64,000 bases of DNA from Actinocorallia herbida. GTDB lineage: Bacteria > Actinomycetota > Actinomycetes > Streptosporangiales > Streptosporangiaceae. The stretch spans positions 1,302,001 through 1,366,000 of the forward strand of contig NZ_RJKE01000001.1 of NCBI RefSeq assembly GCF_003751225.1. Direction: 5' to 3'. Positions 1 to 64,000 of the stretch are shown in pieces. The notes beneath the pieces were generated by a model, which was not told where the DNA came from, did not search any database, and worked only from the letters and a program-made list of their open reading frames with translations. A program made the translations under genes and the position numbers. How positions within the stretch are numbered: the stretch's first letter is position 1; the number at the start of each line of letters is the position of its first letter.

Positions 1-327
1 CATCGGCTGGGGCCTGCCCTCGGGCAGGAGGTCGAGGCCCGCGGCCTGGGCCAGTTCCACCACCGCGACGTCGCCGCGCACCGCGTAGCCCGCCTCGACG
101 GGCTGCCCGGTGGGCCCGGACACCTCGGCCCGGTGGAGGGTGAATCCGGCGGTCACCGCGGCCTCCACGGTGCCCTCGCCGCCGTCGGCGACGGGCAGGG
201 TGGTGACCTGGACGCCGGGGCGGTGCCTGGCCAGCCCGGCGGCGACGTGCCGGGCGACCTGCGAGGCGGTCAGTGAGCCTTTGAACTTGTCCGGGGCGAT
301 GAGAACGTGCCCGGTGGGTGAAGCCAC
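1..327 (-). CDS. glxK: Glycerate kinase, N-terminal part (runs off the window)
   Basis: This is the first 109 codons of a glycerate kinase, which phosphorylates D-glycerate at the end of glyoxylate/glycerate metabolism. The N-terminus reads MASPTGHVLIAPDKFKGSLT, which holds the family signature APDKFKGSLTA. It is followed by LPVADGGEGT, another hallmark of the type II glycerate kinase family. The GTG start at 327 is preceded by AGGAAGG at a good distance. The rest of the gene lies to the left of the window. It sits on the same strand as the purine permease and HIUase-like gene. That fits a role in using the glyoxylate released by purine (ureidoglycolate) breakdown, although this link is inference from position. 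Confidence 0.9.
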   Translation of the reverse strand, partial: MASPTGHVLIAPDKFKGSLTASQVARHVAAGLARHRPGVQVTTLPVADGGEGTVEAAVTAGFTLHRAEVSGPTGQPVEAGYAVRGDVAVVELAQAAGLDLLPEGRPQPM

Positions 328-407
328 CTCGTCGTGCCTTCCTGGCGGATCTTTCAGGGGATCGCTCCATTCAAGCCCGGTGCAAGTGTCGCCGAGGCCA
401 GAGTGTC

Positions 408-1805
408 CTACCCGATACCGAAGAGCCGCTGGAGCGGGTCGAGGAAGAAGTAGAGCAGGAAGATCGCCGAGATCACCCACAGCGGCCAGGCCACCTTGCG
501 GCCCAGCGCGGTGCGGGCGACGGTGAAGGCGATCACGCCGAGCCCGATGCCGTTGGTGATCGAGTAGGTGAACGGCATCGAGACGATGGTGACGAACGAG
601 GGGATGACCATCTCGGGGTCGCGCCAGTCGATCTTGCCGACCTGGCTCATCATCAGCGCGCCGACCACGATGAGGGCGGGCGCGGCCGCCTGCGCGGGCA
701 CCAGTGACGCCAGCGGGGTGAAGAACAGCGCGAGGGTGAACAGCAGGCCGGTGACGATGTTGGCCAGGCCCGTCCTGGCGCCCTCGCCGATGCCCGCGGC
801 CGACTCGGCGAACACGGTGTTGGCCGAGGAGCTGGTGATGCCGCCGAGCGCGGCGGTGACGCCGTCGACGGTGAGGATCCGGCCGAGGCCGGGGACCCTG
901 CCGTCCTCGGTGACGGTCCCGGCCTCCTCACTCAGGCCGACGATCGTGCCCATGGCGTCGAAGAAGCCGGAGAGCACGAGGGTGAACAGCACGACGAGCG
1001 CGGTGATGAACCCGGCCCTGCCGAAGCCGCCGAACAGGTCGACCTGGCCGAACAGATGGAAGTCGGGCAGGCCGAGCACGCCTTCCGGCAGCTTCGGCAC
1101 GACCAGGCCCCACGCCTCGTCCTTGATGTCGGCGAACGCGTTGACGATCATCGTGAGCACGGTGCCCGCGACGATCGCGATGAGGATCGCGCCCGGCGTC
1201 CTGCGGACGTACAGCGCGACCATGAGGACGAGGGTGAAGGCGAAGATGAGGACGGGCCAGCCCGTCAGCCGTCCGCCGCCGCCGGGGCCGAGGGCGAGGA
1301 CCGTGCCGCCGCCGCCGCTGATGAAGCCCGCGTCCACCATGCCGATGAGGGCGATGAACGCGCCGATGCCCGCGGTGATCGCGTACTTGAGCGCGAGCGG
1401 GATCGCGTTCATGATCAGCTCCCGCACGCCGGTGACGGCGAGCAGGATGATGATGACGCCCTCCAGCACGACCAGGCCCATCGCCTGGCTCCACAGCATG
1501 TGCGGCGCGGCCTGGTAGGCGACGACCGCGTTGATGCCGAGGCCCGCGGCGACGGCCATCGGCGCGTTGCCCACGAGGCCCATGAGCAGGGTGCCGATGG
1601 CCGCCGACAGCGCGGTCATCGCGGTGAGCTGCGGCACCGAGAGCTGCGCGCCGGTGACGTCGGACGCGCCGCCGAGGATGATCGGGTTCAGCAGGAGGAT
1701 GTAGGCCATCGCGACGAACGTGGTGACGCCGCCGCGCAGCTCGCGCGGCACCGTGCTGCCCCGCGCCGACACCTGAAAGAAACGGTCGATACCGGCCGCG
1801 GCCAT
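408..1805 (-). CDS. NCS2-family purine permease (AzgA/PbuG type)
   Basis: This is an integral membrane nucleobase transporter of 465 residues, the usual size for the AzgA/PbuG (adenine/guanine/hypoxanthine) branch of NCS2. The family starts with a soluble stretch ending RGGVTTFVAMAYILLLNP, which is present here. Many hydrophobic helices follow, with the conserved GLGINA motif near residue 90, SGFFDAMGT and TSSSANTVFAESAAGI. The ATG start has a strong AGGAGGA site eight bases upstream. It lies 34 bp downstream of the HIUase-like gene on the same strand, and a PucR regulator is next door, so the substrate is probably a purine. The exact base cannot be told from sequence. Confidence 0.92.
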   Translation of the reverse strand: MAAAGIDRFFQVSARGSTVPRELRGGVTTFVAMAYILLLNPIILGGASDVTGAQLSVPQLTAMTALSAAIGTLLMGLVGNAPMAVAAGLGINAVVAYQAAPHMLWSQAMGLVVLEGVIIILLAVTGVRELIMNAIPLALKYAITAGIGAFIALIGMVDAGFISGGGGTVLALGPGGGGRLTGWPVLIFAFTLVLMVALYVRRTPGAILIAIVAGTVLTMIVNAFADIKDEAWGLVVPKLPEGVLGLPDFHLFGQVDLFGGFGRAGFITALVVLFTLVLSGFFDAMGTIVGLSEEAGTVTEDGRVPGLGRILTVDGVTAALGGITSSSANTVFAESAAGIGEGARTGLANIVTGLLFTLALFFTPLASLVPAQAAAPALIVVGALMMSQVGKIDWRDPEMVIPSFVTIVSMPFTYSITNGIGLGVIAFTVARTALGRKVAWPLWVISAIFLLYFFLDPLQRLFGIG

Positions 1806-1839
1806 GCAGATCCTCCTACGGTGAGACTTTCACACGGGA

Positions 1840-2142
1840 TTATTCCGCGACCACCGCCGCCGAGTACGCGTGGGGTGCGATGTGCACATGAAGGCTCCTT
1901 CCCGCCGCCGGATCGAAGATCACCTGAACCTCGGGAAAGGCGCTTCGGAAGTACTGGCCGACCCCCAGCCGGGCCCGGAACGGGCCGTCGCCCGGCGCGT
2001 CGAAGGCGATCCGCCCGGCCGCGTCGGTGACGTCCTCGCCGACGGGTCCCCAGGTCGTGCCGTCGTAGGCGTCGAGCCGGGCCGGGATGTCGCGGGCCGG
2101 CCGGCCCTGGACGGTGTCGACCACCTTGATCGTGATGCTCAT
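1840..2142 (-). CDS. Transthyretin-like / 5-hydroxyisourate hydrolase-like protein with altered active-site motifs
   Basis: This 100-residue protein has the length and fold signature of 5-hydroxyisourate hydrolase (HIUase), the enzyme after urate oxidase in purine breakdown. The N-terminus reads IKVVDTVQGRPARDIPARL, close to the family pattern HVLDTxxGxPAxxxxxxL. The catalytic His of that motif is Lys here (residue 6). The family ends in an invariant YRGS; this protein ends AYSAAVVAE instead. It may be an inactive or re-purposed HIUase paralogue. GGGAGGATG lies just upstream of the ATG. The divergent pucR start is only 32 bp away, so the two promoters must overlap. It is probably co-transcribed with the purine permease. 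Confidence 0.8.
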   Translation of the reverse strand: MSITIKVVDTVQGRPARDIPARLDAYDGTTWGPVGEDVTDAAGRIAFDAPGDGPFRARLGVGQYFRSAFPEVQVIFDPAAGRSLHVHIAPHAYSAAVVAE

Positions 2143-2174
2143 GCCCCCATCCTCCCGCCCACTAGCCTGGGCCT

Positions 2175-3707
2175 GTGCGATTGAGGGACCTCTTGGAGAT
2201 GGGCGAGCTGGGCCTCGTGCTGCTTTCCGGCGAGCACGCGCTCGACCGGCCGATCCGCTGGGTGTACCTCACCGAGCTCGTCGAGACCGGCCGCTACCTG
2301 TCCGGCAACGAGCTGGTGCTCACCGGGCTGATCGGGCCGCAGTTGCGCGAGCGCCCCGAGGACCTCGTCGACGATCTCGTCGACGCCGGGGCGACCGCCC
2401 TGGGCGTCGGGCTGTCGGAGCACGACGAGGTGCCCGCCCGGGTGCGCGAGGCGTGCGCGCGGCGCGGGCTGCCGCTGCTGGAGGTCTCCCGGGAGCTGTC
2501 CTTCGGCGCGATCAGCGAGCTGGTCACCCGGCGGCTCACCACCGAGCGCGCCGCGGGCCTCGCCACGGTCCTGGGCCGGCACCGGCGGCTGATCGCCTCG
2601 GTCGCCGAGGGCTCGGGGCTGGAGTCGGTCTTCAAGGTGACCCAGGCGGAGCTGGGCCGCGCCTGCTGGGTGCTGTCCCCGACCGGCCGGGTGGTGGTCG
2701 GCCCCGGCCAGGACCCGCCGGACGCCCGGCGGCTCGCCGCCGAGTACCTCACCGCGGCCCGGCTTCCGCAGGTCGTCATGGGCGGGCCGGAGGGGCCCCG
2801 GACCCTTCTGCCGATCAACAGCAGGGCCGCGCACCGCGTCGCGGGCTGGTTCCTGGCCTGCGAGGGGGAGCTGGCCGACCTGCCGGATGAGGTGCGCGAG
2901 TCCGCCCACGAGCTCGCCGCCCTCGCCGCGCTGGAGCGGGCGAGGCTGGAGGAGGGCCAGAAGGTCGAGCGGCGGCTGCTCGGCGAGCTGCTCGACCCGG
3001 CGCTGACCGAGCCCGCCGAGATCGGCGCGCGGATGCGGACCTGCGGGCTCGACCCGGCCCGTCCCTTCGTCGCGGTGGCCTGCGCGCTAGGGGACGCCTA
3101 CGGCACCGACACGGCGGAGGGCGTCGAGGTGCTGCGCGAGCTGATGCCCGAGGCGACCGCGGTCACCGCGATCGAGGGCGAGGCGGTGACGGTCGTGCGG
3201 GCCGAGGACGGCGTCCAGGGGCTGGTGGAGCGCCTCCGGGAGGCCGCGGTGCTACTGGAGGCCGGGCTGGTCCGCGAACGTCTCACCGTGGGCGTGAGCG
3301 GCCCGGCGACCGGGCCGTCGATGCTGCGGGGCGCGGTCGAGGAGGCCAGGCACACCCGGCGGCTCGCCGCGGCCCGCCGGGCCGGGCGCGCCCATGTGGT
3401 GACCAGCGACGAGATCCACTCGCACGCGCTGCTGCTGGCCACCGTGCCCGACGGGGTGCGCCGCTCGTTCCGGGAGCGGCTGCTGCGCCCCCTCCAGGAC
3501 TACGACAGCGAGCACAACTCCGACCTCGTGGCGACCCTCGCGGCCTTCCTCGACCACTCCGGATCCTGGAACAAGTGCGCCGCGGCGCTGCACCTGCACG
3601 TCAACACCCTGCGGTACCGGATCCGGCGGGTGGAGGAGCTGACGGGCCGGGATCTCTCGACTTTGGAGGACAGAGTCGACTTTTTCCTGGCACTTCGTGC
3701 GATGTAA
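2175..3707 (+). CDS. PucR-family transcriptional regulator
   Basis: This 510-residue regulator has the PucR layout. An N-terminal purine-catabolism sensor domain (about residues 1-120) starts MRLRDLLEMGELGLVLLSG, a GGDEF-like middle region follows, and the C-terminal helix-turn-helix contains NKCAAALHLHVNTLRYRIRR. PucR proteins activate or repress purine-use genes in response to pathway intermediates. The GTG start begins the conserved domain directly. It is transcribed away from the HIUase-like gene and permease across a 32-bp gap, so it very likely controls them and itself. The next coding gene on this strand is the XRE-TPR regulator. Confidence 0.9.
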   Translation: MRLRDLLEMGELGLVLLSGEHALDRPIRWVYLTELVETGRYLSGNELVLTGLIGPQLRERPEDLVDDLVDAGATALGVGLSEHDEVPARVREACARRGLPLLEVSRELSFGAISELVTRRLTTERAAGLATVLGRHRRLIASVAEGSGLESVFKVTQAELGRACWVLSPTGRVVVGPGQDPPDARRLAAEYLTAARLPQVVMGGPEGPRTLLPINSRAAHRVAGWFLACEGELADLPDEVRESAHELAALAALERARLEEGQKVERRLLGELLDPALTEPAEIGARMRTCGLDPARPFVAVACALGDAYGTDTAEGVEVLRELMPEATAVTAIEGEAVTVVRAEDGVQGLVERLREAAVLLEAGLVRERLTVGVSGPATGPSMLRGAVEEARHTRRLAAARRAGRAHVVTSDEIHSHALLLATVPDGVRRSFRERLLRPLQDYDSEHNSDLVATLAAFLDHSGSWNKCAAALHLHVNTLRYRIRRVEELTGRDLSTLEDRVDFFLALRAM

Positions 3708-3725
3708 GGGCGGACCGCTGCCGAA

Positions 3726-3866
3726 TCAGCAACAATGCACGCGCGGGCCGATGCCACTGGGCGTGGCGTGGGCGGTCGCGGGTGCCAGAAGGAGTCCGAA
3801 GGCTCCCGAGATCGTCAGGACCGCCACGGCGGCCCGAACGGCGATGACTGTGCGCTTACGGTTCAT
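3726..3866 (-). CDS. Small secreted peptide (46 residues), divergent from an XRE-TPR regulator
   Basis: This short reading frame has a textbook Sec signal peptide: a charged start MNRKRTVIAVR, a hydrophobic core AAVAVLTISGAFGLLLAP, and an Ala-x-Ala cleavage site TAHA near residue 34. The predicted released peptide is TPSGIGPRVHCC, twelve residues ending in two cysteines. The ATG lies 28 bp from the start of the XRE-TPR regulator, head to head. No clear ribosome site precedes it, so translation may be leaderless. The layout of an HTH-TPR regulator beside a secreted short peptide is that of RRNPP peptide-pheromone systems. The pairing is inference; the reading frame and signal peptide are seen directly. 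Chance is possible for an ORF this short. Confidence 0.55.
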   Translation of the reverse strand: MNRKRTVIAVRAAVAVLTISGAFGLLLAPATAHATPSGIGPRVHCC

Positions 3867-3894
3867 GACTGGAAGCTAAGAGGAGCGGGCGGCA

Positions 3895-5190
3895 GTGAGT
3901 CAAGAGACTCTGGGGGACCGGATCAGGAATCTCCGGATCAAGCTGGGCGTCAGCCAGGCACAGCTGGCCTTTCCCGAACTGTCGGACAGCTATATCTCAC
4001 TGATCGAGAGCGACAAGCGGGTCCCCGCGCCGAGCGTCATCGAGCTCCTCGCGCGCAAGCTCAACTGTTCGGCGACCTACCTCGTCAGCGGCGTCAGCGA
4101 GGACATCGTCGACGAGCTGCGGGTCACCCTGGAGTACGCGGAGATCGCCCTCCAGAACGGCGCGGCGGCCGAGGCCCGCGACAGGTTCGCCGAGGTGCTC
4201 GCGCACTCCGACGCGCTGGCGCTGCCCGACATGCTCAAGCAGGCCCGCTGGGGCCACGCGCTCGCGCTGGAGGCCGGCGGCGCGCTGGAGGAGGCGATCA
4301 CCGCCCTGCGCGAGATCTCCTCGGGGGCGTCCCTGGAGTACGACCGGGACCACTGGACCCGTGCGCACGTGGCGCTCAGCCGTTGCCTGCGCGAGCGCGG
4401 CGACACCAGCGCGGGCGTCCAGGTGGCCGAGGAGGCCCTGCGCCGCCTGGCGATCGCGGGCGGCGAGTTCACCGACGCCGCGGTGCACCTGGGCGCGACC
4501 CTGCTCGGCTGCTGCATCGAGCGCGGCGACCTGGTGCGCGCCGGACAGCTCGCCGACGACCTGATCTCCCGGGCGGAGCGGATCGGCACCGTCCAGGCCA
4601 GGATCGCCGCCTACTGGGAGGCCGCCTACGTCGCGGAGATGCGCGGCGAGTACGAGCGCGGCGTCGCGCAGGCCGAACGGGCGCTGAGCCTTCTGGGCGA
4701 GGACGAGGACGCGCGCAACCTGTCCCGCCTCAAGCTCGCCTACGCCTCGCTGCTCCTGCGCGCCCGTCCGTCGGAGGCCCAGCGCGCGCGCGAGGTGCTC
4801 GTGCAGGCGCGCGCCGGGATAGAGGGGAGCGCCGCCGGCGAGGTCGACACCGCCTGGTGCCTGACCGAGCTGGCCCGCGCCGAGACGATGCTGGGCCGTC
4901 CGGCCGAGGCGATCGAGCTGGCCGGGCAGGCGCTCGCGCTGCTGGGCGAGGAGCCCCGCCGCTCGTCGGCCTGGGCGCTGACGGTCCTGGGGGAGGCGCA
5001 CGTGCGGCTGGGCCGCCGCGGCGAGGCGCTGGGGTTCCTCACCAAGGCGGCGACCTGCCTTGAGGAGATGGAGTCCACCCGCGACGCCGCTCAGGCGTGG
5101 TTCGACCTCGCCGAGCTGCTGGGGGAGACCGGCGAGGAGGGCCAGCGGCGCGACGCCTACCGCCGCGCCCTGGCCTGCGTCGGCCTCTGA
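3895..5190 (+). CDS. XRE-family DNA-binding regulator with C-terminal TPR array
   Basis: This 431-residue protein has an N-terminal Cro/C1-type HTH (about residues 7-62, with LGVSQAQLA and YISLIESDKRVPAPSVIELL). About 350 residues of alanine-rich helical repeats follow, typical of tetratricopeptide repeats (for example GRPAEAIELAGQALALLGEE, then LGRRGEALGFLTKAATCLEEM). It probably binds DNA and senses a small ligand or peptide with the TPR part. The GTG start is fixed by an in-frame TAA 18 bases upstream, and AGGAG lies about ten bases before it. The divergent partner is the 46-residue secreted peptide gene. Similar HTH-TPR proteins are common orphan regulators in actinomycetes, so function stays open. 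Confidence 0.88.
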   Translation: MSQETLGDRIRNLRIKLGVSQAQLAFPELSDSYISLIESDKRVPAPSVIELLARKLNCSATYLVSGVSEDIVDELRVTLEYAEIALQNGAAAEARDRFAEVLAHSDALALPDMLKQARWGHALALEAGGALEEAITALREISSGASLEYDRDHWTRAHVALSRCLRERGDTSAGVQVAEEALRRLAIAGGEFTDAAVHLGATLLGCCIERGDLVRAGQLADDLISRAERIGTVQARIAAYWEAAYVAEMRGEYERGVAQAERALSLLGEDEDARNLSRLKLAYASLLLRARPSEAQRAREVLVQARAGIEGSAAGEVDTAWCLTELARAETMLGRPAEAIELAGQALALLGEEPRRSSAWALTVLGEAHVRLGRRGEALGFLTKAATCLEEMESTRDAAQAWFDLAELLGETGEEGQRRDAYRRALACVGL

Positions 5191-5241
5191 CGCCCCCGGA
5201 TGGGGCGAGAGAGCCGAGACGAGATCACGGAGCAGACGGAA

Positions 5242-5270
5242 AAGCCCGGTCCCTCCGAGGGGCCGGGCTT
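5242..5270. terminator. Hairpin terminator between XRE-TPR gene and gtrA
   Basis: Arms AAGCCCGG (5242-5249) and CCGGGCTT (5263-5270) pair perfectly around a 13-base loop. The hairpin sits between the convergent ends of the XRE-TPR regulator and the GtrA gene. There is no T-tract, as is common in high-GC actinomycetes. Confidence 0.6.
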
Positions 5271-5332
5271 CGTCGTGCGGGTGTCGGCGTGCGGTGCGGT
5301 CAGGCGGGTGATGCGTCAGGCGGGTGGTGCGG

Positions 5333-5836
5333 TCAGGCCGCGAGGGCGACGGTGTCGCGGTCGTCCAGGCCGCCGAGGCGCTTGGAGAAGACCATGATGC
5401 GCAGGACGATGAAGCGCACGGTCCCCGCGACGGCGGACGCGACGAGGTAGACGCTCTGGTCCAGCAGGACGCTCGGGTTCGGGTGGAGGGCGCGCAGCAC
5501 GATCATCGCCACCGACGTCGCCGCGAACGCCCCGAAGGCGGTCAGCGCCGACTCGGCGTGCATCCGGAGACCGCGCCTTCCGCTGCGGAAGGTGATCTTG
5601 CGGTGCAGCTCGGTCGACAGGATGGTGCCGACCACGGTGATCAGGGCGTTGACCGCGACGAGCTGCGCCGGGACGTCGCTGACCACACCGAAGAGGGAGA
5701 GGAGGACGCTGGACAGCACGGTCACTCCGCCGCCCAGGGCCACGAAGAACACGAAGGAGCGGACCGGTCCCGGCATCGCCGGTCCGGTCTGACCTGGAAG
5801 GGGCCTTTCGGTCCCGGGGGGGTTCCCTACGCTCAT
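5333..5836 (-). CDS. GtrA-family membrane protein
   Basis: This protein of about 167 residues has four hydrophobic segments, with the family pattern FVFFVALGGGVTVLSSVLLS at the first helix and FIVLRIMVFSKR at the last. GtrA-like proteins are small four-helix membrane proteins, often linked to moving polyprenyl-linked sugars across the membrane for cell-wall or polysaccharide glycosylation. I chose the ATG at 5836 (MSVGNPPGTERP). A longer version from 5914 would add 26 residues that look like upstream AT-rich promoter DNA. No glycosyltransferase is adjacent, so its sugar partner is unknown. It ends convergently with the XRE-TPR gene. Confidence 0.85.
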   Translation of the reverse strand: MSVGNPPGTERPLPGQTGPAMPGPVRSFVFFVALGGGVTVLSSVLLSLFGVVSDVPAQLVAVNALITVVGTILSTELHRKITFRSGRRGLRMHAESALTAFGAFAATSVAMIVLRALHPNPSVLLDQSVYLVASAVAGTVRFIVLRIMVFSKRLGGLDDRDTVALAA

Positions 5837-6012
5837 GATCCCAACGCTATCGACAGTCACTGACACTTTTAACGTCCTGCTCACCATAGCCTTGAACCGA
5901 TGCTTCAGATACAACCGTTTCTTGTCTCTTTCGTCACTCCCGCGTGAGAAGGAGATCGGTATGGCACCTGCGGGTGAGCCGACCCTGAGTGCGCTGCTGG
6001 CACCATGAGGGG

Positions 6013-7185
6013 GTGAGACCGCTCCGCCCCCTTTACGCCGGACTGACCTGGCGCAGGTGGACGTTCCTGCTGCTCGGTGGGCTGCTCTGCGCGCCGACGG
6101 CGGTCGTCGTCGCCTTCGTCGGGGGGACCGCCAACGCCCTGCTGCGCCCCGAGGCGCTGGCCATCGGGGTGACCTTCGGCGTGAGCCTGCTGCTCATGGC
6201 GGGTCTCGGGCTGCTGCCCGTGGTGCGCAAGCTCGAAGGGGCGGTCGCGGCGGAGCTGCTGGGGGCGCCCCAGGTGATCGGCACCTGCGCGCGCTGGCCG
6301 GCCCGGCTGCGCGCGGCGGTCTGGTTCGTCGGGCACCTGTTCTGCGGGGCGCTGGCCTGCGGCGCGACGATCTTCGCGCCGCCCGCGATCGGCTACGGCC
6401 TGATCCGGCCGCTGCTGGCGAAGGACGCCATGATCTGGCCGTCGCTGCTCGGCCTCGTGGTGATCCCCGCGTTCCTCTACGGGATCGTCCTCGCGGGCCA
6501 TCTGGCCGCCCGCGTCGCGGAGTGGGCGCTCGGGCCGTCGGCGCAGGAGCGGGTGGAGGCCGCGGAGCGGCGGGCATCGGTGCAGGTGGAGCGCACCAGG
6601 CTGGCCCGGGAGCTGCACGACTCGGTCGGCCACGCGCTCAGCATCGTCACCGTGCAGTCGGCCGCCGCCGAGCGGATACTCGACCGCGACCCCGACTTCG
6701 CGCGGCAGGCGCTCAAGGCGATCGAGGAGTCGGCGCGGACCGCGCTGGAGGACCTCGACCATGTGCTCGGCCTCCTCCGTGAGGAGGAGTCCGCCCGAGC
6801 CCCGCAGCGCACCTTGCGCGACCTCGACGACCTGCTGGCCAAGACCGGTCTCGACATCCGGGTGGACCGCGACGGCGACCTCGACCGGCTGCCCTCGGCG
6901 GTGTCCCGCGAGGCGTACCGGATCATCCAGGAGGGCCTGACCAACGTGGCCAAGCACGCCGGGCACGTCCCGGTGGACCTGCGGCTCAGCGCCAGGCCCG
7001 GCGTCCTCGACCTGGAGCTGCGCAACCCGATGGGGGCGCGCACCCACGGCCGCGACACCGGCGGCCGGGGCCTGGCCGGGCTCAGCGAGCGCGTCGGCGT
7101 CCTCGCCGGCCGGATCAGCGCCGGCGCGCTGGACGGCCACTGGCGGCTGGCCGCCTCGATTCCACTGCCTAAGGGGACCGCATGA
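6013..7185 (+). CDS. NarL-type sensor histidine kinase
   Basis: This membrane histidine kinase of about 390 residues has hydrophobic helices in residues 15-165. A HisKA_3 dimerisation domain follows, with the phosphorylated His in LARELHDSVGHAL (about H202). The ATPase domain has the N-box EGLTNVAKHAG and a glycine-rich GGRGLAGLSERVGVL. Such kinases (DesK/LiaS/NarX-like) phosphorylate a partner LuxR-type response regulator. The start GTG at 6013 gives MRPLRPLYAG; an upstream GTG is in frame but adds residues without a conserved look. The stop overlaps the next ATG by four bases, so the pair is translationally coupled. No input ligand can be deduced. Confidence 0.93.
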   Translation: MRPLRPLYAGLTWRRWTFLLLGGLLCAPTAVVVAFVGGTANALLRPEALAIGVTFGVSLLLMAGLGLLPVVRKLEGAVAAELLGAPQVIGTCARWPARLRAAVWFVGHLFCGALACGATIFAPPAIGYGLIRPLLAKDAMIWPSLLGLVVIPAFLYGIVLAGHLAARVAEWALGPSAQERVEAAERRASVQVERTRLARELHDSVGHALSIVTVQSAAAERILDRDPDFARQALKAIEESARTALEDLDHVLGLLREEESARAPQRTLRDLDDLLAKTGLDIRVDRDGDLDRLPSAVSREAYRIIQEGLTNVAKHAGHVPVDLRLSARPGVLDLELRNPMGARTHGRDTGGRGLAGLSERVGVLAGRISAGALDGHWRLAASIPLPKGTA

Positions 7186-7820
7186 CCTCCGTGCTCATCG
7201 TCGACGACGAGCGGCTGATCCGCGCCGGACTCGCCGCCATCGTCGGCGCCGAACCCGACCTCACCGTGGTGGGCCAGGCAGGGGACGGGGCCGAGGCGCG
7301 CCTGGAGTCCGCCCGGCTGGCCCCGGACGTCGTGCTCATGGACGTGCGGATGCCCGGCGCCGACGGCCTCGAGGCGACCCGCGCGATCCTCGCCGAGCAG
7401 CCGGACCCGCCCAAGATCCTCGTGCTGACGACCTTCGAGAACGACGACTACGTCTACGACGCGCTGCGGGTCGGCGCCAGCGGCTTCCTCCTCAAGCGCT
7501 CCCGCCCCGAGGAGATCCTCCAGGCGATCAGGCTCGTCGTGCAGGGCGACATGCTCCTGTTCCCCGCCGCCATCCGCGCCCTCGCCGTGCCCCGCGCCAC
7601 CCACGCCCGCGTCCGCTGGCACGGCGACCTCACCGACCGTGAAGCCGAAGTCCTCCGCCTCATGGCGACCGGCCTCTCGAACGCCGAGATAGCCGAAACC
7701 CTCTTCCTGAGCCTCCAGACCATCAAGACCCACGTCGGCAACCTCCTGGCCAAACTCGGCGCCCGCGACCGCACCCAAGCCGTGATCTTCGCCTACGAGA
7801 CCGGCTTCATACCGCGCTGA
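7182..7820 (+). CDS. NarL/FixJ-family response regulator
   Basis: This 212-residue regulator has an N-terminal receiver domain with acidic pocket IVDDE and phospho-acceptor D54 in VVLMDVRMPG. A conserved Thr follows in VLTTFEN, and a Lys in FLLKRSRPEE. The C-terminal LuxR-type HTH reads LTDREAEVLRLMATGLSNAE and then TIKTHVGNLLAKLGARDRTQ. It is the cognate partner of the overlapping histidine kinase (ATGA overlap). Its targets are not obvious. The upstream gtrA gene faces away and the downstream gene encodes a secreted glycerophosphodiesterase. Confidence 0.95.
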   Translation: MTSVLIVDDERLIRAGLAAIVGAEPDLTVVGQAGDGAEARLESARLAPDVVLMDVRMPGADGLEATRAILAEQPDPPKILVLTTFENDDYVYDALRVGASGFLLKRSRPEEILQAIRLVVQGDMLLFPAAIRALAVPRATHARVRWHGDLTDREAEVLRLMATGLSNAEIAETLFLSLQTIKTHVGNLLAKLGARDRTQAVIFAYETGFIPR

Positions 7821-8143
7821 ACCGCGCCGCCTCCGGCGTCGCGGTGATCGGGCGCTCGGGCGCCCCGGTGCGGTTCCTCGTCAAGGCCCGCGGCGGGTGG
7901 CGGGGCTGGAACCCTTCCCGGGGGTCGGGGGTCGGGGGTCGGGGGTCGGGGGCGGAACAGTGGCGGTGGGGCGGCGGTGGGGTGTCCGGAAAGTGTGCTT
8001 TTGGTGGTGTAAGTCACTGTTAATTTGGTGGTTCGGGCAAGATCGTGCGGTTGTGGCCGGGTGTTTCGGTCGTCCACTTAGCGTCCGCCGGTGTGACAAG
8101 AACTCCTCTGACGCAGGGCCTTCCCTCCGGTAAGACGATCTCC
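7821..8143. other. Intergenic stretch between response regulator and glycerophosphodiesterase
   Basis: About 320 bases without a convincing gene. It holds an imperfect hairpin just after the response-regulator stop (7820-7845), the G-run repeat at 7920-7952, and a relatively AT-rich patch near 8010-8035 (CACTGTTAATTTGG) that is the best candidate for the promoter of the downstream gene. A GTG at 8045 could extend the downstream protein by 33 residues, but the signal peptide argues for the later start. Confidence 0.6.
7920..7952 (+). repeat. Tandem GGGGGTC repeat, potential G-quadruplex
   Basis: Five runs of five guanines are separated by TC (four exact 7-base units plus a final G5). Any four runs satisfy the usual G-quadruplex pattern with two-base loops. 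It lies on the non-template strand, about 190 bases upstream of the glycerophosphodiesterase start. Confidence 0.85.
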
Positions 8144-10072
8144 GTGCGGCGCGCCACCGCGGCGCTCGCGGCCTCCACGCTGGCGGTCGCGGGCATCGCC
8201 GCCCTCTCCCTTTCCGCCTCCGACCCGGCCTCGGCCGCCCCCGGCGACGTCGCGGTCTCCGCGAACTTCGACGACGGGCAGATCCCGGCGGGCTGGAACT
8301 CCGACGGGGCCTGGACGGTCAAGGACGGGAGGCTCGTCGGCACGTCCGCGAGCGGGAACAAGCGGATCACCTTCGGCAGGCACCTGAACGACTTCCGCTT
8401 CGAGGCGACCGCCCGGTTCGACAAGGTCAACGAGGCCACTCGCTGGACCGCCTTCGGTCTCGACGTCCCGGCCGGCGGCGCGGTCCCGTGGTGGATCGCC
8501 ACGATGCGCAGCGGCACGACCGCCTCCAACGGCCTGGAGTTCGCCGAGCTGAACAAGTCCTCGGCCTGGAACGTCACCAACACCACCTCGGCGCCGACCG
8601 CCGCGGGCACCGGCCGCGACGTCGAGGTCGCCATCGAGGTGCACGGCAACCAGGCGCGCTGGTTCTTCGACGGGACCCAGATGATGCGCACCACGAGCCT
8701 GGTCCGCTCGGCCGACGGCGGGCAGGCCCTGGTCGTCAACGGCGCGACGGTCTCCTTCGACGACGTCAAGGTCACCGAGCTCCCGGCCAACGGCTACCTC
8801 CGCCCGGCCGGCACCCCCATGACGGTGATCGCCCACCGCGGCGCCTCTTCGGCCGCGCCGGAGAACACCCTGGCCGCCCAGGAGGTCGCCCGCAAGGGCG
8901 GCGCCGACTTCATCGAGAACGACGTCCAGCCCAGCAAGGACGGCGTCCCGTTCATCCTGCACGACCCCACGGTCGACCGCACCACCGACGGCACCGGCGC
9001 GATCCGCTCGCTCACCTCGGCCGAGCTCAAGGCCCTGGACGCCGGGTCCTGGTTCTCCCCGAACTTCGCGGGCGAGCGGCTGCCGACCCTCGCCGAGCAG
9101 CTCGCCGACCTCAAGGCGCGCGGCGGCAACCTCCTCCTGGAGATCAAGGGCGCGCACACCAGGGACGAGGTCGCCACGATCGTCAAGGTGATCCGCGACG
9201 CGGGCATGACCCAGCGCGTGTTCATCCAGAGCTTCGAGGTCGACGCGCTCAAGTACTCCCGTGAGCTGGCCCCCGAGCTGCCGACCGGCCTCCTGCGCAG
9301 CGGCCTGGACGCCGACCCGGTGGCGGTCGCCAAGGACCTGGGCGTCACCGCCTACAACCCGACCGGCGACGCGCTGATCGCCGACCCGAAGGCGATCGCG
9401 GACCTGCACGCCGCGGGCATCGCGGTGATGGCCTGGACGGTCGACTCGGCCGCGCAGTGGAAGAAGCTGGACGAAGCGGGCGTCGACGGGGTCATCACCA
9501 ACCGTCCGGCCGAGCTCGTCGGCTGGAGCGCGGCCCGGCAGCAGACCGCCCCGCAGACCCCGGCGCCCGCGTCGGTGACGATCGCCTCCCCGGTCGCGGC
9601 CGCGGTCCTCGACCGGTCGCAGAAGCCGGTCGTCGGCGTGGTCGCCGCGAACGCCGAGGACGTGAAGGTCACCGTCGACGGCGCGGTGGTCGAGGCGGGC
9701 ACGGCGCTCGACCTGTCCCTGCTGGCCGCGGGCGAGCACAAGGTCGAGGCCGAGGCGACGGGCGAGGAGGGGGTCGTCAAGGCGTCCTCGACCTTCACCG
9801 TCGCGGTCACCCGGGCCGGGCTGCTCCAGCTCGTGCTGAACTCCGGCGCCGACGCCAAGGCCGTGGACTGGATGCTCGGCAAGCTGGTGGACGGCAAGTA
9901 CGCCGACGTCGCCAAGTACGCCCAGAAGGAGAGCGGCAAGCGGGTCCCGGCGGGCCACGCCGCGGTGATCGCCGCCGACGCGGCCGCCCTGGCCGCCGCC
10001 GAGCCCGGCAGGCCGGACCACGGCGAGGGCGACGACAAGGACAAGGACGAGCACGGCCGGCCGCACCGGTAA
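8144..10072 (+). CDS. Secreted glycerophosphodiester phosphodiesterase with extra N- and C-terminal domains
   Basis: This exported enzyme probably hydrolyses glycerophosphodiesters (deacylated lipids or teichoic-acid glycerol units) for phosphate and glycerol. The GTG start at 8144 gives MRRATAALAAS, then a signal peptide ending DPASA-AP. A beta-rich domain (about residues 35-230) of the concanavalin/LamG-like kind comes next. The GDPD catalytic domain (about 235-480) follows, with IAHRGASSAAPENTLA, FIENDVQ and LHDPTVDRTTDG. The His-Arg-Gly, Glu-Asn-Asp and His-Asp residues of the family are all present. An Ig-like segment and a helical region follow, then a charged tail GEGDDKDKDEHGRPHR. The upstream GTG at 8045 is less likely because it buries the signal peptide. 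Confidence 0.9.
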   Translation: MRRATAALAASTLAVAGIAALSLSASDPASAAPGDVAVSANFDDGQIPAGWNSDGAWTVKDGRLVGTSASGNKRITFGRHLNDFRFEATARFDKVNEATRWTAFGLDVPAGGAVPWWIATMRSGTTASNGLEFAELNKSSAWNVTNTTSAPTAAGTGRDVEVAIEVHGNQARWFFDGTQMMRTTSLVRSADGGQALVVNGATVSFDDVKVTELPANGYLRPAGTPMTVIAHRGASSAAPENTLAAQEVARKGGADFIENDVQPSKDGVPFILHDPTVDRTTDGTGAIRSLTSAELKALDAGSWFSPNFAGERLPTLAEQLADLKARGGNLLLEIKGAHTRDEVATIVKVIRDAGMTQRVFIQSFEVDALKYSRELAPELPTGLLRSGLDADPVAVAKDLGVTAYNPTGDALIADPKAIADLHAAGIAVMAWTVDSAAQWKKLDEAGVDGVITNRPAELVGWSAARQQTAPQTPAPASVTIASPVAAAVLDRSQKPVVGVVAANAEDVKVTVDGAVVEAGTALDLSLLAAGEHKVEAEATGEEGVVKASSTFTVAVTRAGLLQLVLNSGADAKAVDWMLGKLVDGKYADVAKYAQKESGKRVPAGHAAVIAADAAALAAAEPGRPDHGEGDDKDKDEHGRPHR

Positions 10073-10085
10073 CGCGGCACCCGAC

Positions 10086-10120
10086 GGGCCCGGCCCCCCT
10101 TCGATCAGGGGGCCGGGCCC
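10086..10120. terminator. Strong bidirectional hairpin terminator
   Basis: Perfect 13-bp arms GGGCCCGGCCCCC (10086-10098) and GGGGGCCGGGCCC (10108-10120) flank a nine-base loop. It lies between the convergent ends of the glycerophosphodiesterase and the CopD-CtaG gene and serves both. Confidence 0.85.
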
Positions 10121-10125
10121 ATCGG

Positions 10126-12096
10126 TCACTTCTCGGCGTTCTTGCCGAGGCCGCTCAGCATCTCGTTGTACTCGGCGAGTTCGGCGTCCTCGTCCCGCTC
10201 GGCGTTCCGGTCGGTGCGGCGGGCCTGCCGGGTGTCCGACATCGCCCACTGCGCCACGATCGCGATGATCACGATGAAGGTCGGGATCTCCCCGAAGCCC
10301 CAGGCGATGGCGCCGCCCGTCTGGACGTCGTCCACGATCGGCCCGGCCCACGGCGGGTAGACGATCTTGTACCAGTCCGGTGCGATCGGCTCGCCCATGT
10401 TCATCATGGCGAGGCCGAGGAACGCGTGGAACGGCATGGTGACGAACAGCAGCAGCAGCCGCCACGGGTAGCCCAGCGGCTTCGGCGCGGGGTCGATCCC
10501 GATGATCACCCAATAGAACAGGTAGCCGCTCAGCAGGAAGTGCATGAGCATGGCGATGTGGCCGAGGTGGTTGCCCATCAGCCACTCGAAGGCGGAGCTG
10601 TAGTACAGCGCCCAGGTGCTGCCCATGAACAGGATCGTGGCGGTCGCCGGGTGCGCGATGACCTTGGTGTAGCGGCTGTGCAGGGCCGCGGTCAGCCACT
10701 CGCGCGGCCCCCTGTCGCCGCGGACCTTGGCCGGCTTGAGCGCGCGCAGCGCCAGCGTCATGGGTGCGCCGAGCACGAGGAAGATCGGCGTGACCATGGC
10801 GATGAGCATGTGCTGGACCATGTGGACGCTGAACATCAGCGGCGCGTAGGTGGCCAGGCCGCTGAGCGTCGCGACGACGATCGTGGCGAGCCCGATCAGC
10901 CAGAACACGGTCCGGTGCCAGGGCCAGGCGTCGCCGCGCCGCCGCAGCCGGACGACCCCGGCGAGGTAGAACCCGCCGAGGGCGAGGACCAGGACCATCC
11001 AGAACAGGTCGAACCGCCACAGCGAGGCGAGGTTGGCGACGTCGAGCAGCGGCGGCATGTCGTAGCCGAGGAGCGTCTTGACGGTGCTCTCGGCCTCCAG
11101 CGACGTCACCGGGGGCGCGGTCTGCGCGAGCGCGACGGCGAGGCCCATCGTGGCCGCCATGATGGCGACCTCGACGGCGGCGAGCCGGGCGAACGCCCGC
11201 GGCTTGCGCTCGGCGATCAGCGGGATGGTCTTCTCGCGGTGCCGGTGCCCGATCCACACCAGGACGGCGAAGGCCGCCATCTTGGCGAGGACGAGCCGTC
11301 CGTAGTCGGTCTCGAAGAGCTGGAGGGGGTCGGGCAGCCGGGAGAGCGTGCTGGCCAGGCCGGAGAGCCCGACGATGATCGCGCACCACAGCGCGAGGGT
11401 GCTGAACCGGGCGGCGGCGGTCTCCAGCAGCCGGCCCTTGGTGAGCGCGTGCCAGGCGAGCACGGCGAGGCCGCCGACCCAAGGGACCACCGCGGCGAGG
11501 TGCAGCGCCAGGCCGATCATGGCGAGGGAGTGGTTGGGGGAGGAGGCCGAGTGGCCCGTCAGCGCGGGCGGCAGCAGCGCGAGGAAGGACAGCGCGAGCA
11601 GGCCGAGCCCGGCGGCCGGGGTGTCGACGGTCCGGCCGAGCAGCGCGACCACCACGGTGGCGAGGATCACCAGCAGCAGCGCGGTGCCCTGCGGGAGCTG
11701 CCCGACGTAGCTCGACAGCTCGTTGCCGCGCAGCAGCCCGGTGACGTTCACCCCGAGGATGTCGGCGACGGTGAACACCAGGGTGGCCCCGGCGGCGCAG
11801 GCCCAGACCGCGGCGCACCAGGAGGCCGCGCGCAGGTAGTTCTGCGCGGCGGAGGTGAGGCCGTCGCGGATCAGCGGCAGCAGGATCACCGCCATGACCA
11901 GGCAGCCGACGGTGAGCGCGGCGGCGAGGTCCATGACGGTCCGGGCGGCGGGCAGGCCCCAGCGGACGAGTTCGCCCGCGTCGCCGATGCCGGGGATGAC
12001 CTTCTCGGCGAGGGAGCCGCCCGCGTACAGCGCGGCGACGAGGCCGAAGACCGCCGCCAGCGCGGCCACCGCGGCGGCGCGGTAGGCGCTACGCAT
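10126..12096 (-). CDS. CopD / CtaG fusion membrane protein (copper resistance and cytochrome oxidase assembly)
   Basis: This membrane protein of 656 residues joins two families. The N-terminal half (about 1-330) is CopD-like, with helices and conserved His such as ALTGHSASSPNHSLAMIGL and LHLAAVVPWVGGLAVL. The C-terminal half (about 350-620) is a caa3-type oxidase assembly (CtaG) domain, with FSVHMVQHMLIAMVTPIFL, HPATATILFMGS and LMHFLLSGYLFYW. The protein probably moves copper across the membrane and delivers it to cytochrome oxidase. The tail after 630 is acidic and polar. Its start overlaps the end of copC by eight bases, so the two are one operon. Fusions of this kind are common in actinomycetes. 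Confidence 0.92.
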   Translation of the reverse strand: MRSAYRAAAVAALAAVFGLVAALYAGGSLAEKVIPGIGDAGELVRWGLPAARTVMDLAAALTVGCLVMAVILLPLIRDGLTSAAQNYLRAASWCAAVWACAAGATLVFTVADILGVNVTGLLRGNELSSYVGQLPQGTALLLVILATVVVALLGRTVDTPAAGLGLLALSFLALLPPALTGHSASSPNHSLAMIGLALHLAAVVPWVGGLAVLAWHALTKGRLLETAAARFSTLALWCAIIVGLSGLASTLSRLPDPLQLFETDYGRLVLAKMAAFAVLVWIGHRHREKTIPLIAERKPRAFARLAAVEVAIMAATMGLAVALAQTAPPVTSLEAESTVKTLLGYDMPPLLDVANLASLWRFDLFWMVLVLALGGFYLAGVVRLRRRGDAWPWHRTVFWLIGLATIVVATLSGLATYAPLMFSVHMVQHMLIAMVTPIFLVLGAPMTLALRALKPAKVRGDRGPREWLTAALHSRYTKVIAHPATATILFMGSTWALYYSSAFEWLMGNHLGHIAMLMHFLLSGYLFYWVIIGIDPAPKPLGYPWRLLLLFVTMPFHAFLGLAMMNMGEPIAPDWYKIVYPPWAGPIVDDVQTGGAIAWGFGEIPTFIVIIAIVAQWAMSDTRQARRTDRNAERDEDAELAEYNEMLSGLGKNAEK

Positions 12097-12637
12097 TCTT
12101 GCGCCTCCGCATCGAGTAGAGCAGGCCGATGCCCGCGCCCGCGGCGAGGCCGACGCCGACCATCAGCCAGCGGGTCCCGCCGCCCTCGGTGCCGTCGGGC
12201 GTGGAGGTCGGCGACGGGGTCGCGGTCCGTGTGTCGGCGGTGACCCCGGAGGGGGCCGTGGGGGCGGCCCCGGTGACGGTGAACGTCAGCGTCCCGGTGA
12301 CGGGGTGGCCGTCGGCGGAGATCACCCGGTAGCCGACCGTGTACTTTCCGGCGGGCAGCGCGTCGCGCACCTTGCGCGTCACGTCGGTGCCGGAGACGGT
12401 GACCTTGCCTTTGTGGACGGGCTTCTCGGCCGCGTTTTGGATGACGACCTGGCCGGAGCGGACCTCCTCGTTGAAGGTCAGCACGACTTCGGCGACGGAG
12501 TCGACCTTCGCCCCGTCGGCGGGCGAGCTGCCGCTGAGCGCGGTGTGCGCCGAGGCGGGCGCGGCGGGTGCCGCGAGCGTCAGGGCGGCGAGGGCGGCGA
12601 ACGCGCCGGCGGCCCTGGTGAGGGCGAAGAATCTCAT
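12089..12637 (-). CDS. CopC-domain copper-binding protein with C-terminal membrane anchor
   Basis: This exported copper protein has a signal peptide MRFFALTRAAGAF...ASA. Cleavage would leave His as the first residue of the mature protein (HTALSGSSPADGAKV), the usual copper ligand of CopC. A second ligand motif, ISADGHPVTGTLTF, lies near the end of the domain. A Thr/Pro-rich linker, a single helix (WLMVGVGLAAGAGIGLLYSM) and a basic tail follow, so the protein is anchored outside the membrane. I chose the ATG at 12637; a start at 12673 would add 12 residues before the signal peptide. It is translationally coupled to the CopD-CtaG gene and probably hands copper to it. Confidence 0.93.
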   Translation of the reverse strand: MRFFALTRAAGAFAALAALTLAAPAAPASAHTALSGSSPADGAKVDSVAEVVLTFNEEVRSGQVVIQNAAEKPVHKGKVTVSGTDVTRKVRDALPAGKYTVGYRVISADGHPVTGTLTFTVTGAAPTAPSGVTADTRTATPSPTSTPDGTEGGGTRWLMVGVGLAAGAGIGLLYSMRRRKNA

Positions 12638-12730
12638 GATCGTCCGATTCGGGGTTGCGGTGGCCTCCCCCACCCTATTGACCCCGGCGCGTGCCGCGCC
12701 CCGGCCCCGGTGGACGGGTGGGGCCCGGGA

Positions 12731-14395
12731 TCAGCCGGGGTGGCGGCCGTGCTCGGCGAACTCGGCGCGCAGCGCGTCGCGGTCGGTGAACGGCTCGTAG
12801 CGCAGCTCACGGCCCGGCCGGTGCCAGACGGGGTCGCCGGTGTGCCAGGCGTCGGCGCGCAGCGGCTTCTTGTCGACCTTGGTCGTCGCGGTCAGCGGCA
12901 TCGCCCGGACGATCCGGACGAACCGGGGCGCCCACTTGGTGCCGAGGTCCTCCTGCGCGGTGAGAAAGGCCGCGAACGCCCCGGGGTCGAAGTCCGACCC
13001 GTCGAGTTCGAGCGCGGCCATCACCTGGTCGCCGGTGCGCGGGTCGGGCACCGGGTAGACCGCGCACATCACGACCGGGTCCCAGCGCGCGAGGATCCGC
13101 TCGACGGGCGCGGCCGCGAAGTTCTCCCCGTCCACCCTGAGCCGGTCGGGGGTGCGCCCGGCGAAGTAGAAGAAGCCCGCCGCGTCCCGGTAGGCGAGGT
13201 CGCCGCTGTGGTACCGGCCGTCGCGCAGCCGCTCGGCGTCGGCCCCGGGGTTGTTGTAGTAGCCCTCGAACGCGGTGGTCACGCCGACGAGTTCGCCGAT
13301 CGCCGCGGGGTTGGTGAGCCGCCCCGAAGGGTCGATCACCGCGTGGGGGCACTCCTCGCCGGTGCCGGGATCGAGGACGAGGATCTCCACGCCGTGCTGG
13401 GCCACGCCCAGGGCGTCGGGCGGGCTGTCGGGGGTGCGCCGGATCGCGATCGCGCCCTCGCTGGAGCCGTAGCCCTCCACGACCGCGCAGCCGAAGCGGG
13501 CGGCGAACGCGGCGCGGTCGCGGGCGGACGCCTCGGTGCCGAAGACCCGGGTGAGGGAGCAGCCGGGATCCTCGGCGCCGGTGGACAGGATGTAGGCCAG
13601 GGCCCGGCCGACGTAGTTGAAATAGGTGACGCCGTGCCGCCGCACGTCCGGGAGGAAGCCCGACGCGGAGAACCTGCGCCGCAGCACGACCCGGGCGCCC
13701 GCGTGGACGGCCATCGCGAGATTGGCCATGATCGAGTTGCCGTGGCAGAGCGGCATCGCGACGTACGTCACGGAGTCCGCGGTGAGCCCGAAGCCGGAGG
13801 ACATCTCCGCGATCATCGCGAGCCGCCCCTGGGAGCAGCTCACCGCCTTGGGCGCTCCGGTCGAGCCGGAGGTGAAGAGGAGAAGGTAGCGGGCGGAGGG
13901 GTCGGGCGCGGGGCCGTCGTAAGGAAGGGCGTCGGCTACCCGGGCCGTGTAGGCGGGGGAGTCGACGAGGACCACGGGCGGTCCGTCTCCGGCGGCCTTG
14001 AGCGGCATCCCCTCGGCCGCGGCGGGGCGGTGCGAGGCGGGCAGGACGTCCAGGCCGGTGGCGTCGGTGATCAGCACGTCGCAGTCGGTGTGCGCGATGT
14101 CGGCGGCGAGCTCGGCGCCCCGCCGGGTCGGGTTGACCCCGACGACGACCGCGCCCGAGAGCGCCGCGGCGCCCAGCCAGTAGACGTACTCCGGCACGTT
14201 CTCCAGCAGCACGCCCAGGTGCGGGGCGCGGCCGGGGACGGCAGGCGCCAGGTCGGCGATGAGCGACGCCCTGCGCCGCGCCTCCTCGACCACCCTCGCC
14301 CAGGGGTACGTCTCCTCCTCGAAGACGAGCCCGATCCGGTCGTCGCCGGACCGGGCCGTCAGCAGCTCCGCGAAAGTCGCGGCGTTGGTCTCCAC
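12731..14395 (-). CDS. Fatty-acid/acyl-CoA ligase (FadD17-like, ANL superfamily)
   Basis: This adenylate-forming enzyme of 554 residues activates a carboxylic acid to its acyl-CoA through an acyl-AMP. The ATP-binding motif LLLFTSGSTGAPKAV, the motif EGYGSSEGAIAI, the hinge region YHSGDLAYRDAAGFFYFAGR and the C-terminal lysine region ATTKVDKKPL are all present. The sequence is closest in style to the FadD17/FadD6 very-long-chain group, but substrate is not deducible. Translation starts at GTG, and no ribosome site is visible. An almost perfect 20-bp palindrome ends four bases upstream, so a TetR-type repressor probably blocks transcription or the message is leaderless. Confidence 0.9.
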   Translation of the reverse strand: METNAATFAELLTARSGDDRIGLVFEEETYPWARVVEEARRRASLIADLAPAVPGRAPHLGVLLENVPEYVYWLGAAALSGAVVVGVNPTRRGAELAADIAHTDCDVLITDATGLDVLPASHRPAAAEGMPLKAAGDGPPVVLVDSPAYTARVADALPYDGPAPDPSARYLLLFTSGSTGAPKAVSCSQGRLAMIAEMSSGFGLTADSVTYVAMPLCHGNSIMANLAMAVHAGARVVLRRRFSASGFLPDVRRHGVTYFNYVGRALAYILSTGAEDPGCSLTRVFGTEASARDRAAFAARFGCAVVEGYGSSEGAIAIRRTPDSPPDALGVAQHGVEILVLDPGTGEECPHAVIDPSGRLTNPAAIGELVGVTTAFEGYYNNPGADAERLRDGRYHSGDLAYRDAAGFFYFAGRTPDRLRVDGENFAAAPVERILARWDPVVMCAVYPVPDPRTGDQVMAALELDGSDFDPGAFAAFLTAQEDLGTKWAPRFVRIVRAMPLTATTKVDKKPLRADAWHTGDPVWHRPGRELRYEPFTDRDALRAEFAEHGRHPG

Positions 14396-14398
14396 GAG

Positions 14399-14418
14399 AA
14401 CCGAGCGTACGCTTGGTT
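14399..14418. promoter_or_regulatory. Palindromic operator, TetR-like, upstream of the acyl-CoA ligase
   Basis: AACCGAGCGT followed by ACGCTTGGTT forms a 20-bp inverted repeat with one mismatch, centred at 14408/14409. It sits three bases upstream of the ligase start. Its shape resembles operators of TetR regulators that control actinobacterial acyl-CoA genes. No TetR gene is adjacent. Confidence 0.6.
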
Positions 14419-14453
14419 GGTTATCCTGTCAGCACCCGGACGCGCGCCGCAGG

Positions 14454-16325
14454 TCAGCAGTTGCAGTCGCACCCGCAGTCGCAGCAGTCGCACCCGTCGC
14501 AGCAGCCGCCGTCATCGCCGCCGTCGCCGCCGCAGCACGAGCAGCAGTCGCCGCACCCGCTGCAGTCGCAGTTGCCGCAGTCGCAGCGCGAGCACACGCA
14601 CCGCTCGGTGCAGTCCGCGTGGTGGTACTCGCTCCACTCCGGCCGCCAGAGACCGCAGGTGCACCCGACGGCCGCGCCCGCGAGGCACAGCTCGGGCCCG
14701 CACCCGGGCCGCCGTCCGCGCTTCGGATGGAATCCGGGAGGCAGCGGCGCACCGGGCGGAGGGTAAGGACCACCGGGCGGCGGCGAGTTCGGCGGCGGCG
14801 GAGGATAGCCCCCGGCCTGCCCGTCGCCCTGCCACGCCGGCACCCCCTGCTGCGCGTACGCCCCGCCCTGAGCCGGCCCGAACCCCTGCGGAGCCTGCTG
14901 CCCGTAGGGCCCGCCTTCCGGTGGCCCCTGCGCGTGCCGCGCGCTGATCCCGTCCGTCCGCGCAGCGCCGTCACCCGGCAGCGCCGGGCCCACCCGGGGT
15001 CCGGGCACGCCGACGGGCCGGGCGCCGATCCCGTCACCCGGCAGGGCCGGGTCCACTCGGTGTTCGGGCAAGGCGGCTCCGCCACCCGGCAGCGCCGGGC
15101 CCACCCGGGGTCCGGGTGCGGCCACGGGCAGCGCGCCGGCCTCGTCGGGGTGCGCCGAGCCGAGGTGGGGGCCGGTCGCGGTCGCGGGCCGGGCGGTGAT
15201 CTCGTCGAGGTGGAGGACGGGGGCGACGGCGGGGGTCCAGGTGGAGCCGTCGACGCGGAGGAGCTGGAGGGTGCCGTCGAGCTGGTCGGTGAGGGAGGCC
15301 CGGGGGGACTTCGGCGTGCGGTGGGCGCACGAGTCGGTGTGCTCGTGGCCGTGGCGGTGGCCATGGCCCTTGCGGGGCGCGGCGGCGCGTGCGGCGAGGG
15401 CGGCGGCCCACTCGGCGGGGTCGGCGTCCGGGGTCCAGGGGCGGTCGTCGAAGACGGCGAAGGGGTGGCCGTCGAAAGCGCGCTGGACGGCGCGGCGGGT
15501 CTCCCCGAGGAACAGGGCCTCGACCAGTTCGCGGGAGGCGAACTCGGTGTCGGCGAGCGCCAGGCGCAGTCCGCGCCTGGCGGCGTCCGCCTGGCGGCGC
15601 GCCTCGCGCAGCGGGGTGCCGGTCGCGAGCAGCGGGTTGAACGCGCCGGTCGCGTGGTCCTCCGGCAGGTCCTCGACGGCGTCCAGCAGATGGGCGAGCC
15701 TGCCGAAGAAGCGGCCCGCCTCGGCGAGCGGCGCGGCGTTGCCGGGCTTCCCGGCGAGCACCGCGGTGTGCGCGAACGCGGCGGCGACCGCGGTCTCGGT
15801 CGGCTCCAGCAGCGCGAGCAGCGGCAGCCCCGGCGTGCTCTCCAGGACGGTCTGCCGGGCGACCGCCTCGCGCAGCGTCGACGGGTCGAAGCGCAGCGCC
15901 TCGGCGGTGCGGCCGCCCGCCCGGTCCCAGCGCGCGGACACCCGCTCGGCGAGCATCGCGGGCGCCCTGCGGGCGAAGACCCCGTCGCCGTCGGCGATGT
16001 GGTCGCGGGTGCGGCCCGCGGCGAGCAGCAGCGACACCGCGGCGGCGAGCCGCGCGCCCTCCGCCCGCGCGGCGACCACCTCGGCGCCCTTGAACCCGCG
16101 CAGCGCGCACGGACCGGCCTTGCGGCGCGGCGACGCCTCGGGCTCCTGCGCCTCGGTGAGCACCGAGACGAGCAGGCCGTCGTAGTTGGTCACGAGCCGT
16201 GCGGCGTGCCCGTGCTCATCGCGCAGCGCGAGGCAGTGTCCGCACAGATGCGCCATCCAGTCCCGGAACATCGCCGCGCTCATGACGTGGCGACACGGGC
16301 GAACTACCCCGAACAATGCAGTCAT
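14454..16325 (-). CDS. DUF5685-family protein with His-rich loop and Cys-rich tail
   Basis: This 623-residue protein has three parts. The first 330 residues match the DUF5685 family in style: it starts MTALFGVVRPCRHVMSA, has CGHCLALRDEHG, and goes on with alpha-helical sequence. A linker contains a His-rich run, GHGHRHGHEHTDSCAH, and a Pro/Gly-rich low-complexity stretch with the repeated phrase GPRVGPALPG. The last ~95 residues hold 25 cysteines, mostly in CDC, CCxC and CxxC patterns with Asp/Gly spacers, ending CGCDCNC. The function of DUF5685 is unknown. The His-rich and Cys-rich parts suggest metal binding. It faces the acyl-CoA ligase on the same strand. Confidence 0.8.
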   Translation of the reverse strand: MTALFGVVRPCRHVMSAAMFRDWMAHLCGHCLALRDEHGHAARLVTNYDGLLVSVLTEAQEPEASPRRKAGPCALRGFKGAEVVAARAEGARLAAAVSLLLAAGRTRDHIADGDGVFARRAPAMLAERVSARWDRAGGRTAEALRFDPSTLREAVARQTVLESTPGLPLLALLEPTETAVAAAFAHTAVLAGKPGNAAPLAEAGRFFGRLAHLLDAVEDLPEDHATGAFNPLLATGTPLREARRQADAARRGLRLALADTEFASRELVEALFLGETRRAVQRAFDGHPFAVFDDRPWTPDADPAEWAAALAARAAAPRKGHGHRHGHEHTDSCAHRTPKSPRASLTDQLDGTLQLLRVDGSTWTPAVAPVLHLDEITARPATATGPHLGSAHPDEAGALPVAAPGPRVGPALPGGGAALPEHRVDPALPGDGIGARPVGVPGPRVGPALPGDGAARTDGISARHAQGPPEGGPYGQQAPQGFGPAQGGAYAQQGVPAWQGDGQAGGYPPPPPNSPPPGGPYPPPGAPLPPGFHPKRGRRPGCGPELCLAGAAVGCTCGLWRPEWSEYHHADCTERCVCSRCDCGNCDCSGCGDCCSCCGGDGGDDGGCCDGCDCCDCGCDCNC

Positions 16326-16483
16326 CCTCCGATCAGGCTGCCCGCATTATGGCGGTGGTCGCGCTGGGGCGGCCAGCGCGTGCAGCCCGATCTTTGGAGC
16401 ATTTCGCCCGCCGGATGGTTCACGGAATCCCGGCGTATTTCTGGATTTCGAAGGATCCGGGGGCGTTGCACCGCCCCGAGGGC

Positions 16484-17545
16484 TCAGGATCCGGGCAGCT
16501 CGCCGAGCTTCACGTTCACGGTCCGGGTCTCGCCGTCGCGTCGGATCTCCACCGGGACCGTCTGCCCGACCTGGCGTTCGGCGAGGATCTCGGCGAGCCC
16601 CGTCGTGCTGTCGGTGGCCTGCCCGTCGACCGCGGTGATGACGTCGCCGGTCTTGATGCCCGCCTGCTCGGCGGCCCCGCCGGGCGTGACCGCCACGACC
16701 GCCACCCCGTCCTGCTCCCCCGAGGAGATGTTGACGGTCTGCGCGATGGTGACGCCGAGCGCGGCCCGGCCCGAGTTGGTGACCTTCCCGGAGGAGATGA
16801 GCTGCGGCGCGATGTTCTTCACCGTGTCGCTGGGGATGGCGAACCCGATGCCGGAGGCGGCGCCGTCGCTGGTGCCCGCGGACAGGGTCGGGATGCCGAT
16901 GACGCCGCCGTCCATCGTGGCCAGGGCGCCGCCGCTGTTGCCGGGGTTGATGGCGGCGCTGGTCTGCACCGCGTTGGAGATGGTCGCTCCGGGGAACGAG
17001 CCCTCCTGGCGGGAGCTGACGGTCCGGCCGGTCGCCGACACGATGCCGTTGGTGACGCTGCCGCTCAGCCCGAGCGGGCTGCCCATGGCCAGGACGAGCT
17101 GGCCGACCTTCAGCCTGCTCGACTCCCCGAAGGTCGCGGCGGGCAGCCCCGCGTCGTCGACCCGGACGACGGCGAGGTCGCCCGCGGTGAAGGACCCGAC
17201 GAGGGTCGCGGGCAGCCCGGGGCCGCCGCTGGAGGGGAAGACCTCGAACTCCTTGGCCCCGGCCACGACGTGCGCGTTGGTGACGATGTTGCCCGCGTTG
17301 TCGAACACCACGCCCGAGCCCTCGCCCTGGTCGGTGACGATCTGCACGACCGACGGCAGCACCTTGGCGACGACCTGCTCGTACCCGGTCTCCAGGCCGG
17401 TCGCCGCGCCCCCCGTGCCGAGGGCGGACGCCCGGCCGCTCGGCGCGCCGCCGAGCGGGAGCGGGCCCTCACCGCCCGAGCACCCCGCGAGCGCGGCGCT
17501 GAGGACGAGCACGGACGCGGAGGTACGGAGGTGTCGTGTTCTCAC
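16484..17545 (-). CDS. HtrA/DegP-like serine protease, lipoprotein, with PDZ domain
   Basis: This 353-residue protease has a lipoprotein signal with lipobox ALAGC (C22). A trypsin-like domain follows with the complete triad: H92 in TNAHVV, D123 in AGDLAVVRV and S204 in NPGNSGGAL. A PDZ domain occupies about residues 245-350 (ALGVTIAQTV ... GGAAEQAGIKTGDVITAVDG). Such proteases sit outside the membrane and degrade or signal misfolded envelope proteins; attachment by the lipid at Cys22 is predicted. The start ATG gives MRTRHLRTSASVLV. The gene stands alone, with the DUF5685 gene downstream and a possible short Cys peptide gene diverging upstream. Confidence 0.94.
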   Translation of the reverse strand: MRTRHLRTSASVLVLSAALAGCSGGEGPLPLGGAPSGRASALGTGGAATGLETGYEQVVAKVLPSVVQIVTDQGEGSGVVFDNAGNIVTNAHVVAGAKEFEVFPSSGGPGLPATLVGSFTAGDLAVVRVDDAGLPAATFGESSRLKVGQLVLAMGSPLGLSGSVTNGIVSATGRTVSSRQEGSFPGATISNAVQTSAAINPGNSGGALATMDGGVIGIPTLSAGTSDGAASGIGFAIPSDTVKNIAPQLISSGKVTNSGRAALGVTIAQTVNISSGEQDGVAVVAVTPGGAAEQAGIKTGDVITAVDGQATDSTTGLAEILAERQVGQTVPVEIRRDGETRTVNVKLGELPGS

Positions 17546-17695
17546 GTGCGTTCATTACCCCGCGCCGCCGCGCGCGACGGGACGCGCTCGCCACCCTTGA
17601 CGACAGATTTGCCCCCGCGTGACAGTGCTCGTTCCGCGTTCTCCCGCGTACGCTCGGAAACGTCTTATTTATCCGTTTTGAAGGGAAAGCGGGAT

Positions 17696-17794
17696 ATGAA
17701 CACGCACCTTCTCCCCGGCTGCGGGCAGTGCGACTGCTCCGACGAGGCCCAGTCCGTCGGGGTGACCCTGCTGTCGGTGACGCTCGTCGACTGA
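17696..17794 (+). CDS. Possible 32-residue Cys-containing peptide
   Basis: A short ORF reads MNTHLLPGCGQCDCSDEAQS and then VGVTLLSVTLVD. AAGGGA lies about ten bases before the ATG, and an unusually AT-rich patch (CTTATTTATCCGTTTTG, near 17664-17680) lies just upstream, as expected of a promoter. Three cysteines fall within GCGQCDC and the C-terminal third is hydrophobic. It could be a peptide precursor (RiPP-like), a metal-binding peptide or noise. No modification enzyme is nearby. I do not recognise the family. Confidence 0.35.
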   Translation: MNTHLLPGCGQCDCSDEAQSVGVTLLSVTLVD

Positions 17795-17831
17795 CGTCGG
17801 CCGAGCGCCGCCGGACCACGGCAGGCCACCC

Positions 17832-18551
17832 TCAGGCGTGGGTGTTCAACCAGTCGGTGATCTCCTCGCCCAGCGCGGTGCGGACGGCGAGGACGGCCAC
17901 GCCCAGTGTGAGCAGCGGCGTGACGATCCACCGCTCCACCTTGCCGTCCGTCCGCGGCACCAGCGGCACGCCGAGCCGCCACGGCACCGGCCACAGCACC
18001 GGGCAGCCCTGCGGGGTGCAGCAGTCCCCGGCGACGTGCACGAGGCAGCCGAGCGCGACCGCGTACCCGGCCCAGGCCGCGCCGACGTCGTGCATCGCGA
18101 ACACCAGGCCCGCCGCGAGCACCGCGTTGACGACGCCCGTGGTGACGTCGCCGGACTCCCCGCCGACGCCGAGGCCGCGCAGGCCCAGCCCGACGAGCAG
18201 GAACAGCGCGACCCACCAGCCCCAGGCGTTGTTGTCGGCCAGCCACTGGACGCCGTAGCCCGCGCCGACCGCGAACAGGATCGAGTGGGTGCCGTGCCGG
18301 TGCCCGCCGGAGACCGACGCCATCGCCTTGCACAGCCACCGCGTGAAGATGCCGAAGGTGTTCGCGATCGTCCCGCGCGGATGGTCGACGTCCGGGAGCA
18401 GCGCCGCGCCCGCGCACACCACGGTCCCCGCGGCGATCTGCGCCGCGTTGAGATGGATCGCGTGGTCGTGCAGGAGGTCGGGCGCGGTGAGCAGCGGCAC
18501 GGCGGCGAGCCAGGCGACCGCCCCGCTCAGCGCATGGGTTTGGCCCATCAT
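17832..18551 (-). CDS. YdjM-like membrane metal-dependent hydrolase
   Basis: This 239-residue protein belongs to the LexA-binding/YdjM (DUF457) family of membrane-bound putative hydrolases. The signs are an N-terminal GQTHALSGAVAWLA, then LLPDVDHPRGTIAN, GGHRHGTHS and LVHVAGDCCTPQG, which supply the conserved His/Asp residues. Several hydrophobic helices follow. The ATG start (MMGQTHAL) is fixed by similarity; longer in-frame ORFs reach into map and are artefacts. The substrate is unknown for the family. It lies about 70 bp downstream of map on the same strand. Confidence 0.87.
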   Translation of the reverse strand: MMGQTHALSGAVAWLAAVPLLTAPDLLHDHAIHLNAAQIAAGTVVCAGAALLPDVDHPRGTIANTFGIFTRWLCKAMASVSGGHRHGTHSILFAVGAGYGVQWLADNNAWGWWVALFLLVGLGLRGLGVGGESGDVTTGVVNAVLAAGLVFAMHDVGAAWAGYAVALGCLVHVAGDCCTPQGCPVLWPVPWRLGVPLVPRTDGKVERWIVTPLLTLGVAVLAVRTALGEEITDWLNTHA

Positions 18552-18619
18552 GCGCGGATTATCGCCGCTCCGTCCGGGGCCCGCCCAGCCGCCGCGCCGC
18601 GCGGGCCCGGACGCGGGCC

Positions 18620-19471
18620 CTACGGGAGGGTCAGGATCTCCGAGCCGGTGTCGGTGACCAGGATGGTGTGCTCGAACTGCGCGGTGCGCTTGCGGTCCTT
18701 GGTGACCACGGTCCAGCCGTCGTCCCACATGTCGTACTCGTAGGTGCCGAGGGTCAGCATCGGCTCGATGGTGAACGTCATGCCCGTCTCCATCACCGTG
18801 GCGGCGTGCGGGTCGTCGTAGTGCGGGATGACGAGGCCCGAGTGGAACGTGGTGCCGATGCCGTGGCCGGTGAAGTCGCGCACGACGCCGTAGCCGAAGC
18901 GGCGCGCGTACGCCTCGATGACCCGGCCGATGACGTTGATGGCCCGGCCGGGCCGGACCGCCTTGATGCCGCGCATCGTCGCCTCGCGGGTGCGCTCGAC
19001 GAGCAGCCGCGACTCCTCGGGCACGTCGCCCGCCAGGAAGGTCGCGTTGGTGTCGCCGTGGACGCCGCCGATGAACGCGGTGATGTCGATGTTGACGATG
19101 TCGCCGTCGCGGACCACCGTGGTGTCCGGAATGCCGTGGCAGATGACCTCGTTGAGCGAACTGCACAGGGACTTGGGGAAGCCCCGGTAGCCCAGGGTGG
19201 AGGGGTAGGCGTCGTGGTCGAGCAGGAACTCGTGGCCGATCGCGTCGAGTTCGTCGGTGGCGACGCCGGGGCGGACCGCCTTGCCGACCTCTTCCAGGGC
19301 CTGGGCGGCGATCCTGCCCGCGACGCGCATCGCCTCGATGATCTCGGGGGTCTTCACGTCGGGTTCGCCGGTCTTGGGGGCCTTCTTCCCGACGTACTCG
19401 GGCCGCGCGATGTGCGCGGGGACCTTGCGCGGGGCGGAGACCCGGCCGGGCGTGAGATACGTCGTCGTCAT
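18620..19471 (-). CDS. map: Type I methionine aminopeptidase
   Basis: This enzyme removes the initiator methionine from new proteins. The 283-residue product starts [20 protein letters not shown] and has the short actinobacterial extension of MetAP type Ic ([12 protein letters not shown]). Metal ligands are visible in [41 protein letters not shown] and FEHTILVT. The ATG at 19471 is chosen; a longer frame would enter the divergent small gene. No clear ribosome site precedes it. It is divergent from the 56-residue gene at 19539. Confidence 0.95.
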
Positions 19472-19538
19472 GGGAGAGAGTTTAGTTCCCGTTTCGGGGC
19501 AGGATTCGAGACGGCTGTCCAGAGGGAGGCGAGAGGCG

Positions 19539-19709
19539 ATGGCGGACGAAGGACACTGGTTCTTCTGCCTGAAGCACATGAAGGTCGAGGAGGGCCCCGG
19601 CTGCCCGGACAAGATCCGGATGGGCCCCTACGACACCAAGGAGCAGGCCGAGCACGCGCTGGAGCACGCCCGCGAGCGCAATGAGTCCTGGGACGCTCAG
19701 GACTCCTGA
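19539..19709 (+). CDS. Small conserved actinobacterial protein (56 residues)
   Basis: This short protein reads [20 protein letters not shown] and goes on with [21 protein letters not shown]. The pattern (WFxCLKHxxVExGxxC, then GPYxTxxEAExAL) recurs, as I recall, in unnamed small proteins of many actinomycetes. The GPY...EAE part resembles half of an SPOR-like unit. GGGAGG precedes the ATG. It diverges from map. Its last 13 bases overlap the end of the convergent hypothetical gene. Function is unknown. Confidence 0.8.
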
Positions 19710-20263
19710 GGCCCGGCCACCGCGTCGAGGAAGCGGGCCAGGCGGTCGCGCAGGCCCCGCCTGCCCGTGTCCTCGCCCGCGGTGGCGCTCACCAGGTGCT
19801 GGGCCTGCTCGAAGCTCACCGGGCCGTCCGGCCGGACGGTCAGCGCCTCATGGGCCAGGTCCGCGAGCTCCCGGTCGCCGCCGTCGAGGGTGAGGATCAC
19901 CGCGCCGGTGCGCCGGGCGTCGTCGACCCGTTCCAGCAGGGTCGGGGGAGCCGCCTCGGAGACCACCAGCAGCGCCTCGCCGCGCCTGGCCGCGGCCAGC
20001 CTGTCGAGGCCGACGGCGAGGTGCGGGGGCGCCCCGGGCGGCGGCCGCCAGCGCACCAGGGTCGGTTTCAGCGAGGGGACGAACCGGGCCTCCTCGTCGA
20101 GATGGGCCGCGAGGTGCCACGGGTCCTCCCGGTCCGGCGCGCCCAGCAGCAGGAGGTCGTCGCGGGCCGAGGAGCGCAGGGCGCGGGCGAAGCGGCGGGT
20201 CTCCGCCATCGTCTCCGAGGACGCCAGCAGCTCCCGCAAGAAGGCCACCTGTCCGTTGTCCAT
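19697..20263 (-). CDS. Conserved hypothetical protein, faint SIS-domain likeness
   Basis: This 188-residue protein starts MDNGQVAFLRELLASSETMA. Its second half, VVSEAAPPTLLERVDDARR then GAVILTLDGGDRELADLAHE, follows the strand-helix pattern of sugar isomerase (SIS) domains. The usual Ser/Thr ligand motif of those domains is absent. I do not recognise the family by name. A start at 20272 (MWRMDNG) is equally possible. It lies divergent from npdG and convergent with the 56-residue protein, overlapping the latter's end. Confidence 0.65.
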   Translation of the reverse strand: MDNGQVAFLRELLASSETMAETRRFARALRSSARDDLLLLGAPDREDPWHLAAHLDEEARFVPSLKPTLVRWRPPPGAPPHLAVGLDRLAAARRGEALLVVSEAAPPTLLERVDDARRTGAVILTLDGGDRELADLAHEALTVRPDGPVSFEQAQHLVSATAGEDTGRRGLRDRLARFLDAVAGPQES

Positions 20264-20362
20264 GCGCCACATGGTGGCGCAATTCTCTGCGCGACACGCG
20301 GGGATCGCGCCGACCGCAGGGGCGGCGACGGCCCGGAAAGCCGGTTCTGACAGGATGCGCCC

Positions 20363-21031
20363 ATGACTGATCTCCCTGACGTGAGCGGCTTGACGATCGG
20401 CATCCTCGGCGGCACCGGGGACCAGGGCAAGGGCCTGGCCCGGCGGTTCGCCCTGTCCGGCCTGAAGGTGATCATCGGATCGCGCGCCGCGGAACGGGCC
20501 CAGGAGGCCGCCGACGAACTCGGCAACGGAGTCCGCGGGCTCGACAACTCCGCCTGCGCCACCGAGTCCGACATCGTGATCGTCGCCGTGCCGTGGGGCG
20601 GCCACAAGGCCACCCTGGAGTCCCTCAAGGCCGAGCTGGCCGGCAAGATCGTCGTCGACTGCGTGAACCCCCTCGGCTTCGACAAGAAGGGCGCCTACGC
20701 GCTCCCGGTCGAAGAGGGCAGCGCCGCCCAGCAGGCCGCCGCGATCCTCACCGAGAGCCGCGTCGTGGCCGCGTTCCACCACGTCTCGGCCGTGCTGCTG
20801 CTCGACCCCGCCGTCGACGAGATCGCGCTCGACGTGCTCGTCCTCGGCGAAGGCGAGGACCGCGAGGCCACCGACCTCGTCCAGGCCCTGGCCGAGCGCG
20901 TCCCCGGCTTCCGCGGCGTCTACGGCGGCCGCCTCCGCAACGCCCACCAGGTCGAGGCGCTCGTCGCGAACCTGATCTCCGTCAACCGCCGCTACAAGGC
21001 GCACGCGGGCATCCGCCTCACCGACATCTAG
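20363..21031 (+). CDS. npdG: NADPH-dependent F420 reductase
   Basis: This enzyme moves hydride between NADP(H) and the deazaflavin F420, the main entry of electrons into F420 chemistry in actinomycetes. The 222-residue protein has the nucleotide motif IGILGGTGDQGKGLARRFAL near the start, followed by VIIGSR. It continues with IVAVPWGGH, VVDCVNPLGF and the C-terminal YGGRLRNAHQVEALVANLIS, all typical of Fno/NpdG. The ATG at 20363 begins MTDLPDVSGL. The gene is divergent from the hypothetical protein at 19697. It implies that the organism makes F420. Confidence 0.94.
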   Translation: MTDLPDVSGLTIGILGGTGDQGKGLARRFALSGLKVIIGSRAAERAQEAADELGNGVRGLDNSACATESDIVIVAVPWGGHKATLESLKAELAGKIVVDCVNPLGFDKKGAYALPVEEGSAAQQAAAILTESRVVAAFHHVSAVLLLDPAVDEIALDVLVLGEGEDREATDLVQALAERVPGFRGVYGGRLRNAHQVEALVANLISVNRRYKAHAGIRLTDI

Positions 21032-21130
21032 GCGGCTCTTTCGTCACCGCGGGGCCGGGCGCGCGAGATCCCGGCCCCCGTACGTTCTTCCTCCGGGTGA
21101 TCCCGACCGCCACCGGGTAGTCACCCGGGT

Positions 21131-22138
21131 GTGGGCGCGGTCTCGGGGATCCTGCTGCCGACGCGGCACCGAAGCCCGCTCGAGCGGGTGCTCTGGCGCG
21201 TCGCGCTCGCCGTGCTGCTGTTCTGGATCGTGGTCGCGGTCGTCTACCTCGGCCGCGCGGGGTACAAGGACGCCACGGGCGAGCCGGTCGATCTCGTGGC
21301 CTGCTTCTACTACGCGTGCGTCGCGCTGTCCTCGACGGGCTACGGCGACATCGTGCCGGTCACCCCGGTCGCCCGGCTGGTCAACAGCCTCGTGGTCACG
21401 CCGATCCGGATCCTCTTCCTGATCATCCTGGTCGGCACCACCCTCGAGGTGCTGGCCGAGCAGTCGCGCGAGGAATGGCGGCGCAGGCGCTGGGAGGCGA
21501 AGGTGCGGAACCACGTGGTCGTCATCGGGTACGGCACCAAGGGCCGCGCGGCCGCCGACGCGCTCCTGGACGGCGGCCTGCCCCCGGAGAAGGTCGTCGT
21601 CGTGGACGCCGACCACGCCAGCGTCGCCGAGGCGGCGGGCCGCGGCCTGACCGGGATCCTCGGCGACGCCACCCGCAGCGTCGTGCAGCGCCGCGCCGCC
21701 GTCGACAGGGCCCGCGACGTGATCGTGGCGACCGGACGGGACGACAGCGCCGTCCTCATCACGCTGACCGCCCGGCAGATCAACCCGGGCGCGGCCATCC
21801 AGGTGGCGGTGAACGAGTCGGAGAACGAGCCGCTGCTGAGGCAGAGCGGCGCCGACCACGTCATCCCCGCGGCGGAGGCGGCGGGCCGCCTCCTGGGCCT
21901 GGCGACCAGCGAGCCCAACGTCAGCGCGGTGATCGAGGACCTGCTCATGCTGGGCAGCCGCCTCGGCCTCGTGGAGCGGGCCGCGGCCGGGGACGAGGTG
22001 GGCCGGGAGGTCCATGAGCTCGCCGAGCCCGTCCTGGCCGTCGTCCGGGCCGAGGAGACCCTGCCGTACGAGGGGCTGTCCGAGCGGGTCCTGGAGCGCG
22101 GGGACCGGCTGATCGTCGTGAGGCACCGGCCTTCCTGA
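21131..22138 (+). CDS. Potassium channel with RCK (TrkA-N/TrkA-C) gating domains
   Basis: This 335-residue channel has two membrane helices around a pore loop with selectivity filter SSTGYGDIVP. A TrkA-N domain follows, with the nucleotide motif NHVVVIGYGTKGRAAA and an acidic turn VVDAD. A TrkA-C domain lies near the C-terminus (PYEGLSERVLERGDRLIVV). It is a two-helix potassium channel of the Kch/MthK sort, likely gated by ions or nucleotides. The GTG start follows a GC-rich leader. It stands alone after npdG and ends at a terminator shared with panB. Confidence 0.92.
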   Translation: MGAVSGILLPTRHRSPLERVLWRVALAVLLFWIVVAVVYLGRAGYKDATGEPVDLVACFYYACVALSSTGYGDIVPVTPVARLVNSLVVTPIRILFLIILVGTTLEVLAEQSREEWRRRRWEAKVRNHVVVIGYGTKGRAAADALLDGGLPPEKVVVVDADHASVAEAAGRGLTGILGDATRSVVQRRAAVDRARDVIVATGRDDSAVLITLTARQINPGAAIQVAVNESENEPLLRQSGADHVIPAAEAAGRLLGLATSEPNVSAVIEDLLMLGSRLGLVERAAAGDEVGREVHELAEPVLAVVRAEETLPYEGLSERVLERGDRLIVVRHRPS

Positions 22139-22154
22139 CCGCGGAGACGCGAAA

Positions 22155-22180
22155 CGGCCCCGGTGGGGGAACCGGGGCCG
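22155..22180. terminator. Hairpin terminator between channel gene and panB
   Basis: CGGCCCCGGT (22155-22164) pairs perfectly with ACCGGGGCCG (22171-22180) around a six-base loop. It is placed between two convergent genes, so it can act on both. Confidence 0.75.
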
Positions 22181-22217
22181 CTCGCTTGGGGTGGGAGGAA
22201 AGTCCTGCCTGGCGGAA

Positions 22218-23063
22218 TCAGTGGTAGGTGTGCTCGGGGGCCGGGAAGGTGCCGCCGACGACCTCTTCGGCGTAGGCGCGGGCGGCGTCGCCCAGGGCCT
22301 CGCCGACCGCGGCGTACTTCTTCACGAACTTGGCGGTGTGCGGGACGAGCCCGGCCATGTCCTGCCAGACCAGCACCTGGGCGTCGGTGCCGCCGCCCGC
22401 GCCGATGCCGATCGTCGGGATGGACAGCGACGCCGTCACCCGCTCGGCCAGCTCGGCGGGCACGCACTCCAGCACGACGGAGAAGGCGCCGGCGGCCTCG
22501 AGGGCCTTGGCGTCCTGGATCAGCTGCTCGCCGTCCTCGCCGCGGCCCTGGACCCGGTAGCCGCCGAAGGTGTTCACCGACTGCGGGGTGAGGCCCAGAT
22601 GGCCCATGACGGGGATGCCCATGGCGACCATCGCCTCGACCTGGGGGGCCACCCGGCGGCCGCCCTCCAGCTTGATCGCGTGGGCGCCGGCGTCCTTGAG
22701 GAAGCGGGTGGCGGTGGCCAGTGCCTGCTCGACCGAGGCCTGGTAGGAGCCGAACGGGAGGTCGGCGACGACCATCGCGCGCTTGGAGCCGCGCACTACG
22801 GCGCCGGTCAGGAAGACGAGTTCGTCGACGGTGACGGGGATGGTGGACTCGTAGCCGTAGACGACCATCGCGGCGGAGTCGCCGACGAGGAGCACGGGGA
22901 TGCCCGCCTCGTCGAAGATCCGCGCGCTGAGCGCGTCGTAGGCCGTCAGCATGGGCCACCTCTCGCCCCGCGCCTTGGCGGCGGCGATGTCGCGGACGGT
23001 GATGCGCTTGGTTCCCTGGCCGCCATAGAGCATGGTCGACCGGTCCTTCTGCACTTCGGACAT
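22218..23063 (-). CDS. panB: 3-methyl-2-oxobutanoate hydroxymethyltransferase
   Basis: This is the first committed enzyme of pantothenate synthesis. It adds a hydroxymethyl group from methylene-tetrahydrofolate to alpha-ketoisovalerate. The 281-residue product matches the family throughout: [71 protein letters not shown] and [19 protein letters not shown]. The ATG is [15 protein letters not shown]. It stands alone; the divergent SpoIIE phosphatase starts 270 bp away. Confidence 0.97.
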
Positions 23064-23334
23064 GCTTCCTCTACCTCTCAGTCTCGAGGCGCCCCTTCGG
23101 CGTACCCGGACGAAATAGATGATTACACCAACTCAACGGGAGGGGAAGAGGGGGCCATTCCCGATGTGAGGAGAGGAACTCGCGGCCCACGTCGGCGCCT
23201 CGTGATCACCGGTCGGTGACGGGGCGGGTCGCCTGTGTCACATCCTTCGTGCGCAACAAGCCGCGCAGAAGCCCCGAGTGGCGCATACTTGTTCGGAAGG
23301 ACCAAGGAGCAATCGGTCGGCGGGAGAGCGCAAG

Positions 23335-25482
23335 GTGAGAACCGCGATGGCGCGCAAGGCCAATGCGTCGACCGCCGATTCGGCGTCCCGGACGCTGGTC
23401 CTGGGCATCGACGACCGGGGCGTGATCGTCCAGGCCGGGCACAACGCCGAGAAGGTCATCGGCCTGGAGGCCGACGCGCTGATCGGCACCCGCCTGTACG
23501 ACCTGCTGGACGAGGGCGGCGACCAGATCCCGGCGATCCTGGAGGCCGTCGCCGAAGGCCAGGAGCGCACCTCGGTGTGGCGCCTGCACGGACCGGGCGA
23601 CGCGGTCGTCACCGTCCAGCCCATGGTCGGCGGCACCGACCTGTTCGCCATGGTCCATCTGAGGGTCGCGCTGTCGACCACCGAGCGGTTCCAGGACCCG
23701 GCCCGCGTGCGCCGCGCCCTGTTCGACGACCAGCTCACCCGCTTCGGATCCAATCTCGACCTCGACCTGTGCACCCGCGCCCTGGCCGACGTGATCGTGC
23801 CGCACTACTGCAACGTCGCCTCGATCGTCCTGCTGGAGAGCCTGGTCGCCGCCGACGAGAGCCACGGCGAGGCCAACGGCTCCGCGGTGCTGCGCCGGCT
23901 CGCCCTGGCCACCGACAACCACGAGCCGGACTGGTCGGCGACCTTCCCCACCGGCGAGGTGCTGGTCTACCCGCCGGGCACCCCCTACCGCGAGTGCCTC
24001 GACCGGGCCGCGCCCGTCCACCTCAAGCACATGACCGCCGAGCAGGCCGGGAGGATCGCCGACGCCTGGCGCCGCGACCCCGTGCGCGAGCTGCTGGACG
24101 ACGTGTCCATGGTGATCCTGCCGCTGATCGGCAAGACCGGGAAGCTGCTCGGCCTGATGGCCTGCACCCGCACCCCCGGCTTCCGCAGGTTCGACGCCTA
24201 CGACGTCGAGATCGGCATGGAGTTCGCCTCCCGCGCCGCGATCGTGATCGACAACGCGCGCCGGTTCAGCCGCGAGCGCGCCACCGCCCTCACCCTCCAG
24301 CGGAGCCTGCTGCCGCTGCGGCTGTCCCACCCGTCGTCGGTGGAGGTCAAGCACCGCTACCTGCCGGGCAGCAAGCTGGTGGAGGTCGGCGGCGACTGGT
24401 ACGAGTCGATCTCGCTGCCCGGCGGCCGGGTCGCGCTGATCGTCGGCGACGTGGCCGGGCACGGCGTCAAGGCCGCGGTCACCATGGGAAGGCTGCGCAC
24501 CGCCCTGCACACGCTGGCCAACCTCGACTACCCGCCCGCCGACGCCCTGCACATCGTGCACGAGCTGATGACCGAGCTGGGCGAGCAGGAACCGCACTTC
24601 GCCACCTGCGTGTTCGGCGTCTACGACGCGACCACCGGCACCCTGGAGATCGCCTCGGCCGGGCACCTCCCGCCGCTGCTGCTGCGCGCCGACGGCACCC
24701 CGGAGTACCTGGAGCTGCCCGACGCCCCGCCGCTCGGTGTGGTCGGCGGCAACCCGATCGAGAGCCGCGAGTTCGCCGTCGAGGACGGCAGCATGTTCGT
24801 GATCTACACCGACGGCCTGGTGGAGAGCCGGGGCCGCGACATAGACGACGGGCTGGACCGGCTCAAGGGGATCTTCGACCCCTCGGCGCTGGACCGGCCG
24901 ATGGAGGATCTCGCCAAGGCGTGCCTCGCGGGCGTCTACGACAACGTCGACCGCGACGACATCGCGCTGCTCATCGCCCGGCTGCGCCGCCTGCCCGAGG
25001 ACACCCGCGTGTCCTGGACCCTGCCGAACGAGCTCGCCGCGGTGCGCCGCGCCCGCGGCCTGGTCCGCACCCAGCTCGACGAGTGGGGCCTGGCCGATCT
25101 CTCCTACACCGCCGAGCTGCTCGCCTCCGAGCTGGTCACCAACGCCCTGCGGTACTCCCCGGGCCCCCTTGAGGTGCGCCTGCTACGCGAGCGCACCCTC
25201 GTCATCGAGGTGATGGACCGCTCGGCGGCCCTGCCCCGGCTGCGCCGCGCGGCCGACGACGACGAGGGCGGCCGGGGCCTGCTCGTGGTGTCGGAGTACG
25301 CCCGGCGCTGGGGCACCCGCCGCACCGCGCTCGGCAAGGTCGTCTGGTGCGACCTGCGGCTGCCCGGCATCGACCCGGACGACACCGCCTTCTCCGAGGA
25401 ATGGCCGGGCAAGAAGCACCACACCGACAGCTTCCCGCTGCCCCGCCTGCCCCTGGACGGCCTGCCCGACCGCGGCGTGTGA
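23335..25482 (+). CDS. PAS-GAF-SpoIIE phosphatase with C-terminal anti-sigma kinase-like domain
   Basis: This 715-residue protein combines a PAS-like domain (about residues 20-125), a GAF-like domain (about 140-320), a PP2C/SpoIIE phosphatase domain and a HATPase domain at the C-terminus. The phosphatase domain (about 330-560) has GGDWYESISLPGGRVALIVG, VAGHGVKAAV, IASAGHLPPLLL and FVIYTDGLVESRG. The HATPase domain has ASELVTNALRYSPGP and GGRGLLVVSEYARRWG. This RsbU/RsbW-like layout usually controls an anti-anti-sigma factor in response to a signal. I chose GTG at 23335, with GGGAG upstream. No sigma-factor gene is adjacent. Confidence 0.93.
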   Translation: MRTAMARKANASTADSASRTLVLGIDDRGVIVQAGHNAEKVIGLEADALIGTRLYDLLDEGGDQIPAILEAVAEGQERTSVWRLHGPGDAVVTVQPMVGGTDLFAMVHLRVALSTTERFQDPARVRRALFDDQLTRFGSNLDLDLCTRALADVIVPHYCNVASIVLLESLVAADESHGEANGSAVLRRLALATDNHEPDWSATFPTGEVLVYPPGTPYRECLDRAAPVHLKHMTAEQAGRIADAWRRDPVRELLDDVSMVILPLIGKTGKLLGLMACTRTPGFRRFDAYDVEIGMEFASRAAIVIDNARRFSRERATALTLQRSLLPLRLSHPSSVEVKHRYLPGSKLVEVGGDWYESISLPGGRVALIVGDVAGHGVKAAVTMGRLRTALHTLANLDYPPADALHIVHELMTELGEQEPHFATCVFGVYDATTGTLEIASAGHLPPLLLRADGTPEYLELPDAPPLGVVGGNPIESREFAVEDGSMFVIYTDGLVESRGRDIDDGLDRLKGIFDPSALDRPMEDLAKACLAGVYDNVDRDDIALLIARLRRLPEDTRVSWTLPNELAAVRRARGLVRTQLDEWGLADLSYTAELLASELVTNALRYSPGPLEVRLLRERTLVIEVMDRSAALPRLRRAADDDEGGRGLLVVSEYARRWGTRRTALGKVVWCDLRLPGIDPDDTAFSEEWPGKKHHTDSFPLPRLPLDGLPDRGV

Positions 25483-25512
25483 TCTCCACCGCGGCCGGTC
25501 ATGCCGCGGGCG

Positions 25513-25956
25513 TCAGGAGGTCGCGTAGCCCTGGGCCTTGCACCAGCGCAGCGTCTGGGCGAGGTCGGCGCGCTGCTTCTTCAGCGCCGCGACCTCGGCC
25601 TGCCGGGCCTTGGCCTGCTTGAGCAGGGAGGCCCGCCGGGCGTCGCTCTTCTTGAGCTTGGCGGCCTTGGTCCGCAGCAGGTCGGGGGAGTAGGTCCTCC
25701 CGTCGTCATAGCGGGCGATCTTCGCGGCGAGTTCCGCGTCCTTGCGGCCGGTGCTGAGGCACAGCGCCCTGGCCTTCTTGGTGGCGGTGCTCTCCTTGGC
25801 CTTGGTGTCCTTGTCGTGGCCCTGGGCGGGCGGCTGCGCGACCTGGGTCGAGGAGGTCTGGGGCTTCTCCGAGGCCTGCGCGGCCTGGGCGGGCCCGGCG
25901 AGCGCGACGGCGGCGACGGCGAAGGCGGCGGCGGCGGGGATCATCTTCCGGATCAT
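25513..25956 (-). CDS. Secreted Lys/Ala-rich coiled-coil protein
   Basis: This 147-residue protein has a signal peptide MIRKMIPAAAAFAVAAVALA ending AQAAQA. A polar, Gln/Lys/Thr-rich linker (TQVAQPPAQGHDKDTKAKES) follows. A helical region rich in Lys, Ala and Leu (KAAKLKKSDARRASLLKQAK) is followed by two more short helices. Two cysteines remain, at ARALCLSTG and LRWCKAQG. AAGGAG precedes the ATG at 25956. I do not recognise the family. The ATG at 25998 would place 14 residues before the signal peptide and is unlikely. Confidence 0.75.
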   Translation of the reverse strand: MIRKMIPAAAAFAVAAVALAGPAQAAQASEKPQTSSTQVAQPPAQGHDKDTKAKESTATKKARALCLSTGRKDAELAAKIARYDDGRTYSPDLLRTKAAKLKKSDARRASLLKQAKARQAEVAALKKQRADLAQTLRWCKAQGYATS

Positions 25957-26121
25957 CTCGGCTCCTTGGGTGCTCGTTCTTCTTGGGACGCCGAGCACGT
26001 TACGGACGCTGCCTTGCCGTCGGATGAGGCGTCGCGGGACGTCGGCTGAGAGAACCCGAAGGACCGCGTGAGAGCGCCGGCGCGAACGTGAGATCCGAGA
26101 GAAGGCCAGGTCAGAGAAGTC

Positions 26122-27876
26122 TCAGCGGGACTCGCGCCAGCGCGAGGTGATGGGCAGGCGGCGATCTCGGCCGAAGTCCTTGGCGCTCGTCTTCGGGCCG
26201 GGCGGGTACTGCCGCCGCTTGTGCTCGGCGGCGTCGACCAGCCGGATGACGCGTTCGACGAGGGCCGGGTCGTGGCCCGCGGCGACGAGGGCGTCCCGGC
26301 CGAGGTCGCGCTCGACGTAGTCGTCCAGGAGGGGGTCGAGGACGTCGTAGGGCGGCAGCGCGTCGGTGTCCCGCTGGTCCGGCCGCAGCTCGGCCGACGG
26401 CTCCTTGTCGATGACGGCGGGGGGGATCGGCTCCGGCCCGAGGTCCGACAGCAGCGGACCCGGCCCGCGGCGGGCGTTGCGCCAGCGGGACAGCTCCCAC
26501 ACCCGGGTCTTGGTGAGGTCCTTGAGCGGGCCGAAGCCGCCCGCGCTGTCCCCGTAGAGGGTCGAGTAGCCGACGGCCAGCTCGCTCTTGTTGCCGGTGG
26601 TGAGCACCAGGTGGCCCTCCTGGTTGGACAGGGCCATGAGGACGGTGCCGCGGATCCGCGCCTGGAGGTTCTCCGCGGCCAGGCCCGTCAGCGCGAGCTC
26701 CTTGTCGTAGGCGGCGACCAGGTCGTTGATCGGCACGATCCGGGAGTGCAGGCCCTGCCGCTCGACCAGGTCGGCGGCGTCGCTGAGGGAGTGCTCGCTG
26801 GAGTAGCGCGACGGCATGAGCACGGCGTGCACGCGCTCGGGCCCGAGCGCGTCGGCGGCGACCGTGGCGACCAGCGCCGAGTCGATCCCGCCGGACAGGC
26901 CGAGGACCACCGAGCGGAAGCCGTTCTTGCCGACGTAGTCGCGCACCCCGGTCACGAGGGCCCCGTACACCTCGGCGGCCTCCGTCAGCGGGGCGGCGAG
27001 CTCGGCGGTGACGGGCGCGCGGGCGGGCGCGGGCCCGGTGGAGGCGAACCTGCGCTCGATGGTGATGACCGTGCCGTCGTGGGCGTCGCGCGGGAAGGCG
27101 CCCTCGGCGGCGGGGGCGGCGTCCGGCAGCGTCACGTCGGTGACGAGGAGGTGCTGGACGAACCGGGGCGCCCGCGCCAGGAGGGCGCCGTCGGCCGCGA
27201 CGACGACGGAGCCGCCGTCGAAGACCAGCTCGTCCTGGCCGCCGACCAGGTTGACGCAGGCGAGCGCGCAGCCGGCCTGCCGGGCCCTGCGGGCGTAGAG
27301 GTCGAGCCGGGCGCCGTCGGCGCCGCGCTCGTAGGGCGTGCCGTCGAGCACCAGCAGCAGTCCGGCCCCGGCGTCGGCGGTGGCGCTGACCGGGCCGCCG
27401 TCCTGCCACAGGTCCTCGCAGACCGCCGCGGCGACGTCCGCGCCCCGGATGCGCAGGACGGGCAGCCGGTCGCCCGGGGCGAAGCAGCGGAACTCGTCGA
27501 ACACCCCGCTGTCGGACAGATGGTGCTTGGCCGAGCGCAGCAGCACCGCGCCGCCGTGCAGCCAGGCGAGCGCGTTGACGGGCCTGCCCGCCGCGTCGCT
27601 GTCGAGGTACCCGACGGCGACGGGCAGCCCGCCCAGGCCGTCCTCGGCGAGCCGGGCGGCCAGGGCGGCGACGGACCGCCGGGACGCCTCGACGAACGAG
27701 GCGCGCAGGGCGAGGTCCTCCACGGGATGGCCGGTGAGCGCCATCTCGGGGAACGCGGCGAGATCGGCTCCCGCGGCCCCGGCGCGGCGCGCCCAGGCCA
27801 GCACGAGTTCGGCGTTCCCGGCGAGATCGCCGACCGTCGGGTTGACCTGTGCGAGCGCCACACGGAGTCCGGCCAC
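26122..27876 (-). CDS. nadE: Glutamine-dependent NAD+ synthetase
   Basis: This enzyme makes NAD+ from deamido-NAD, ATP and glutamine. The 584-residue protein has an N-terminal amidase (nitrilase-like) domain with its Glu/Lys/Cys triad in AFPEMALTG, AKHHLSDSGVFDEF and AAVCEDLWQDGG. The C-terminal synthetase domain has the PP-loop LGLSGGIDSALVATVAADAL and LTTGNKSELAVGYSTLYGD. The ATG start (MAGLRVALAQVNPTVGD) is standard. It follows glnA2 on the same strand after 80 bases. A palindrome 29 bases upstream of the start matches one in front of nadA. Confidence 0.97.
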   Translation of the reverse strand: MAGLRVALAQVNPTVGDLAGNAELVLAWARRAGAAGADLAAFPEMALTGHPVEDLALRASFVEASRRSVAALAARLAEDGLGGLPVAVGYLDSDAAGRPVNALAWLHGGAVLLRSAKHHLSDSGVFDEFRCFAPGDRLPVLRIRGADVAAAVCEDLWQDGGPVSATADAGAGLLLVLDGTPYERGADGARLDLYARRARQAGCALACVNLVGGQDELVFDGGSVVVAADGALLARAPRFVQHLLVTDVTLPDAAPAAEGAFPRDAHDGTVITIERRFASTGPAPARAPVTAELAAPLTEAAEVYGALVTGVRDYVGKNGFRSVVLGLSGGIDSALVATVAADALGPERVHAVLMPSRYSSEHSLSDAADLVERQGLHSRIVPINDLVAAYDKELALTGLAAENLQARIRGTVLMALSNQEGHLVLTTGNKSELAVGYSTLYGDSAGGFGPLKDLTKTRVWELSRWRNARRGPGPLLSDLGPEPIPPAVIDKEPSAELRPDQRDTDALPPYDVLDPLLDDYVERDLGRDALVAAGHDPALVERVIRLVDAAEHKRRQYPPGPKTSAKDFGRDRRLPITSRWRESR

Positions 27877-27904
27877 ACCTACAGCCTAGAACACCGCCCC
27901 CGAG

Positions 27905-27923
27905 TATCGTCGTCCTGACGATA
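27905..27923. promoter_or_regulatory. Palindrome upstream of nadE, probable NAD-regulator operator
   Basis: TATCGTC-GTCCT-GACGATA is a perfect inverted repeat with seven-base arms. Its near edge is 29 bases upstream of the nadE start. The same motif, one base different in the arms, stands at the same distance in front of nadA (61625-61643). Confidence 0.75.
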
Positions 27924-27956
27924 AGCGCGCCCGGCGGCCGGCGTTCCGGCGCATGC

Positions 27957-29324
27957 CTACAGGATCTCCAGGTAGCGCTTGCGCTCGTAGCCGGTGACCT
28001 GGCGGCGGTAGTCGTCCCACTCGGCGCGCTTGTTGCGCAGGAAGAAATCGAACACGTGCTCGCCGAGCACGTCGGCCAGCAGCTCGGAGCGCTCCATCGC
28101 CTTGATCGCCTCGTCCAGGGACTGCGGCAGCGGCTGGATGCCCAGCACCCGGCGCTCGGCCGGGGTCAGCGCCCAGACGTCGTCCTCGGCGCCCGGAGGC
28201 AGCTCGTAGCCTTCCTCGATGCCCTTGAGGCCCGCGCCCAGGATCACCGCGAAGGCGAGGTAGGGGTTGCAGGCGGTGTCCAGCGAGCGGAACTCGATCC
28301 GGGTCGCGTGGCCCTTCTGCGGCTTGTACATCGGCACGCGGATCAGCGCGGACCGGTTGTTGTGGCCCCAGCAGACGTAGGACGGCGCCTCGCCGCCCGC
28401 GCCCGCGTCGGCGCCCGGGCCGCCCCAGAGCCGCTTGTAGGAGTTCACCCACTGGTTGCAGACCGCGGTGATCTCCGGCGCGTGCTTGAGCAGGCCCGCG
28501 ATGAACGCGCGGCCGACCTTGGAGAGCTGGAACTCCGCGCCCGGCTCGTAGAAGGCGTTCCGGTCGCCCTCGAACAGGGACATGTGGGTGTGCATGCCCG
28601 AGCCGGGGTAGTCGGTGAACGGCTTCGGCATGAACGAGGCGTTGACGCCCTGCTCCAGCGCGACCTCCTTCATGACCAGGCGGAAGGTCATGATGTTGTC
28701 GGCCGTGGTGAGCGCGTCGGCGTAGCGCAGGTCGATCTCCTGCTGGCCCGGGGCGCCCTCGTGGTGGCTGTACTCCACCGAGATGCCCATGGACTCCAGC
28801 ATCGTGATCGCGCTGCGCCGGAAGTCGTGCGCCGCCGAGTGCGGCGTGTGGTCGAAGTACCCGCCCTGGTCGACGGGCTCGGGGATGCGCCCGTCCTTGG
28901 GCATGTCCTTGAGCAGGAAGAACTCGATCTCGGGGTGGGTGTAGAAGGTGAACCCGAGGTCGGCGGCCTTGCTCAGTGTGCGCTTCAGCACGTGCCGCGG
29001 GTCGGCGTACGACGGGGTGCCGTCGGGCATGAGGATGTCGCAGAACATGCGCGCGACGCCCGGCGCCTCGGCCCGCCACGGCAGGATCTGGAAGGTCGAC
29101 GGGTCCGGCTTGGCCAGCATGTCGGCCTCGTGGACCCGGGCGAAGCCCTGGATCGCCGACCCGTCGAAACCGATGCCTTCGGCGAAGGCGCCTTCGAGCT
29201 CGGCTGGGGCCACGGCCACGGACTTGAGGAAGCCGAGGACGTCCGTGAACCACAGCCGGATGAAGCGGATGTCCCGCTCTTCGAGCGTCCGGAGGACGAA
29301 CTCCTGCTGACGGTCCAAAACCAT
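27957..29324 (-). CDS. glnA2: Glutamine-synthetase-like protein GlnA2
   Basis: This 455-residue protein is a glutamine-synthetase fold enzyme of the actinobacterial GlnA2 type. It shows GFDGSAIQGFARVHEADML, FYTHPEIEFFLLKD, QEIDLRYADALTTADNIMTF, SGMHTHMSLFEG and [20 protein letters not shown]. GlnA2 of Streptomyces has been described as a gamma-glutamylpolyamine synthetase, so the substrate may be a polyamine and not ammonia. Where GlnA1 has the adenylylated Tyr (LYELPPEEA), this protein has VWALTPAERR, so GlnE cannot modify it there. The ATG at 29324 follows GGAGAGGGAG. A GlnR-like box lies about 80 bases upstream. Confidence 0.93.
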   Translation of the reverse strand: MVLDRQQEFVLRTLEERDIRFIRLWFTDVLGFLKSVAVAPAELEGAFAEGIGFDGSAIQGFARVHEADMLAKPDPSTFQILPWRAEAPGVARMFCDILMPDGTPSYADPRHVLKRTLSKAADLGFTFYTHPEIEFFLLKDMPKDGRIPEPVDQGGYFDHTPHSAAHDFRRSAITMLESMGISVEYSHHEGAPGQQEIDLRYADALTTADNIMTFRLVMKEVALEQGVNASFMPKPFTDYPGSGMHTHMSLFEGDRNAFYEPGAEFQLSKVGRAFIAGLLKHAPEITAVCNQWVNSYKRLWGGPGADAGAGGEAPSYVCWGHNNRSALIRVPMYKPQKGHATRIEFRSLDTACNPYLAFAVILGAGLKGIEEGYELPPGAEDDVWALTPAERRVLGIQPLPQSLDEAIKAMERSELLADVLGEHVFDFFLRNKRAEWDDYRRQVTGYERKRYLEIL

Positions 29325-29768
29325 TCTCCCTCTCCAAGCCAAGCCATCCTGGAGGCGCCCTCGCGAACGCTTCCCAGGCCCCGGCCTCCAGTCTGCCCTG
29401 CCGGTATTTCCCCAGCGTTACAAACCTACCCGTCCGGGGCCCGCAGGGCACGTTGAGGGGAGTCCTCCCCGGACGTCCACTCCCGGTTAACACCGCCGAC
29501 CCCCGCAATTACGGTCCGACCGCAGCCGTCCCGGCCCGGCCGGTCCCGCCCCCATAGTGGATCTAGAACCGGACGGTTATGGCCGCCGCCCTCCCGAGAC
29601 GGAGTCCTCCCCCTTCGGGCCACCGAGGCCCGGCACCGGGGCGAGGCAGGGACGGGAGGGGCGGAAGAGAGGTCTGCGCACCGGTGATGATCGCCGTCCC
29701 GTGGCCGGTACCGGGGTTGTCACCTCAAGTGCTCGAATGATCCGGGGTGTAAGGGATACCGTCATTCC
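29325..29768. other. Intergenic stretch between glnA2 and the arginase-like gene
   Basis: About 440 bases without a convincing gene. The left part carries the glnA2 promoter region with the GlnR-like site at 29406-29421 and several GTTAA/GTTAC motifs. The right part (29580-29690) is purine-rich on the top strand and then leads to the GTG start of the arginase-like gene, which has no clear ribosome site and may be leaderless. Confidence 0.6.
29406..29421 (-). promoter_or_regulatory. GlnR-like half-sites upstream of glnA2
   Basis: On the minus strand this reads GTAAC-GCTGGG-GAAAT, which fits the recalled GlnR pattern gTnAc-n6-GaAAc with one deviation in the second half-site. It sits 82 bases before the glnA2 start. 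Confidence 0.5.
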
Positions 29769-30524
29769 GTGAGCGTTATCTGCGTGCCCTATCACCTCGA
29801 TGAGCGGCTGCCCGCCTTCGAGGCTCCCGTGGAGGTCGACGAGACCATCACGCTGCTGCTGCCCGACAGCGGGCACTGGCAGCGGATGGCCGTCCTCTAC
29901 GACACCGTGGCCGACACCGTCGCCAAGGCGGTCTCCGAGGGCGACCGGCCGGTCGTCGTCTCGGGGGACTGCACGACCTCCCTCGGTGTCGTGGCGGGCC
30001 TCCAGCGGGCGGGCGTCCAGCCGTCCATCGTGTGGTTCGACGCCCACGGCGACGTGCACACCCCCCGCACCTCACTGTCCGGCTACCTCGGCGGGATGCC
30101 GCTGCGCCTGCTCGTCGGCGCCCACCCCGAGGTCATCGCCGACCTCCTCGGCCTGGAGGCCGTGCCCGAGGCCAACGTGACCCTCGTGGACGCGCGCGAC
30201 CTCGACCCGCCGGAGGCCGAGTACCTGGAGTCCGCGCGGATCACCCGCTGCGCCGTCGACGACCTCGTGCTGCCCGAAGGGCCGATCTACCTGCACGTGG
30301 ACTTCGACGTCATCGACTCCGCCGAGCTGCCCGGGCTGCTGTTCCCGGCGCCGAACGGCCCGTCGCGCAAAAAGGTCGCCAAGGCCGTCCGCAAGGTCCT
30401 GGAGACCGGGCGCGTGGTCGCCGTCGGCGGCGCCTGCACCTGGCACGCCGGGCACGGCTCGGCCGAGCTGGTGGAGCCCGTTCTGGCCCCGGTGTTCCAC
30501 GAGACCGTCATGACGGGACTTTGA
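29769..30524 (+). CDS. Arginase/agmatinase-family protein with one altered metal ligand
   Basis: This 251-residue protein shows the ureohydrolase metal motifs WFDAHGDVH (D91, H93, D95) and HVDFDVIDS (D178, D180, D183). The third motif reads SGDCTTS, where classical arginases have GGDHS. A Cys (C68) therefore replaces the first manganese ligand. Some bacterial arginase-like proteins share this change, as I recall, so the fold is clear but substrate (arginine, agmatine, guanidinobutyrate or other) is not. The start is GTG. It lies between glnA2 and the EF-hand/terpene pair, an unusual place in a block where glnA2 and glnE are normally neighbours. Confidence 0.8.
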   Translation: MSVICVPYHLDERLPAFEAPVEVDETITLLLPDSGHWQRMAVLYDTVADTVAKAVSEGDRPVVVSGDCTTSLGVVAGLQRAGVQPSIVWFDAHGDVHTPRTSLSGYLGGMPLRLLVGAHPEVIADLLGLEAVPEANVTLVDARDLDPPEAEYLESARITRCAVDDLVLPEGPIYLHVDFDVIDSAELPGLLFPAPNGPSRKKVAKAVRKVLETGRVVAVGGACTWHAGHGSAELVEPVLAPVFHETVMTGL

Positions 30525-30581
30525 CCCTGGCACAGCCCGGCATCACGGGGAGGAGATCGCGCCCTCACCTAACGTGAGGGC

Positions 30582-31130
30582 ATGTCTACCTCCGAGTTGC
30601 AGGATCGGAAGCTGGACCGGGCGTTCGACCAGCTCGACGTGAACCGGGACGGCATGGTCGACCGGGAGGACCTCGCGGGCCTGGGCGCCCGCTTCCTGAT
30701 CGGGTTCGGCGAGCCGCCGACCTCGACCTCCGGCCGGACCCTCCTGGAGGCCTTCGACCAGGTCTGGGCCGCGGTGATGTCCCGGCTCGACCTCGACGCC
30801 GAGAGCCGCATCGGCCGGGACCAGTTCCGCAGGGGCATGGCCGAGGCGTTCATCGTCGGGCCCGACTACGAGCCCGTCCTGCGCCCGGCGAACCAGGCCG
30901 TCGCCCGCATCTGCGACGCCGACGCCGACGGCCTCATCGACCCCGTGGCCTTCCGCACCATGCAGACCGCCTACGGCACCGCCGAGGCCGACATCGCCAG
31001 CGCGTTCGGCGCCCTGGACGCCGACCGGGACGGCATGCTCACCGTCAGCGAGCTGGAGCGCGCGGCGCGCGAGTTCTACACCGGAGACGACCCGCGGGCC
31101 GGCGGCAACTGGCTGTTCGGCCGGATCTGA
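30582..31130 (+). CDS. EF-hand calcium-binding protein (calerythrin-like)
   Basis: This 182-residue helical protein carries four EF-hand positions. Loop 1 is DVNRDGMVDRED (residues 19-30, Asp in place of the last Glu). Loop 2, DLDAESRIGRDQ (70-81), is degenerate. Loop 3 is DADADGLIDPVA (112-123) and lacks the final acidic residue. Loop 4 is DADRDGMLTVSE (146-157), which is canonical. The layout matches the sarcoplasmic/calerythrin type of bacterial calcium proteins. Its TGA stop shares the A with the ATG of the terpene synthase gene, so the two are translated together. The pairing suggests that calcium binding affects terpene cyclisation, but that is inference. Confidence 0.9.
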   Translation: MSTSELQDRKLDRAFDQLDVNRDGMVDREDLAGLGARFLIGFGEPPTSTSGRTLLEAFDQVWAAVMSRLDLDAESRIGRDQFRRGMAEAFIVGPDYEPVLRPANQAVARICDADADGLIDPVAFRTMQTAYGTAEADIASAFGALDADRDGMLTVSELERAAREFYTGDDPRAGGNWLFGRI

Positions 31131-32152
31131 TGGACGTCTCCCTCCTGCTCCCGCTGGCCGAGCGCATCCCCGCGCTCGTCGCCCCCTGCCGCGTCCACGA
31201 GCTCCTGTTCCCGATCGGCGAGGAGTCCGCGGCCTGGGCGAGCGGCCACGGGCTCATCCTCGGCGAGTCCGACGCCACCCGCCTGGGCCGCGGCCGCTTC
31301 GAGCGGCTGGCCTGCCGGCTGCTCCCGGACGTGCCGCCCGCCCGCGCGGTGCTCGTCACCGAATGGCTGATCTGGCTGTTCGCGCTCGACGACCACATCG
31401 ACGACGGCGGCCTCGGCACGTCGGCCACCGCCGTCGACGCGCTGTACGAGCCGCTGATCCTGACGCTCCGGCGCGGCACCGCGCGGCCCGGCTCGGGCGT
31501 CCTGGAGACCGCGCTCGCCGACCTGTGGAACCGCACCGTCCCCGGCATGAGCCAAGGCTGGCGGCGAAGGTTCCGCGACCACCTGTCCTGGCACCGCCAG
31601 GGCTGCCTGGACGAGGCGGTCGCGCGCCGCACCGGGGAACTTCCGGCCCCCACGCGCTACGCCGCGGTCCGCCGCGGGCTGCACGCTCCGTTCCTGCTCG
31701 ACCTCCTCGAACCGGCGCTCGGCACCGAGGTCCCGGTCGAGGTGCTGGGCACCAAGACGTGGCAGACGCTCCTGGAGGGCACCGCCGACGTCACCGCGTG
31801 GTGCAACGACCTCGTCGCCTACACCCGCGAGGACCACGGCCCGCTCAACGCCGTCGCGGCCACCTCGCGGCAGTACGGGCTGCCGCCGCGCACCGCGGCC
31901 GCGGTCCTCGTGCACGAGCGGGTCTGGGGGCGGCTGGAGGACGTCGCGGACGCGGCGCGGAACCTGGACGCCGAGATGCGCAGGCTCCGGCTCGACCCCG
32001 GCACGGCCCGGGGCGTCTCCCGGGTGGCGTGCGCGCTGCTGTCCGCGCCGCGCGCGCAGCTCGACTGGCTGCATGAATGCGGCAGATACAGCCCGATGCC
32101 CGATCCGTCCGTTCCCTCACCGCGCCGCAAACCACGCGTAACCTTGACGTGA
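31130..32152 (+). CDS. Class I terpene synthase
   Basis: This 340-residue terpene cyclase has the Asp-rich motif DDHIDD (D87-D92), the NSE-type motif NDLVAYTRE (N226-E234), a pyrophosphate-sensing Arg pair in YAAVRRG about 45 residues before it, and the C-terminal RY pair in LHECGRY. In the NSE motif the Ser/Thr ligand is Ala (A230), which is unusual. It probably converts farnesyl or geranyl diphosphate to a cyclic terpene; the product cannot be told. No P450 or prenyltransferase gene is adjacent. The start overlaps the stop of the EF-hand gene by one base (TGATG). Confidence 0.92.
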   Translation: MDVSLLLPLAERIPALVAPCRVHELLFPIGEESAAWASGHGLILGESDATRLGRGRFERLACRLLPDVPPARAVLVTEWLIWLFALDDHIDDGGLGTSATAVDALYEPLILTLRRGTARPGSGVLETALADLWNRTVPGMSQGWRRRFRDHLSWHRQGCLDEAVARRTGELPAPTRYAAVRRGLHAPFLLDLLEPALGTEVPVEVLGTKTWQTLLEGTADVTAWCNDLVAYTREDHGPLNAVAATSRQYGLPPRTAAAVLVHERVWGRLEDVADAARNLDAEMRRLRLDPGTARGVSRVACALLSAPRAQLDWLHECGRYSPMPDPSVPSPRRKPRVTLT

Positions 32153-32220
32153 GATCTGTAACGTTCCGGAGACCTTGCCGTCCTTGATCCGGTGCGATGG
32201 CGGCGGGGAGGGTTACTTTG

Positions 32221-35199
32221 ATGGGTGTGAGTGAACGCCGTACCTCCCTCGCCGCCAGGCTCGCGCGGTTGGGCTTCACCGACGCGTCCGCGGCGCAGGC
32301 CGCCCTCGCCGCCGCCCCGGTCCCGCTCGACGAGTCAGTGATCGACGCGCTCGGCGGCACCGCCGATCCCGATCTGGCCCTGCCCGGCCTGCTCCGGCTG
32401 GTCGACGCCGACCCCGCCCTGCCCCGCCTGCTCCAGGCGGACCCCGCCTTCCGCGCCCGGCTGCTCGCCGTGCTCGGTGTCAGCGCGGCCCTGGGCGACC
32501 ATCTGGCCCGCCACCCGGAGCAGTGGAACGTTCTCAGGGGCCGGCCACCGGCCCCCGACCCGAGTGAACTGCGAGCCGACCTGCTGACCGCCGTCGGCGC
32601 CGACCCGGCCGCCGCGGCACCGGTCGCCGCGCCGGGCGGCGTCGACGCGCTGCGCGTGGCCTACCGGGCCAGGCTGCTCTCCCTCGCCGGGCGCGACCTG
32701 TGCGGGGAGTCCGACGTCGGCGAGGTCGCCGCGGAGCTCGCGGCGCTGGCCGACGCGGCCCTGGAGGCGGGGCTGGCCATCGCCCGCGCCGAGGTCCCCG
32801 ACCACGCGCTCGCCCGCCTCTCCGTCATCGGCATGGGCAAGTCCGGAGGACGCGAGCTCAACTACGTCTCCGACGTGGACGTCATCTTCGTCGCCGAGCC
32901 CGCGGAGGGCGCGGCGGAGGAGGCGGCGCTGAAGGCCGCGGGCAAGGTCGCCGGGGCGATGATGCGCGCGTGCTCGGCGACCACCCCCGAAGGCTCGCTG
33001 TGGGAGGTGGACGCCAACCTCCGCCCCGAGGGCAGGTCGGGCCCGCTCGTGCGGACCCTCGCCAGCCATCGCGCCTACTACGACCGCTGGGCGAAGACCT
33101 GGGAGTTCCAGGCGCAGCTCAAGGCCAGGCCCGTCGCGGGCGACCCGGACCTCGGCCGCGCCTACATCGAGGCCATCTCGCCGCTGGTGTGGAAGGCGGC
33201 GGCGGGCGAGGACTTCGTCTCCGACGTGCAGTCCATGCGCCGGCGCGTCGAGGAGGACCTCAGGGAGCGGCACGGGGAGGTCGAACGGCAGCTCAAGCTC
33301 GGCCCAGGGGGCCTGCGCGACGTCGAGTTCGCCGTCCAGCTCCTCCAGCTCGTGCACGGCAAGGCCGACGAGCAGCTGCACAGCGCCAACACGCTGGAGG
33401 CGCTCGCGGCGCTGTCGGCGGGCGGGTACGTCGGCCGTGAGGACGCCGCCGACCTCGCCGAGGCGTACCGGTTCCTGCGCCGCACCGAGCACCTGCTCCA
33501 GCTCCACCAGCTGCGCCGCACCCACCTGGTGCCCGCCGACACCGCCGACCTCCGCCGCCTCGGCCGCGCGCTGGGGTTCCAGGGCGACCCTGCCCAGCGG
33601 TTCACCGAGGAGTGGCGCAAGTACGCGCGCGGCGTCCGGCGCATCCACGAGAAGCTCTTCTACCGCCCGCTGCTGCGCGCGGTCGCCAACCTGCCCGACG
33701 AGGCCCGCCTCACCCCCGAGGCGGCCCGCACCCGGCTCCTGGCGCTCGGCTACAACGACCCGGCAGGGGCGCTGCGGCACATCGAGGCGCTCACCAAGGG
33801 CGTCTCGCGCCGCGCCGCGATCCAGCGCACCCTGCTGCCGGTGATGCTCGGCTGGTTCGCCGACGCGCCCGACCCCGACGCGGGCCTGCTGGGCTTCCGC
33901 CGGGTCTCCGACGCCCTCGGCAGCACCCCCTGGTACCTGCGGCTGCTGCGCGACGACGTCACCGTCGCCGAGCGGATGGCGCGGCTGCTGGCGTCCAGTG
34001 CCTACGTCACCGACCTGCTGCTGCGCGCCCCCGACGCGGTCACGATCCTCGGCGGCGACGCCGAGCTCGTGCCGCGCAGGGGCGAGGAGCTGCGCGCCGA
34101 GGCGATGGCCGTGGTGTCCCGGCACGAGGACCGCGAGAAGGCCGAGCACGCCGTCGCCGCGGTCCGCGCGATCCGGCGCCGCGAGCTGTTCCGGGTGTCC
34201 GTCGCCGACCTGCTCGGCCTGGTGGACGTCCGCCAGGTCTGCGAGGCGCTGACCGACATCACCGCGGTGACGATCGAGGCCGCGCTGGAGGCCGCGGTCA
34301 ACAAGGTCGAGATCGAGCGCCGGGGGCCGCTGCCGTGCGAGATCGCGGTGGTGGCGATGGGCAGGTTCGGCGGCCGCGAACTCGGCTACGGCAGCGACGC
34401 CGACGTCATGTTCGTCTACGAGGCCCGCGAGGGCGTCGAGGACCGCGAGGCGCACCGGGCCGCGCACTCCGTGGCCGAGGAGCTGCGCCGCCTGCTGGCG
34501 CTGCCCGCGCCTGAGCCGCCGCTCGGCATCGACCCCAACCTGCGCCCCGAAGGCAAGTCCGGGCCCTTGGTGCGGAGCCTTTCGTCCTACGCCGCCTACT
34601 ACGGGCGCTGGTCGTCGCCGTGGGAGAGCCAGGCGCTGCTGCGCGCCGACCCGCTCATCGGCCCGCCCCGGCTGCGCGCGGCGTTCGCCGAGGTGATCAA
34701 CCCGATCCGGTGGCCGGAGGGCGGGATCTCCGAGCGCGACGTGCACGAGATCCGGCGGCTCAAGGCCCGGATGGAGGCCGAGCGGCTGCCGCGGGGCGTC
34801 GACCGGCGGCTGCACCTCAAGCTCGGTCCCGGCGGCCTGTCGGACGTCGAGTGGGTCGCCCAGCTCCTTCAGCTCAGGTACGCCGCGGAGGTGCCGGGAC
34901 TGCGCACCACCCGGACCGTCGCGGCACTGGAGTCCGCGGTGGAGTACTCCCTGCTGGACGCGCACGACGCGGGGGTGCTCGGCCAGGCGTGGGAGCTGGC
35001 CACCCGCATCCGCGGCGCGGTGATGCTCGTGCGCGGGCGCGCCTCGGACCTGCTGCCGACCGACCACCACCGCGAGCGGACCGCGGTCAGCCGGCTGCTC
35101 GGCTACCCCGGGACCGGCGACATGCTGGAGGACTGGCGCAAGCACGCCAGGCACGCCCGCGAGGTCACCGAGCGCGTCTTCTACGGAAGCGGCCGCTGA
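32221..35199 (+). CDS. glnE: Glutamine synthetase adenylyltransferase/deadenylylase
   Basis: This large two-headed enzyme (992 residues) adenylylates and deadenylylates GlnA1 to turn it off and on. Two nucleotidyltransferase domains are visible: GKSGGRELNYVSDVDVIF near residue 205, and GRFGGRELGYGSDADVMF near 715. Each is followed by a RPEG(R/K)SGPLVR motif and a helical KLGPGGLxDVE segment. The ATG at 32221 follows GGGAGGG. An upstream ATG at 32197 lacks support. Its TGA stop coincides with the first TGAG of the 67-bp repeat array, and its 3' end overlaps the neighbouring PAP2 frame by 19 bases. Confidence 0.96.
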   Translation: MGVSERRTSLAARLARLGFTDASAAQAALAAAPVPLDESVIDALGGTADPDLALPGLLRLVDADPALPRLLQADPAFRARLLAVLGVSAALGDHLARHPEQWNVLRGRPPAPDPSELRADLLTAVGADPAAAAPVAAPGGVDALRVAYRARLLSLAGRDLCGESDVGEVAAELAALADAALEAGLAIARAEVPDHALARLSVIGMGKSGGRELNYVSDVDVIFVAEPAEGAAEEAALKAAGKVAGAMMRACSATTPEGSLWEVDANLRPEGRSGPLVRTLASHRAYYDRWAKTWEFQAQLKARPVAGDPDLGRAYIEAISPLVWKAAAGEDFVSDVQSMRRRVEEDLRERHGEVERQLKLGPGGLRDVEFAVQLLQLVHGKADEQLHSANTLEALAALSAGGYVGREDAADLAEAYRFLRRTEHLLQLHQLRRTHLVPADTADLRRLGRALGFQGDPAQRFTEEWRKYARGVRRIHEKLFYRPLLRAVANLPDEARLTPEAARTRLLALGYNDPAGALRHIEALTKGVSRRAAIQRTLLPVMLGWFADAPDPDAGLLGFRRVSDALGSTPWYLRLLRDDVTVAERMARLLASSAYVTDLLLRAPDAVTILGGDAELVPRRGEELRAEAMAVVSRHEDREKAEHAVAAVRAIRRRELFRVSVADLLGLVDVRQVCEALTDITAVTIEAALEAAVNKVEIERRGPLPCEIAVVAMGRFGGRELGYGSDADVMFVYEAREGVEDREAHRAAHSVAEELRRLLALPAPEPPLGIDPNLRPEGKSGPLVRSLSSYAAYYGRWSSPWESQALLRADPLIGPPRLRAAFAEVINPIRWPEGGISERDVHEIRRLKARMEAERLPRGVDRRLHLKLGPGGLSDVEWVAQLLQLRYAAEVPGLRTTRTVAALESAVEYSLLDAHDAGVLGQAWELATRIRGAVMLVRGRASDLLPTDHHRERTAVSRLLGYPGTGDMLEDWRKHARHAREVTERVFYGSGR

Positions 35200-36101
35200 G
35201 CCCGGCCCGGTGGCGGGCTCTCCGGCGAAGCCGGGTTCTCGATGAGCCTGTCATCGGGACCAGTGAGCCCGGCCCGGTGGTGGGCTCTCCGGCGAAGCCG
35301 GGTTCTCAAAGAGCCCGCCACCGGGACCAATGAGTACGCGAGTACGACGAGGGCGACGCCGGCCACCACGTCCAGGACGTAGTGGTTGGCGGTCGCCAGC
35401 ACCACCGCGACGGTGCAGGCCGGGTAGGCGAGGCCGAGCGCGCGCGTCGTCCACCGGCGGCCGAGCGTCACGAGGGCGATCCCGCACCACACCGCCCAGC
35501 CCGCGTGCATCGACGGCATCGCCGCGTACTGGTTGGTCATGGCCGCCGAGACGTCGGAGGCGTACAGGCCGGGTGTGCCGAAGGCCGTCACGGGGTCCAG
35601 GAAGCCCTCGGAGGGCAGGAAGCGGGGCGGGGCCAGGGGGAACAGCCAGAAGCCCGCGAGCGCCGTCCCGGTGGCCGCCACGAGGGCGGTCCGCAGCCGC
35701 GCGTAGTGCGCGCCGTGGGCGCGGTAGAGCCACGCCAGCACCGCGAGCGTCACGGCGAAGTGCGCGCTCAGGTAGAAGAGGTTCGCGGCGAGGGACAGGG
35801 GCTCGCTGGCCACCAGCGCGCGGTTCAGCCCGAGTTCGACGTCCAGGGAGAGCGCGCGTTCCAGGTCGAGGACCGCCGCGGCGTTGGCGAACGCGCGGGC
35901 GGGACCGCCCGGGTCGTTCAGCAGGATCCGGAGCAGGGTGTAAGCGGTGTAGAAGACGGCGACGAGCACGAGTTCGCGCACGACCGACGGCCGCGGGAGC
36001 GGCGGGACGCGGACCAGCGGGGAGACGGCGGCCGGCCCGTCCGAACCGGTCAGACTTGAACGAACGGCAGGACGGGGGGCGATACGAACCATGTCGTCCA
36101 T
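35181..36101 (-). CDS. PAP2-superfamily phosphatase (inositolphosphotransferase-like)
   Basis: This membrane protein of about 306 residues has the acid-phosphatase motifs of the PAP2/IPC-synthase type: FYLSAHFAVTL, AAMPSMHAGWAVW and TANHYVLDVVAGVALVVLAY. It probably acts on a phosphorylated lipid or transfers a head group. The family ends soon after VLAYS. Here about 49 more residues follow, ending PPPGRAQRPLP, and they are encoded entirely by the 67-bp repeats and the end of glnE. The start codon is uncertain: ATG at 36101 or 36092, or GTG at 36131. The gene converges on glnE. Confidence 0.85.
   Translation of the reverse strand: MDDMVRIAPRPAVRSSLTGSDGPAAVSPLVRVPPLPRPSVVRELVLVAVFYTAYTLLRILLNDPGGPARAFANAAAVLDLERALSLDVELGLNRALVASEPLSLAANLFYLSAHFAVTLAVLAWLYRAHGAHYARLRTALVAATGTALAGFWLFPLAPPRFLPSEGFLDPVTAFGTPGLYASDVSAAMTNQYAAMPSMHAGWAVWCGIALVTLGRRWTTRALGLAYPACTVAVVLATANHYVLDVVAGVALVVLAYSLVPVAGSLRTRLRRRAHHRAGLTGPDDRLIENPASPESPPPGRAQRPLP
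35197..35330. repeat. 67-bp palindromic repeat, two tandem copies
   Basis: Two units repeat with a period of exactly 67 bases (TGAG at 35197, 35264 and again 35331). Each unit has an outer stem GGYCCGRTGGCGGGCTC paired with GAGCCnGCCAYCGGGncC, enclosing an inner hairpin CCGGCGAAGCCGG. The first TGA is the glnE stop codon. Related arrays occur at 49554-49753 and, in shortened form, at 41276-41326. Confidence 0.9.
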
Positions 36102-36243
36102 GGTCCGGCGGCCGCGTCCGCCTGTGATCACCGCAGCGGACGGTCTTCACCTCGGCATCTGGGGGGACGCCCACCCGGGGCCGTCCCCCAGAAGAACGGG
36201 CGCCGAACGGCGGGTTGCCCCTAGGGGACGTGCCTTACGGGCC

Positions 36244-36639
36244 TCAGGGCAGCCGCTGCTCTACCGGCATCGGGTTCTTCAGCGCCTTCCCGACCGGGCA
36301 GTACCGCTCGTGGACGCGCCCGGCGACCGAGCGGAAGACCTCAAGCGCCTTCTCGTCCTCCGGGGGGAGCTCGATCTCATACGTGACGGTGAAGGACCTC
36401 AGCTCCGTGTCGGAGACCTTCTCCGCCTCCACGACGGTCGCCAGCTTGGCCAGGCGGTGGCCGCGCTTGGCGGTCAGGGGCTCGACCGTCGCCATCTCGC
36501 AGCCGCCGAGCGCGGCGAGCAGGAGCTCGACGGGGGAGAACACCCCCTCGTCGCGGGTCGAGCCGATCTCGATCCGGCCTCCCCGGTCGTTGGTGGCGGT
36601 GAAGCCCGTCTCGGTGCGCTCTACCCGGACCGACGGCAT
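36244..36639 (-). CDS. OsmC-family protein
   Basis: This 131-residue protein belongs to the OsmC/Ohr fold, which reduces organic hydroperoxides with a pair of cysteines. The first Cys is in LLLAALGGCEMATVEPLTA, the second in VHERYCPVGKAL, and the region FSPVELLLAALGGC is typical. The ATG at 36639 has GGAGGA upstream. It is divergent from the peptidase E gene across about 235 bases. That gap contains a small inverted repeat, CCGTTGC/GCAACGG (36682-36699), which may be an operator. The substrate is not deducible. Confidence 0.9.
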   Translation of the reverse strand: MPSVRVERTETGFTATNDRGGRIEIGSTRDEGVFSPVELLLAALGGCEMATVEPLTAKRGHRLAKLATVVEAEKVSDTELRSFTVTYEIELPPEDEKALEVFRSVAGRVHERYCPVGKALKNPMPVEQRLP

Positions 36640-36875
36640 GGTTCCTCCGATGTGCGGTGCTGTGCTGCTGCGGGGTGGTACCCGTTGCAGGGGCAACGGA
36701 CCCCGGTTGCGGATCATCCCCATTCCTCGCCGCGGATGTCCACAGAAACGCGGAAACGCCTTTCCGGGGCTCTCCGTAGCCGTACGGTGACTCTGCACGG
36801 GTTCTCCGCGGGGTACCGGGAACCCTGCGGACCAACGGCAGCGACGCCGAACGCCGACGAAGACCGGGAGCACAG

Positions 36876-37604
36876 TTGAGCACTGACGGACAGCCGCACA
36901 TCCTCGCCATCGGCGGCGGGACCTTCGTGTCCAACGGCCGCTTCGGCCTGGACCCGAGCCCGCTGCTGCGCTACGCCTTCGACCTCACCGGGCAGGACAG
37001 GCCGCGCGTCTGCTTCCTGGCCACGGCCCTGGGCGACCAGTCCGAGCGCGTCGCCCAGATGTACGAGGCCTTCGGCCGGATGGACGCCGAGGTCACCCAC
37101 GTCGCGCTGTTCCCCATGCCCAACATGGAGGACCTGCGCGGCCACCTGCTCGCCCAGGACCTCGTCTACGTGACCGGCGGCAGCGTCGTCAACCTGCTCG
37201 CCCTGTGGCGGGCGCACGGCCTCGACGAGATCTTCGCCGAGGTGTGGCGCTCCGGCGTCGTGCTGGCCGGGCAGAGCGCGGGCGCGATGTGCTGGCACTC
37301 CGGCGGCAACACCGACTCCTACGGCCCGGCCCTGCGGCCGCTGAGCGACGGCCTCGGCCTGCTCCCGTACTCCTGCGGCGTCCACTACGACAGCGACGCC
37401 CAGCGCAGGCCGCTGCTGCACTCCTCGATCGCCTCGGGGGAACTGCCCGACGGCTACGCGGCCGACGAGGGCGTCGCGCTGCACTACGTCGGCACCGAGT
37501 TCGTCCAGGCCGTCGGCTACCGCCCGTCCGGCCGGGCGTGGCGGATCGAGCGGGACGGGACCGGGGTGAAGGAGACCCCGATCGAGCCACGCCAGCTCCG
37601 CTGA
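36876..37604 (+). CDS. pepE: Peptidase E (S51 family)
   Basis: This 242-residue enzyme belongs to peptidase family S51, which cleaves Asp-X dipeptides. The nucleophile elbow GQSAGAMCWH and the preceding VYVTGGSVVNLLALWRAHGL are characteristic, and SCGVHYDSDAQRRPLL follows. The start is TTG, with GGGAGCACAG just upstream giving MSTDGQPHILAIGGGTF. It stands between osmC and lipB, pointing towards lipB, with a 90-base gap. Confidence 0.9.
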   Translation: MSTDGQPHILAIGGGTFVSNGRFGLDPSPLLRYAFDLTGQDRPRVCFLATALGDQSERVAQMYEAFGRMDAEVTHVALFPMPNMEDLRGHLLAQDLVYVTGGSVVNLLALWRAHGLDEIFAEVWRSGVVLAGQSAGAMCWHSGGNTDSYGPALRPLSDGLGLLPYSCGVHYDSDAQRRPLLHSSIASGELPDGYAADEGVALHYVGTEFVQAVGYRPSGRAWRIERDGTGVKETPIEPRQLR

Positions 37605-37693
37605 CGCGCCGGCCGGTCGGCTCCACCGACGTCGGAGGGTCCGGCTTGCCCGGGGTTCGGAGGGCGCGGCCTCGGGTCGAGTAAGGTCGAGGC

Positions 37694-38362
37694 GTGATTT
37701 TCGTGCATGCGGGCTTCGGTGACCAGGCTGTTCCCTACGAGGACGGGTGGGCGCTCCAGCGCCGCACCCACGAGCGCCGGGTGGCCGACGCCGTCGGCGA
37801 CACCGTGATCATGCTGGAGCACCAGCCGGTCTACACCGCGGGCAAGCGCACCGAGCCGCTGGACCGGCCGCTGGGCGACCCGGGCGCGCCGGTGATCGAC
37901 GTCGACCGCGGCGGCAAGATCACCTGGCACGGTCCCGGTCAGCTCACCGTCTACCCGATCGTCCGGCTGCCCGACCCGATCGACGTCGTGGCCTTCGTCC
38001 GCAAGATGGAGGAGGCCATGATCGGGGTGCTCGGCGAGTTCGGCCTGCAAGGGGTACGGGTCGAAGGGCGCAGCGGCGTCTGGCTGGTCGACGGCGAGGC
38101 CCCGGACCGCAAGCTCGGCTCGGTCGGGCTGCGCGTCTCCCAGGGCGTGACGATGCACGGCATCCAGATCAACTGCGACAACGACCTGAGCTGGTTCGAC
38201 CGGATCGTGCCGTGCGGCATCAGCGACGCGTCCTCCACCTCGCTCACCCGCGAACTGGGCCGTCCGGTGACCGTCCGGGAGGTGCTGCCGCTGGCCGAGC
38301 GGCACATCGCCGAGCAGCTGGGCGCGGCGGAGACGTTCCACCGCACCCTGGCCCAGCTCTAG
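37694..38362 (+). CDS. lipB: Octanoyltransferase (lipoate synthesis)
   Basis: This enzyme moves octanoyl groups from acyl-carrier protein to the lipoyl domains of dehydrogenase complexes. The 222-residue protein shows [37 protein letters not shown] and the catalytic Cys region [14 protein letters not shown]. The GTG start gives [11 protein letters not shown]. It precedes lipA on the same strand, with two minus-strand genes between them. The lipoyl-dependent SucB lies 13 kb further on. Confidence 0.95.
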
Positions 38363-38366
38363 GGCC

Positions 38367-38855
38367 TCAGCCCATCGTCTTGAACACGCCTTCGCCGCGG
38401 TCGGCGGCGTCGGTGAAGAACCTGCCGAGCGCGTCGTAGCCCGGCCGGAACAGCTTGTCCCGTGCGTCCTCGCCCCAGGCGTTGACGCCCTGCACGTCGG
38501 CCTCGGCCATCGCGACCAGGTCGAACCGGCGCGAGGGGAAGGGCGTCGCCGCGAGATGGTCGGCGGCGACCTTCACCCTGTCGGTGGACAGGTAGATGAC
38601 GTCGAAGCCGAGCGCCTCGCTGCCGTCCTCGGTGAGCAGCCGCCCACCGCAGACGATGTCGGCCTCGGGCGAACGCCCTTCCCAGGGGTCGCCGGTGATC
38701 AGGTAGTGCAGGCCCTGCCAGTTCCCGCCCAGGTCGAGCACCCGCCCGTGGTGGGCCTGCCGCCAACCCGCGGAACCGAACACCCGCCGCGCAAGGTCGC
38801 CCGGGTCGGCGCCTCCCTCCACGGGCAGCCTCAAGTAAGTCATGGCCAGCGCCAC
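38367..38855 (-). CDS. YfbM/DUF1877-family protein
   Basis: This 162-residue protein resembles the YfbM family of unknown function. The signs are LGGNWQGLHYLITGDPWEG, GFDVIYLSTDRVKVAADHL and a C-terminal DALGRFFTDAADRGEGVFKT. The GTG at 38855 is chosen because GGGAGAGGA lies just before it and gives MALAMTYLRLP. It converges on lipB with a 4-base gap. No partner is evident. Confidence 0.8.
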   Translation of the reverse strand: MALAMTYLRLPVEGGADPGDLARRVFGSAGWRQAHHGRVLDLGGNWQGLHYLITGDPWEGRSPEADIVCGGRLLTEDGSEALGFDVIYLSTDRVKVAADHLAATPFPSRRFDLVAMAEADVQGVNAWGEDARDKLFRPGYDALGRFFTDAADRGEGVFKTMG

Positions 38856-38966
38856 GGCGGATCCTCTCCCTTGCTCCAAGCTTGACAACAGCGAGTCACC
38901 CTAGAGAGGTCGGCGGCGGCCGGGGGCGCGAATCGCGGGAATCGGCGCTCATGCGCCCCCCGATTG

Positions 38967-39287
38967 TTATAGAGGGCGTATTTTGACGGCTGTCCCGTAG
39001 GCGCAGATCTCCGTCCCGGTGTCCCTGAGGTCGTTGCTCTCGTACCGGACGGCGAGGATCGCGCCGGCGCCCTTGGCCTTGGCCGCGGCGATCAGCCGCT
39101 CGCGCGCCTGGAGCCGGAAGTCGTGGAGTTCGCGGGCCAGGCCCTGCGGTTCGCCGCCGAGGAACGTCTTGATCCCCGCCTCGATGCTGGACAGTCCACT
39201 GCGGACCATGACGGTGAGACCGAACACATCTCCGATCACCTCGGTGACCTCGTAGCCGGGGATGTCGTTCATGGTGGACACGATCAC
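38967..39287 (-). CDS. YbjQ-family (UPF0145) protein
   Basis: This 106-residue protein belongs to the YbjQ family of small proteins that form ring-like oligomers, possibly metal binding. It has the signature DIPGYEVTEVIGDVFGLTV, then LRARERLIAAAKAKGA-like text (LQARERLIAAAKAKGAGAIL) and AVRYESNDL. I chose the GTG at 39287, with AAGGAAGG nine bases before it. An ATG at 39272 (MNDIPGYEV) is the other option. It diverges from lipA across 58 bases. Confidence 0.88.
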   Translation of the reverse strand: MIVSTMNDIPGYEVTEVIGDVFGLTVMVRSGLSSIEAGIKTFLGGEPQGLARELHDFRLQARERLIAAAKAKGAGAILAVRYESNDLRDTGTEICAYGTAVKIRPL

Positions 39288-39345
39288 AGCGGCCGGCCTT
39301 CCTTGGGGGGCGTGAGGGGGCCTTTCCTGGACGTACTCTAAACGG

Positions 39346-40278
39346 GTGAGTGCTGTGGCCCCAGATGGACGGAAGCTGCTGCGGCTTGAAGTCCGCAACG
39401 CAGAGGTACCGATCGAGAAGAAGCCGCCGTGGATCAAGACGCGGTTGAAGATGGGGCCCCAATACCGGGAGCTGACCCAGCTCGTCAAAGACGAGGGGCT
39501 GCACACGGTCTGCCAGGAGGCGGGCTGCCCCAACATCTTCGAGTGCTGGGAAGACCGCGAGGCGACCTTCCTCATCGGCGGTGACCAGTGCACCCGGCGG
39601 TGCGACTTCTGCCAGATCGACACGGGCAAGCCCGCCGAGTACGACACCGGCGAGCCCGTGCGGGTGGCGGAGTCCGTCGCGTCGATGGGGCTCAAGTACG
39701 CCACCATCACCGGGGTGGCCCGGGACGACCTGCCCGACCAGGGCGCCTGGCTGTACGCCGAGACGGTCCGCCAGGTCCACCTCGCCGTGCCGGGCTGCGG
39801 CGTGGAGCTGCTCGCGCCGGACTTCAACGGTGTGCCCGACCTCCTCGGCCAGGTCTTCGAGGCCGCCCCCGAGGTGTTCGCGCACAACCTGGAGACGGTG
39901 CCGCGGATCTTCAAGCGGATCCGGCCCGCGTTCCGGTACGAGCGGTCCCTGGACGTCATCACGCAGGCCCGCGCGGCCGGGCTGGTGACCAAGTCCAACC
40001 TGATCCTGGGCATGGGCGAGACCCGCGAGGAGGTCTCCGAGGCGCTGCGCGACCTGCACACGGCCGGCTGCGAGCTCATCACCATCACCCAGTACCTGCG
40101 GCCGACGCCGCGGCACCACCCCGTCGAGCGCTGGGTCAAGCCCGAGGAGTTCGTCGAGCTCCAGGCCGAGGCCGCCGAGATCGGGTTCGCCGGAGTGATG
40201 TCCGGACCCCTGGTACGGTCCAGCTACCGCGCGGGACGCCTCTACCGTCAGGCCATCGACGCCCGCGCCGATCACTAG
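39346..40278 (+). CDS. lipA: Lipoyl synthase (radical SAM)
   Basis: This enzyme inserts two sulfurs into octanoyl groups on lipoyl domains. The 310-residue protein has both iron-sulfur clusters of the family: the auxiliary cluster C56-C61-C67 ([13 protein letters not shown]) and the radical-SAM cluster C82-C86-C89 ([10 protein letters not shown]). The Ser near the C-terminus that binds the auxiliary cluster is in VRSSYRAG. The start is GTG. DUF4191 follows after a few bases. Together with lipB it supplies SucB. Confidence 0.97.
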
Positions 40279-40288
40279 GATGAGCAGC

Positions 40289-40966
40289 ATGGCAGAGAAC
40301 GAACAGCCCGGGCGGTTCAAGCAGATCCGCATGGTCGCCGGGATGGTGGCCAAGGCCGACCGCAAGGCGCTCCCCATCGTCTTCGGTTCGGCGCTGGGCG
40401 TGCTCGCGATCTTCGTGCTGATCGGGATCTTCGTCGGGCCGCTGTGGTTCATGATCCCGCTCGGCCTGATGCTGGCGATCATCGTCGGCCTCGTCGTTTT
40501 CGGGCAGTTCGCGCAGCGCACCCAGTACCGCATGCTGGAGGGCCAGATCGGCGCCGCCTACGGCGTCCTGGACACGATGCGCGGCAACTGGGTCGTCACC
40601 CCGGCCGTCGCGGGCAACCGCAACATGGACGTGGTGCACCGGGTCATCGGGCGCCCCGGCGTCATCCTGGTGTCGGAGGGCCCGGCGAGCAGGGTCGGCT
40701 CGCTGCTGGGCGCGGAGAAGAAGAAGATCTCCCGGCTCGCCTCGGGCGTCACGATCTACGACATCCAGGTCGGCGACGAGGACGGGCAGGTCCCGCTGTC
40801 CAAGCTCCAGGCCAAGGTCGCGAAGCTGCCCAGGAACCTCACCAAGGCCCAGGTCAACGATCTGAACGACCGGATGCGCGCGCTGCCGCAGCGGCCGGCC
40901 GCGCCGGGCGGCCCGATCCCCAAGGGCGTCCGCATGCCGAAGGGCCCCAAGCCGCCCCGCCGCTGA
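40289..40966 (+). CDS. DUF4191-family membrane protein
   Basis: This protein of about 225 residues has two membrane helices, VFGSALGVLAIFVLIGIFVG and FMIPLGLMLAIIVGLVVFG. A soluble domain follows with TMRGNWVVTPAVAGNRNMDV and RPGVILVSEGPASRVGSLL, the DUF4191 pattern. The C-terminal tail is Pro/Lys/Arg rich. DUF4191 genes always seem to follow lipA in actinobacteria, as I recall; function is unknown. I prefer ATG 40289 because AGGA lies eight bases before it; ATG 40280 is possible. Confidence 0.9.
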   Translation: MAENEQPGRFKQIRMVAGMVAKADRKALPIVFGSALGVLAIFVLIGIFVGPLWFMIPLGLMLAIIVGLVVFGQFAQRTQYRMLEGQIGAAYGVLDTMRGNWVVTPAVAGNRNMDVVHRVIGRPGVILVSEGPASRVGSLLGAEKKKISRLASGVTIYDIQVGDEDGQVPLSKLQAKVAKLPRNLTKAQVNDLNDRMRALPQRPAAPGGPIPKGVRMPKGPKPPRR

Positions 40967-40986
40967 CTCCGGCGAGAGCTCCGAGG

Positions 40987-41017
40987 AGAGCCCGCGACCC
41001 CCGTGGTCGCGGGCTCT
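40987..41017. terminator. Hairpin terminator after DUF4191
   Basis: AGAGCCCGCGACC (40987-40999) pairs perfectly with GGTCGCGGGCTCT (41005-41017) around a five-base loop. It follows the DUF4191 stop by 20 bases and closes the lipA transcription unit. Confidence 0.85.
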
Positions 41018-41228
41018 TCGCTTGTCCGGACCGCGGCCGGGGGCCCTGGGAGGCCGTCAGGTCGATCCTGCTGCCGTCGGGGACGTGTCGGGTATGCCGG
41101 GCGCAATCCGGCGTCCGGGGCGCGCATCGCGGGACTGGGAGGCGGGGAGGGTGAACAGCCGGCGTCCGGGGCGTTGCGGTCGGCGGACCCGGCGGCCGCG
41201 CGGAGATGAAGGGCCGTCGGACGCGAAG

Positions 41229-41261
41229 AACGGCCGGCCCCCTGTGCGGGGACCGGCCGTT
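41229..41261. terminator. Hairpin terminator near the RDD gene
   Basis: AACGGCCGG (41229-41237) pairs with CCGGCCGTT (41253-41261), with further partial pairing CCCC/GGGG inside. It lies downstream of the minus-strand RDD gene. Confidence 0.7.
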
Positions 41262-41275
41262 CCCGGTTCGTGCTC

Positions 41276-41326
41276 ACCGGGCCGGTCGCGGGCCCTCGGA
41301 GAGCCCGCCATGACCGGCGGCGCTCA
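41276..41326 (-). repeat. Short 50-bp form of the palindromic repeat, starting at the RDD stop codon
   Basis: On the minus strand the unit runs from the RDD stop TGA through CGGTCATGGCGGGCTCTCCG to GACCGGCCCGG and then TGAGCACG. Stop-to-next-TGA distance is 50 bases, 17 fewer than the 67-bp form, which is the size of the inner hairpin that is missing. The likeness is partial, so kinship is probable and not certain. Confidence 0.5.
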
Positions 41327-41797
41327 GTACTCGATGACCGCGGTGTTGGCGGCGCGGTCGTGCAGGCCGCGGTGGTCGCGGTCCCACAGCAGGGCCGGGA
41401 TCATCAGGCCGAGCAGCACCGCGCGGGCCGCGCCCCAGAGGAGGCCGACGGGGCGGCCGTCGAGCCGGACCACGCGCAGGCCCGCGAGCCGCTTGCCCAG
41501 GGTCGTCCCGATCAGCGAGACGCCGATCCAGGCCTGGAGGACGAAGACGACGAGGTTGAGCCAGACGTTGGCCTTGTCGGACCAGTCCAGCAGGCCCGAG
41601 ATCCACCCGGCCACCAGCATCGAGGCGAACCAGTCGATCAGCAGGGCGACGAGCCGCCGCGCGTAGCTGGCGACGGACCCGGATCCGCGCTGCGGAAAGC
41701 CCAGGCGCTCGCCCGCGTAGCCCAGGTCGGCGCCCGCCGTGCGGGCCCCGGTCAGCCAGGTGCCTGTCCAGCTCGGACCCTTCTCGTTACCGCTCAC
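41324..41797 (-). CDS. RDD-family membrane protein
   Basis: This 157-residue protein carries the RDD pattern: ASYARRLVALLIDWFASMLV at the first helix, then WIGVSLIGTTLGKRLAGLRV and a C-terminal LLWDRDHRGLHDRAANTAVI. RDD proteins are small membrane proteins of poorly known function, some linked to ion or solute transport. The ATG start (MSGNEKGPSWTGTWL) is clear. It is divergent from glnA1 across 135 bases. Its stop codon is the first TGA of a shortened copy of the palindromic repeat. Confidence 0.9.
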   Translation of the reverse strand: MSGNEKGPSWTGTWLTGARTAGADLGYAGERLGFPQRGSGSVASYARRLVALLIDWFASMLVAGWISGLLDWSDKANVWLNLVVFVLQAWIGVSLIGTTLGKRLAGLRVVRLDGRPVGLLWGAARAVLLGLMIPALLWDRDHRGLHDRAANTAVIEY

Positions 41798-41876
41798 CCC
41801 ACAAAACTACCGGTACCGGCCAGGCGGACTGTCGTGACCCGCCTTCGAGGGAGGCGAAGCGTAGGCTGGCAGGTGG

Positions 41877-41892
41877 GTTACAAGGATGTGAC
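41877..41892 (+). promoter_or_regulatory. GlnR-like half-sites upstream of glnA1
   Basis: GTTAC-AAGGAT-GTGAC fits the recalled GlnR pattern gTnAc-n6-GaAAc with one deviation. It lies about 40 bases before the glnA1 start, between glnA1 and the RDD gene. Confidence 0.5.
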
Positions 41893-41932
41893 CTCGTGAG
41901 ATCGGTAGTAAAAGCCCGTTTTAGGAGGCTGG

Positions 41933-43357
41933 ATGTTCAGCAGCGCCGAGGAAGTCCTGAACTACATCCGGGAGGAGGGTGTCCAGTTCATCGACGTCCG
42001 TTTCGTCGACCTGCCCGGCACGGTGCAGCACTTCACCTTCCCGGCCTCGAACTTCGGTGAGAACGTCTTCACCGACGGCCTGATGTTCGACGGCTCGTCC
42101 ATCCGGGGATTCCAGGAGATCCACGAGTCGGACATGCTGCTGCTGCCGGACCCGACGACCGCGGTCGTCGACCCGTTCCGCCAGCACAAGACGCTCAACA
42201 TCACGTTCTTCGTGCACGACCCGCTCACGGGCGAGCCCTACAGCCGCGACCCGCGCAACGTCGCCAAGAAGGCCCAGGACTACCTGATCGGCACCGGTAT
42301 CGCCGACACGGTGTTCTTCGGTCCCGAGGCCGAGTTCTACATCTTCGACGACGTGCGCTTCCACACCGCGGCCAACGAGGGCTTCTACTTCCTCGACTCG
42401 ATCGAGGGCGCCTGGAACACCGGGCGCAAGGAAGAGGGCGGCAACCTCGGCGCCAAGCCCCCGTACAAGGGCGGCTACTTCCCCGTCCCGCCGATGGACC
42501 ACTACACCGACCTGCGCTCGGAGATGGTCCAGCAGCTCATCGAGGTCGGCATCGACGTGGAGATGCAGCACCACGAGGTGGGCACCGCGGGCCAGGCCGA
42601 GATCGACATCCGGTTCGCGCCCCTGCTCCAGTCGGCCGACCAGCTGATGCTCTACAAGTACGTCGTGAAGAACGTGGCCCGCGCCCACAACAAGGCCGTC
42701 ACGTTCATGCCGAAGCCGATCTTCGGCGACAACGGCTCGGGCATGCACTGCCACCAGTCACTGTGGAAGGACGGCAGCCCGCTCTTCTACGACGAGGTCG
42801 GCTACGCGGGCCTGTCGGACACGGCCCGCTTCTACATCGGCGGCCTGCTCAAGCACGCGCCCGCCCTGCTGGCCTTCACCAACCCGACGGTGAACAGCTA
42901 CCACCGCCTGGTCCCGGGCTACGAGGCCCCGGTGAACCTGGTCTACAGCCAGCGCAACCGCTCGGCCTGCATCCGGATCCCGATCACGGGCACCAACCCG
43001 AAGGCCAAGCGCATCGAGTTCCGGGTGCCGGACCCGTCCTGCAACCCCTACCTCGCGTTCGCCGCCATGCTCATGGCCGGCCTCGACGGCGTCAAGAACA
43101 AGATCGAGCCCGTCGAGCCGGTCGACAAGGACCTCTACGAGCTCCCGCCCGAGGAGGCCCGCGGCATCCCGCAGGTCCCCGGCTCCCTGGAAGCCGTCCT
43201 CGAGGCCCTCGAGAACGACCACGACTTCCTCCTGGAAGGCGGCGTCTTCACCCAGGACCTCATCGAGACCTGGGTGACCTACAAGCGCGAGAACGAACTC
43301 GACCCGATCCGCCTCCGCCCCCACCCCCACGAGTTCGAGCTCTACTTCGACGTGTAG
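41933..43357 (+). CDS. glnA: Glutamine synthetase type I
   Basis: This is the main ammonium-assimilating enzyme (474 residues). The signatures [57 protein letters not shown] and [20 protein letters not shown] are all present. The adenylylation site is Tyr402 in [11 protein letters not shown], the target of GlnE encoded 7 kb upstream. AGGAGG precedes the ATG. A perfect hairpin terminator follows the gene at 43424-43452. Confidence 0.98.
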
Positions 43358-43423
43358 TCCTCGCGCAGCGGCCTCGTCACCGGGGTCGAGGGTCGCGACG
43401 ACGTCCGATCGTTGAGGCGCCGG

Positions 43424-43452
43424 GGCCCGCGGCGGTCGTTCCGCCGCGGGCC
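43424..43452. terminator. Hairpin terminator after glnA
   Basis: GGCCCGCGGCGG (43424-43435) pairs perfectly with CCGCCGCGGGCC (43441-43452) around the loop TCGTT. It follows the glnA stop by 66 bases. Confidence 0.85.
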
Positions 43453-43648
43453 TTCGCGCGTTCTCCGTCCGGGGCGCCGCTGAGGTGAAAGGGCGCAGGT
43501 GAAGATCGTCGGGCTGATGGAGGCGCCCGCCGCGGGGTGCTTACCTGGTGCCCGCGCCCCTGCCGCCGTGGTGGACCAAGGTGCGCCTTCGCATCGGCGT
43601 GGTGTTCCTCGGCCCGCGCAGGGTCCGGGCCCGGGGATGACAGATTTA

Positions 43649-43667
43649 TTAGGTTAGGCTAACCTTA
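43649..43667. promoter_or_regulatory. IdeR/DmdR-type iron box, orphan
   Basis: TTAGGTTAGGCTAACCTTA differs at one of 19 positions from the recalled IdeR/DtxR consensus TTAGGTTAGGCTAACCTAA. It overlaps a plausible promoter (TGACAG ... TAACCT with a 16-base gap). No protein-coding gene with iron function starts beside it on either strand. Confidence 0.85.
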
Positions 43668-43670
43668 TTT

Positions 43671-43799
43671 ATGCGTCGGCGGGGTGGTCGACGCGGTTCG
43701 GTCGGGGCCCCCGCGGGTGTTCGCAGGCGCAAGCCGCTGGGGGTCCCCGACCGGACGGAGAAGCGACGCGGGGCGGCGGGGGGAATCCGCCGCCCCGCG
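43671..43799 (+). ncRNA. Possible short iron-controlled transcript (unproven)
   Basis: If the promoter under the iron box fires rightwards, the transcript would meet the perfect 13-bp hairpin at 43767-43799 after roughly 100 bases. The only frame in it is Arg/Gly-rich and looks like GC noise. This is an inferred unit; it may also be the relic of a lost iron gene. Confidence 0.25.
43767..43799. terminator. Hairpin terminator after the Lrp gene
   Basis: CGCGGGGCGGCGG (43767-43779) pairs perfectly with CCGCCGCCCCGCG (43787-43799). It lies 12 bases beyond the stop of the minus-strand Lrp gene and could also end a rightward transcript from the iron box. Confidence 0.85.
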
Positions 43800-43811
43800 G
43801 TGTTCCCGGGG

Positions 43812-44813
43812 TCAGGCGGCGGTGCCGCGGCGGCGGGCGGGCAGCGCGGAGCCGCTCTGTTTGACGGTGCGGGAGATGAGGACGGTCTCGCTGCGGCGAA
43901 CGCCCGGGAGCGGCCCGACACGGTCGTTCAGGTAGCGGTAGAGGGAGCGCGGATCACGGCAGCAGACCGACGCGGTGAGGTTCGTGGGGCCGGTCGTCGC
44001 GGCGGCGAAGACGATCTCGGGGTGCCCGGCGAGTTCGGCGCCCACCCGCTCCAGGTCGGCCGGGTGGACGTCGAGCCACAGCCAGGCGCACGTGCGCAGC
44101 CCCAGCAGGGCGATGTCGATCTCCAGATCGGTGAACAGGACGCCGGTCGCCTCGAGGTGGTCGAGCCTGCGCCGGACCGTCGACTCCGACCAGCCGGTCG
44201 CGGCGGCGAGGTCGGCGTGGGAGGCGCGGGCGTCGAGACCGAGCTCGGTGAAGAGGGCGCGGTCCAACGCGTCGAGCGGCAGGGGGGAGTCGGGGAGTGG
44301 CGGCGGCGGGGGAAGGACGAGCGCGGCTTCCTGCTCGGGGGTGAGCGCGGAGATGAGCTCGTGGTCGGTGCGCAGGGCGGCCCCGGCGAACTGGTGGAGG
44401 ATCGACTGCGCGGTGACCGCGACCACCCGGGCGGTCCTCGGCAGCCGCTCCAGGAGCGTGCCGTCCTCGTCCTCCTCGGTGAGGGAGTGGACGCCGCAGA
44501 GGAGTTCGGTGCCCCCGGCCAGGAGCTGGATCCAGGCCGTGTCCGGGCGGCGGGCGAGGGCGTCGGCGAGCGCTGGGGCGGAGCCGGGGGCGCACTGGAG
44601 GCGCACCCACCACCGGGAGCCCCCGGTCCTGCGGTGGTCGCACAGCCCGACGACGCGCAGCGCCCCCTGCGCGCGGAGCCGCCGGTAACGGCGCGCCACG
44701 GTCTGGTCGGAGACGCCGAGGACCGTCGCGATCCGGCTGAACGACGCGCGTCCGTCGAGGGCGAGCGCGTGCGCGATCTGAAGGTCGAGGTGATCGGCGC
44801 TGATTCTTTCCAC
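43812..44813 (-). CDS. Lrp/AsnC-family regulator with two HTH domains
   Basis: This 333-residue protein holds two AsnC-type units in tandem. The first HTH is near residues 8-65 (LDLQIAHALALDGRASFSRI and VSDQTVARRYRRL). The second is near 182-235 (LDALDRALFTELGLDARASH and WSESTVRRRLDHL). Each is followed by a ligand-binding-like domain. Double-unit Lrp proteins of this length are typical of actinomycetes. It diverges from the MFS transporter gene and probably controls it. The start ATG gives MERISADHLDLQIAH. Confidence 0.9.
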   Translation of the reverse strand: MERISADHLDLQIAHALALDGRASFSRIATVLGVSDQTVARRYRRLRAQGALRVVGLCDHRRTGGSRWWVRLQCAPGSAPALADALARRPDTAWIQLLAGGTELLCGVHSLTEEDEDGTLLERLPRTARVVAVTAQSILHQFAGAALRTDHELISALTPEQEAALVLPPPPPLPDSPLPLDALDRALFTELGLDARASHADLAAATGWSESTVRRRLDHLEATGVLFTDLEIDIALLGLRTCAWLWLDVHPADLERVGAELAGHPEIVFAAATTGPTNLTASVCCRDPRSLYRYLNDRVGPLPGVRRSETVLISRTVKQSGSALPARRRGTAA

Positions 44814-44904
44814 CAGATCAGCGTAATCGATGTCGGATTCCGGCTCGGAATGCCGCTATGGATCCTGCCTCCGTCCGTTCGGCCGCGAAGGTGGAGACCG
44901 CGTG

Positions 44905-46410
44905 ATGCCTTCGAGGGAGATGAAAATGCGAAAGTGGTGGCCGCTCGTCGCGGTCTGTACGGGTGCCTTCATGCTGCTGGTGGACGTCACGATCGTCATG
45001 GTGGCGCTGCCGGACATGGCCGACGGCCTGGACACGTCCTTCACGGCGCTGCAATGGGTGCTCGACGGGTACGCGCTCGTCCTCGCCGCCGCGCTGCTCG
45101 GCGCCGGGTCGCTGGCCGACCGGATCGGGCGGCGGCGGGTCTACGTGCTGGGTCTCGTGCTGTTCGCGGCCGCGTCGCTGGCGTGCGGGCTGGCGCCCGA
45201 CGCGGGGACGCTCGTCGTCGCGCGACTCGTGCAGGGCCTCGGCGCCGCCGCGATGTTCGCCACGACCATGGCCCTCATCAACGACCTCTACCGGGGCCGT
45301 GACCGGGGCGTGGCGTTCGGCGTCTGGGGCGCGGTGAACGGCGCCGCGGCGGCCGCGGGGCCGCTGGTGGGCGGGCTGCTGGTCGGCCCGTTCGGCTGGC
45401 GCGCGATCTTCCTGGTGAACCTGCCGCTGAGCGTGGCCGCCGTCGCGCTGACCCTGTGGAGCGTGCGCGAGTCCCGCGACCCGCGGCCGCGCCCGTTCGA
45501 CGTCCCGGGCATGGTGTCGTTCACCGCCTCCGCGGGCCTGCTGACGTACGGGCTGATCCGCGCGGGCGAGGAGGGCTGGACCGGCGTCGCGCTCGGGTCG
45601 CTCGCCGCGGGGGCCGTCGCGCTCGCCGTCTTCCTGGTGGTGGAGGTCAGGACCGCGGAGCCGATGCTCGATCTCGGGCTGTTCCGCAGCCCGTCGTTCA
45701 GCGCGATCATGGCAGGAGGGGCGCTGCTCAGCTTCGCCGCGTTCGCCTACGGCGCGTACCAGTCGCTCTGGCTCCAGTCCGTGCTGGGGCTCAGCGCGAT
45801 CCAGGCGGGCCTCGTCGTGCTGCCGATGTGCGGGGTCGCGTTCGTCGTGGCGGGCGCGGGCGGGCGGCTGCTGCACGACGTCGCGCCCCGGTGGACGATC
45901 GGCGGCGGGCTCGTGCTGATCGGCGCGGGCGCGCTCGGCCAGGCCGTGCTGTCGGCGGACTCCGGCTGGGCGGCGCTGCTGCCGGGCCTCGCCGTCGTCG
46001 GCGTCGGCGTCGGCCTGGGCACGCCCGCGCTGTCGTCGGCGGCGCTGGCCGCGGCGCCGGTCGAGCGCGGCGGCATGGCGGCCGGCGCGGTCACCACGTT
46101 CCGCCAGCTCGGGTTCGCGCTGGGCATCGCCGTCCTCGGCGGCCTGTTCCGGACCGGCATGACCGGCCCGCTGGAGGGGACCGGGGTGCGCGCCGCGGAA
46201 CTGAGCGGCGGCGGCGCGGCCGAGGTCCTGGCCCGGCGGCCGGAGGCCGCGCCCGCGGTCCGCGAGGCCTTCGCCTCGGGCCTCAACGACGTCCTGGTGA
46301 CCGCGGGCGTGGTCGGCCTGGCCGCCGCGGTCCTGGTCCTCCTCGTCGTCCGGCGCGCGTCGTCCCCCGCCCCGGAAACCCCGCGGACCGCCGTTCCCGC
46401 CGAAGCCTGA
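44905..46410 (+). CDS. MFS drug-type efflux transporter (DHA2, 14 helices)
   Basis: This membrane transporter of about 501 residues belongs to the DHA2 drug:H+ antiporters. The signs are TGAFMLLVDVTIVMVALPDM in helix 1, LQWVLDGYALVLAAALLGAG and SLADRIGRRRVYVLGLVLF. A motif-C-like stretch follows (GAVNGAAAAAGPLVGGLLVG). It probably exports a toxic compound or metabolite. I chose ATG at 44905 (GGAG eight bases before); ATG 44926 (MRKWWPLVAVC) is a close rival, also with a good site. It is divergent from the Lrp gene, its likely regulator. Confidence 0.92.
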   Translation: MPSREMKMRKWWPLVAVCTGAFMLLVDVTIVMVALPDMADGLDTSFTALQWVLDGYALVLAAALLGAGSLADRIGRRRVYVLGLVLFAAASLACGLAPDAGTLVVARLVQGLGAAAMFATTMALINDLYRGRDRGVAFGVWGAVNGAAAAAGPLVGGLLVGPFGWRAIFLVNLPLSVAAVALTLWSVRESRDPRPRPFDVPGMVSFTASAGLLTYGLIRAGEEGWTGVALGSLAAGAVALAVFLVVEVRTAEPMLDLGLFRSPSFSAIMAGGALLSFAAFAYGAYQSLWLQSVLGLSAIQAGLVVLPMCGVAFVVAGAGGRLLHDVAPRWTIGGGLVLIGAGALGQAVLSADSGWAALLPGLAVVGVGVGLGTPALSSAALAAAPVERGGMAAGAVTTFRQLGFALGIAVLGGLFRTGMTGPLEGTGVRAAELSGGGAAEVLARRPEAAPAVREAFASGLNDVLVTAGVVGLAAAVLVLLVVRRASSPAPETPRTAVPAEA

Positions 46411-46431
46411 CGACCCGGGGCGACCCGCGGC

Positions 46432-46460
46432 GGGGCCCGGCCGCATGTCGGCCGGGCCCC
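46432..46460. terminator. Hairpin terminator after the MFS gene
   Basis: GGGGCCCGGCCG (46432-46443) pairs perfectly with CGGCCGGGCCCC (46449-46460) around CATGT. It lies about 20 bases after the transporter stop. Confidence 0.8.
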
Positions 46461-46570
46461 GGGCGTCGTCAAGGCACGTTTCGGTTCTGGAGTTCTCGCG
46501 AAGGGGCTGGCCAGCGCGGGCGGAAGTCCTAGAATCGGATTCGGATAAGTCTTCCCTTACTGGGTGGTCA

Positions 46571-46596
46571 TGTTACAGAATGCGAAAAACGTAACA
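46571..46596. promoter_or_regulatory. Inverted repeat in the promoter of the acyl-CoA ligase
   Basis: TGTTAC (46571-46576) and GTAACA (46591-46596) form an inverted repeat over 26 bases, with an AT-rich middle. It sits 22 bases before the start of the ligase gene. The layout suits a TetR-type repressor, but no regulator is adjacent. Confidence 0.45.
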
Positions 46597-46618
46597 CTGC
46601 TTCAACGTTGAGGTGCTC

Positions 46619-48154
46619 ATGGATCTCGGAACCGTCGCGGCTCGCACCCCGGACAAGCCCGCGGTGATCATGACCGGCTCCGGTCGCGTCGTGACCTTCA
46701 AGGAACTGGACGAGGCGTCGAACCGGCTCGCCCAGGTGTTCCACGCGGCCGGCATCAGGCCCGGCGAGCACATCGCGTTCATGATGGAGAACCGCTGGGA
46801 GGCCCTGGCCGTCGCGTGGGCGGCGCAGCGCTCCGGGCTGTACTACACCGCGGTCAGCAACAAGCTCACCCTCGACGAGGTCACCTACATCGTCGAGAAC
46901 TGCGAGGCCAAGGCGTTCATCGCCTCCCCGGCCGTCGCCGACGTCGCCGCCCCGATCGCGGCCGCCAATGAGAACCTCCTGATCAAGCTGATGCCCGAGG
47001 AGCAGGCCCCCGGCTTCGACTCCTACGAGGAGGCTTTGGCCGCCGCGTCCCCCGAGCCGCTCGCCGAGCAGCTCGAAGGCGTCGACATGCTCTACTCCTC
47101 CGGCACCACCGGACGGCCCAAGGGCATCAAGCCGAAGCTGGACCGCATCCCCTTCGGTGAGCAGCCCGGCATCCTGACGTCGCTCATTCAGATGCTCTTC
47201 GCGCCGGATGACGACTCGCTCTACCTGTGCCCGGCTCCGCTCTACCACGCGGCACCGCTGCGCTACTCGATGTCCTTCCAGCGGCTCGGCTCGACCGTCG
47301 TCGTCATGGAGAAGTTCGAGCCGGAGGACGCGCTCAAGGCCATCGAGCGCTACGGCGTCACGCACAGCCAGTGGGTGCCCACGATGTTCATCCGGCTGCT
47401 GAAGCTGCCGGAGGAGGTCCGCAAGGCCTACGACCTCTCCTCGCTGAAGTACGCCGTGCACGCGGCCGCACCGTGCCCGGTCCCGGTCAAGCACCAGATG
47501 ATCGAGTGGTGGGGCCCGATCATCCACGAGTACTACTCGGGCACCGAAGGCAACGTCTTCACCTACACCGACTCGACGAGCTGGCTCGCCCACCCCGGCA
47601 GCGTCGGCAAGCCGATCCTCGGGGAGGTGCACGTGCTCGGGCCGGACGGCGAGGAGGTGCCCGCGGGCGAGACGGGCACCCTGTACTTCGGCAACGGGCC
47701 GCAGTTCGAGTACCACGGTGACCCGGAGAAGACCAAGTCCGCCCAGGACCCCCTGGGCCGCGGCTGGACCACCCTCGGCGACATCGGCCATGTCGACGCC
47801 GACGGCTTCCTCTACCTCACCGACCGCCAGTCCCACATGATCATCAGCGGCGGCGTGAACATCTACCCGCAGGAGGCCGAGAACCTCCTCGCGGTGCACC
47901 CGAAGGTCGCCGACGTCGCGGTCTTCGGCGTGCCCAACCCGGAGATGGGCGAGGAGGTCAAGGCGGTCGTCCAGCTCACCGATCCGTCGGAGGCGAGCGA
48001 CGCGCTGGCCGCCGAGCTGATCGCGTACTGTCGCGACAACCTCGCCCACTTCAAGTGCCCGAGGTCGCTCGACTTCCGGGACGAGCTGCCGCGGCACCCC
48101 ACCGGCAAGCTCCTCAAGCGCGTCCTGCGCGACGAATACTCCCAGCAGTCCTAA
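46619..48154 (+). CDS. Acyl-CoA synthetase (FadD-type, ANL superfamily)
   Basis: This 511-residue enzyme activates a carboxylic acid to an acyl-CoA. It shows the ATP motif DMLYSSGTTGRPKGIKP, the motif HEYYSGTEGNVFTY, the hinge LTDRQSHMIISGGVNIYPQE and the C-terminal Lys motif HPTGKLLKRVLRDEY. The ATG at 46619 has GAGGTG upstream; a GTG two codons earlier is possible. It is followed after 21 bases by an aldehyde dehydrogenase gene on the same strand, so the two may interconvert an aldehyde, its acid and the CoA ester. The substrate is unknown. Confidence 0.92.
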   Translation: MDLGTVAARTPDKPAVIMTGSGRVVTFKELDEASNRLAQVFHAAGIRPGEHIAFMMENRWEALAVAWAAQRSGLYYTAVSNKLTLDEVTYIVENCEAKAFIASPAVADVAAPIAAANENLLIKLMPEEQAPGFDSYEEALAAASPEPLAEQLEGVDMLYSSGTTGRPKGIKPKLDRIPFGEQPGILTSLIQMLFAPDDDSLYLCPAPLYHAAPLRYSMSFQRLGSTVVVMEKFEPEDALKAIERYGVTHSQWVPTMFIRLLKLPEEVRKAYDLSSLKYAVHAAAPCPVPVKHQMIEWWGPIIHEYYSGTEGNVFTYTDSTSWLAHPGSVGKPILGEVHVLGPDGEEVPAGETGTLYFGNGPQFEYHGDPEKTKSAQDPLGRGWTTLGDIGHVDADGFLYLTDRQSHMIISGGVNIYPQEAENLLAVHPKVADVAVFGVPNPEMGEEVKAVVQLTDPSEASDALAAELIAYCRDNLAHFKCPRSLDFRDELPRHPTGKLLKRVLRDEYSQQS

Positions 48155-48175
48155 CAGTTTCGGGAAGGACCTGAC

Positions 48176-49546
48176 ATGTCCCCCTCGATCGCCGAGACCG
48201 TCGCGCGACTGCGCACGACGTTCGCATCGGGCCGGACCAAGCCGGCGGCCTGGCGGGTCCGCCAGCTCGACGCCCTCGGTCGGCTCCTCGCCGAACGCGA
48301 GGACCAGATCGTCGAGGCGCTCGCGGCCGACCTCGGTCGGGAAGCGTTCGAATCCTGGTTCGCCGACATGGCGTCCACCCGCATCGAGCTCGTCGACGCC
48401 AAGAAGAGCCTGAGCAAGTGGATGCGCCCCCGGCGGGTGTCGACCCCGCTGTCGATGCAGCCTGGCAAGTCCTGGATCCAGTACGAGCCCCTGGGCGTCG
48501 TGCTGGTGATCAGCCCGTGGAACTACCCGTTCTACCTGGCGGTCGGCCCGCTGATCGCGGCGCTCGCGGCGGGCAACTGCGTCATCCTCAAGCCGTCCGA
48601 GCACGCCCCGGCGACCTCCGCGCTGCTGGCGGAACTGCTCCCGGCCTACCTCGACGCGGACGCCGTCGCCGTCGTGGAGGGCGCCGCCGAGGAGACGCAG
48701 GAGCTGCTCGACCAGGCCATGGACCACGTGCTGTTCACCGGCGGGCCCGGCATCGCCAAGGCGATCATGGCGGGCGCGGCCAAGCACCTCACTCCGGTGA
48801 CCCTGGAGCTGGGCGGCAAGAGCCCGGTCATCATCACCAAGGGCACCGACCTCGAGGTCGCGGCCCGGCGTGTCGTGTACGGCAAGCACCTCAACTCGGG
48901 TCAGACCTGTATCGCGCCCGACTACGTGCTGGCCGACCGCGCCGTCGCCGAGACGTTCGCCAAGGAGGTCGCCAAGGCCGTCGACGCGATGACCGAGGGC
49001 ACCGACGGCAAGGCGCGGCCGATCGTCAACGAGCGGCACGCCAAGCGTCTCGCCGGCCTGCTCGACGGGCACGGCGGCAAGGTCGTGCACGGCGGCGGGT
49101 CCGCGCCCGACGACAAGCGGGTGGACTTCAGCGTGGTCCTCGACCCGGACACCGACTCGCCCCTGATGACCGAGGAGATCTTCGGCCCGATCCTGCCGAT
49201 CGTCTCCTACGGCTCGTTCGGCGAGGCGCTGGAGTTCATCCGGTCCCGGCCGAAGCCGCTCGCGGCGTACCTGTTCAGCCCGTCCAAGGAGGACGAGCGC
49301 AGGTTCCTCGCGGACGTCTCGGCGGGCGGCGTGGTGATCAACCAGGTCGGCTACCACGTGCTGAACCCGAACCTGCCGTTCGGCGGCGTCGGCAACAGCG
49401 GCATGGGCGCCTACCACGGCGAGTTCGGCTTCGAGGCGTTCAGCCACCGCAAGGCGGTCATGCGCAAGGGCACCTCGCCCGACCCGAAGTTCATCTACCC
49501 GCCCTACACCGAGTCGACGAAGAAGCTGCTCCGCCGCCTCCTCTGA
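48176..49546 (+). CDS. Aldehyde dehydrogenase (class 3-like)
   Basis: This 456-residue NAD(P)-dependent enzyme oxidises an aldehyde to its acid. The general base Glu211 is in TLELGGKSPVII, and the catalytic Cys245 in NSGQTCIAPDYVL. The motif PWNYPFYLAVGPLIAALAAG binds the cofactor. The short length, no N-terminal extension and a hydrophobic end match the ALDH3 type, which often acts on long-chain or aromatic aldehydes. It is probably co-transcribed with the acyl-CoA ligase. The 67-bp repeat array begins eight bases after its stop. Confidence 0.93.
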   Translation: MSPSIAETVARLRTTFASGRTKPAAWRVRQLDALGRLLAEREDQIVEALAADLGREAFESWFADMASTRIELVDAKKSLSKWMRPRRVSTPLSMQPGKSWIQYEPLGVVLVISPWNYPFYLAVGPLIAALAAGNCVILKPSEHAPATSALLAELLPAYLDADAVAVVEGAAEETQELLDQAMDHVLFTGGPGIAKAIMAGAAKHLTPVTLELGGKSPVIITKGTDLEVAARRVVYGKHLNSGQTCIAPDYVLADRAVAETFAKEVAKAVDAMTEGTDGKARPIVNERHAKRLAGLLDGHGGKVVHGGGSAPDDKRVDFSVVLDPDTDSPLMTEEIFGPILPIVSYGSFGEALEFIRSRPKPLAAYLFSPSKEDERRFLADVSAGGVVINQVGYHVLNPNLPFGGVGNSGMGAYHGEFGFEAFSHRKAVMRKGTSPDPKFIYPPYTESTKKLLRRLL

Positions 49547-49553
49547 ACACGGC

Positions 49554-49753
49554 TGAATCCGGCCCGATGGCGGGCTCCCCGGCGTAGCCGGGCTCTTCAA
49601 GAGCCTGCCATCGGGCCCTATGAGTACGGTCCGATGGCGGGCTCCCCGGCGTAGCCGGGCTCTTCAAGAGCCTGCCATCGGGCCCTATGAGTACGGTCCG
49701 ATGGCGGGCTCCCCGGCGTAGCCGGGCTCTTCAAGAGCCTGCCATCGGGCCCA
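49554..49753. repeat. 67-bp palindromic repeat, three tandem copies
   Basis: Three near-identical units run with TGA marks at 49554, 49621, 49688 and 49754 (periods 67, 67 and 66). Each has outer arms GGYCCGATGGCGGGCTC and GAGCCTGCCATCGGGCC. Between them lie an inner hairpin CCCGGCGTAGCCGGG and a small CTCTTCAAGAG hairpin, so a folded unit would be a three-way junction. The second and third units start TGAGTACGG. A partial fourth unit forms the terminator hairpin that follows. Confidence 0.93.
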
Positions 49754-49760
49754 TGAGTAC

Positions 49761-49791
49761 GGCCCGATCCCGCCACCCCGGGGATCGGGCC
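49761..49791. terminator. Hairpin terminator after the repeat array
   Basis: GGCCCGATCCC (49761-49771) pairs perfectly with GGGATCGGGCC (49781-49791). It lies between the convergent aldehyde dehydrogenase and epimerase genes, and its first arm shares GGCCCGAT with the 67-bp units. Confidence 0.75.
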
Positions 49792-49812
49792 GCTGGTGTC
49801 ACGGCGGCTCGC

Positions 49813-50706
49813 CTAGCGCGCGAACATCGCGCGCAGGGCGGCTGGAAGGGACGGGTCGGCGAAGACGAAGCCGTCCGCGAGCAGTCGCGTCGGCACGGCG
49901 CGCTGGCTGATCAGGGGGCCTTCGTCGGCGAACTCGCGCAGGGCGAGCCGGAGCAGCGGCGCGGGCACCGCGAGGAACGAAGGACGGCCGAGCGCGCCGG
50001 CCAGCTCCTTGGTGAACACCGCGTTGGTGACGGGCTCCGGCGCCGTCAGGTCGACCGGCCCGGACAGCTCCGAGGTGAGCAGATGGGTGAGCGCGCGGAC
50101 CTCGTCGCGCAGGGTGATCCAGCTCATCCACTGCCGGCCGGCGCCGAGTTTCGCGCCCAGGCCGAGCCGGAACAGCGGCAGCAGCGGCTTCAGCATGCCG
50201 CCCTCGCGCGCCAGCACGATGCCGGTCCGCGGATGCACGACCCGGATGCCCGCCGCAGCCGCGGGCGACGCCGCGCCCTCCCAGTCGGCGACGACCTGGG
50301 CGAGGAAGCCCGCGCCCTGCGGATCCTCCTCGTCACGCACGTCTTCGCCGGTCGGGCCGTAGAACCCGACCGCCGACCCGCTGACGAACACGCGCGGCGG
50401 CGTGTCCACCTCGGCGAGCGCTTTCGCGAGCAGGGAGGTGCCCTTCACCCGGCTGTCGCGGATCTGCTTCTTGTAGGCGGCCGTCCAGGGCCGGTCGCCG
50501 ACCCCCGCGCCCGCCAGATGGACGACGGCGTCGTGGCCTTCCAGCCCGGCGGCGTCGATCCGGCCTTCGGCGGGGTCCCAGAACACCTCGCCGGGATGCC
50601 GGGGCGCGCGGCGCACCAGCGTGGAAACGGCGAAGCCCTCACCGCGCAGATGCGCGGCGAGGGCTCCGCCGATCAGACCTGAGGCACCCGAGATGATCAC
50701 TCGCAT
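49813..50706 (-). CDS. TIGR01777-family NAD-dependent epimerase-like protein
   Basis: This 297-residue protein of the extended SDR fold has the nucleotide motif MRVIISGASGLIGGALAAHL. The TIGR01777 marks are FWDPAEGRID, VVHLAGAGVGDRPWT, IRDSRVKGT and VSGSAVGFYGPTGEDV. It resembles plant/bacterial SulA-like cell-division or sugar-nucleotide proteins, but its reaction is unknown. The gene lies 35 bases downstream of sucB on the same strand, as in many actinomycetes. Confidence 0.93.
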   Translation of the reverse strand: MRVIISGASGLIGGALAAHLRGEGFAVSTLVRRAPRHPGEVFWDPAEGRIDAAGLEGHDAVVHLAGAGVGDRPWTAAYKKQIRDSRVKGTSLLAKALAEVDTPPRVFVSGSAVGFYGPTGEDVRDEEDPQGAGFLAQVVADWEGAASPAAAAGIRVVHPRTGIVLAREGGMLKPLLPLFRLGLGAKLGAGRQWMSWITLRDEVRALTHLLTSELSGPVDLTAPEPVTNAVFTKELAGALGRPSFLAVPAPLLRLALREFADEGPLISQRAVPTRLLADGFVFADPSLPAALRAMFAR

Positions 50707-50741
50707 GCCCGAAGACTAGCCCTTTCGGGCCGCGACGGCCC

Positions 50742-52172
50742 TTACAGGCCGAGCTCCGACTCGAAGTGGCCTTCCTCGAGACGCGCCTTGATCGTGGTGA
50801 GGAAGCGCGCCGCGTCGGCGCCGTCCACGATCCGGTGGTCGTAGGTGAGGGCCAGGTAGACCATGGAGCGGATCGCGATGACCTCGCCCAGGCCCGGGTC
50901 GTTCACCACGATCGGGCGCCTGACGACCGCGCCCGTGCCGAGGATGCCGACCTGCGGCTGGTTGATGATCGGCGTGTCGAACAGGGCGCCCCGGCTGCCG
51001 GTGTTGGTCAGCGTGAAGGTGCCGCCGCCCAGCTCGTCCGGGCTGACCCGGTTGGTCCGGGTGCGCTCGGCGAGGTCGGCGATCTTGCGGGCGATCCCGG
51101 CGAGGTTGAGCTCACCGGCGTCCTTGATCACCGGGACGATGAGGCCCTTGTCGGTGTCCACCGCGACGCCCAGGTGCTCGGCCTCGTGGTAGGTGACGGT
51201 GTTCTCGGCCGAGTCGACGACCGCGTTGACGTTCGGGTGCGCCTTCAGGGCCTCGATGGTGGCGAGGGCGAAGAACGGCAGGAACGACAGCTTGACGCCC
51301 TCGCGAGCGAGGAAGTCGGCCTTGGCGCGGTCGCGCAGGCGGGCGATCTTGGTGACGTCCACCTCGACCACGCTCGTCAGCTGGGCGGAGACCTGGAGGG
51401 ACTCCACCATGCGGCGGGCGATGGTCTGGCGCAGGCGCGACAGCTTCTCGGTGGTGCCGCGCTTGGCGGCGGCAGCGGCGGGCACCGCGGCCGGCACCGG
51501 AGCGGCGGCGGGCGCGGCCGGGGCGGCAGCGGCGGCGGGCGCCACCGGAGCCGGAGCGGCGGCGGCCTTGGCCTTGGCGGCGTCCTGGACGTCCTGCTTG
51601 CGGATGCGTCCGCCGACGCCGGTGCCCTTGACCGCGGCGAGGTCGACGCCCAGTTCCGAGGCCATCTTGCGGACCAGCGGGGTCACATAGGCGCCCTCGG
51701 CCTCGACGGCGGGGGCGGCGGCCGGAGCCGCGGCGGCGGGCGCGGCCGGGGGCCACGCGGCGGGAGCCGGCGTGGGCTCGGGCGCGGGAGCCGGAGCGGC
51801 GGCCACGGGGGCCGGAGCGGGAGCAGGGGCCGGTGCCGGAGGCGCGGGCGGGGCCGGGGGAGCCGGCGCGGGCTCGGGCTCCGGCGCGGGGGCCGGGGCG
51901 GCGGCGGGCGCGGCGGCCGGAGCCGGCGCCTCACCCGCGTCCGAAATGGTCGCCAGCAGGGCGCCGACCTCGACGGTCTCGTCCTCGGCGACGGCGATGC
52001 TGGTCAGCACACCCGCGGCCGGGGAGGGGATCTCGGTGTCGACCTTGTCGGTCGACACCTCGAGAAGGGGCTCGTCGACCTCGACGGTCTCCCCTTCCTT
52101 CTTGAGCCAGCGGGTGACGGTGCCCTCGGTGACGCTCTCGCCGAGCTGGGGCATGGTGACGGAGACCGGCAT
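50742..52172 (-). CDS. sucB: Dihydrolipoamide acyltransferase (2-oxoglutarate dehydrogenase E2)
   Basis: This is the core E2 enzyme of a 2-oxo acid dehydrogenase complex. The 476-residue protein has one lipoyl domain with the modified Lys43 in [12 protein letters not shown] long Ala/Pro linker (about residues 80-160), a peripheral-subunit-binding domain ([20 protein letters not shown]) and a catalytic domain with [15 protein letters not shown] follow. The ATG start is [14 protein letters not shown]. It follows lpd after 64 bases. Lipoylation is supplied by lipB and lipA elsewhere in the window. Confidence 0.94.
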
Positions 52173-52236
52173 GGTTCTCAGCGACTCCTTGTTCGAACTG
52201 CGTTTGGCTGTGTCAGCCGTGGATGGGGTGGCTGGG

Positions 52237-53616
52237 TCAGCCGTGGACGTGCAGGGGCTTGCCGGCGAGCGCGAGTGCGGCTTCGCCGACGGCCTCGGAC
52301 TGGGTGGGGTGCGCGTGGATGAGCTGCGCGACCTCCGAGGGGAGGGCCTCCCAGTTGTAGAGCAGCTGGCCCTCGGTGACGAGTTCGCCGACGCGCGCGC
52401 CCACCATGTGGACGCCCAGGATCGGGCCGTCGACCTCGGCGATCATCTTGACCTCGCCCGCGGTGCCCAGGATCTTGCTCTTGGGGTTGCCCGCGAGGTC
52501 GTAGGTGACCTCCTTGATCTCCAGGCCGAGTTCGCGCGCCTTGGCGGAGGTGATGCCGACGGAGGCGACCTCGGGGTTGGAGTAGGTGATGCGCGGGACG
52601 CCGTCGTAGTCGATCGGGGTCGGGTTGAGGCCCGCGACCCGCTCGGCGACCAGGATGCCTTCGGCGAAGCCGACGTGGGCGAGCTGGAGGGTCGGGATGA
52701 GGTCGCCGACCGCGGAGACGGTCGGCACCGAGGTGCGGCAGTACTCGTCGACGACCACGTAGCCGCGGTCGAGCCGGACGCCGGCCTCTTCGAAGCCCAG
52801 GCCCTGGGAGACCGGGCCGCGGCCGACGGCGACGAGCAGCAGCTCGGCGTCGATGGTCTTGCCGTTCTCCAGGCTCACCGAAACGCCGGTGTCGGTGGTC
52901 TTGGCGCCCGCGAAGCGGACCCCGATCTCGAACTTGATGCCGCGCTTGCGGAACGCCCGCTCCAGGCGCTTGGAGGAGGTCTCCTCCTCCAGCGGCAGCA
53001 GGTGCGGGAGCGCCTCGACGATGGTGACCTCGGCGCCGAACGAGCGCCAGACGGAGGCGAACTCGACGCCGATGACGCCGCCGCCCAGGATCACCACGGA
53101 GGTCGGCACGCGGTCGAGCTCGAGCGCGTGGTCGCTGGAGATGACGCGGGTGCCGTCGATCTCCAGGCCGGGCAGCGACTTCGGCACGGAGCCGGTCGCC
53201 AGCAGGATGTGCGCGCCCTCGTAGACGTCGTCGCCGACCGCGACGGTGGTCGGTGAGGCGAGGCGGCCGAGGCCGTTCACGATCTCGATGCCCTTGGACT
53301 TGATGAGTCCGGTGAGGCCCTTGACCGTGGTGGACACGATCTTGTTCTTGTACCCCTGCACGCCCTCGACGTCGATGCCCTCGAACGTCGCCTTGATGCC
53401 GTAGTTCTTCGCCTCGTTGATCTCGTCGGCGACCTCGGCGGCGTGCAGCAGCGCCTTGGTGGGAATGCAACCCCGGTTGAGGCAGGTGCCTCCGAGGTTG
53501 GAATCCTTCTCGATCAAGGCGACGCGCATGCCCAGCTCGGACGCGCGTAGCGCCGCGGCGTAGCCCCCGCTCCCGCCTCCGAGTACGACGAGGTCGTACG
53601 GGCCCTTGTTCGCCAC
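52237..53616 (-). CDS. lpd: Dihydrolipoyl dehydrogenase (E3)
   Basis: This flavoprotein reoxidises the lipoyl groups of 2-oxo acid dehydrogenases. The 459-residue protein has an FAD motif [20 protein letters not shown], the redox disulfide C45-C50 in [19 protein letters not shown], an NAD-binding [13 protein letters not shown] and the C-terminal base motif [15 protein letters not shown]. The ATG gives [14 protein letters not shown]. It sits between pepA and sucB on one strand, a standard actinobacterial operon. Confidence 0.97.
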
Positions 53617-53739
53617 TGGATGCTCCTTCTAAGCCGATCTACGCGACATGACCCGGCGGGGTGAAGCCGAGAATTGCCAGGTAGGACAATCTTTTCACTT
53701 GTACTGACCGGTAGGACCGGGCTGTGGAGATGAGACGGG

Positions 53740-55209
53740 TCACAGGTTCCCGTCGGCCACGTCCCGGGCGAGGCGGACGAGGGTCCGGGTCGCGGCACCC
53801 GTTCCGCCCTTGGGGGTGTAACCGTAGGGCTCGCCCTTGTTGTAGGCGGGTCCCGCGATGTCCAGATGAGCCCAACGGACTCCGTCCGGCACGAATTCCT
53901 TGAGGAAGATCCCGGCCGCGAGCATGCCGCCCCAGCGCTCGGAGGGGATGTTGGCGATGTCGGCGACGGGGGAGTCGAACCCCTTGCGGAGTTCCTCCGG
54001 CAGCGGCATGCCCCACGCGGGCTCGCCGACGGCCTCGGCGGCGGCGACGATCTTCGTGCGCACGTCGTCGTCGTTGGCCATGACGCCGGTGAGCCGCACG
54101 CCGAGCGCGACGAGCGCGGCGCCGGTGAGGGTCGCGACGTCGACGAGCAGGTGCGGGGCGTCCTCGGCCGAGCGGACGAGGGCGTCGGCCATGACGAGGC
54201 GGCCCTCGGCGTCGGTGTTGAGCACCTCGACGGTCTTGCCGCCGTACATGGTGAGGACGTCCGAGGGGCGCTGGGCGGTGCCGGACGGCATGTTCTCCGC
54301 GATCGCGAGGTAGCCGATCACGTTGACCTTCGGCTTCAGCGCGGCGATGGCCTGGAGCGCGCCCAGGACGGCGCCCGCGCCGCCCATGTCGGACTTCATC
54401 CAGTCCATGCCCTCGGCGGGCTTGATCGAGATGCCGCCGGTGTCGAAGGTGATGCCCTTGCCGACGAACACGACGTTCTTGTCGGCCTCGGGGTGGCTGT
54501 AGGCCAGGCGGACGAGGCGGGGCGGGTTCACCGAGCCCTGCCCGACGCCGACGATGCCGCCGTAGCCGCCGTCGACCAGCGCCTTCTCGTCGAGGATCTC
54601 CACGGCCAGGCCGGACGCCTTGGCGACGCGGTCGGCGACGTCGGCGAGGTCCTCGGGGGACAGGTGGGACGGCGGGGTGTTCACCAGGTCGCGCACGAGG
54701 GTGACGGCCTCGGCGATCGCGGTGTCCTCGGCGACGCGGTCGGCGGCGTCGGCCGGGGCGGCCAGCAGGAACTCGCCGACGGTCTCCGGCTGCTCGCCGG
54801 TCCGGTAGCGGGCGAAGGCGTAGTTGCCCAGCAGCGCGCCGGTCGCGACCGCGGAGGCCGCGTCGGCGTCGGCGGCGGGCAGCGCCAGGGCGACCTTGCC
54901 GGCGCCCGCGAGGGCGCGCACCGCGGCGCCGGAGGCACGGCGGAGGGTCTCGGTGGTGGGCTCCTCGCCCAGCCCGGCGGCCACGATCACCGCGGCGGGC
55001 AGCGCGCCCAGGGTCGGCAGCTTGTGCACCTCACCGGCCTTGCCGGTGGCGCCGACGGCCTTGAGGGCCTCTGCCAGGCGCCCGCCCAGGGCCTCGTCGA
55101 CCCCCGCGGCGCCCGGCGCCGGCGTGGGACCGGGAAGGACGCCGACGACGACCGCGTCGACGTCCAGGGAGGCCGGTTCGTTCTGGGTGAGCTTGAGAAT
55201 CGTCGTCAC
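53740..55209 (-). CDS. pepA: Leucyl aminopeptidase
   Basis: This cytosolic M17 aminopeptidase (489 residues) removes N-terminal residues from peptides. The metal-binding signatures are GKGITFDTGGISIKPAEGMD, KSDMGGAGAVLGALQAIAAL and NTDAEGRLVMADALV. The start is GTG at 55209 (MTTILKLTQNEPAS); a longer frame from 55281 has no support. It precedes lpd on the same strand with a 123-base gap. Confidence 0.96.
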   Translation of the reverse strand: MTTILKLTQNEPASLDVDAVVVGVLPGPTPAPGAAGVDEALGGRLAEALKAVGATGKAGEVHKLPTLGALPAAVIVAAGLGEEPTTETLRRASGAAVRALAGAGKVALALPAADADAASAVATGALLGNYAFARYRTGEQPETVGEFLLAAPADAADRVAEDTAIAEAVTLVRDLVNTPPSHLSPEDLADVADRVAKASGLAVEILDEKALVDGGYGGIVGVGQGSVNPPRLVRLAYSHPEADKNVVFVGKGITFDTGGISIKPAEGMDWMKSDMGGAGAVLGALQAIAALKPKVNVIGYLAIAENMPSGTAQRPSDVLTMYGGKTVEVLNTDAEGRLVMADALVRSAEDAPHLLVDVATLTGAALVALGVRLTGVMANDDDVRTKIVAAAEAVGEPAWGMPLPEELRKGFDSPVADIANIPSERWGGMLAAGIFLKEFVPDGVRWAHLDIAGPAYNKGEPYGYTPKGGTGAATRTLVRLARDVADGNL

Positions 55210-55273
55210 GTCTCTCGACCTTACTCGCCCCCCGCACCGGATTTCGCCGTTTCGATCAAGCGTCGCGACAGGA

Positions 55274-56041
55274 TCAGTCACCGAGTGTGAGCACGATCAA
55301 GGTCGTGGTCACGGTGAGTTCGCAGAGGGCGCCGAGCACGTCCCCGGTGACGCCGCCGAACCTGCGCACCAGGTGGCGCCGGAACAGCCCCGCCGCCAGC
55401 AGTCCCGCGAGGGGCGCGAGCGCGTACGGCAGCGCGTCGCGCGGGGAGCCGGTCCAGGCGAGCGCGGCGAGCCCGGACGTGGCGAGCACCACGCCGGTCA
55501 GCAGGGTGGCGGGGCCGCGGGAGACGGTCCCGGCGACCATCGAGCCGAGGCCGTCGGGCCGGGCGGCGGGGACGCCGGGCGCGCAGGCGCGGACGATCGC
55601 GGTGCGCCCGGCGACGGCGCCGATCGCGAGGGCGAGCGCGGGGTGGGCGGTCCCGGTGGCCGCGGCGATCTGGGCGAGGGCGGTGAAGACCAGGGTGAGC
55701 ACCCCGAAAGGTCCGATGTCGGACTTCTTCATGATCTCCAGGGCGGTCTCCGCGGGCCGTCCGCTGCCCAGGCCGTCGGCGACGTCGGCGAGCCCGTCCC
55801 AGTGCAGCCCGCGCGTCAGCACCGCGCCGAGCCCGACGGCCAGGACCGCGGCGAGCAGCGGCCCGGTCCCGGCGAAGTCGAGCGCCGCGAACAGCGCGCC
55901 CTGGCAGGCCCCGACCGCGAGCCCGACGAGGGGCGCGAGGCGCATCGCCGTCGCGAACTCCGCACGGCCCGCCCGCGCGTAACGGACGGGCAGCACGCTC
56001 AGCAGGCCGAACGAAAGCCGCAACCCCACAGGAACTTCCAC
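55274..56041 (-). CDS. cobS: Cobalamin synthase (adenosylcobinamide-GDP ribazoletransferase)
   Basis: This membrane enzyme joins alpha-ribazole to adenosylcobinamide-GDP in the last part of B12 synthesis. The 255-residue protein has several membrane helices and the conserved TRGLHWDGLADVADGLGSGR, plus EIMKKSDIGPFGVLTL and FGGVTGDVLGALCELTVT. The start is GTG (MEVPVGLRLSFG). It lies downstream of cobU on the same strand. Confidence 0.95.
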   Translation of the reverse strand: MEVPVGLRLSFGLLSVLPVRYARAGRAEFATAMRLAPLVGLAVGACQGALFAALDFAGTGPLLAAVLAVGLGAVLTRGLHWDGLADVADGLGSGRPAETALEIMKKSDIGPFGVLTLVFTALAQIAAATGTAHPALALAIGAVAGRTAIVRACAPGVPAARPDGLGSMVAGTVSRGPATLLTGVVLATSGLAALAWTGSPRDALPYALAPLAGLLAAGLFRRHLVRRFGGVTGDVLGALCELTVTTTLIVLTLGD

Positions 56042-56155
56042 GGCCGGACCCTACCGCCCACCGCCCCGCGAGAGGGCGCCTTGTACCGGCACGGGACTCA
56101 CGGACTCAGGCGGGGTCGGCCGCGCCCTGGGCGTGTGGCGCCCGGACGTGCCGGT

Positions 56156-56214
56156 GACGGCCTGGGGCGGCCTTCACGGCCTCGCGACGTGTCCCGCGAC
56201 GGCCTGGGGCGGCC
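56156..56214. repeat. Short direct repeat between cobS and cobU
   Basis: GACGGCCTGGGGCGGCC occurs at 56156-56172 and again at 56198-56214, 42 bases apart. It lies between the cobU stop and the cobS start and has no clear role. Confidence 0.8.
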
Positions 56215-56225
56215 GTGGGGCCGGC

Positions 56226-57158
56226 TCACAGGTCCAGGACGCGGCCGGCGACGACCAGGGCGACCGACTCCGACTCCGCGGAGAGGCGCTGGTTGACGTC
56301 GCCGAGGAGGTCGCGGAACAGGCGTCCGGCGCGGTTGTCGGGGACGAGGGAGAGGCCGACCTCGTCGGAGACCGCGACGACGACGGCGGCGCAGGCCCGC
56401 CAAGAGGCGGTCAAGGACTCGATGCGGGGGAGCACCGCGCCGGGGGAGTCCCAGGCGCCGGTCTCGTCCATGGCCGCGGCCAGCCAGGTGCCCAGGCCGT
56501 CGATGAGGAGGGCGCCTTCGGCCCGGGAGAGCACGGTGTCGAGGTCCGTCGTCTCCAGGGTCGGCCACCGGGACGGGCGGCGGTCCAGGTGCGCCCCCAC
56601 CCGCCGCGCCCAGTCGGGATCGGAGTCCGCGGCAGGGCCCGTCGCCACGTACGTGACGTCCGGGCGGGCGATCAGGCGCAGCTCCGCCTCCGCGGACTTG
56701 CCCGACCGAGAGCCGCCGAGCAGCAGAGTCCGGTGAGGTCCCGGCACCGGGGAGGCCCAGAAGGACAACCGCCGGGCGAGCTCCGCCTCGTCCCGGATCC
56801 TGTGGTCGACGTGCACGGCGTGGACGTCGGTCCCGTCCCCGACCGCCCCGAGCGCGCGCAGGGCCCCCAGATGGGAAGGGTCGGCGAGGAGGTCCAGAAG
56901 GACGGCGTCGTAGACGACCCCCTCCTCCGGCTCGGGAAGGCCGCCGGGATCGGCGCACAGCAGCCGTCCGCCGCCCGGCGCCGCGGCCGCGAACCCGCCC
57001 GGCACCCGGCGCGCCTCCAGCAGCTCCAGCGGCACCCCGTCCACCCGTGCCAGGAGGGGCGGGTGGGGCGTGGCGCGCGCCGAGGTGCAGGAGGCGCAGC
57101 GGCAGCCCGGTACGGGCCAGCCCGCAGGCGAGGCGTCTCCCTCGAACTCGATGTCCAC
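56226..57158 (-). CDS. cobU: CobU kinase/guanylyltransferase with a degenerate metallo-beta-lactamase-like N-terminus
   Basis: The C-terminal ~170 residues are the bifunctional adenosylcobinamide kinase/guanylyltransferase: P-loop LLLGGSRSGKSAEAELRLI, then VTYVATGPAADSDPDWARRV, LLIDGLGTWLAAAMDE and SDEVGLSLVPDN. The first ~140 residues are not part of the enzyme. PGCRCASCTSARATP is the GCxCxxC motif found near the start of PhnP-like metallo-beta-lactamase proteins, but the HxHxDH metal site is missing. The protein is therefore a fusion with a shortened, probably inactive, remnant. The downstream gene is cobS. Confidence 0.88.
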   Translation of the reverse strand: MDIEFEGDASPAGWPVPGCRCASCTSARATPHPPLLARVDGVPLELLEARRVPGGFAAAAPGGGRLLCADPGGLPEPEEGVVYDAVLLDLLADPSHLGALRALGAVGDGTDVHAVHVDHRIRDEAELARRLSFWASPVPGPHRTLLLGGSRSGKSAEAELRLIARPDVTYVATGPAADSDPDWARRVGAHLDRRPSRWPTLETTDLDTVLSRAEGALLIDGLGTWLAAAMDETGAWDSPGAVLPRIESLTASWRACAAVVVAVSDEVGLSLVPDNRAGRLFRDLLGDVNQRLSAESESVALVVAGRVLDL

Positions 57159-57240
57159 CCGACTATGATCTCGGAGCGTCCACTCCGTCCCGGCGCGGGG
57201 GCGCGCGGTATCTGCCCGGGTCGAGGGGAGTCAGGCGAAC

Positions 57241-57462
57241 ATGGCGTGGAGCTGGCGGTACGAGAAGGACGACGGCACGGTGATCCCGCCCAACGGGCTC
57301 CCCGGCGTGCACGACCAGCCCGAGTACCAGTCCACCCAGAGCGACGCCGAGAGCTGGCTGGGCGAGAACTGGCGCACCCTGGCCGACTCCGGCGTCGCCC
57401 GGGTCTGGCTCCTGGACGACGAGCGGGTCGTCTACGGCCCGATGAGACTCGCCCTGGACTAG
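57241..57462 (+). CDS. Small conserved protein (73 residues)
   Basis: This short protein reads MAWSWRYEKDDGTVIPPNGL near the start, with DAESWLGENWRTLADSGVAR and WLLDDERVVYGPMRLALD after it. Such proteins recur as unnamed short ORFs in actinomycetes, as I recall. It diverges from cobU and ends by overlapping the last four bases of the convergent aldo/keto reductase. Function is unknown. Confidence 0.75.
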   Translation: MAWSWRYEKDDGTVIPPNGLPGVHDQPEYQSTQSDAESWLGENWRTLADSGVARVWLLDDERVVYGPMRLALD

Positions 57463-58460
57463 GGGCGGGTGTCGGGGGACCGGGTGTGGGACGGGTCGCG
57501 GACCACGACGTCGCCCAGCGCCTCGTCGATCCGGGACAGCAGGGCCGGGTCGAGTCTCACCCCGGCGGCCTTGACGTTGTCGCGGACCTGCTCGGGGCGG
57601 GAGGCCCCGATGATGGCCGCCGACACGTTCGGGTTCTGCAGGACCCAGGCGACGGCGAGCTGCGCCATGGTCAGGCCCGCCTCTTCCGCGATCGGCTTGA
57701 GGCCCTGGACCCGGGTGAGCACGTCGTCGCCCAGCCAGGCCTTGACGAAGTCGGCCCCGCCCTGCGGGTCGGTGGCGCGGGACCCGGCGGGCGGCGCCTG
57801 CCCGGGCAGGTACTTGCCGGTGAGGACGCCCTGGGCGATCGGCGACCAGACGATCTGGCCGATGCCCTCGCGCTCGCTCAGCGGCACGACCTCGGCCTCG
57901 ATGACCCGGTGCAGCATGGAGTACTGGGGCTGGCTGGAGATGATCCGGTCGAACCCGCGCGCGTCGGCGATCTCCAGCGCGGCCTCGATCTCCTCGGCCC
58001 GCCACTCGGACACGCCGATGTACAGGGCCTTGCCCTGCCGGACGATGTCCTCGAAGGCCCGGAGGGTCTCCTCCAGCGGCGTCTCGTGGTCGAACCTGTG
58101 CGCCTGGTACAGGTCGACGTAGTCGGTGCCGAGGCGGCGCAGTGAGCCGTTGATCGACTCCATGATGTGCTTGCGCGAGAGGCCCCGGTCGTTCGGGCCG
58201 GGGCCCGTCGGCCAGTAGACCTTGGTGAAGATCTCCAGGGACTCGCGCCGGACGCCCTTGAGCGCCCGGCCGAGGACCTCTTCCGCGCGGGTGCCGGCGT
58301 AGACGTCGGCGGTGTCGAACGTGGTGATGCCCTCGTCGAGTGCCGCGGCCACGCAGGCGCGCGCCGCGTCCTCCTCGACCTGGGACCCGTGTGTGATCCA
58401 GTTGCCGTACGCGATCTCAGAGATCTTCAGACCGCTGCGGCCCAGATACCGAAATTCCAT
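57459..58460 (-). CDS. Aldo/keto reductase (AKR, Kv-beta-like)
   Basis: This NADPH-dependent oxidoreductase has 333 residues. The Asp-Tyr-Lys-His tetrad lies in TFDTADVYAGTRAEEVLGRA, EIFTKVYWPTGPGPNDRG and YQAHRFDHETPLEETL. The C-terminal IIGASRPEQVRDNVKAAG binds the cofactor. The likeness to voltage-gated potassium channel beta subunits is family-wide and does not imply a link with the channel at 21131. The ATG start is MEFRYLGRSGLKIS. Confidence 0.93.
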   Translation of the reverse strand: MEFRYLGRSGLKISEIAYGNWITHGSQVEEDAARACVAAALDEGITTFDTADVYAGTRAEEVLGRALKGVRRESLEIFTKVYWPTGPGPNDRGLSRKHIMESINGSLRRLGTDYVDLYQAHRFDHETPLEETLRAFEDIVRQGKALYIGVSEWRAEEIEAALEIADARGFDRIISSQPQYSMLHRVIEAEVVPLSEREGIGQIVWSPIAQGVLTGKYLPGQAPPAGSRATDPQGGADFVKAWLGDDVLTRVQGLKPIAEEAGLTMAQLAVAWVLQNPNVSAAIIGASRPEQVRDNVKAAGVRLDPALLSRIDEALGDVVVRDPSHTRSPDTRP

Positions 58461-58505
58461 GATCCGATCCTAGGACCGGCCCCCGGCGGGGACCGGCGCC
58501 GAGGG

Positions 58506-59093
58506 TCAGACCAGGTGCTTCTCGCCCGGCTTGCGGCGCGGGTTGGGGAGGCGGAGGCGGCGGATCTGGAGAGAGCGGGAGGCGGCGTACAGGCCGACGC
58601 CCTTGAGGCTCTCGTTCGGGAACCGCTCCTTGCCCAGCCGCTTGACGGCCTGGGCGATGAGCAGGCTCTCCACCAGCACGATCGTCAGCAGGAACGGCGG
58701 CATGATCGACCAGATGGTGACGGTGATCGAGGACGGGATGAACCCGAGGATGACCACCACGAACATGATCAGCATCAGGTACGAGCCGACCGTCCGGCGG
58801 GAGTCCACGTAGTCGCGGGCGAGCTGCCGGACCGGGCCCTGGTCACGCTTGGGCAAGTATTTGGCATCGCCCTTGGCCATGCCCTCGCGCGCCTTCTCGC
58901 GGTCGCGGGCCTGGCGCTCGCGGACGGCCTTGTAGGCCTCCTTGCGGTCCTTGGGCGCGGACACGCGCTGCTGGCGCCGGTTGCCCTCGGCCTCGGCGCG
59001 CTTGGGCGTGGGACGGTTCTTGCCGCCCTCCTTGAGGGGGCGGTCTTCGGCCGTCTCAGGGGTCTGCGGGGTTGCACTGCCACGTCGGAACAC
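58506..59093 (-). CDS. DUF3043-family membrane protein
   Basis: This 195-residue protein has a highly charged N-terminal half (KEGGKNRPTPKRAEAEGNRR) and two membrane helices (YLMLIMFVVVILGFIP and IMPPFLLTIVLVESLLIAQA). The C-terminus is basic. The family is restricted to actinobacteria and its role is unknown. The GTG start gives MFRRGSATPQTP. It is divergent from pspA across 115 bases. Confidence 0.9.
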   Translation of the reverse strand: MFRRGSATPQTPETAEDRPLKEGGKNRPTPKRAEAEGNRRQQRVSAPKDRKEAYKAVRERQARDREKAREGMAKGDAKYLPKRDQGPVRQLARDYVDSRRTVGSYLMLIMFVVVILGFIPSSITVTIWSIMPPFLLTIVLVESLLIAQAVKRLGKERFPNESLKGVGLYAASRSLQIRRLRLPNPRRKPGEKHLV

Positions 59094-59208
59094 AGAACGA
59101 AGGATATTTGATGCCGATACCGGTGAGGAACCTCGTAGATCCCCCGAACGTCAGAAGCGTAGGGTGAAGGAGAGCCCGACCCGCAACACGAAGGGACGTC
59201 CGCGCGCG

Positions 59209-59994
59209 ATGAGCGTGATGAAGCGAATGTCGATGATCTTCAGGTCCAAGGCAAACAACGCGCTGGACCGCATGGAGGATCCGCGGGAGACCCTGGACTA
59301 CTCCTACCAGCGCCAGGTGGAGATGCTCCAGAAGGTGCGGCGGGGCGTGGCCGACGTGGCGACCTCGCGCAAGCGCCTCGAACTCCAGATCTCCCGGATC
59401 GAGGGGGAGCACAACAAGCTGACCGAGCAGGGCCGCAAGGCGCTGGAGCTGGGCCGCGAGGACCTCGCCCGCTCCGCGCTGGAGCGCAGGTCCGGCCTGG
59501 ACAACCAGCTGGCCGACCTGCGGGTGCAGTACCAGCAGCTCCAGGGCGAGGAGGAGAAGCTCGTCCTCGCCGCGCAGCGCCTCCAGGCCAAGGTCGACGC
59601 CTTCCGCACCCGGAAGGAGACGATCAAGGCCACCTACACCGCGGCCGAGGCGCAGACCAGGATCAACGAGGCGTTCAGCGGCATCTCCGAGGAGATGGGC
59701 GACGTCGGCCTCGCCATCCAGCGCGCCGAGGACCGCACCGCGCAGCTCCAGGCGCGGGCCGGCGCGATCGACGAGCTGCTGGCCTCCGGCGCCCTCGAGG
59801 ACTACTCCGGGCCGCGCGACGACATCCAGGCCGAACTGGACAGGATGGGCGCGAGCTCCGGGGTGGAGATCGAGTTGGAGCGGCTGAAGGCCGAGCTGAA
59901 CCAGGGCAGCCTGCAGAAGCAGCTCGACCCGGGCGCCCAGCAGGCGCAGCCGCAGGGCCAGCCGCAGGACCAGAGGCCGCAGCAGGGAGGCTGA
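59209..59994 (+). CDS. pspA: PspA/IM30-family membrane-stress protein
   Basis: This 261-residue protein is almost wholly coiled coil, with the PspA/Vipp1 pattern MKRMSMIFRSKANNALDRME, DPRETLDYSYQRQVEMLQKV and AFSGISEEMGDVGLAIQRAE. PspA oligomers bind and stabilise stressed membranes. The C-terminal tail is Gln/Pro rich (GQPQDQRPQQGG). I use the ATG at 59209; the next ATG at 59218 is possible. It is followed four bases later by pspAA. Confidence 0.94.
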   Translation: MSVMKRMSMIFRSKANNALDRMEDPRETLDYSYQRQVEMLQKVRRGVADVATSRKRLELQISRIEGEHNKLTEQGRKALELGREDLARSALERRSGLDNQLADLRVQYQQLQGEEEKLVLAAQRLQAKVDAFRTRKETIKATYTAAEAQTRINEAFSGISEEMGDVGLAIQRAEDRTAQLQARAGAIDELLASGALEDYSGPRDDIQAELDRMGASSGVEIELERLKAELNQGSLQKQLDPGAQQAQPQGQPQDQRPQQGG

Positions 59995-59997
59995 GCG

Positions 59998-60276
59998 ATG
60001 ATCGTCCGGATCATGGGTGAGGGGCAGTTGCAGGTCGCCGAGGGCGACCTGCCGGAACTGAACAAGCTGGACGACACGCTCGAGGCCACCATCGGGGGAG
60101 ACGACGACGCGGCCTTCCGCGCCGCGTTCGCCGCGCTGCTCGACCGGGTCCGGGAGCTGGGCACTCCGCTCCCGGACGAGAGCCTGGAGCCGTCGGAGCT
60201 GATCCTGCCGCCGGCCGACGCGCACATCGACGATGTCCGGAGCATGCTGGGCGACTCCGGGCTGATCCCCGACTGA
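59998..60276 (+). CDS. PspA-associated protein PspAA
   Basis: This 92-residue protein has the PspAA-domain pattern MIVRIMGEGQLQVAEGDLPE and LNKLDDTLEATIGGDD, ending in an acidic PADAHIDDVRSMLGDSGL. It always lies beside pspA in actinobacteria and is thought to modulate its assembly. GGAGG precedes the ATG. Confidence 0.92.
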   Translation: MIVRIMGEGQLQVAEGDLPELNKLDDTLEATIGGDDDAAFRAAFAALLDRVRELGTPLPDESLEPSELILPPADAHIDDVRSMLGDSGLIPD

Positions 60277-60338
60277 GCCGGACCGCGGCACCACCCCGCG
60301 ATTGTTTCCGCGGAGCGCCGTCGGGCGCGGCCGGTCAC

Positions 60339-60419
60339 GTGATCGGGCGTCCCCGGGGCCGCCCCGCGGGCCCCCTTAGGGCCGGAGGGGCGGTCCGGGG
60401 ACCTCAAGTGCCCGATCAC
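60339..60419. terminator. Long imperfect hairpin between psp operon and nadA
   Basis: GTGATCGGGC (60339-60348) pairs with GCCCGATCAC (60410-60419) and GTCCCCGG...GCCGCCCC inside pairs with GGGGCGGTCCGGGGAC, giving an ~80-base imperfect stem. It sits between the convergent ends of pspAA and nadA. Confidence 0.7.
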
Positions 60420-60444
60420 CGCGCCGCCGGAGGCGGCGCCATGT

Positions 60445-61596
60445 TCACGGCAGGGCGAGCATCTGGTCGAGGGCGACCTTGGCGTAGTGGGCGGTCTCGG
60501 CGTCGACGGTGATCTGGTTGGGGACCTCGCCGCGGACCAGCGACTCCAGCGCCCACACCAGGTGGGGCAGGTCGATCCGGTTCATGGTCGAGCAGAAGCA
60601 GACGGCCTTGTCCAGGAACATCACGTTCTTGTCCGGGTGGGCGTTCGCCAGTCGCTTGACCAGGTTCAGCTCGGTCCCGATGGCCCAGGAACTGCCGGGC
60701 TCGGCGGCGTCCAGGGCCTTGATGATGTACTCGGTCGAGCCGACGAGGTCGGCCGCGTTGACGACCTCGTGGCGGCACTCGGGGTGGACCAGGACGTTGA
60801 CGCCCGGGACCCGCTCCCGCACCTCGTCCACCGCGGCCTTGCTGAAGCGGCCGTGGACCGAGCAGTGTCCCTGCCAGAGGATCATCTTGGCGTTCTGGAG
60901 CTGCTCCCGGGTGAGTCCGCCGCTCGGGCGGCGCGGGTTGTAGACGACGCAGTCGTCCAGCGACAGCCCCATCTCCAGCACCGCGGTGTTGCGGCCGAGG
61001 TGCTGGTCGGGCAGGAAGAGCACCTGCTCGCCCTGGGCGAAGGCCCAGTCCAGCGCGCGCTTGGCGTTCGACGACGTGCAGACCACGCCGCCGTGCCGGC
61101 CGACGAAGCCCTTGATGTCGGCCGAGGAGTTCATGTAGGTCACCGGCACGACCCGGTCGGCGATCCCGGCGTCGGCGAGGGCGTCCCAGCAGTCCTCCAC
61201 CTGGTCGAAGGTGGCCATGTCGGCCATCGAGCAGCCTGCGGCGAGGTCCGGCAGGATCACCTTCTGGTCGGCGCCGGTGAGGATGTCGGCGGACTCGGCC
61301 ATGAAGTGGACGCCGCAGAACACGATGTAGGGCGCCTGGGGGCGGGCGGCGGCGTCGCGGGCGAGCTTGAAGGAGTCGCCGGTCACGTCGGCGAACTGGA
61401 TGACCTCATCGCGCTGGTAGTGGTGGCCGAGCACGAAGACGCTGTCGCCGAGCGCCTCCTTGGCCGCGCGGGCCCGCGCCACGAGGGCTGGGTCGGAGGC
61501 CGGGGGCAGGTCGCCGGGGCAGTCGACGCCCCGCTCACTGGCCGGATCGGCACCCTGGCCCAGCAAGAGCAGCGGCAGGTCGGTGGTGGTCGTCAC
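60445..61596 (-). CDS. nadA: Quinolinate synthase
   Basis: This iron-sulfur enzyme makes quinolinate from iminoaspartate and dihydroxyacetone phosphate for NAD synthesis. The 383-residue protein holds the cluster cysteines in YIVFCGVHFMAES, VHPECRHEVVNA and VCFCSTMNRIDLPHL. The start is GTG, with AAGGGAG upstream giving MTTTTDLPLLLLG. No nadB or nadC is adjacent. The palindrome at 61625 has its near edge 29 bases before the start and matches the one at nadE. Confidence 0.97.
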   Translation of the reverse strand: MTTTTDLPLLLLGQGADPASERGVDCPGDLPPASDPALVARARAAKEALGDSVFVLGHHYQRDEVIQFADVTGDSFKLARDAAARPQAPYIVFCGVHFMAESADILTGADQKVILPDLAAGCSMADMATFDQVEDCWDALADAGIADRVVPVTYMNSSADIKGFVGRHGGVVCTSSNAKRALDWAFAQGEQVLFLPDQHLGRNTAVLEMGLSLDDCVVYNPRRPSGGLTREQLQNAKMILWQGHCSVHGRFSKAAVDEVRERVPGVNVLVHPECRHEVVNAADLVGSTEYIIKALDAAEPGSSWAIGTELNLVKRLANAHPDKNVMFLDKAVCFCSTMNRIDLPHLVWALESLVRGEVPNQITVDAETAHYAKVALDQMLALP

Positions 61597-61624
61597 GGGG
61601 GCTCCCTTCCCGCGAACGGGGACT

Positions 61625-61643
61625 TATCGTCGTTCTGACGAAA
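61625..61643. promoter_or_regulatory. Palindrome upstream of nadA, probable NAD-regulator operator
   Basis: TATCGTC-GTTCT-GACGAAA differs from the nadE palindrome at one arm base and one spacer base. Its near edge is 29 bases before the nadA start, the same distance as at nadE. Confidence 0.75.
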
Positions 61644-61882
61644 CCCATGTAACCACAACGCCCACCATCGTTGTAAATCAGGGGTGGTGCCCGGCATATC
61701 CGCCCAAGTGCGGGGCATGGGGGACACCAGGGGACAACGTCACCGATGTCGGAGGCGAAGGGCCTGTGGCACGATGAAAAAATCCCGCCGTGCGGGGAAG
61801 AACCCCGCGGGCAGGTACGTTGTCACCTGAAGGCAGTAAGGCTGCCGGACCTAAACTCGCCCCGCACCGGGAGTACATGAAC

Positions 61883-62227
61883 ATGACGGAGACCAGCACT
61901 CAGTCGGGGATCAACCTCACCGACGCCGCCGCGCAGAAGGTCAAGGACCTCCTGGAGCAGGAGGGCCGCGATGACCTGGCCCTGCGCGTCGCCGTGCAGC
62001 CCGGCGGCTGCTCCGGCCTGATCTACCAGCTCTTCTTCGACGAGCGGTCCCTCGACGGCGACGTCGCCACCGACTTCAACGGCGTCAGCGTCGTCACCGA
62101 CCGGATGAGCGCCCCCTACCTGGTGGGCGCCACCGTCGACTTCGTCGACACGATCGAGAAGCAGGGCTTCACCATCGACAACCCGAACGCCACCGGGTCG
62201 TGCGCCTGCGGCGACAGCTTCTCCTAG
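61883..62227 (+). CDS. erpA: Iron-sulfur cluster carrier ErpA/IscA
   Basis: This A-type carrier (114 residues) delivers iron-sulfur clusters to target enzymes such as NadA and LipA. The three cysteines are in VAVQPGGCSGLIYQLFFDER and NATGSCACGDSFS. I chose the ATG at 61883 because GGGAG lies nine bases before it; an ATG at 61877 is too close to that site. It is followed by adoK after about 100 bases. It diverges from nadA across 286 bases. Confidence 0.95.
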   Translation: MTETSTQSGINLTDAAAQKVKDLLEQEGRDDLALRVAVQPGGCSGLIYQLFFDERSLDGDVATDFNGVSVVTDRMSAPYLVGATVDFVDTIEKQGFTIDNPNATGSCACGDSFS

Positions 62228-62332
62228 CGCGTCCATCACGAGGGTGTTCAGCCCTCGCAGGGCCTGGCACAGTAACCTGTGCAGGCCCTTTTTCTTTTGC
62301 CCGACGTCCCGCCGACGAGGAGAACTACCGCC

Positions 62333-63295
62333 GTGCGCATCGCCGTGACAGGCTCCATCGCGACCGACCATCTGATGACCTTCCCCGGCAGGTTCTCCGA
62401 CCAGCTGCTGCCCGACCAGCTCGCCCAGGTCTCGCTGTCCTTCCTGGTGGACGAGCTGGAGATCCGCCGCGGCGGCATCGCGGCCAACATCTCCTTCGGC
62501 CTCGGCTCGCTCGGCCTGCGCCCGCTGCTCGTCGGCTCGGTCGGCGCCGACTTCGCCGAGTACCGGGCCTGGCTGGAGCGCCACGGCGTCGACTGCTCCG
62601 GCGTGCACGTGTCCGAGCTGCGGCACACTGCCCGGTTCATGTGCACCACCGACACCGACCACAACCAGATCGCCTCCTTCTACGCCGGGGCGATGGCCGA
62701 GGCCCGCAACATCGAGCTGTCCCCGCTCGGTGACCTCGACCTCGTGGTGATCAGCCCGAACGACCCCGAGGCGATGGTCCGGCACACCGACGAGTGCCGC
62801 GACCGCGGTGTTCCGTTCGCCGCCGACCCGTCCCAGCAGCTCGCCCGGATGGAGGGCGAGGAGGTCCGCCGGCTCATCGGCGGCGCCCGCTACCTGTTCA
62901 CCAACGAGTACGAGAAGGCGCTCTGCGAGCAGAAGTCCGGCTGGTCCGACGCCGAGGTGCTCGACCAGGTGGACATCCGGGTGACGACCCTGGGCGCCAA
63001 GGGCGTCGTCATCGACCGCAAGGGCGAGCCCGGCCTGCACGTCCCGGCCGCGCCCGACGTCCGCAAGGTCGAGCCGACCGGTGTCGGCGACGGCTTCCGC
63101 GCGGGCTTCCTCGCCGCGGTGGCCTGGGGCCTGGGCCTGGAGCGGGGCGCCCAGCTCGGCAACCTCGTCGCCGCGCACGCGCTGGAGACCGCCGGCGGCC
63201 AGGAGTACTCCCTGGACAAGGCGGTGCTGATCGAGCGCATGGCCGCGGCCTACGGTCCCGACGCCTCGGCGGACATCGCCGCCCACCTGAGCTGA
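62333..63295 (+). CDS. adoK: PfkB-family carbohydrate kinase, probable adenosine kinase
   Basis: This 320-residue ribokinase-fold enzyme has the N-terminal motif RIAVTGSIATDHLM, then RRGGIAANISFGLGSLGLRP and the C-terminal catalytic motif EPTGVGDGFRAGFLA. The mycobacterial homologue beside the ErpA gene is an adenosine kinase, so the same activity is likely. The start is GTG at 62333 with GAGGAGA upstream; a longer frame from 62279 is unsupported. Confidence 0.9.
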   Translation: MRIAVTGSIATDHLMTFPGRFSDQLLPDQLAQVSLSFLVDELEIRRGGIAANISFGLGSLGLRPLLVGSVGADFAEYRAWLERHGVDCSGVHVSELRHTARFMCTTDTDHNQIASFYAGAMAEARNIELSPLGDLDLVVISPNDPEAMVRHTDECRDRGVPFAADPSQQLARMEGEEVRRLIGGARYLFTNEYEKALCEQKSGWSDAEVLDQVDIRVTTLGAKGVVIDRKGEPGLHVPAAPDVRKVEPTGVGDGFRAGFLAAVAWGLGLERGAQLGNLVAAHALETAGGQEYSLDKAVLIERMAAAYGPDASADIAAHLS

Positions 63296-63301
63296 GATCG
63301 G

Positions 63302-63327
63302 AAGAGCCGCCCCCGGGGGCGGCTCTT
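63302..63327. terminator. Palindromic terminator after adoK
   Basis: AAGAGCCGCCCCC directly followed by GGGGGCGGCTCTT is a perfect 26-base palindrome between the convergent adoK and TusA-like genes. Confidence 0.85.
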
Positions 63328-63329
63328 CG

Positions 63330-63632
63330 TCAGTAGTCCCGCTTGATGTGGAAGGCCCAGCCGCCCTGCGGCAGGGCCTCCTCGCGCACGAAGGTCTGCG
63401 ACTTCATCCGGCACCAGGCCGGGATGTCGGTTCGCGCGGCGACGTCGTCGGCCTTGACGGCGACGATCTCGCCGAGCGGGACCTCGCGGATGCGCTCGGC
63501 CAGCATGATGATCGGGATCGGGCACTTGCGGCCCAGCGCGTCGAGCATCAGGTAGGCGGGCGGGCCCGCGGGGACCGGGACGGGGGCGGGCGGTGCCTGC
63601 TGGGCCTGGGGGGCGCGGCGGCGGAAGCGCAT
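63330..63632 (-). CDS. TusA-family sulfur carrier
   Basis: This 100-residue protein has a Pro/Ala/Gln-rich N-terminus, then the TusA core with the active-site Cys in LDALGRKCPIPIIMLAERIR (CPxP motif). It ends AFHIKRDY. TusA-like proteins carry persulfide sulfur from a cysteine desulfurase. Its upstream neighbour on the same strand is such a desulfurase, so the pair probably forms a sulfur relay. Confidence 0.93.
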   Translation of the reverse strand: MRFRRRAPQAQQAPPAPVPVPAGPPAYLMLDALGRKCPIPIIMLAERIREVPLGEIVAVKADDVAARTDIPAWCRMKSQTFVREEALPQGGWAFHIKRDY

Positions 63633-63676
63633 GGTCTGCTTCCCTTCTCGTCTGGCGGTGCGGTGTCGCGTGCGGG

Positions 63677-64000
63677 TCAGCTGGTCACGCCGGCGCTGCG
63701 GCGCAACCGGGCCGCCGTCTCGGGCAGGACGGCGAGGAACCGGTCGACCTCCGCGGCGGAAGCTCCCCGGGGCAGCGATACCCGGACGTTTCCATGGGTA
63801 ATCACACCCATTGCCTCCAAGACGTGGCTAGGACGAAGGCTATCCGCCGTGCATGAGCTGCCCGACGAAACCGCAAAACCCAAACGGTCGAGTTCAGTGA
63901 CGATCGCCTCGCCTTCTACATAAAGCACCGAGAACGTGACGAGATGGGGCAATCGTCGCTCCGGGTCGCCGACGACCTCGACGTCCTCGACCAGCCGGGG
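63677..64000 (-). CDS. Cysteine desulfurase, C-terminal part (runs off the window)
   Basis: The last 107 residues of a class V aminotransferase-fold cysteine desulfurase lie here. The active-site Cys is in VSSGSSCTADSLRPSHVLEA, followed by GNVRVSLPRGASAAEVDRFL. It would strip sulfur from cysteine for TusA, 44 bases downstream. The N-terminal part lies to the right of the window. Confidence 0.92.
   Translation of the reverse strand, partial: PRLVEDVEVVGDPERRLPHLVTFSVLYVEGEAIVTELDRLGFAVSSGSSCTADSLRPSHVLEAMGVITHGNVRVSLPRGASAAEVDRFLAVLPETAARLRRSAGVTS

Follow-up and report, generated by a model that had tools for sequence, protein, structure and literature searches.

The question raised by a short open reading frame that lies head to head with a transcriptional regulator in Actinocorallia herbida is whether the two genes encode the halves of a peptide signalling system, the one a secreted propeptide and the other the intracellular receptor that would read it. 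Accounts of cell-cell signalling in antibiotic-producing actinomycetes deal almost entirely with small molecules, gamma-butyrolactones among them (PMC10075063, PMC13220807): a survey of RRNPP systems treats the signals of Actinomycetota as typically small molecules (PMC10075063), and a 2026 review assigns RRNPP to Firmicutes and gamma-butyrolactones to Streptomyces (PMC13220807). The initial annotation of the window (the whole stretch of DNA analysed, 64,000 nucleotides in length) held that no well-described pair of this kind is known from such actinomycetes, which agrees with the open-access literature, where no report of an actinomycete RRNPP pair of this kind was found (subscription journals and preprints lay outside the search). 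The features on which the argument turns are the following.

3726-3866, minus strand: propeptide gene of 46 codons, with a charged N-terminus, a hydrophobic core, an AHA motif and a 12-residue tail
3729-3749, minus strand: codons of the heptapeptide GPRVHCC, with the same residues and differing codons in six related loci
3867-3894, no strand: shared intergenic region of 28 bp, separating the peptide start from the regulator start
3895-5190, plus strand: XRE-TPR regulator of 431 aa with a GTG start, recognized from Pfam, an AlphaFold2 model and a profile match to PlcR

The translation of the minus-strand frame (46 aa) is MNRKRTVIAVRAAVAVLTISGAFGLLLAPATAHA followed by TPSGIGPRVHCC, in which a positively charged N-terminus precedes the hydrophobic core, the AHA cleavage motif and the tail. 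If cleavage follows AHA, the mature product would be the 12-residue tail TPSGIGPRVHCC, as initially predicted. This is the sole signal-peptide-like short ORF with a CC end in the 64-kb window, and a protein search of relatives located it in the other two Actinocorallia genomes; regulator orthologues in three related MAGs likewise have an upstream signal-peptide ORF with a GPRVHCC end. Among the Actinocorallia genomes and the three MAGs the signal peptides have diverged strongly and the last seven residues are invariant, with synonymous variation in the GPRVHCC codons while the residues stay fixed in the six related loci. Between the two closest genomes, that of the window (G000) and G002, the peptide ORF differs at 11, 5 and 14 nucleotides at codon positions 1, 2 and 3 respectively, giving NG86 estimates of 0.19 for dN and 0.48 for dS. 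Purifying selection keeps the C-terminus of the peptide. The conservation of GPRVHCC through differing codons bears out the earlier call of a genuine gene with a signal-peptide-like N-terminus, and the comparison of sequences confirms that the ORF is a real, conserved gene. GPRVHCC, which was found once per genome in the three carrier genomes tested, is likely to be the core of the putative signal, the mature form of which may differ. Just before the convergent peptide gene, at 3657-3679 on the plus strand, the 3' end of the PucR coding sequence contains a stem-loop with a T run that resembles a terminator.

The pairing of such an ORF with the regulator is not confined to these close relatives. 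A short signal-peptide ORF also accompanies regulator homologues of 35-57% identity, both in Streptosporangiales and in several further families of actinomycetes: most of 40 further stretches from the same GTDB family (regulator identity about 40-57%) have a divergent one of 40-57 residues, nearly always CC-ended, and such an ORF again adjoins the regulator in a class-wide sample of homologues of 35-41% identity from several other families. Named carriers include Actinoallomurus, Microbispora, Planotetraspora, Rhizohabitans, Sphaerimonospora and Nonomuraea gerenzanensis. The aligned signal-peptide ORF with a conserved C-terminus that the initial annotation proposed to look for in related genomes is therefore present far beyond the genus. 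When signal peptides were called by charge and hydropathy (not by SignalP) and the C-terminus was not used for selection, 73 of 121 regulators had a divergent ORF of 35-60 aa with a strong signal peptide. Of these 73 ORFs, 67 end in CC; the remaining six comprise five with Trp-type or related tails from one variant clade and one that is unrelated. A CC end occurs in 0 of 106 signal-peptide-like ORFs of equal size in 580 kb around Actinomadura-type orthologues. A paralogue group of 33-35% identity, which includes a second copy in the window genome, has no CC ORF.

The orientation of the peptide ORF to the regulator is usually divergent, sometimes tandem (an upstream peptide in L145, and the Streptomyces plasmid loci L236 and L279) and sometimes convergent, with the peptide just downstream of the regulator (L115, L140, L142, L246). 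Because the linkage outlasts these changes of orientation, the two genes are better regarded as a functional pair than as an artefact of a shared promoter. In Streptomyces sp. ADI95-16 and Mg1, whose plasmids carry a regulator homologue, the next gene in tandem is annotated as a hypothetical protein of 71 residues and has a DIPLCC end.

Several loci depart from the simple arrangement of one regulator and one peptide. The 71-aa DIPLCC ORF of the Streptomyces plasmid loci is accompanied by a second signal-peptide ORF of 70 aa (L236:5518-5733 and 5813-6025; L279:3038-3253 and 3333-3545), and at these same loci a BTAD/SARP-type regulator adjoins the XRE-TPR regulator and the peptide ORFs. Two tandem copies of the regulator are present in L085, L086 and L092. 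The two copies in L092 are each paired with a divergent CC peptide, the tails being DIACC and EPLCC, which is how a signalling pair might look once it had been duplicated and had diverged. In some f21 genomes (L122, L123, L125) a second signal-peptide ORF, convergent and with a GGSD(F/Y)CC end, lies just downstream of the regulator on the opposite strand.

The short region between the two starts in the window contains two further elements.

3881-3885: AGGAG, read from the sequence as the Shine-Dalgarno motif of the regulator
3878-3873, minus strand: TAGCTT, a -10-like hexamer 6 nt before the ATG of the peptide gene

A scan for the sigma-70 consensus returned no site. A Shine-Dalgarno motif is absent before all three Actinocorallia copies of the peptide gene, and with TAGCTT placed 6 nt from the ATG the transcript in this genus may be leaderless. 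The earlier remark that no clear ribosome site is visible accordingly stands for the three Actinocorallia copies but does not carry over to the set as a whole, in which 58 of the 67 CC peptides are preceded by a Shine-Dalgarno-like motif. The word CTTGAC/GTCAAG is present in 44 of 70 intergenic regions compared to about 3 expected; no operator is claimed for it because it overlaps the first codons of the regulator.

Two explanations that would deny the ORF any role as a secreted peptide can be weighed against these data. The first, that it is a chance ORF above a conserved promoter or operator, draws on the shortness of the ORF, the missing ribosome site in Actinocorallia and the enrichment of GTCAAG at the locus; it fails to account for protein-level conservation of the C-terminus through synonymous changes, for the CC signature at 67 of 73 loci or for pairs that are tandem or convergent, and we treat it as ruled out by the conservation and the signature together, with a residual probability close to nil. 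The second takes the ORF to be a Cys-responsive leader, or attenuator, with the CC codons acting as a translation sensor. Cys codons do stand at the end of a short ORF, as this explanation needs, but there are just two of them, at the very end, and the N-terminus is that of a signal peptide. In the window the gene converges on PucR and is followed by no gene transcribed in the same direction, its orientation to the regulator varies between loci, and an Rfam search of 2000-8000 in the window gave no match. The leader explanation was rejected on orientation and is very improbable.

On the side of the regulator, two parts of the protein need to be located.

3922-4083, plus strand: Cro/C1-type HTH, residues 10-63, from Pfam
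4498-4740, plus strand: TPR patch, residues 202-282, a candidate ligand groove, from column association and model helices

Pfam assigns an N-terminal HTH_3/HTH_19 domain and TPR_12 repeats, in agreement with the head-to-head start across 28 bp with an HTH and TPR regulator that had been reported initially and that the coordinates reproduce. The AlphaFold2 model is all-helical, an HTH joined to a TPR superhelix, with a pLDDT of 91.8. By this architecture the protein is a putative intracellular peptide receptor and transcription factor. Its nearest named homologues are in Actinocorallia sp. API 0066 (94% identity) and A. populi (89%). PADLOC gave only weak HTH-type matches. An XRE-TPR relative of 36% identity occurs in an unannotated faecal ‘Bacteriophage sp.’ record (MT836207.1:104-1069).

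Among 429 alignment columns, those best associated with the presence of a CC peptide are 202, 275, 269, 238, 276, 282 and 242; T202 ranks first of all, and N275, A238 and N242 belong to the same TPR patch, the members of which are T202, A238, N242/E242, E269, N275, L276 and A282. The associated columns fall in TPRs that follow one another in the model (helices 194-210, 233-249, 253-266 and 273-290), residue 269 being in the loop between the helices 253-266 and 273-290, and from the helix order we infer that the patch is on the concave TPR face. Thr202 is 98% conserved in CC-bearing regulators class-wide; the residue is mostly Gln in the clade with LGW tails and mostly Ala in Actinomadura, both of which are lineages without a CC peptide. 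An independent-pair test of T202 in which relatedness is controlled gave 4.3 pairs for and 0.3 against, with a median p of 0.125, which is not significant. This covariation of columns is suggestive of a neighbouring TPR domain that reads the peptide.

The peptide tails vary in a manner that follows the regulators. Among 76 distinct CC peptides, which were selected on CC, the residue before CC is highly variable, often H, W, Y, F or G, and the tails follow the clades of the regulator tree: GPRVHCC, VFHCC, DNGCC, L(E/D)CC, PG(F/Y)CC, WPGMCC, PPTCC and PLCC. The residues before CC thus appear to be clade-specific, like pherotypes. One variant clade keeps the divergent signal-peptide ORF with an LGW-like tail in place of CC, for example QLGWGWPL, SFGWNHPG and NLGWGHAD (L088, L093, L095, L097, L104, L106, L107, L108), and its regulators are changed at TPR residues 202, 238, 242 and 275. 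A possible reading of this clade is a switch of pherotype chemistry.

The same tails can be considered from the standpoint of a second function, in which the CC peptide is a small effector that acts on the envelope, is antimicrobial or binds metal through its thiols, and the neighbouring XRE-TPR regulator controls its expression in answer to some other cue. Linkage and divergent promoters suit a regulator with its target gene, and copper or zinc might be bound by CC, or by the HCC of several clades; a gene that might fit such a function is found downstream of the regulator at many loci of Streptosporangiales.

10126-12096 of the window: CtaG/CopD-like cytochrome oxidase assembly gene, downstream of the regulator (loci L151-L228)

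The copper/CtaG link was considered and set aside, since this synteny is limited to Streptosporangiales, persists in Actinomadura despite the loss of the peptide, and is lacking around the f21 locus that was inspected. The residues before CC are variable and clade-specific, which is less conservation than one would expect of a metal site or an effector, and TPR residues of the regulator track the presence of the CC peptide. We consider the effector explanation unlikely, though it is the alternative that most deserves to be kept in mind, and we prefer a signal that is read by the adjoining regulator.

The regulator is not always accompanied by a peptide. In about 55 Actinomadura, Thermomonospora and Spirillospora species (L154-L208) it is kept with no signal-peptide ORF ending in CC within 5 kb. 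Relocation of the peptide gene was considered and rejected, a pattern encoding PRVHCC and a stop being found in 0 of 18 Actinomadura/Thermomonospora-type genomes, and none within 5 kb of the regulator. The Actinomadura-type regulators are nested among peptide-bearing lineages on the regulator tree, and the absence therefore points to loss of the peptide. A regulator retained without the small ORF was the pattern that the initial annotation had set against its own proposal; it does occur in these roughly 55 genomes, but as a nested loss, and with T202 changed in most of them. Retention of the peptide-less regulator in so many species indicates that it can function alone or answer another cue, and on the sequence comparison the Actinomadura-type regulators are a large set of orphan receptors. 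Their survival is also what would be expected if the peptide were an extracellular or membrane-acting signal for a different receptor and the XRE-TPR protein just autoregulated the locus. With no histidine kinase or other receptor consistently linked across families, and with TPR covariation that points to the adjoining regulator, this explanation is improbable, more so than that of an effector.

The best reading of the locus is accordingly an RRNPP-like pair of secreted peptide and intracellular receptor in Actinomycetota, which we regard as probable on the evidence of comparative sequence and predicted structure. We infer its steps (export, maturation, import, binding and gene targets) from the architecture of the pair and from RRNPP precedent. 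The small gene would yield a Sec-exported propeptide, which signal peptidase would cut near AHA and which a further protease would probably trim, possibly to about GPRVHCC; a C-terminal peptide containing GPRVHCC would build up outside the cell, be re-imported via an oligopeptide permease and bind the concave TPR groove of the adjoining regulator, and the HTH would then bind DNA differently, in the 28-bp intergenic region at the least and perhaps at other sites. The invariant Cys-Cys would serve as the family recognition signature and the residues just before it would set clade-specific specificity. The window genome encodes 26 SBP_bac_5 oligopeptide-binding proteins, which make import possible. 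Among the neighbours compared across families, none is a dedicated exporter or protease or an obvious target gene; the flanking genes in the window (a purine permease, PucR, a GtrA-like protein and a two-component system) are unremarkable, and other families have different ones.

The wider claim, that the pair represents an undescribed actinomycete-wide pheromone class of Sec-exported CC propeptides of about 40-70 residues and XRE-TPR receptors, with many pherotypes, a Trp-tail lineage and the Actinomadura orphan receptors, is one that we favour with slightly less assurance. If these readings are true, RRNPP-type signalling would reach a second phylum, and the CC could make the signal redox-dependent, a disulfide outside the cell and a dithiol inside. 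The constant Cys-Cys end defines peptides that are readily synthesised and testable, and since the pair occurs in natural-product-rich genera (Microbispora, Nonomuraea, Planotetraspora and Actinoallomurus), it could offer a way to switch on silent pathways or development.

It remains to place the pair among known systems. The nearest actinomycete precedent is BldK/Bld261 of Streptomyces coelicolor, where an imported oligopeptide has long been known as a developmental signal (PMC11303876, PMC4709908). No sequence link between that system and the CC pair is apparent. We know of no identified gene for the Bld261 signal and of no identified intracellular receptor for it. The NsdA-family TPR regulators of Streptomyces show partial TPR similarity to the regulator, which at 31 bits against a cut-off of 75 is not a member of that family (NF053720), nor, at 24 bits against a cut-off of 700, of RamB (NF038139).

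The regulator, for which the initial annotation proposed an RRNPP-like architecture, resembles PlcR, NprR and Rap in both sequence profile and fold. A profile of 38 regulators searched against the PDB has PlcR as its best natural match (2qfc, E 2.8e-13), followed among RRNPP proteins by NprR (1e-6) and RapJ (9e-6). In a fold search NprR (5dbk, Z 23.4), RapI (4i1a, Z 23.2) and RapJ-CSF (22.9) aligned over nearly the whole TPR region, the superhelix of which covers residues 66-431, but many eukaryotic TPR proteins tie with these scores, so that the fold match does not tell RRNPP receptors apart from other TPR proteins. TPR and HTH domains are also widespread, and a relationship to the known RRNPP receptors is possible rather than certain. 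By architecture the pair would work like an RRNPP system, of which it is a putative member.

NprR-NprX and Rap-Phr of Bacillus likewise have a TPR superhelix and a secreted propeptide encoded beside the receptor, but identity to NprR/Rap is about 9-14%, Rap is without an HTH, no phosphatase-type N-terminal bundle is seen in the actinomycete regulator, and the CC signature belongs to the new pair. ComRS and Rgg-SHP of Streptococcus, in another phylum, also combine an XRE-TPR regulator with an adjacent tiny propeptide; ComS and SHP are not known to carry classical Sec signal peptides, and the Trp-Trp near the C-terminus of some ComS/XIP offers a loose analogy to Cys-Cys. In PlcR-PapR of the Bacillus cereus group, as in the new pair, an N-terminal XRE HTH is joined to a TPR array, and the C-terminal end of a short Sec-exported propeptide encoded next to the receptor is the putative signal; the new pair differs from PlcR-PapR in its occurrence in Actinomycetota, its receptor of 431 residues with a longer TPR array, its divergent genes and the invariant Cys-Cys end of its propeptide.
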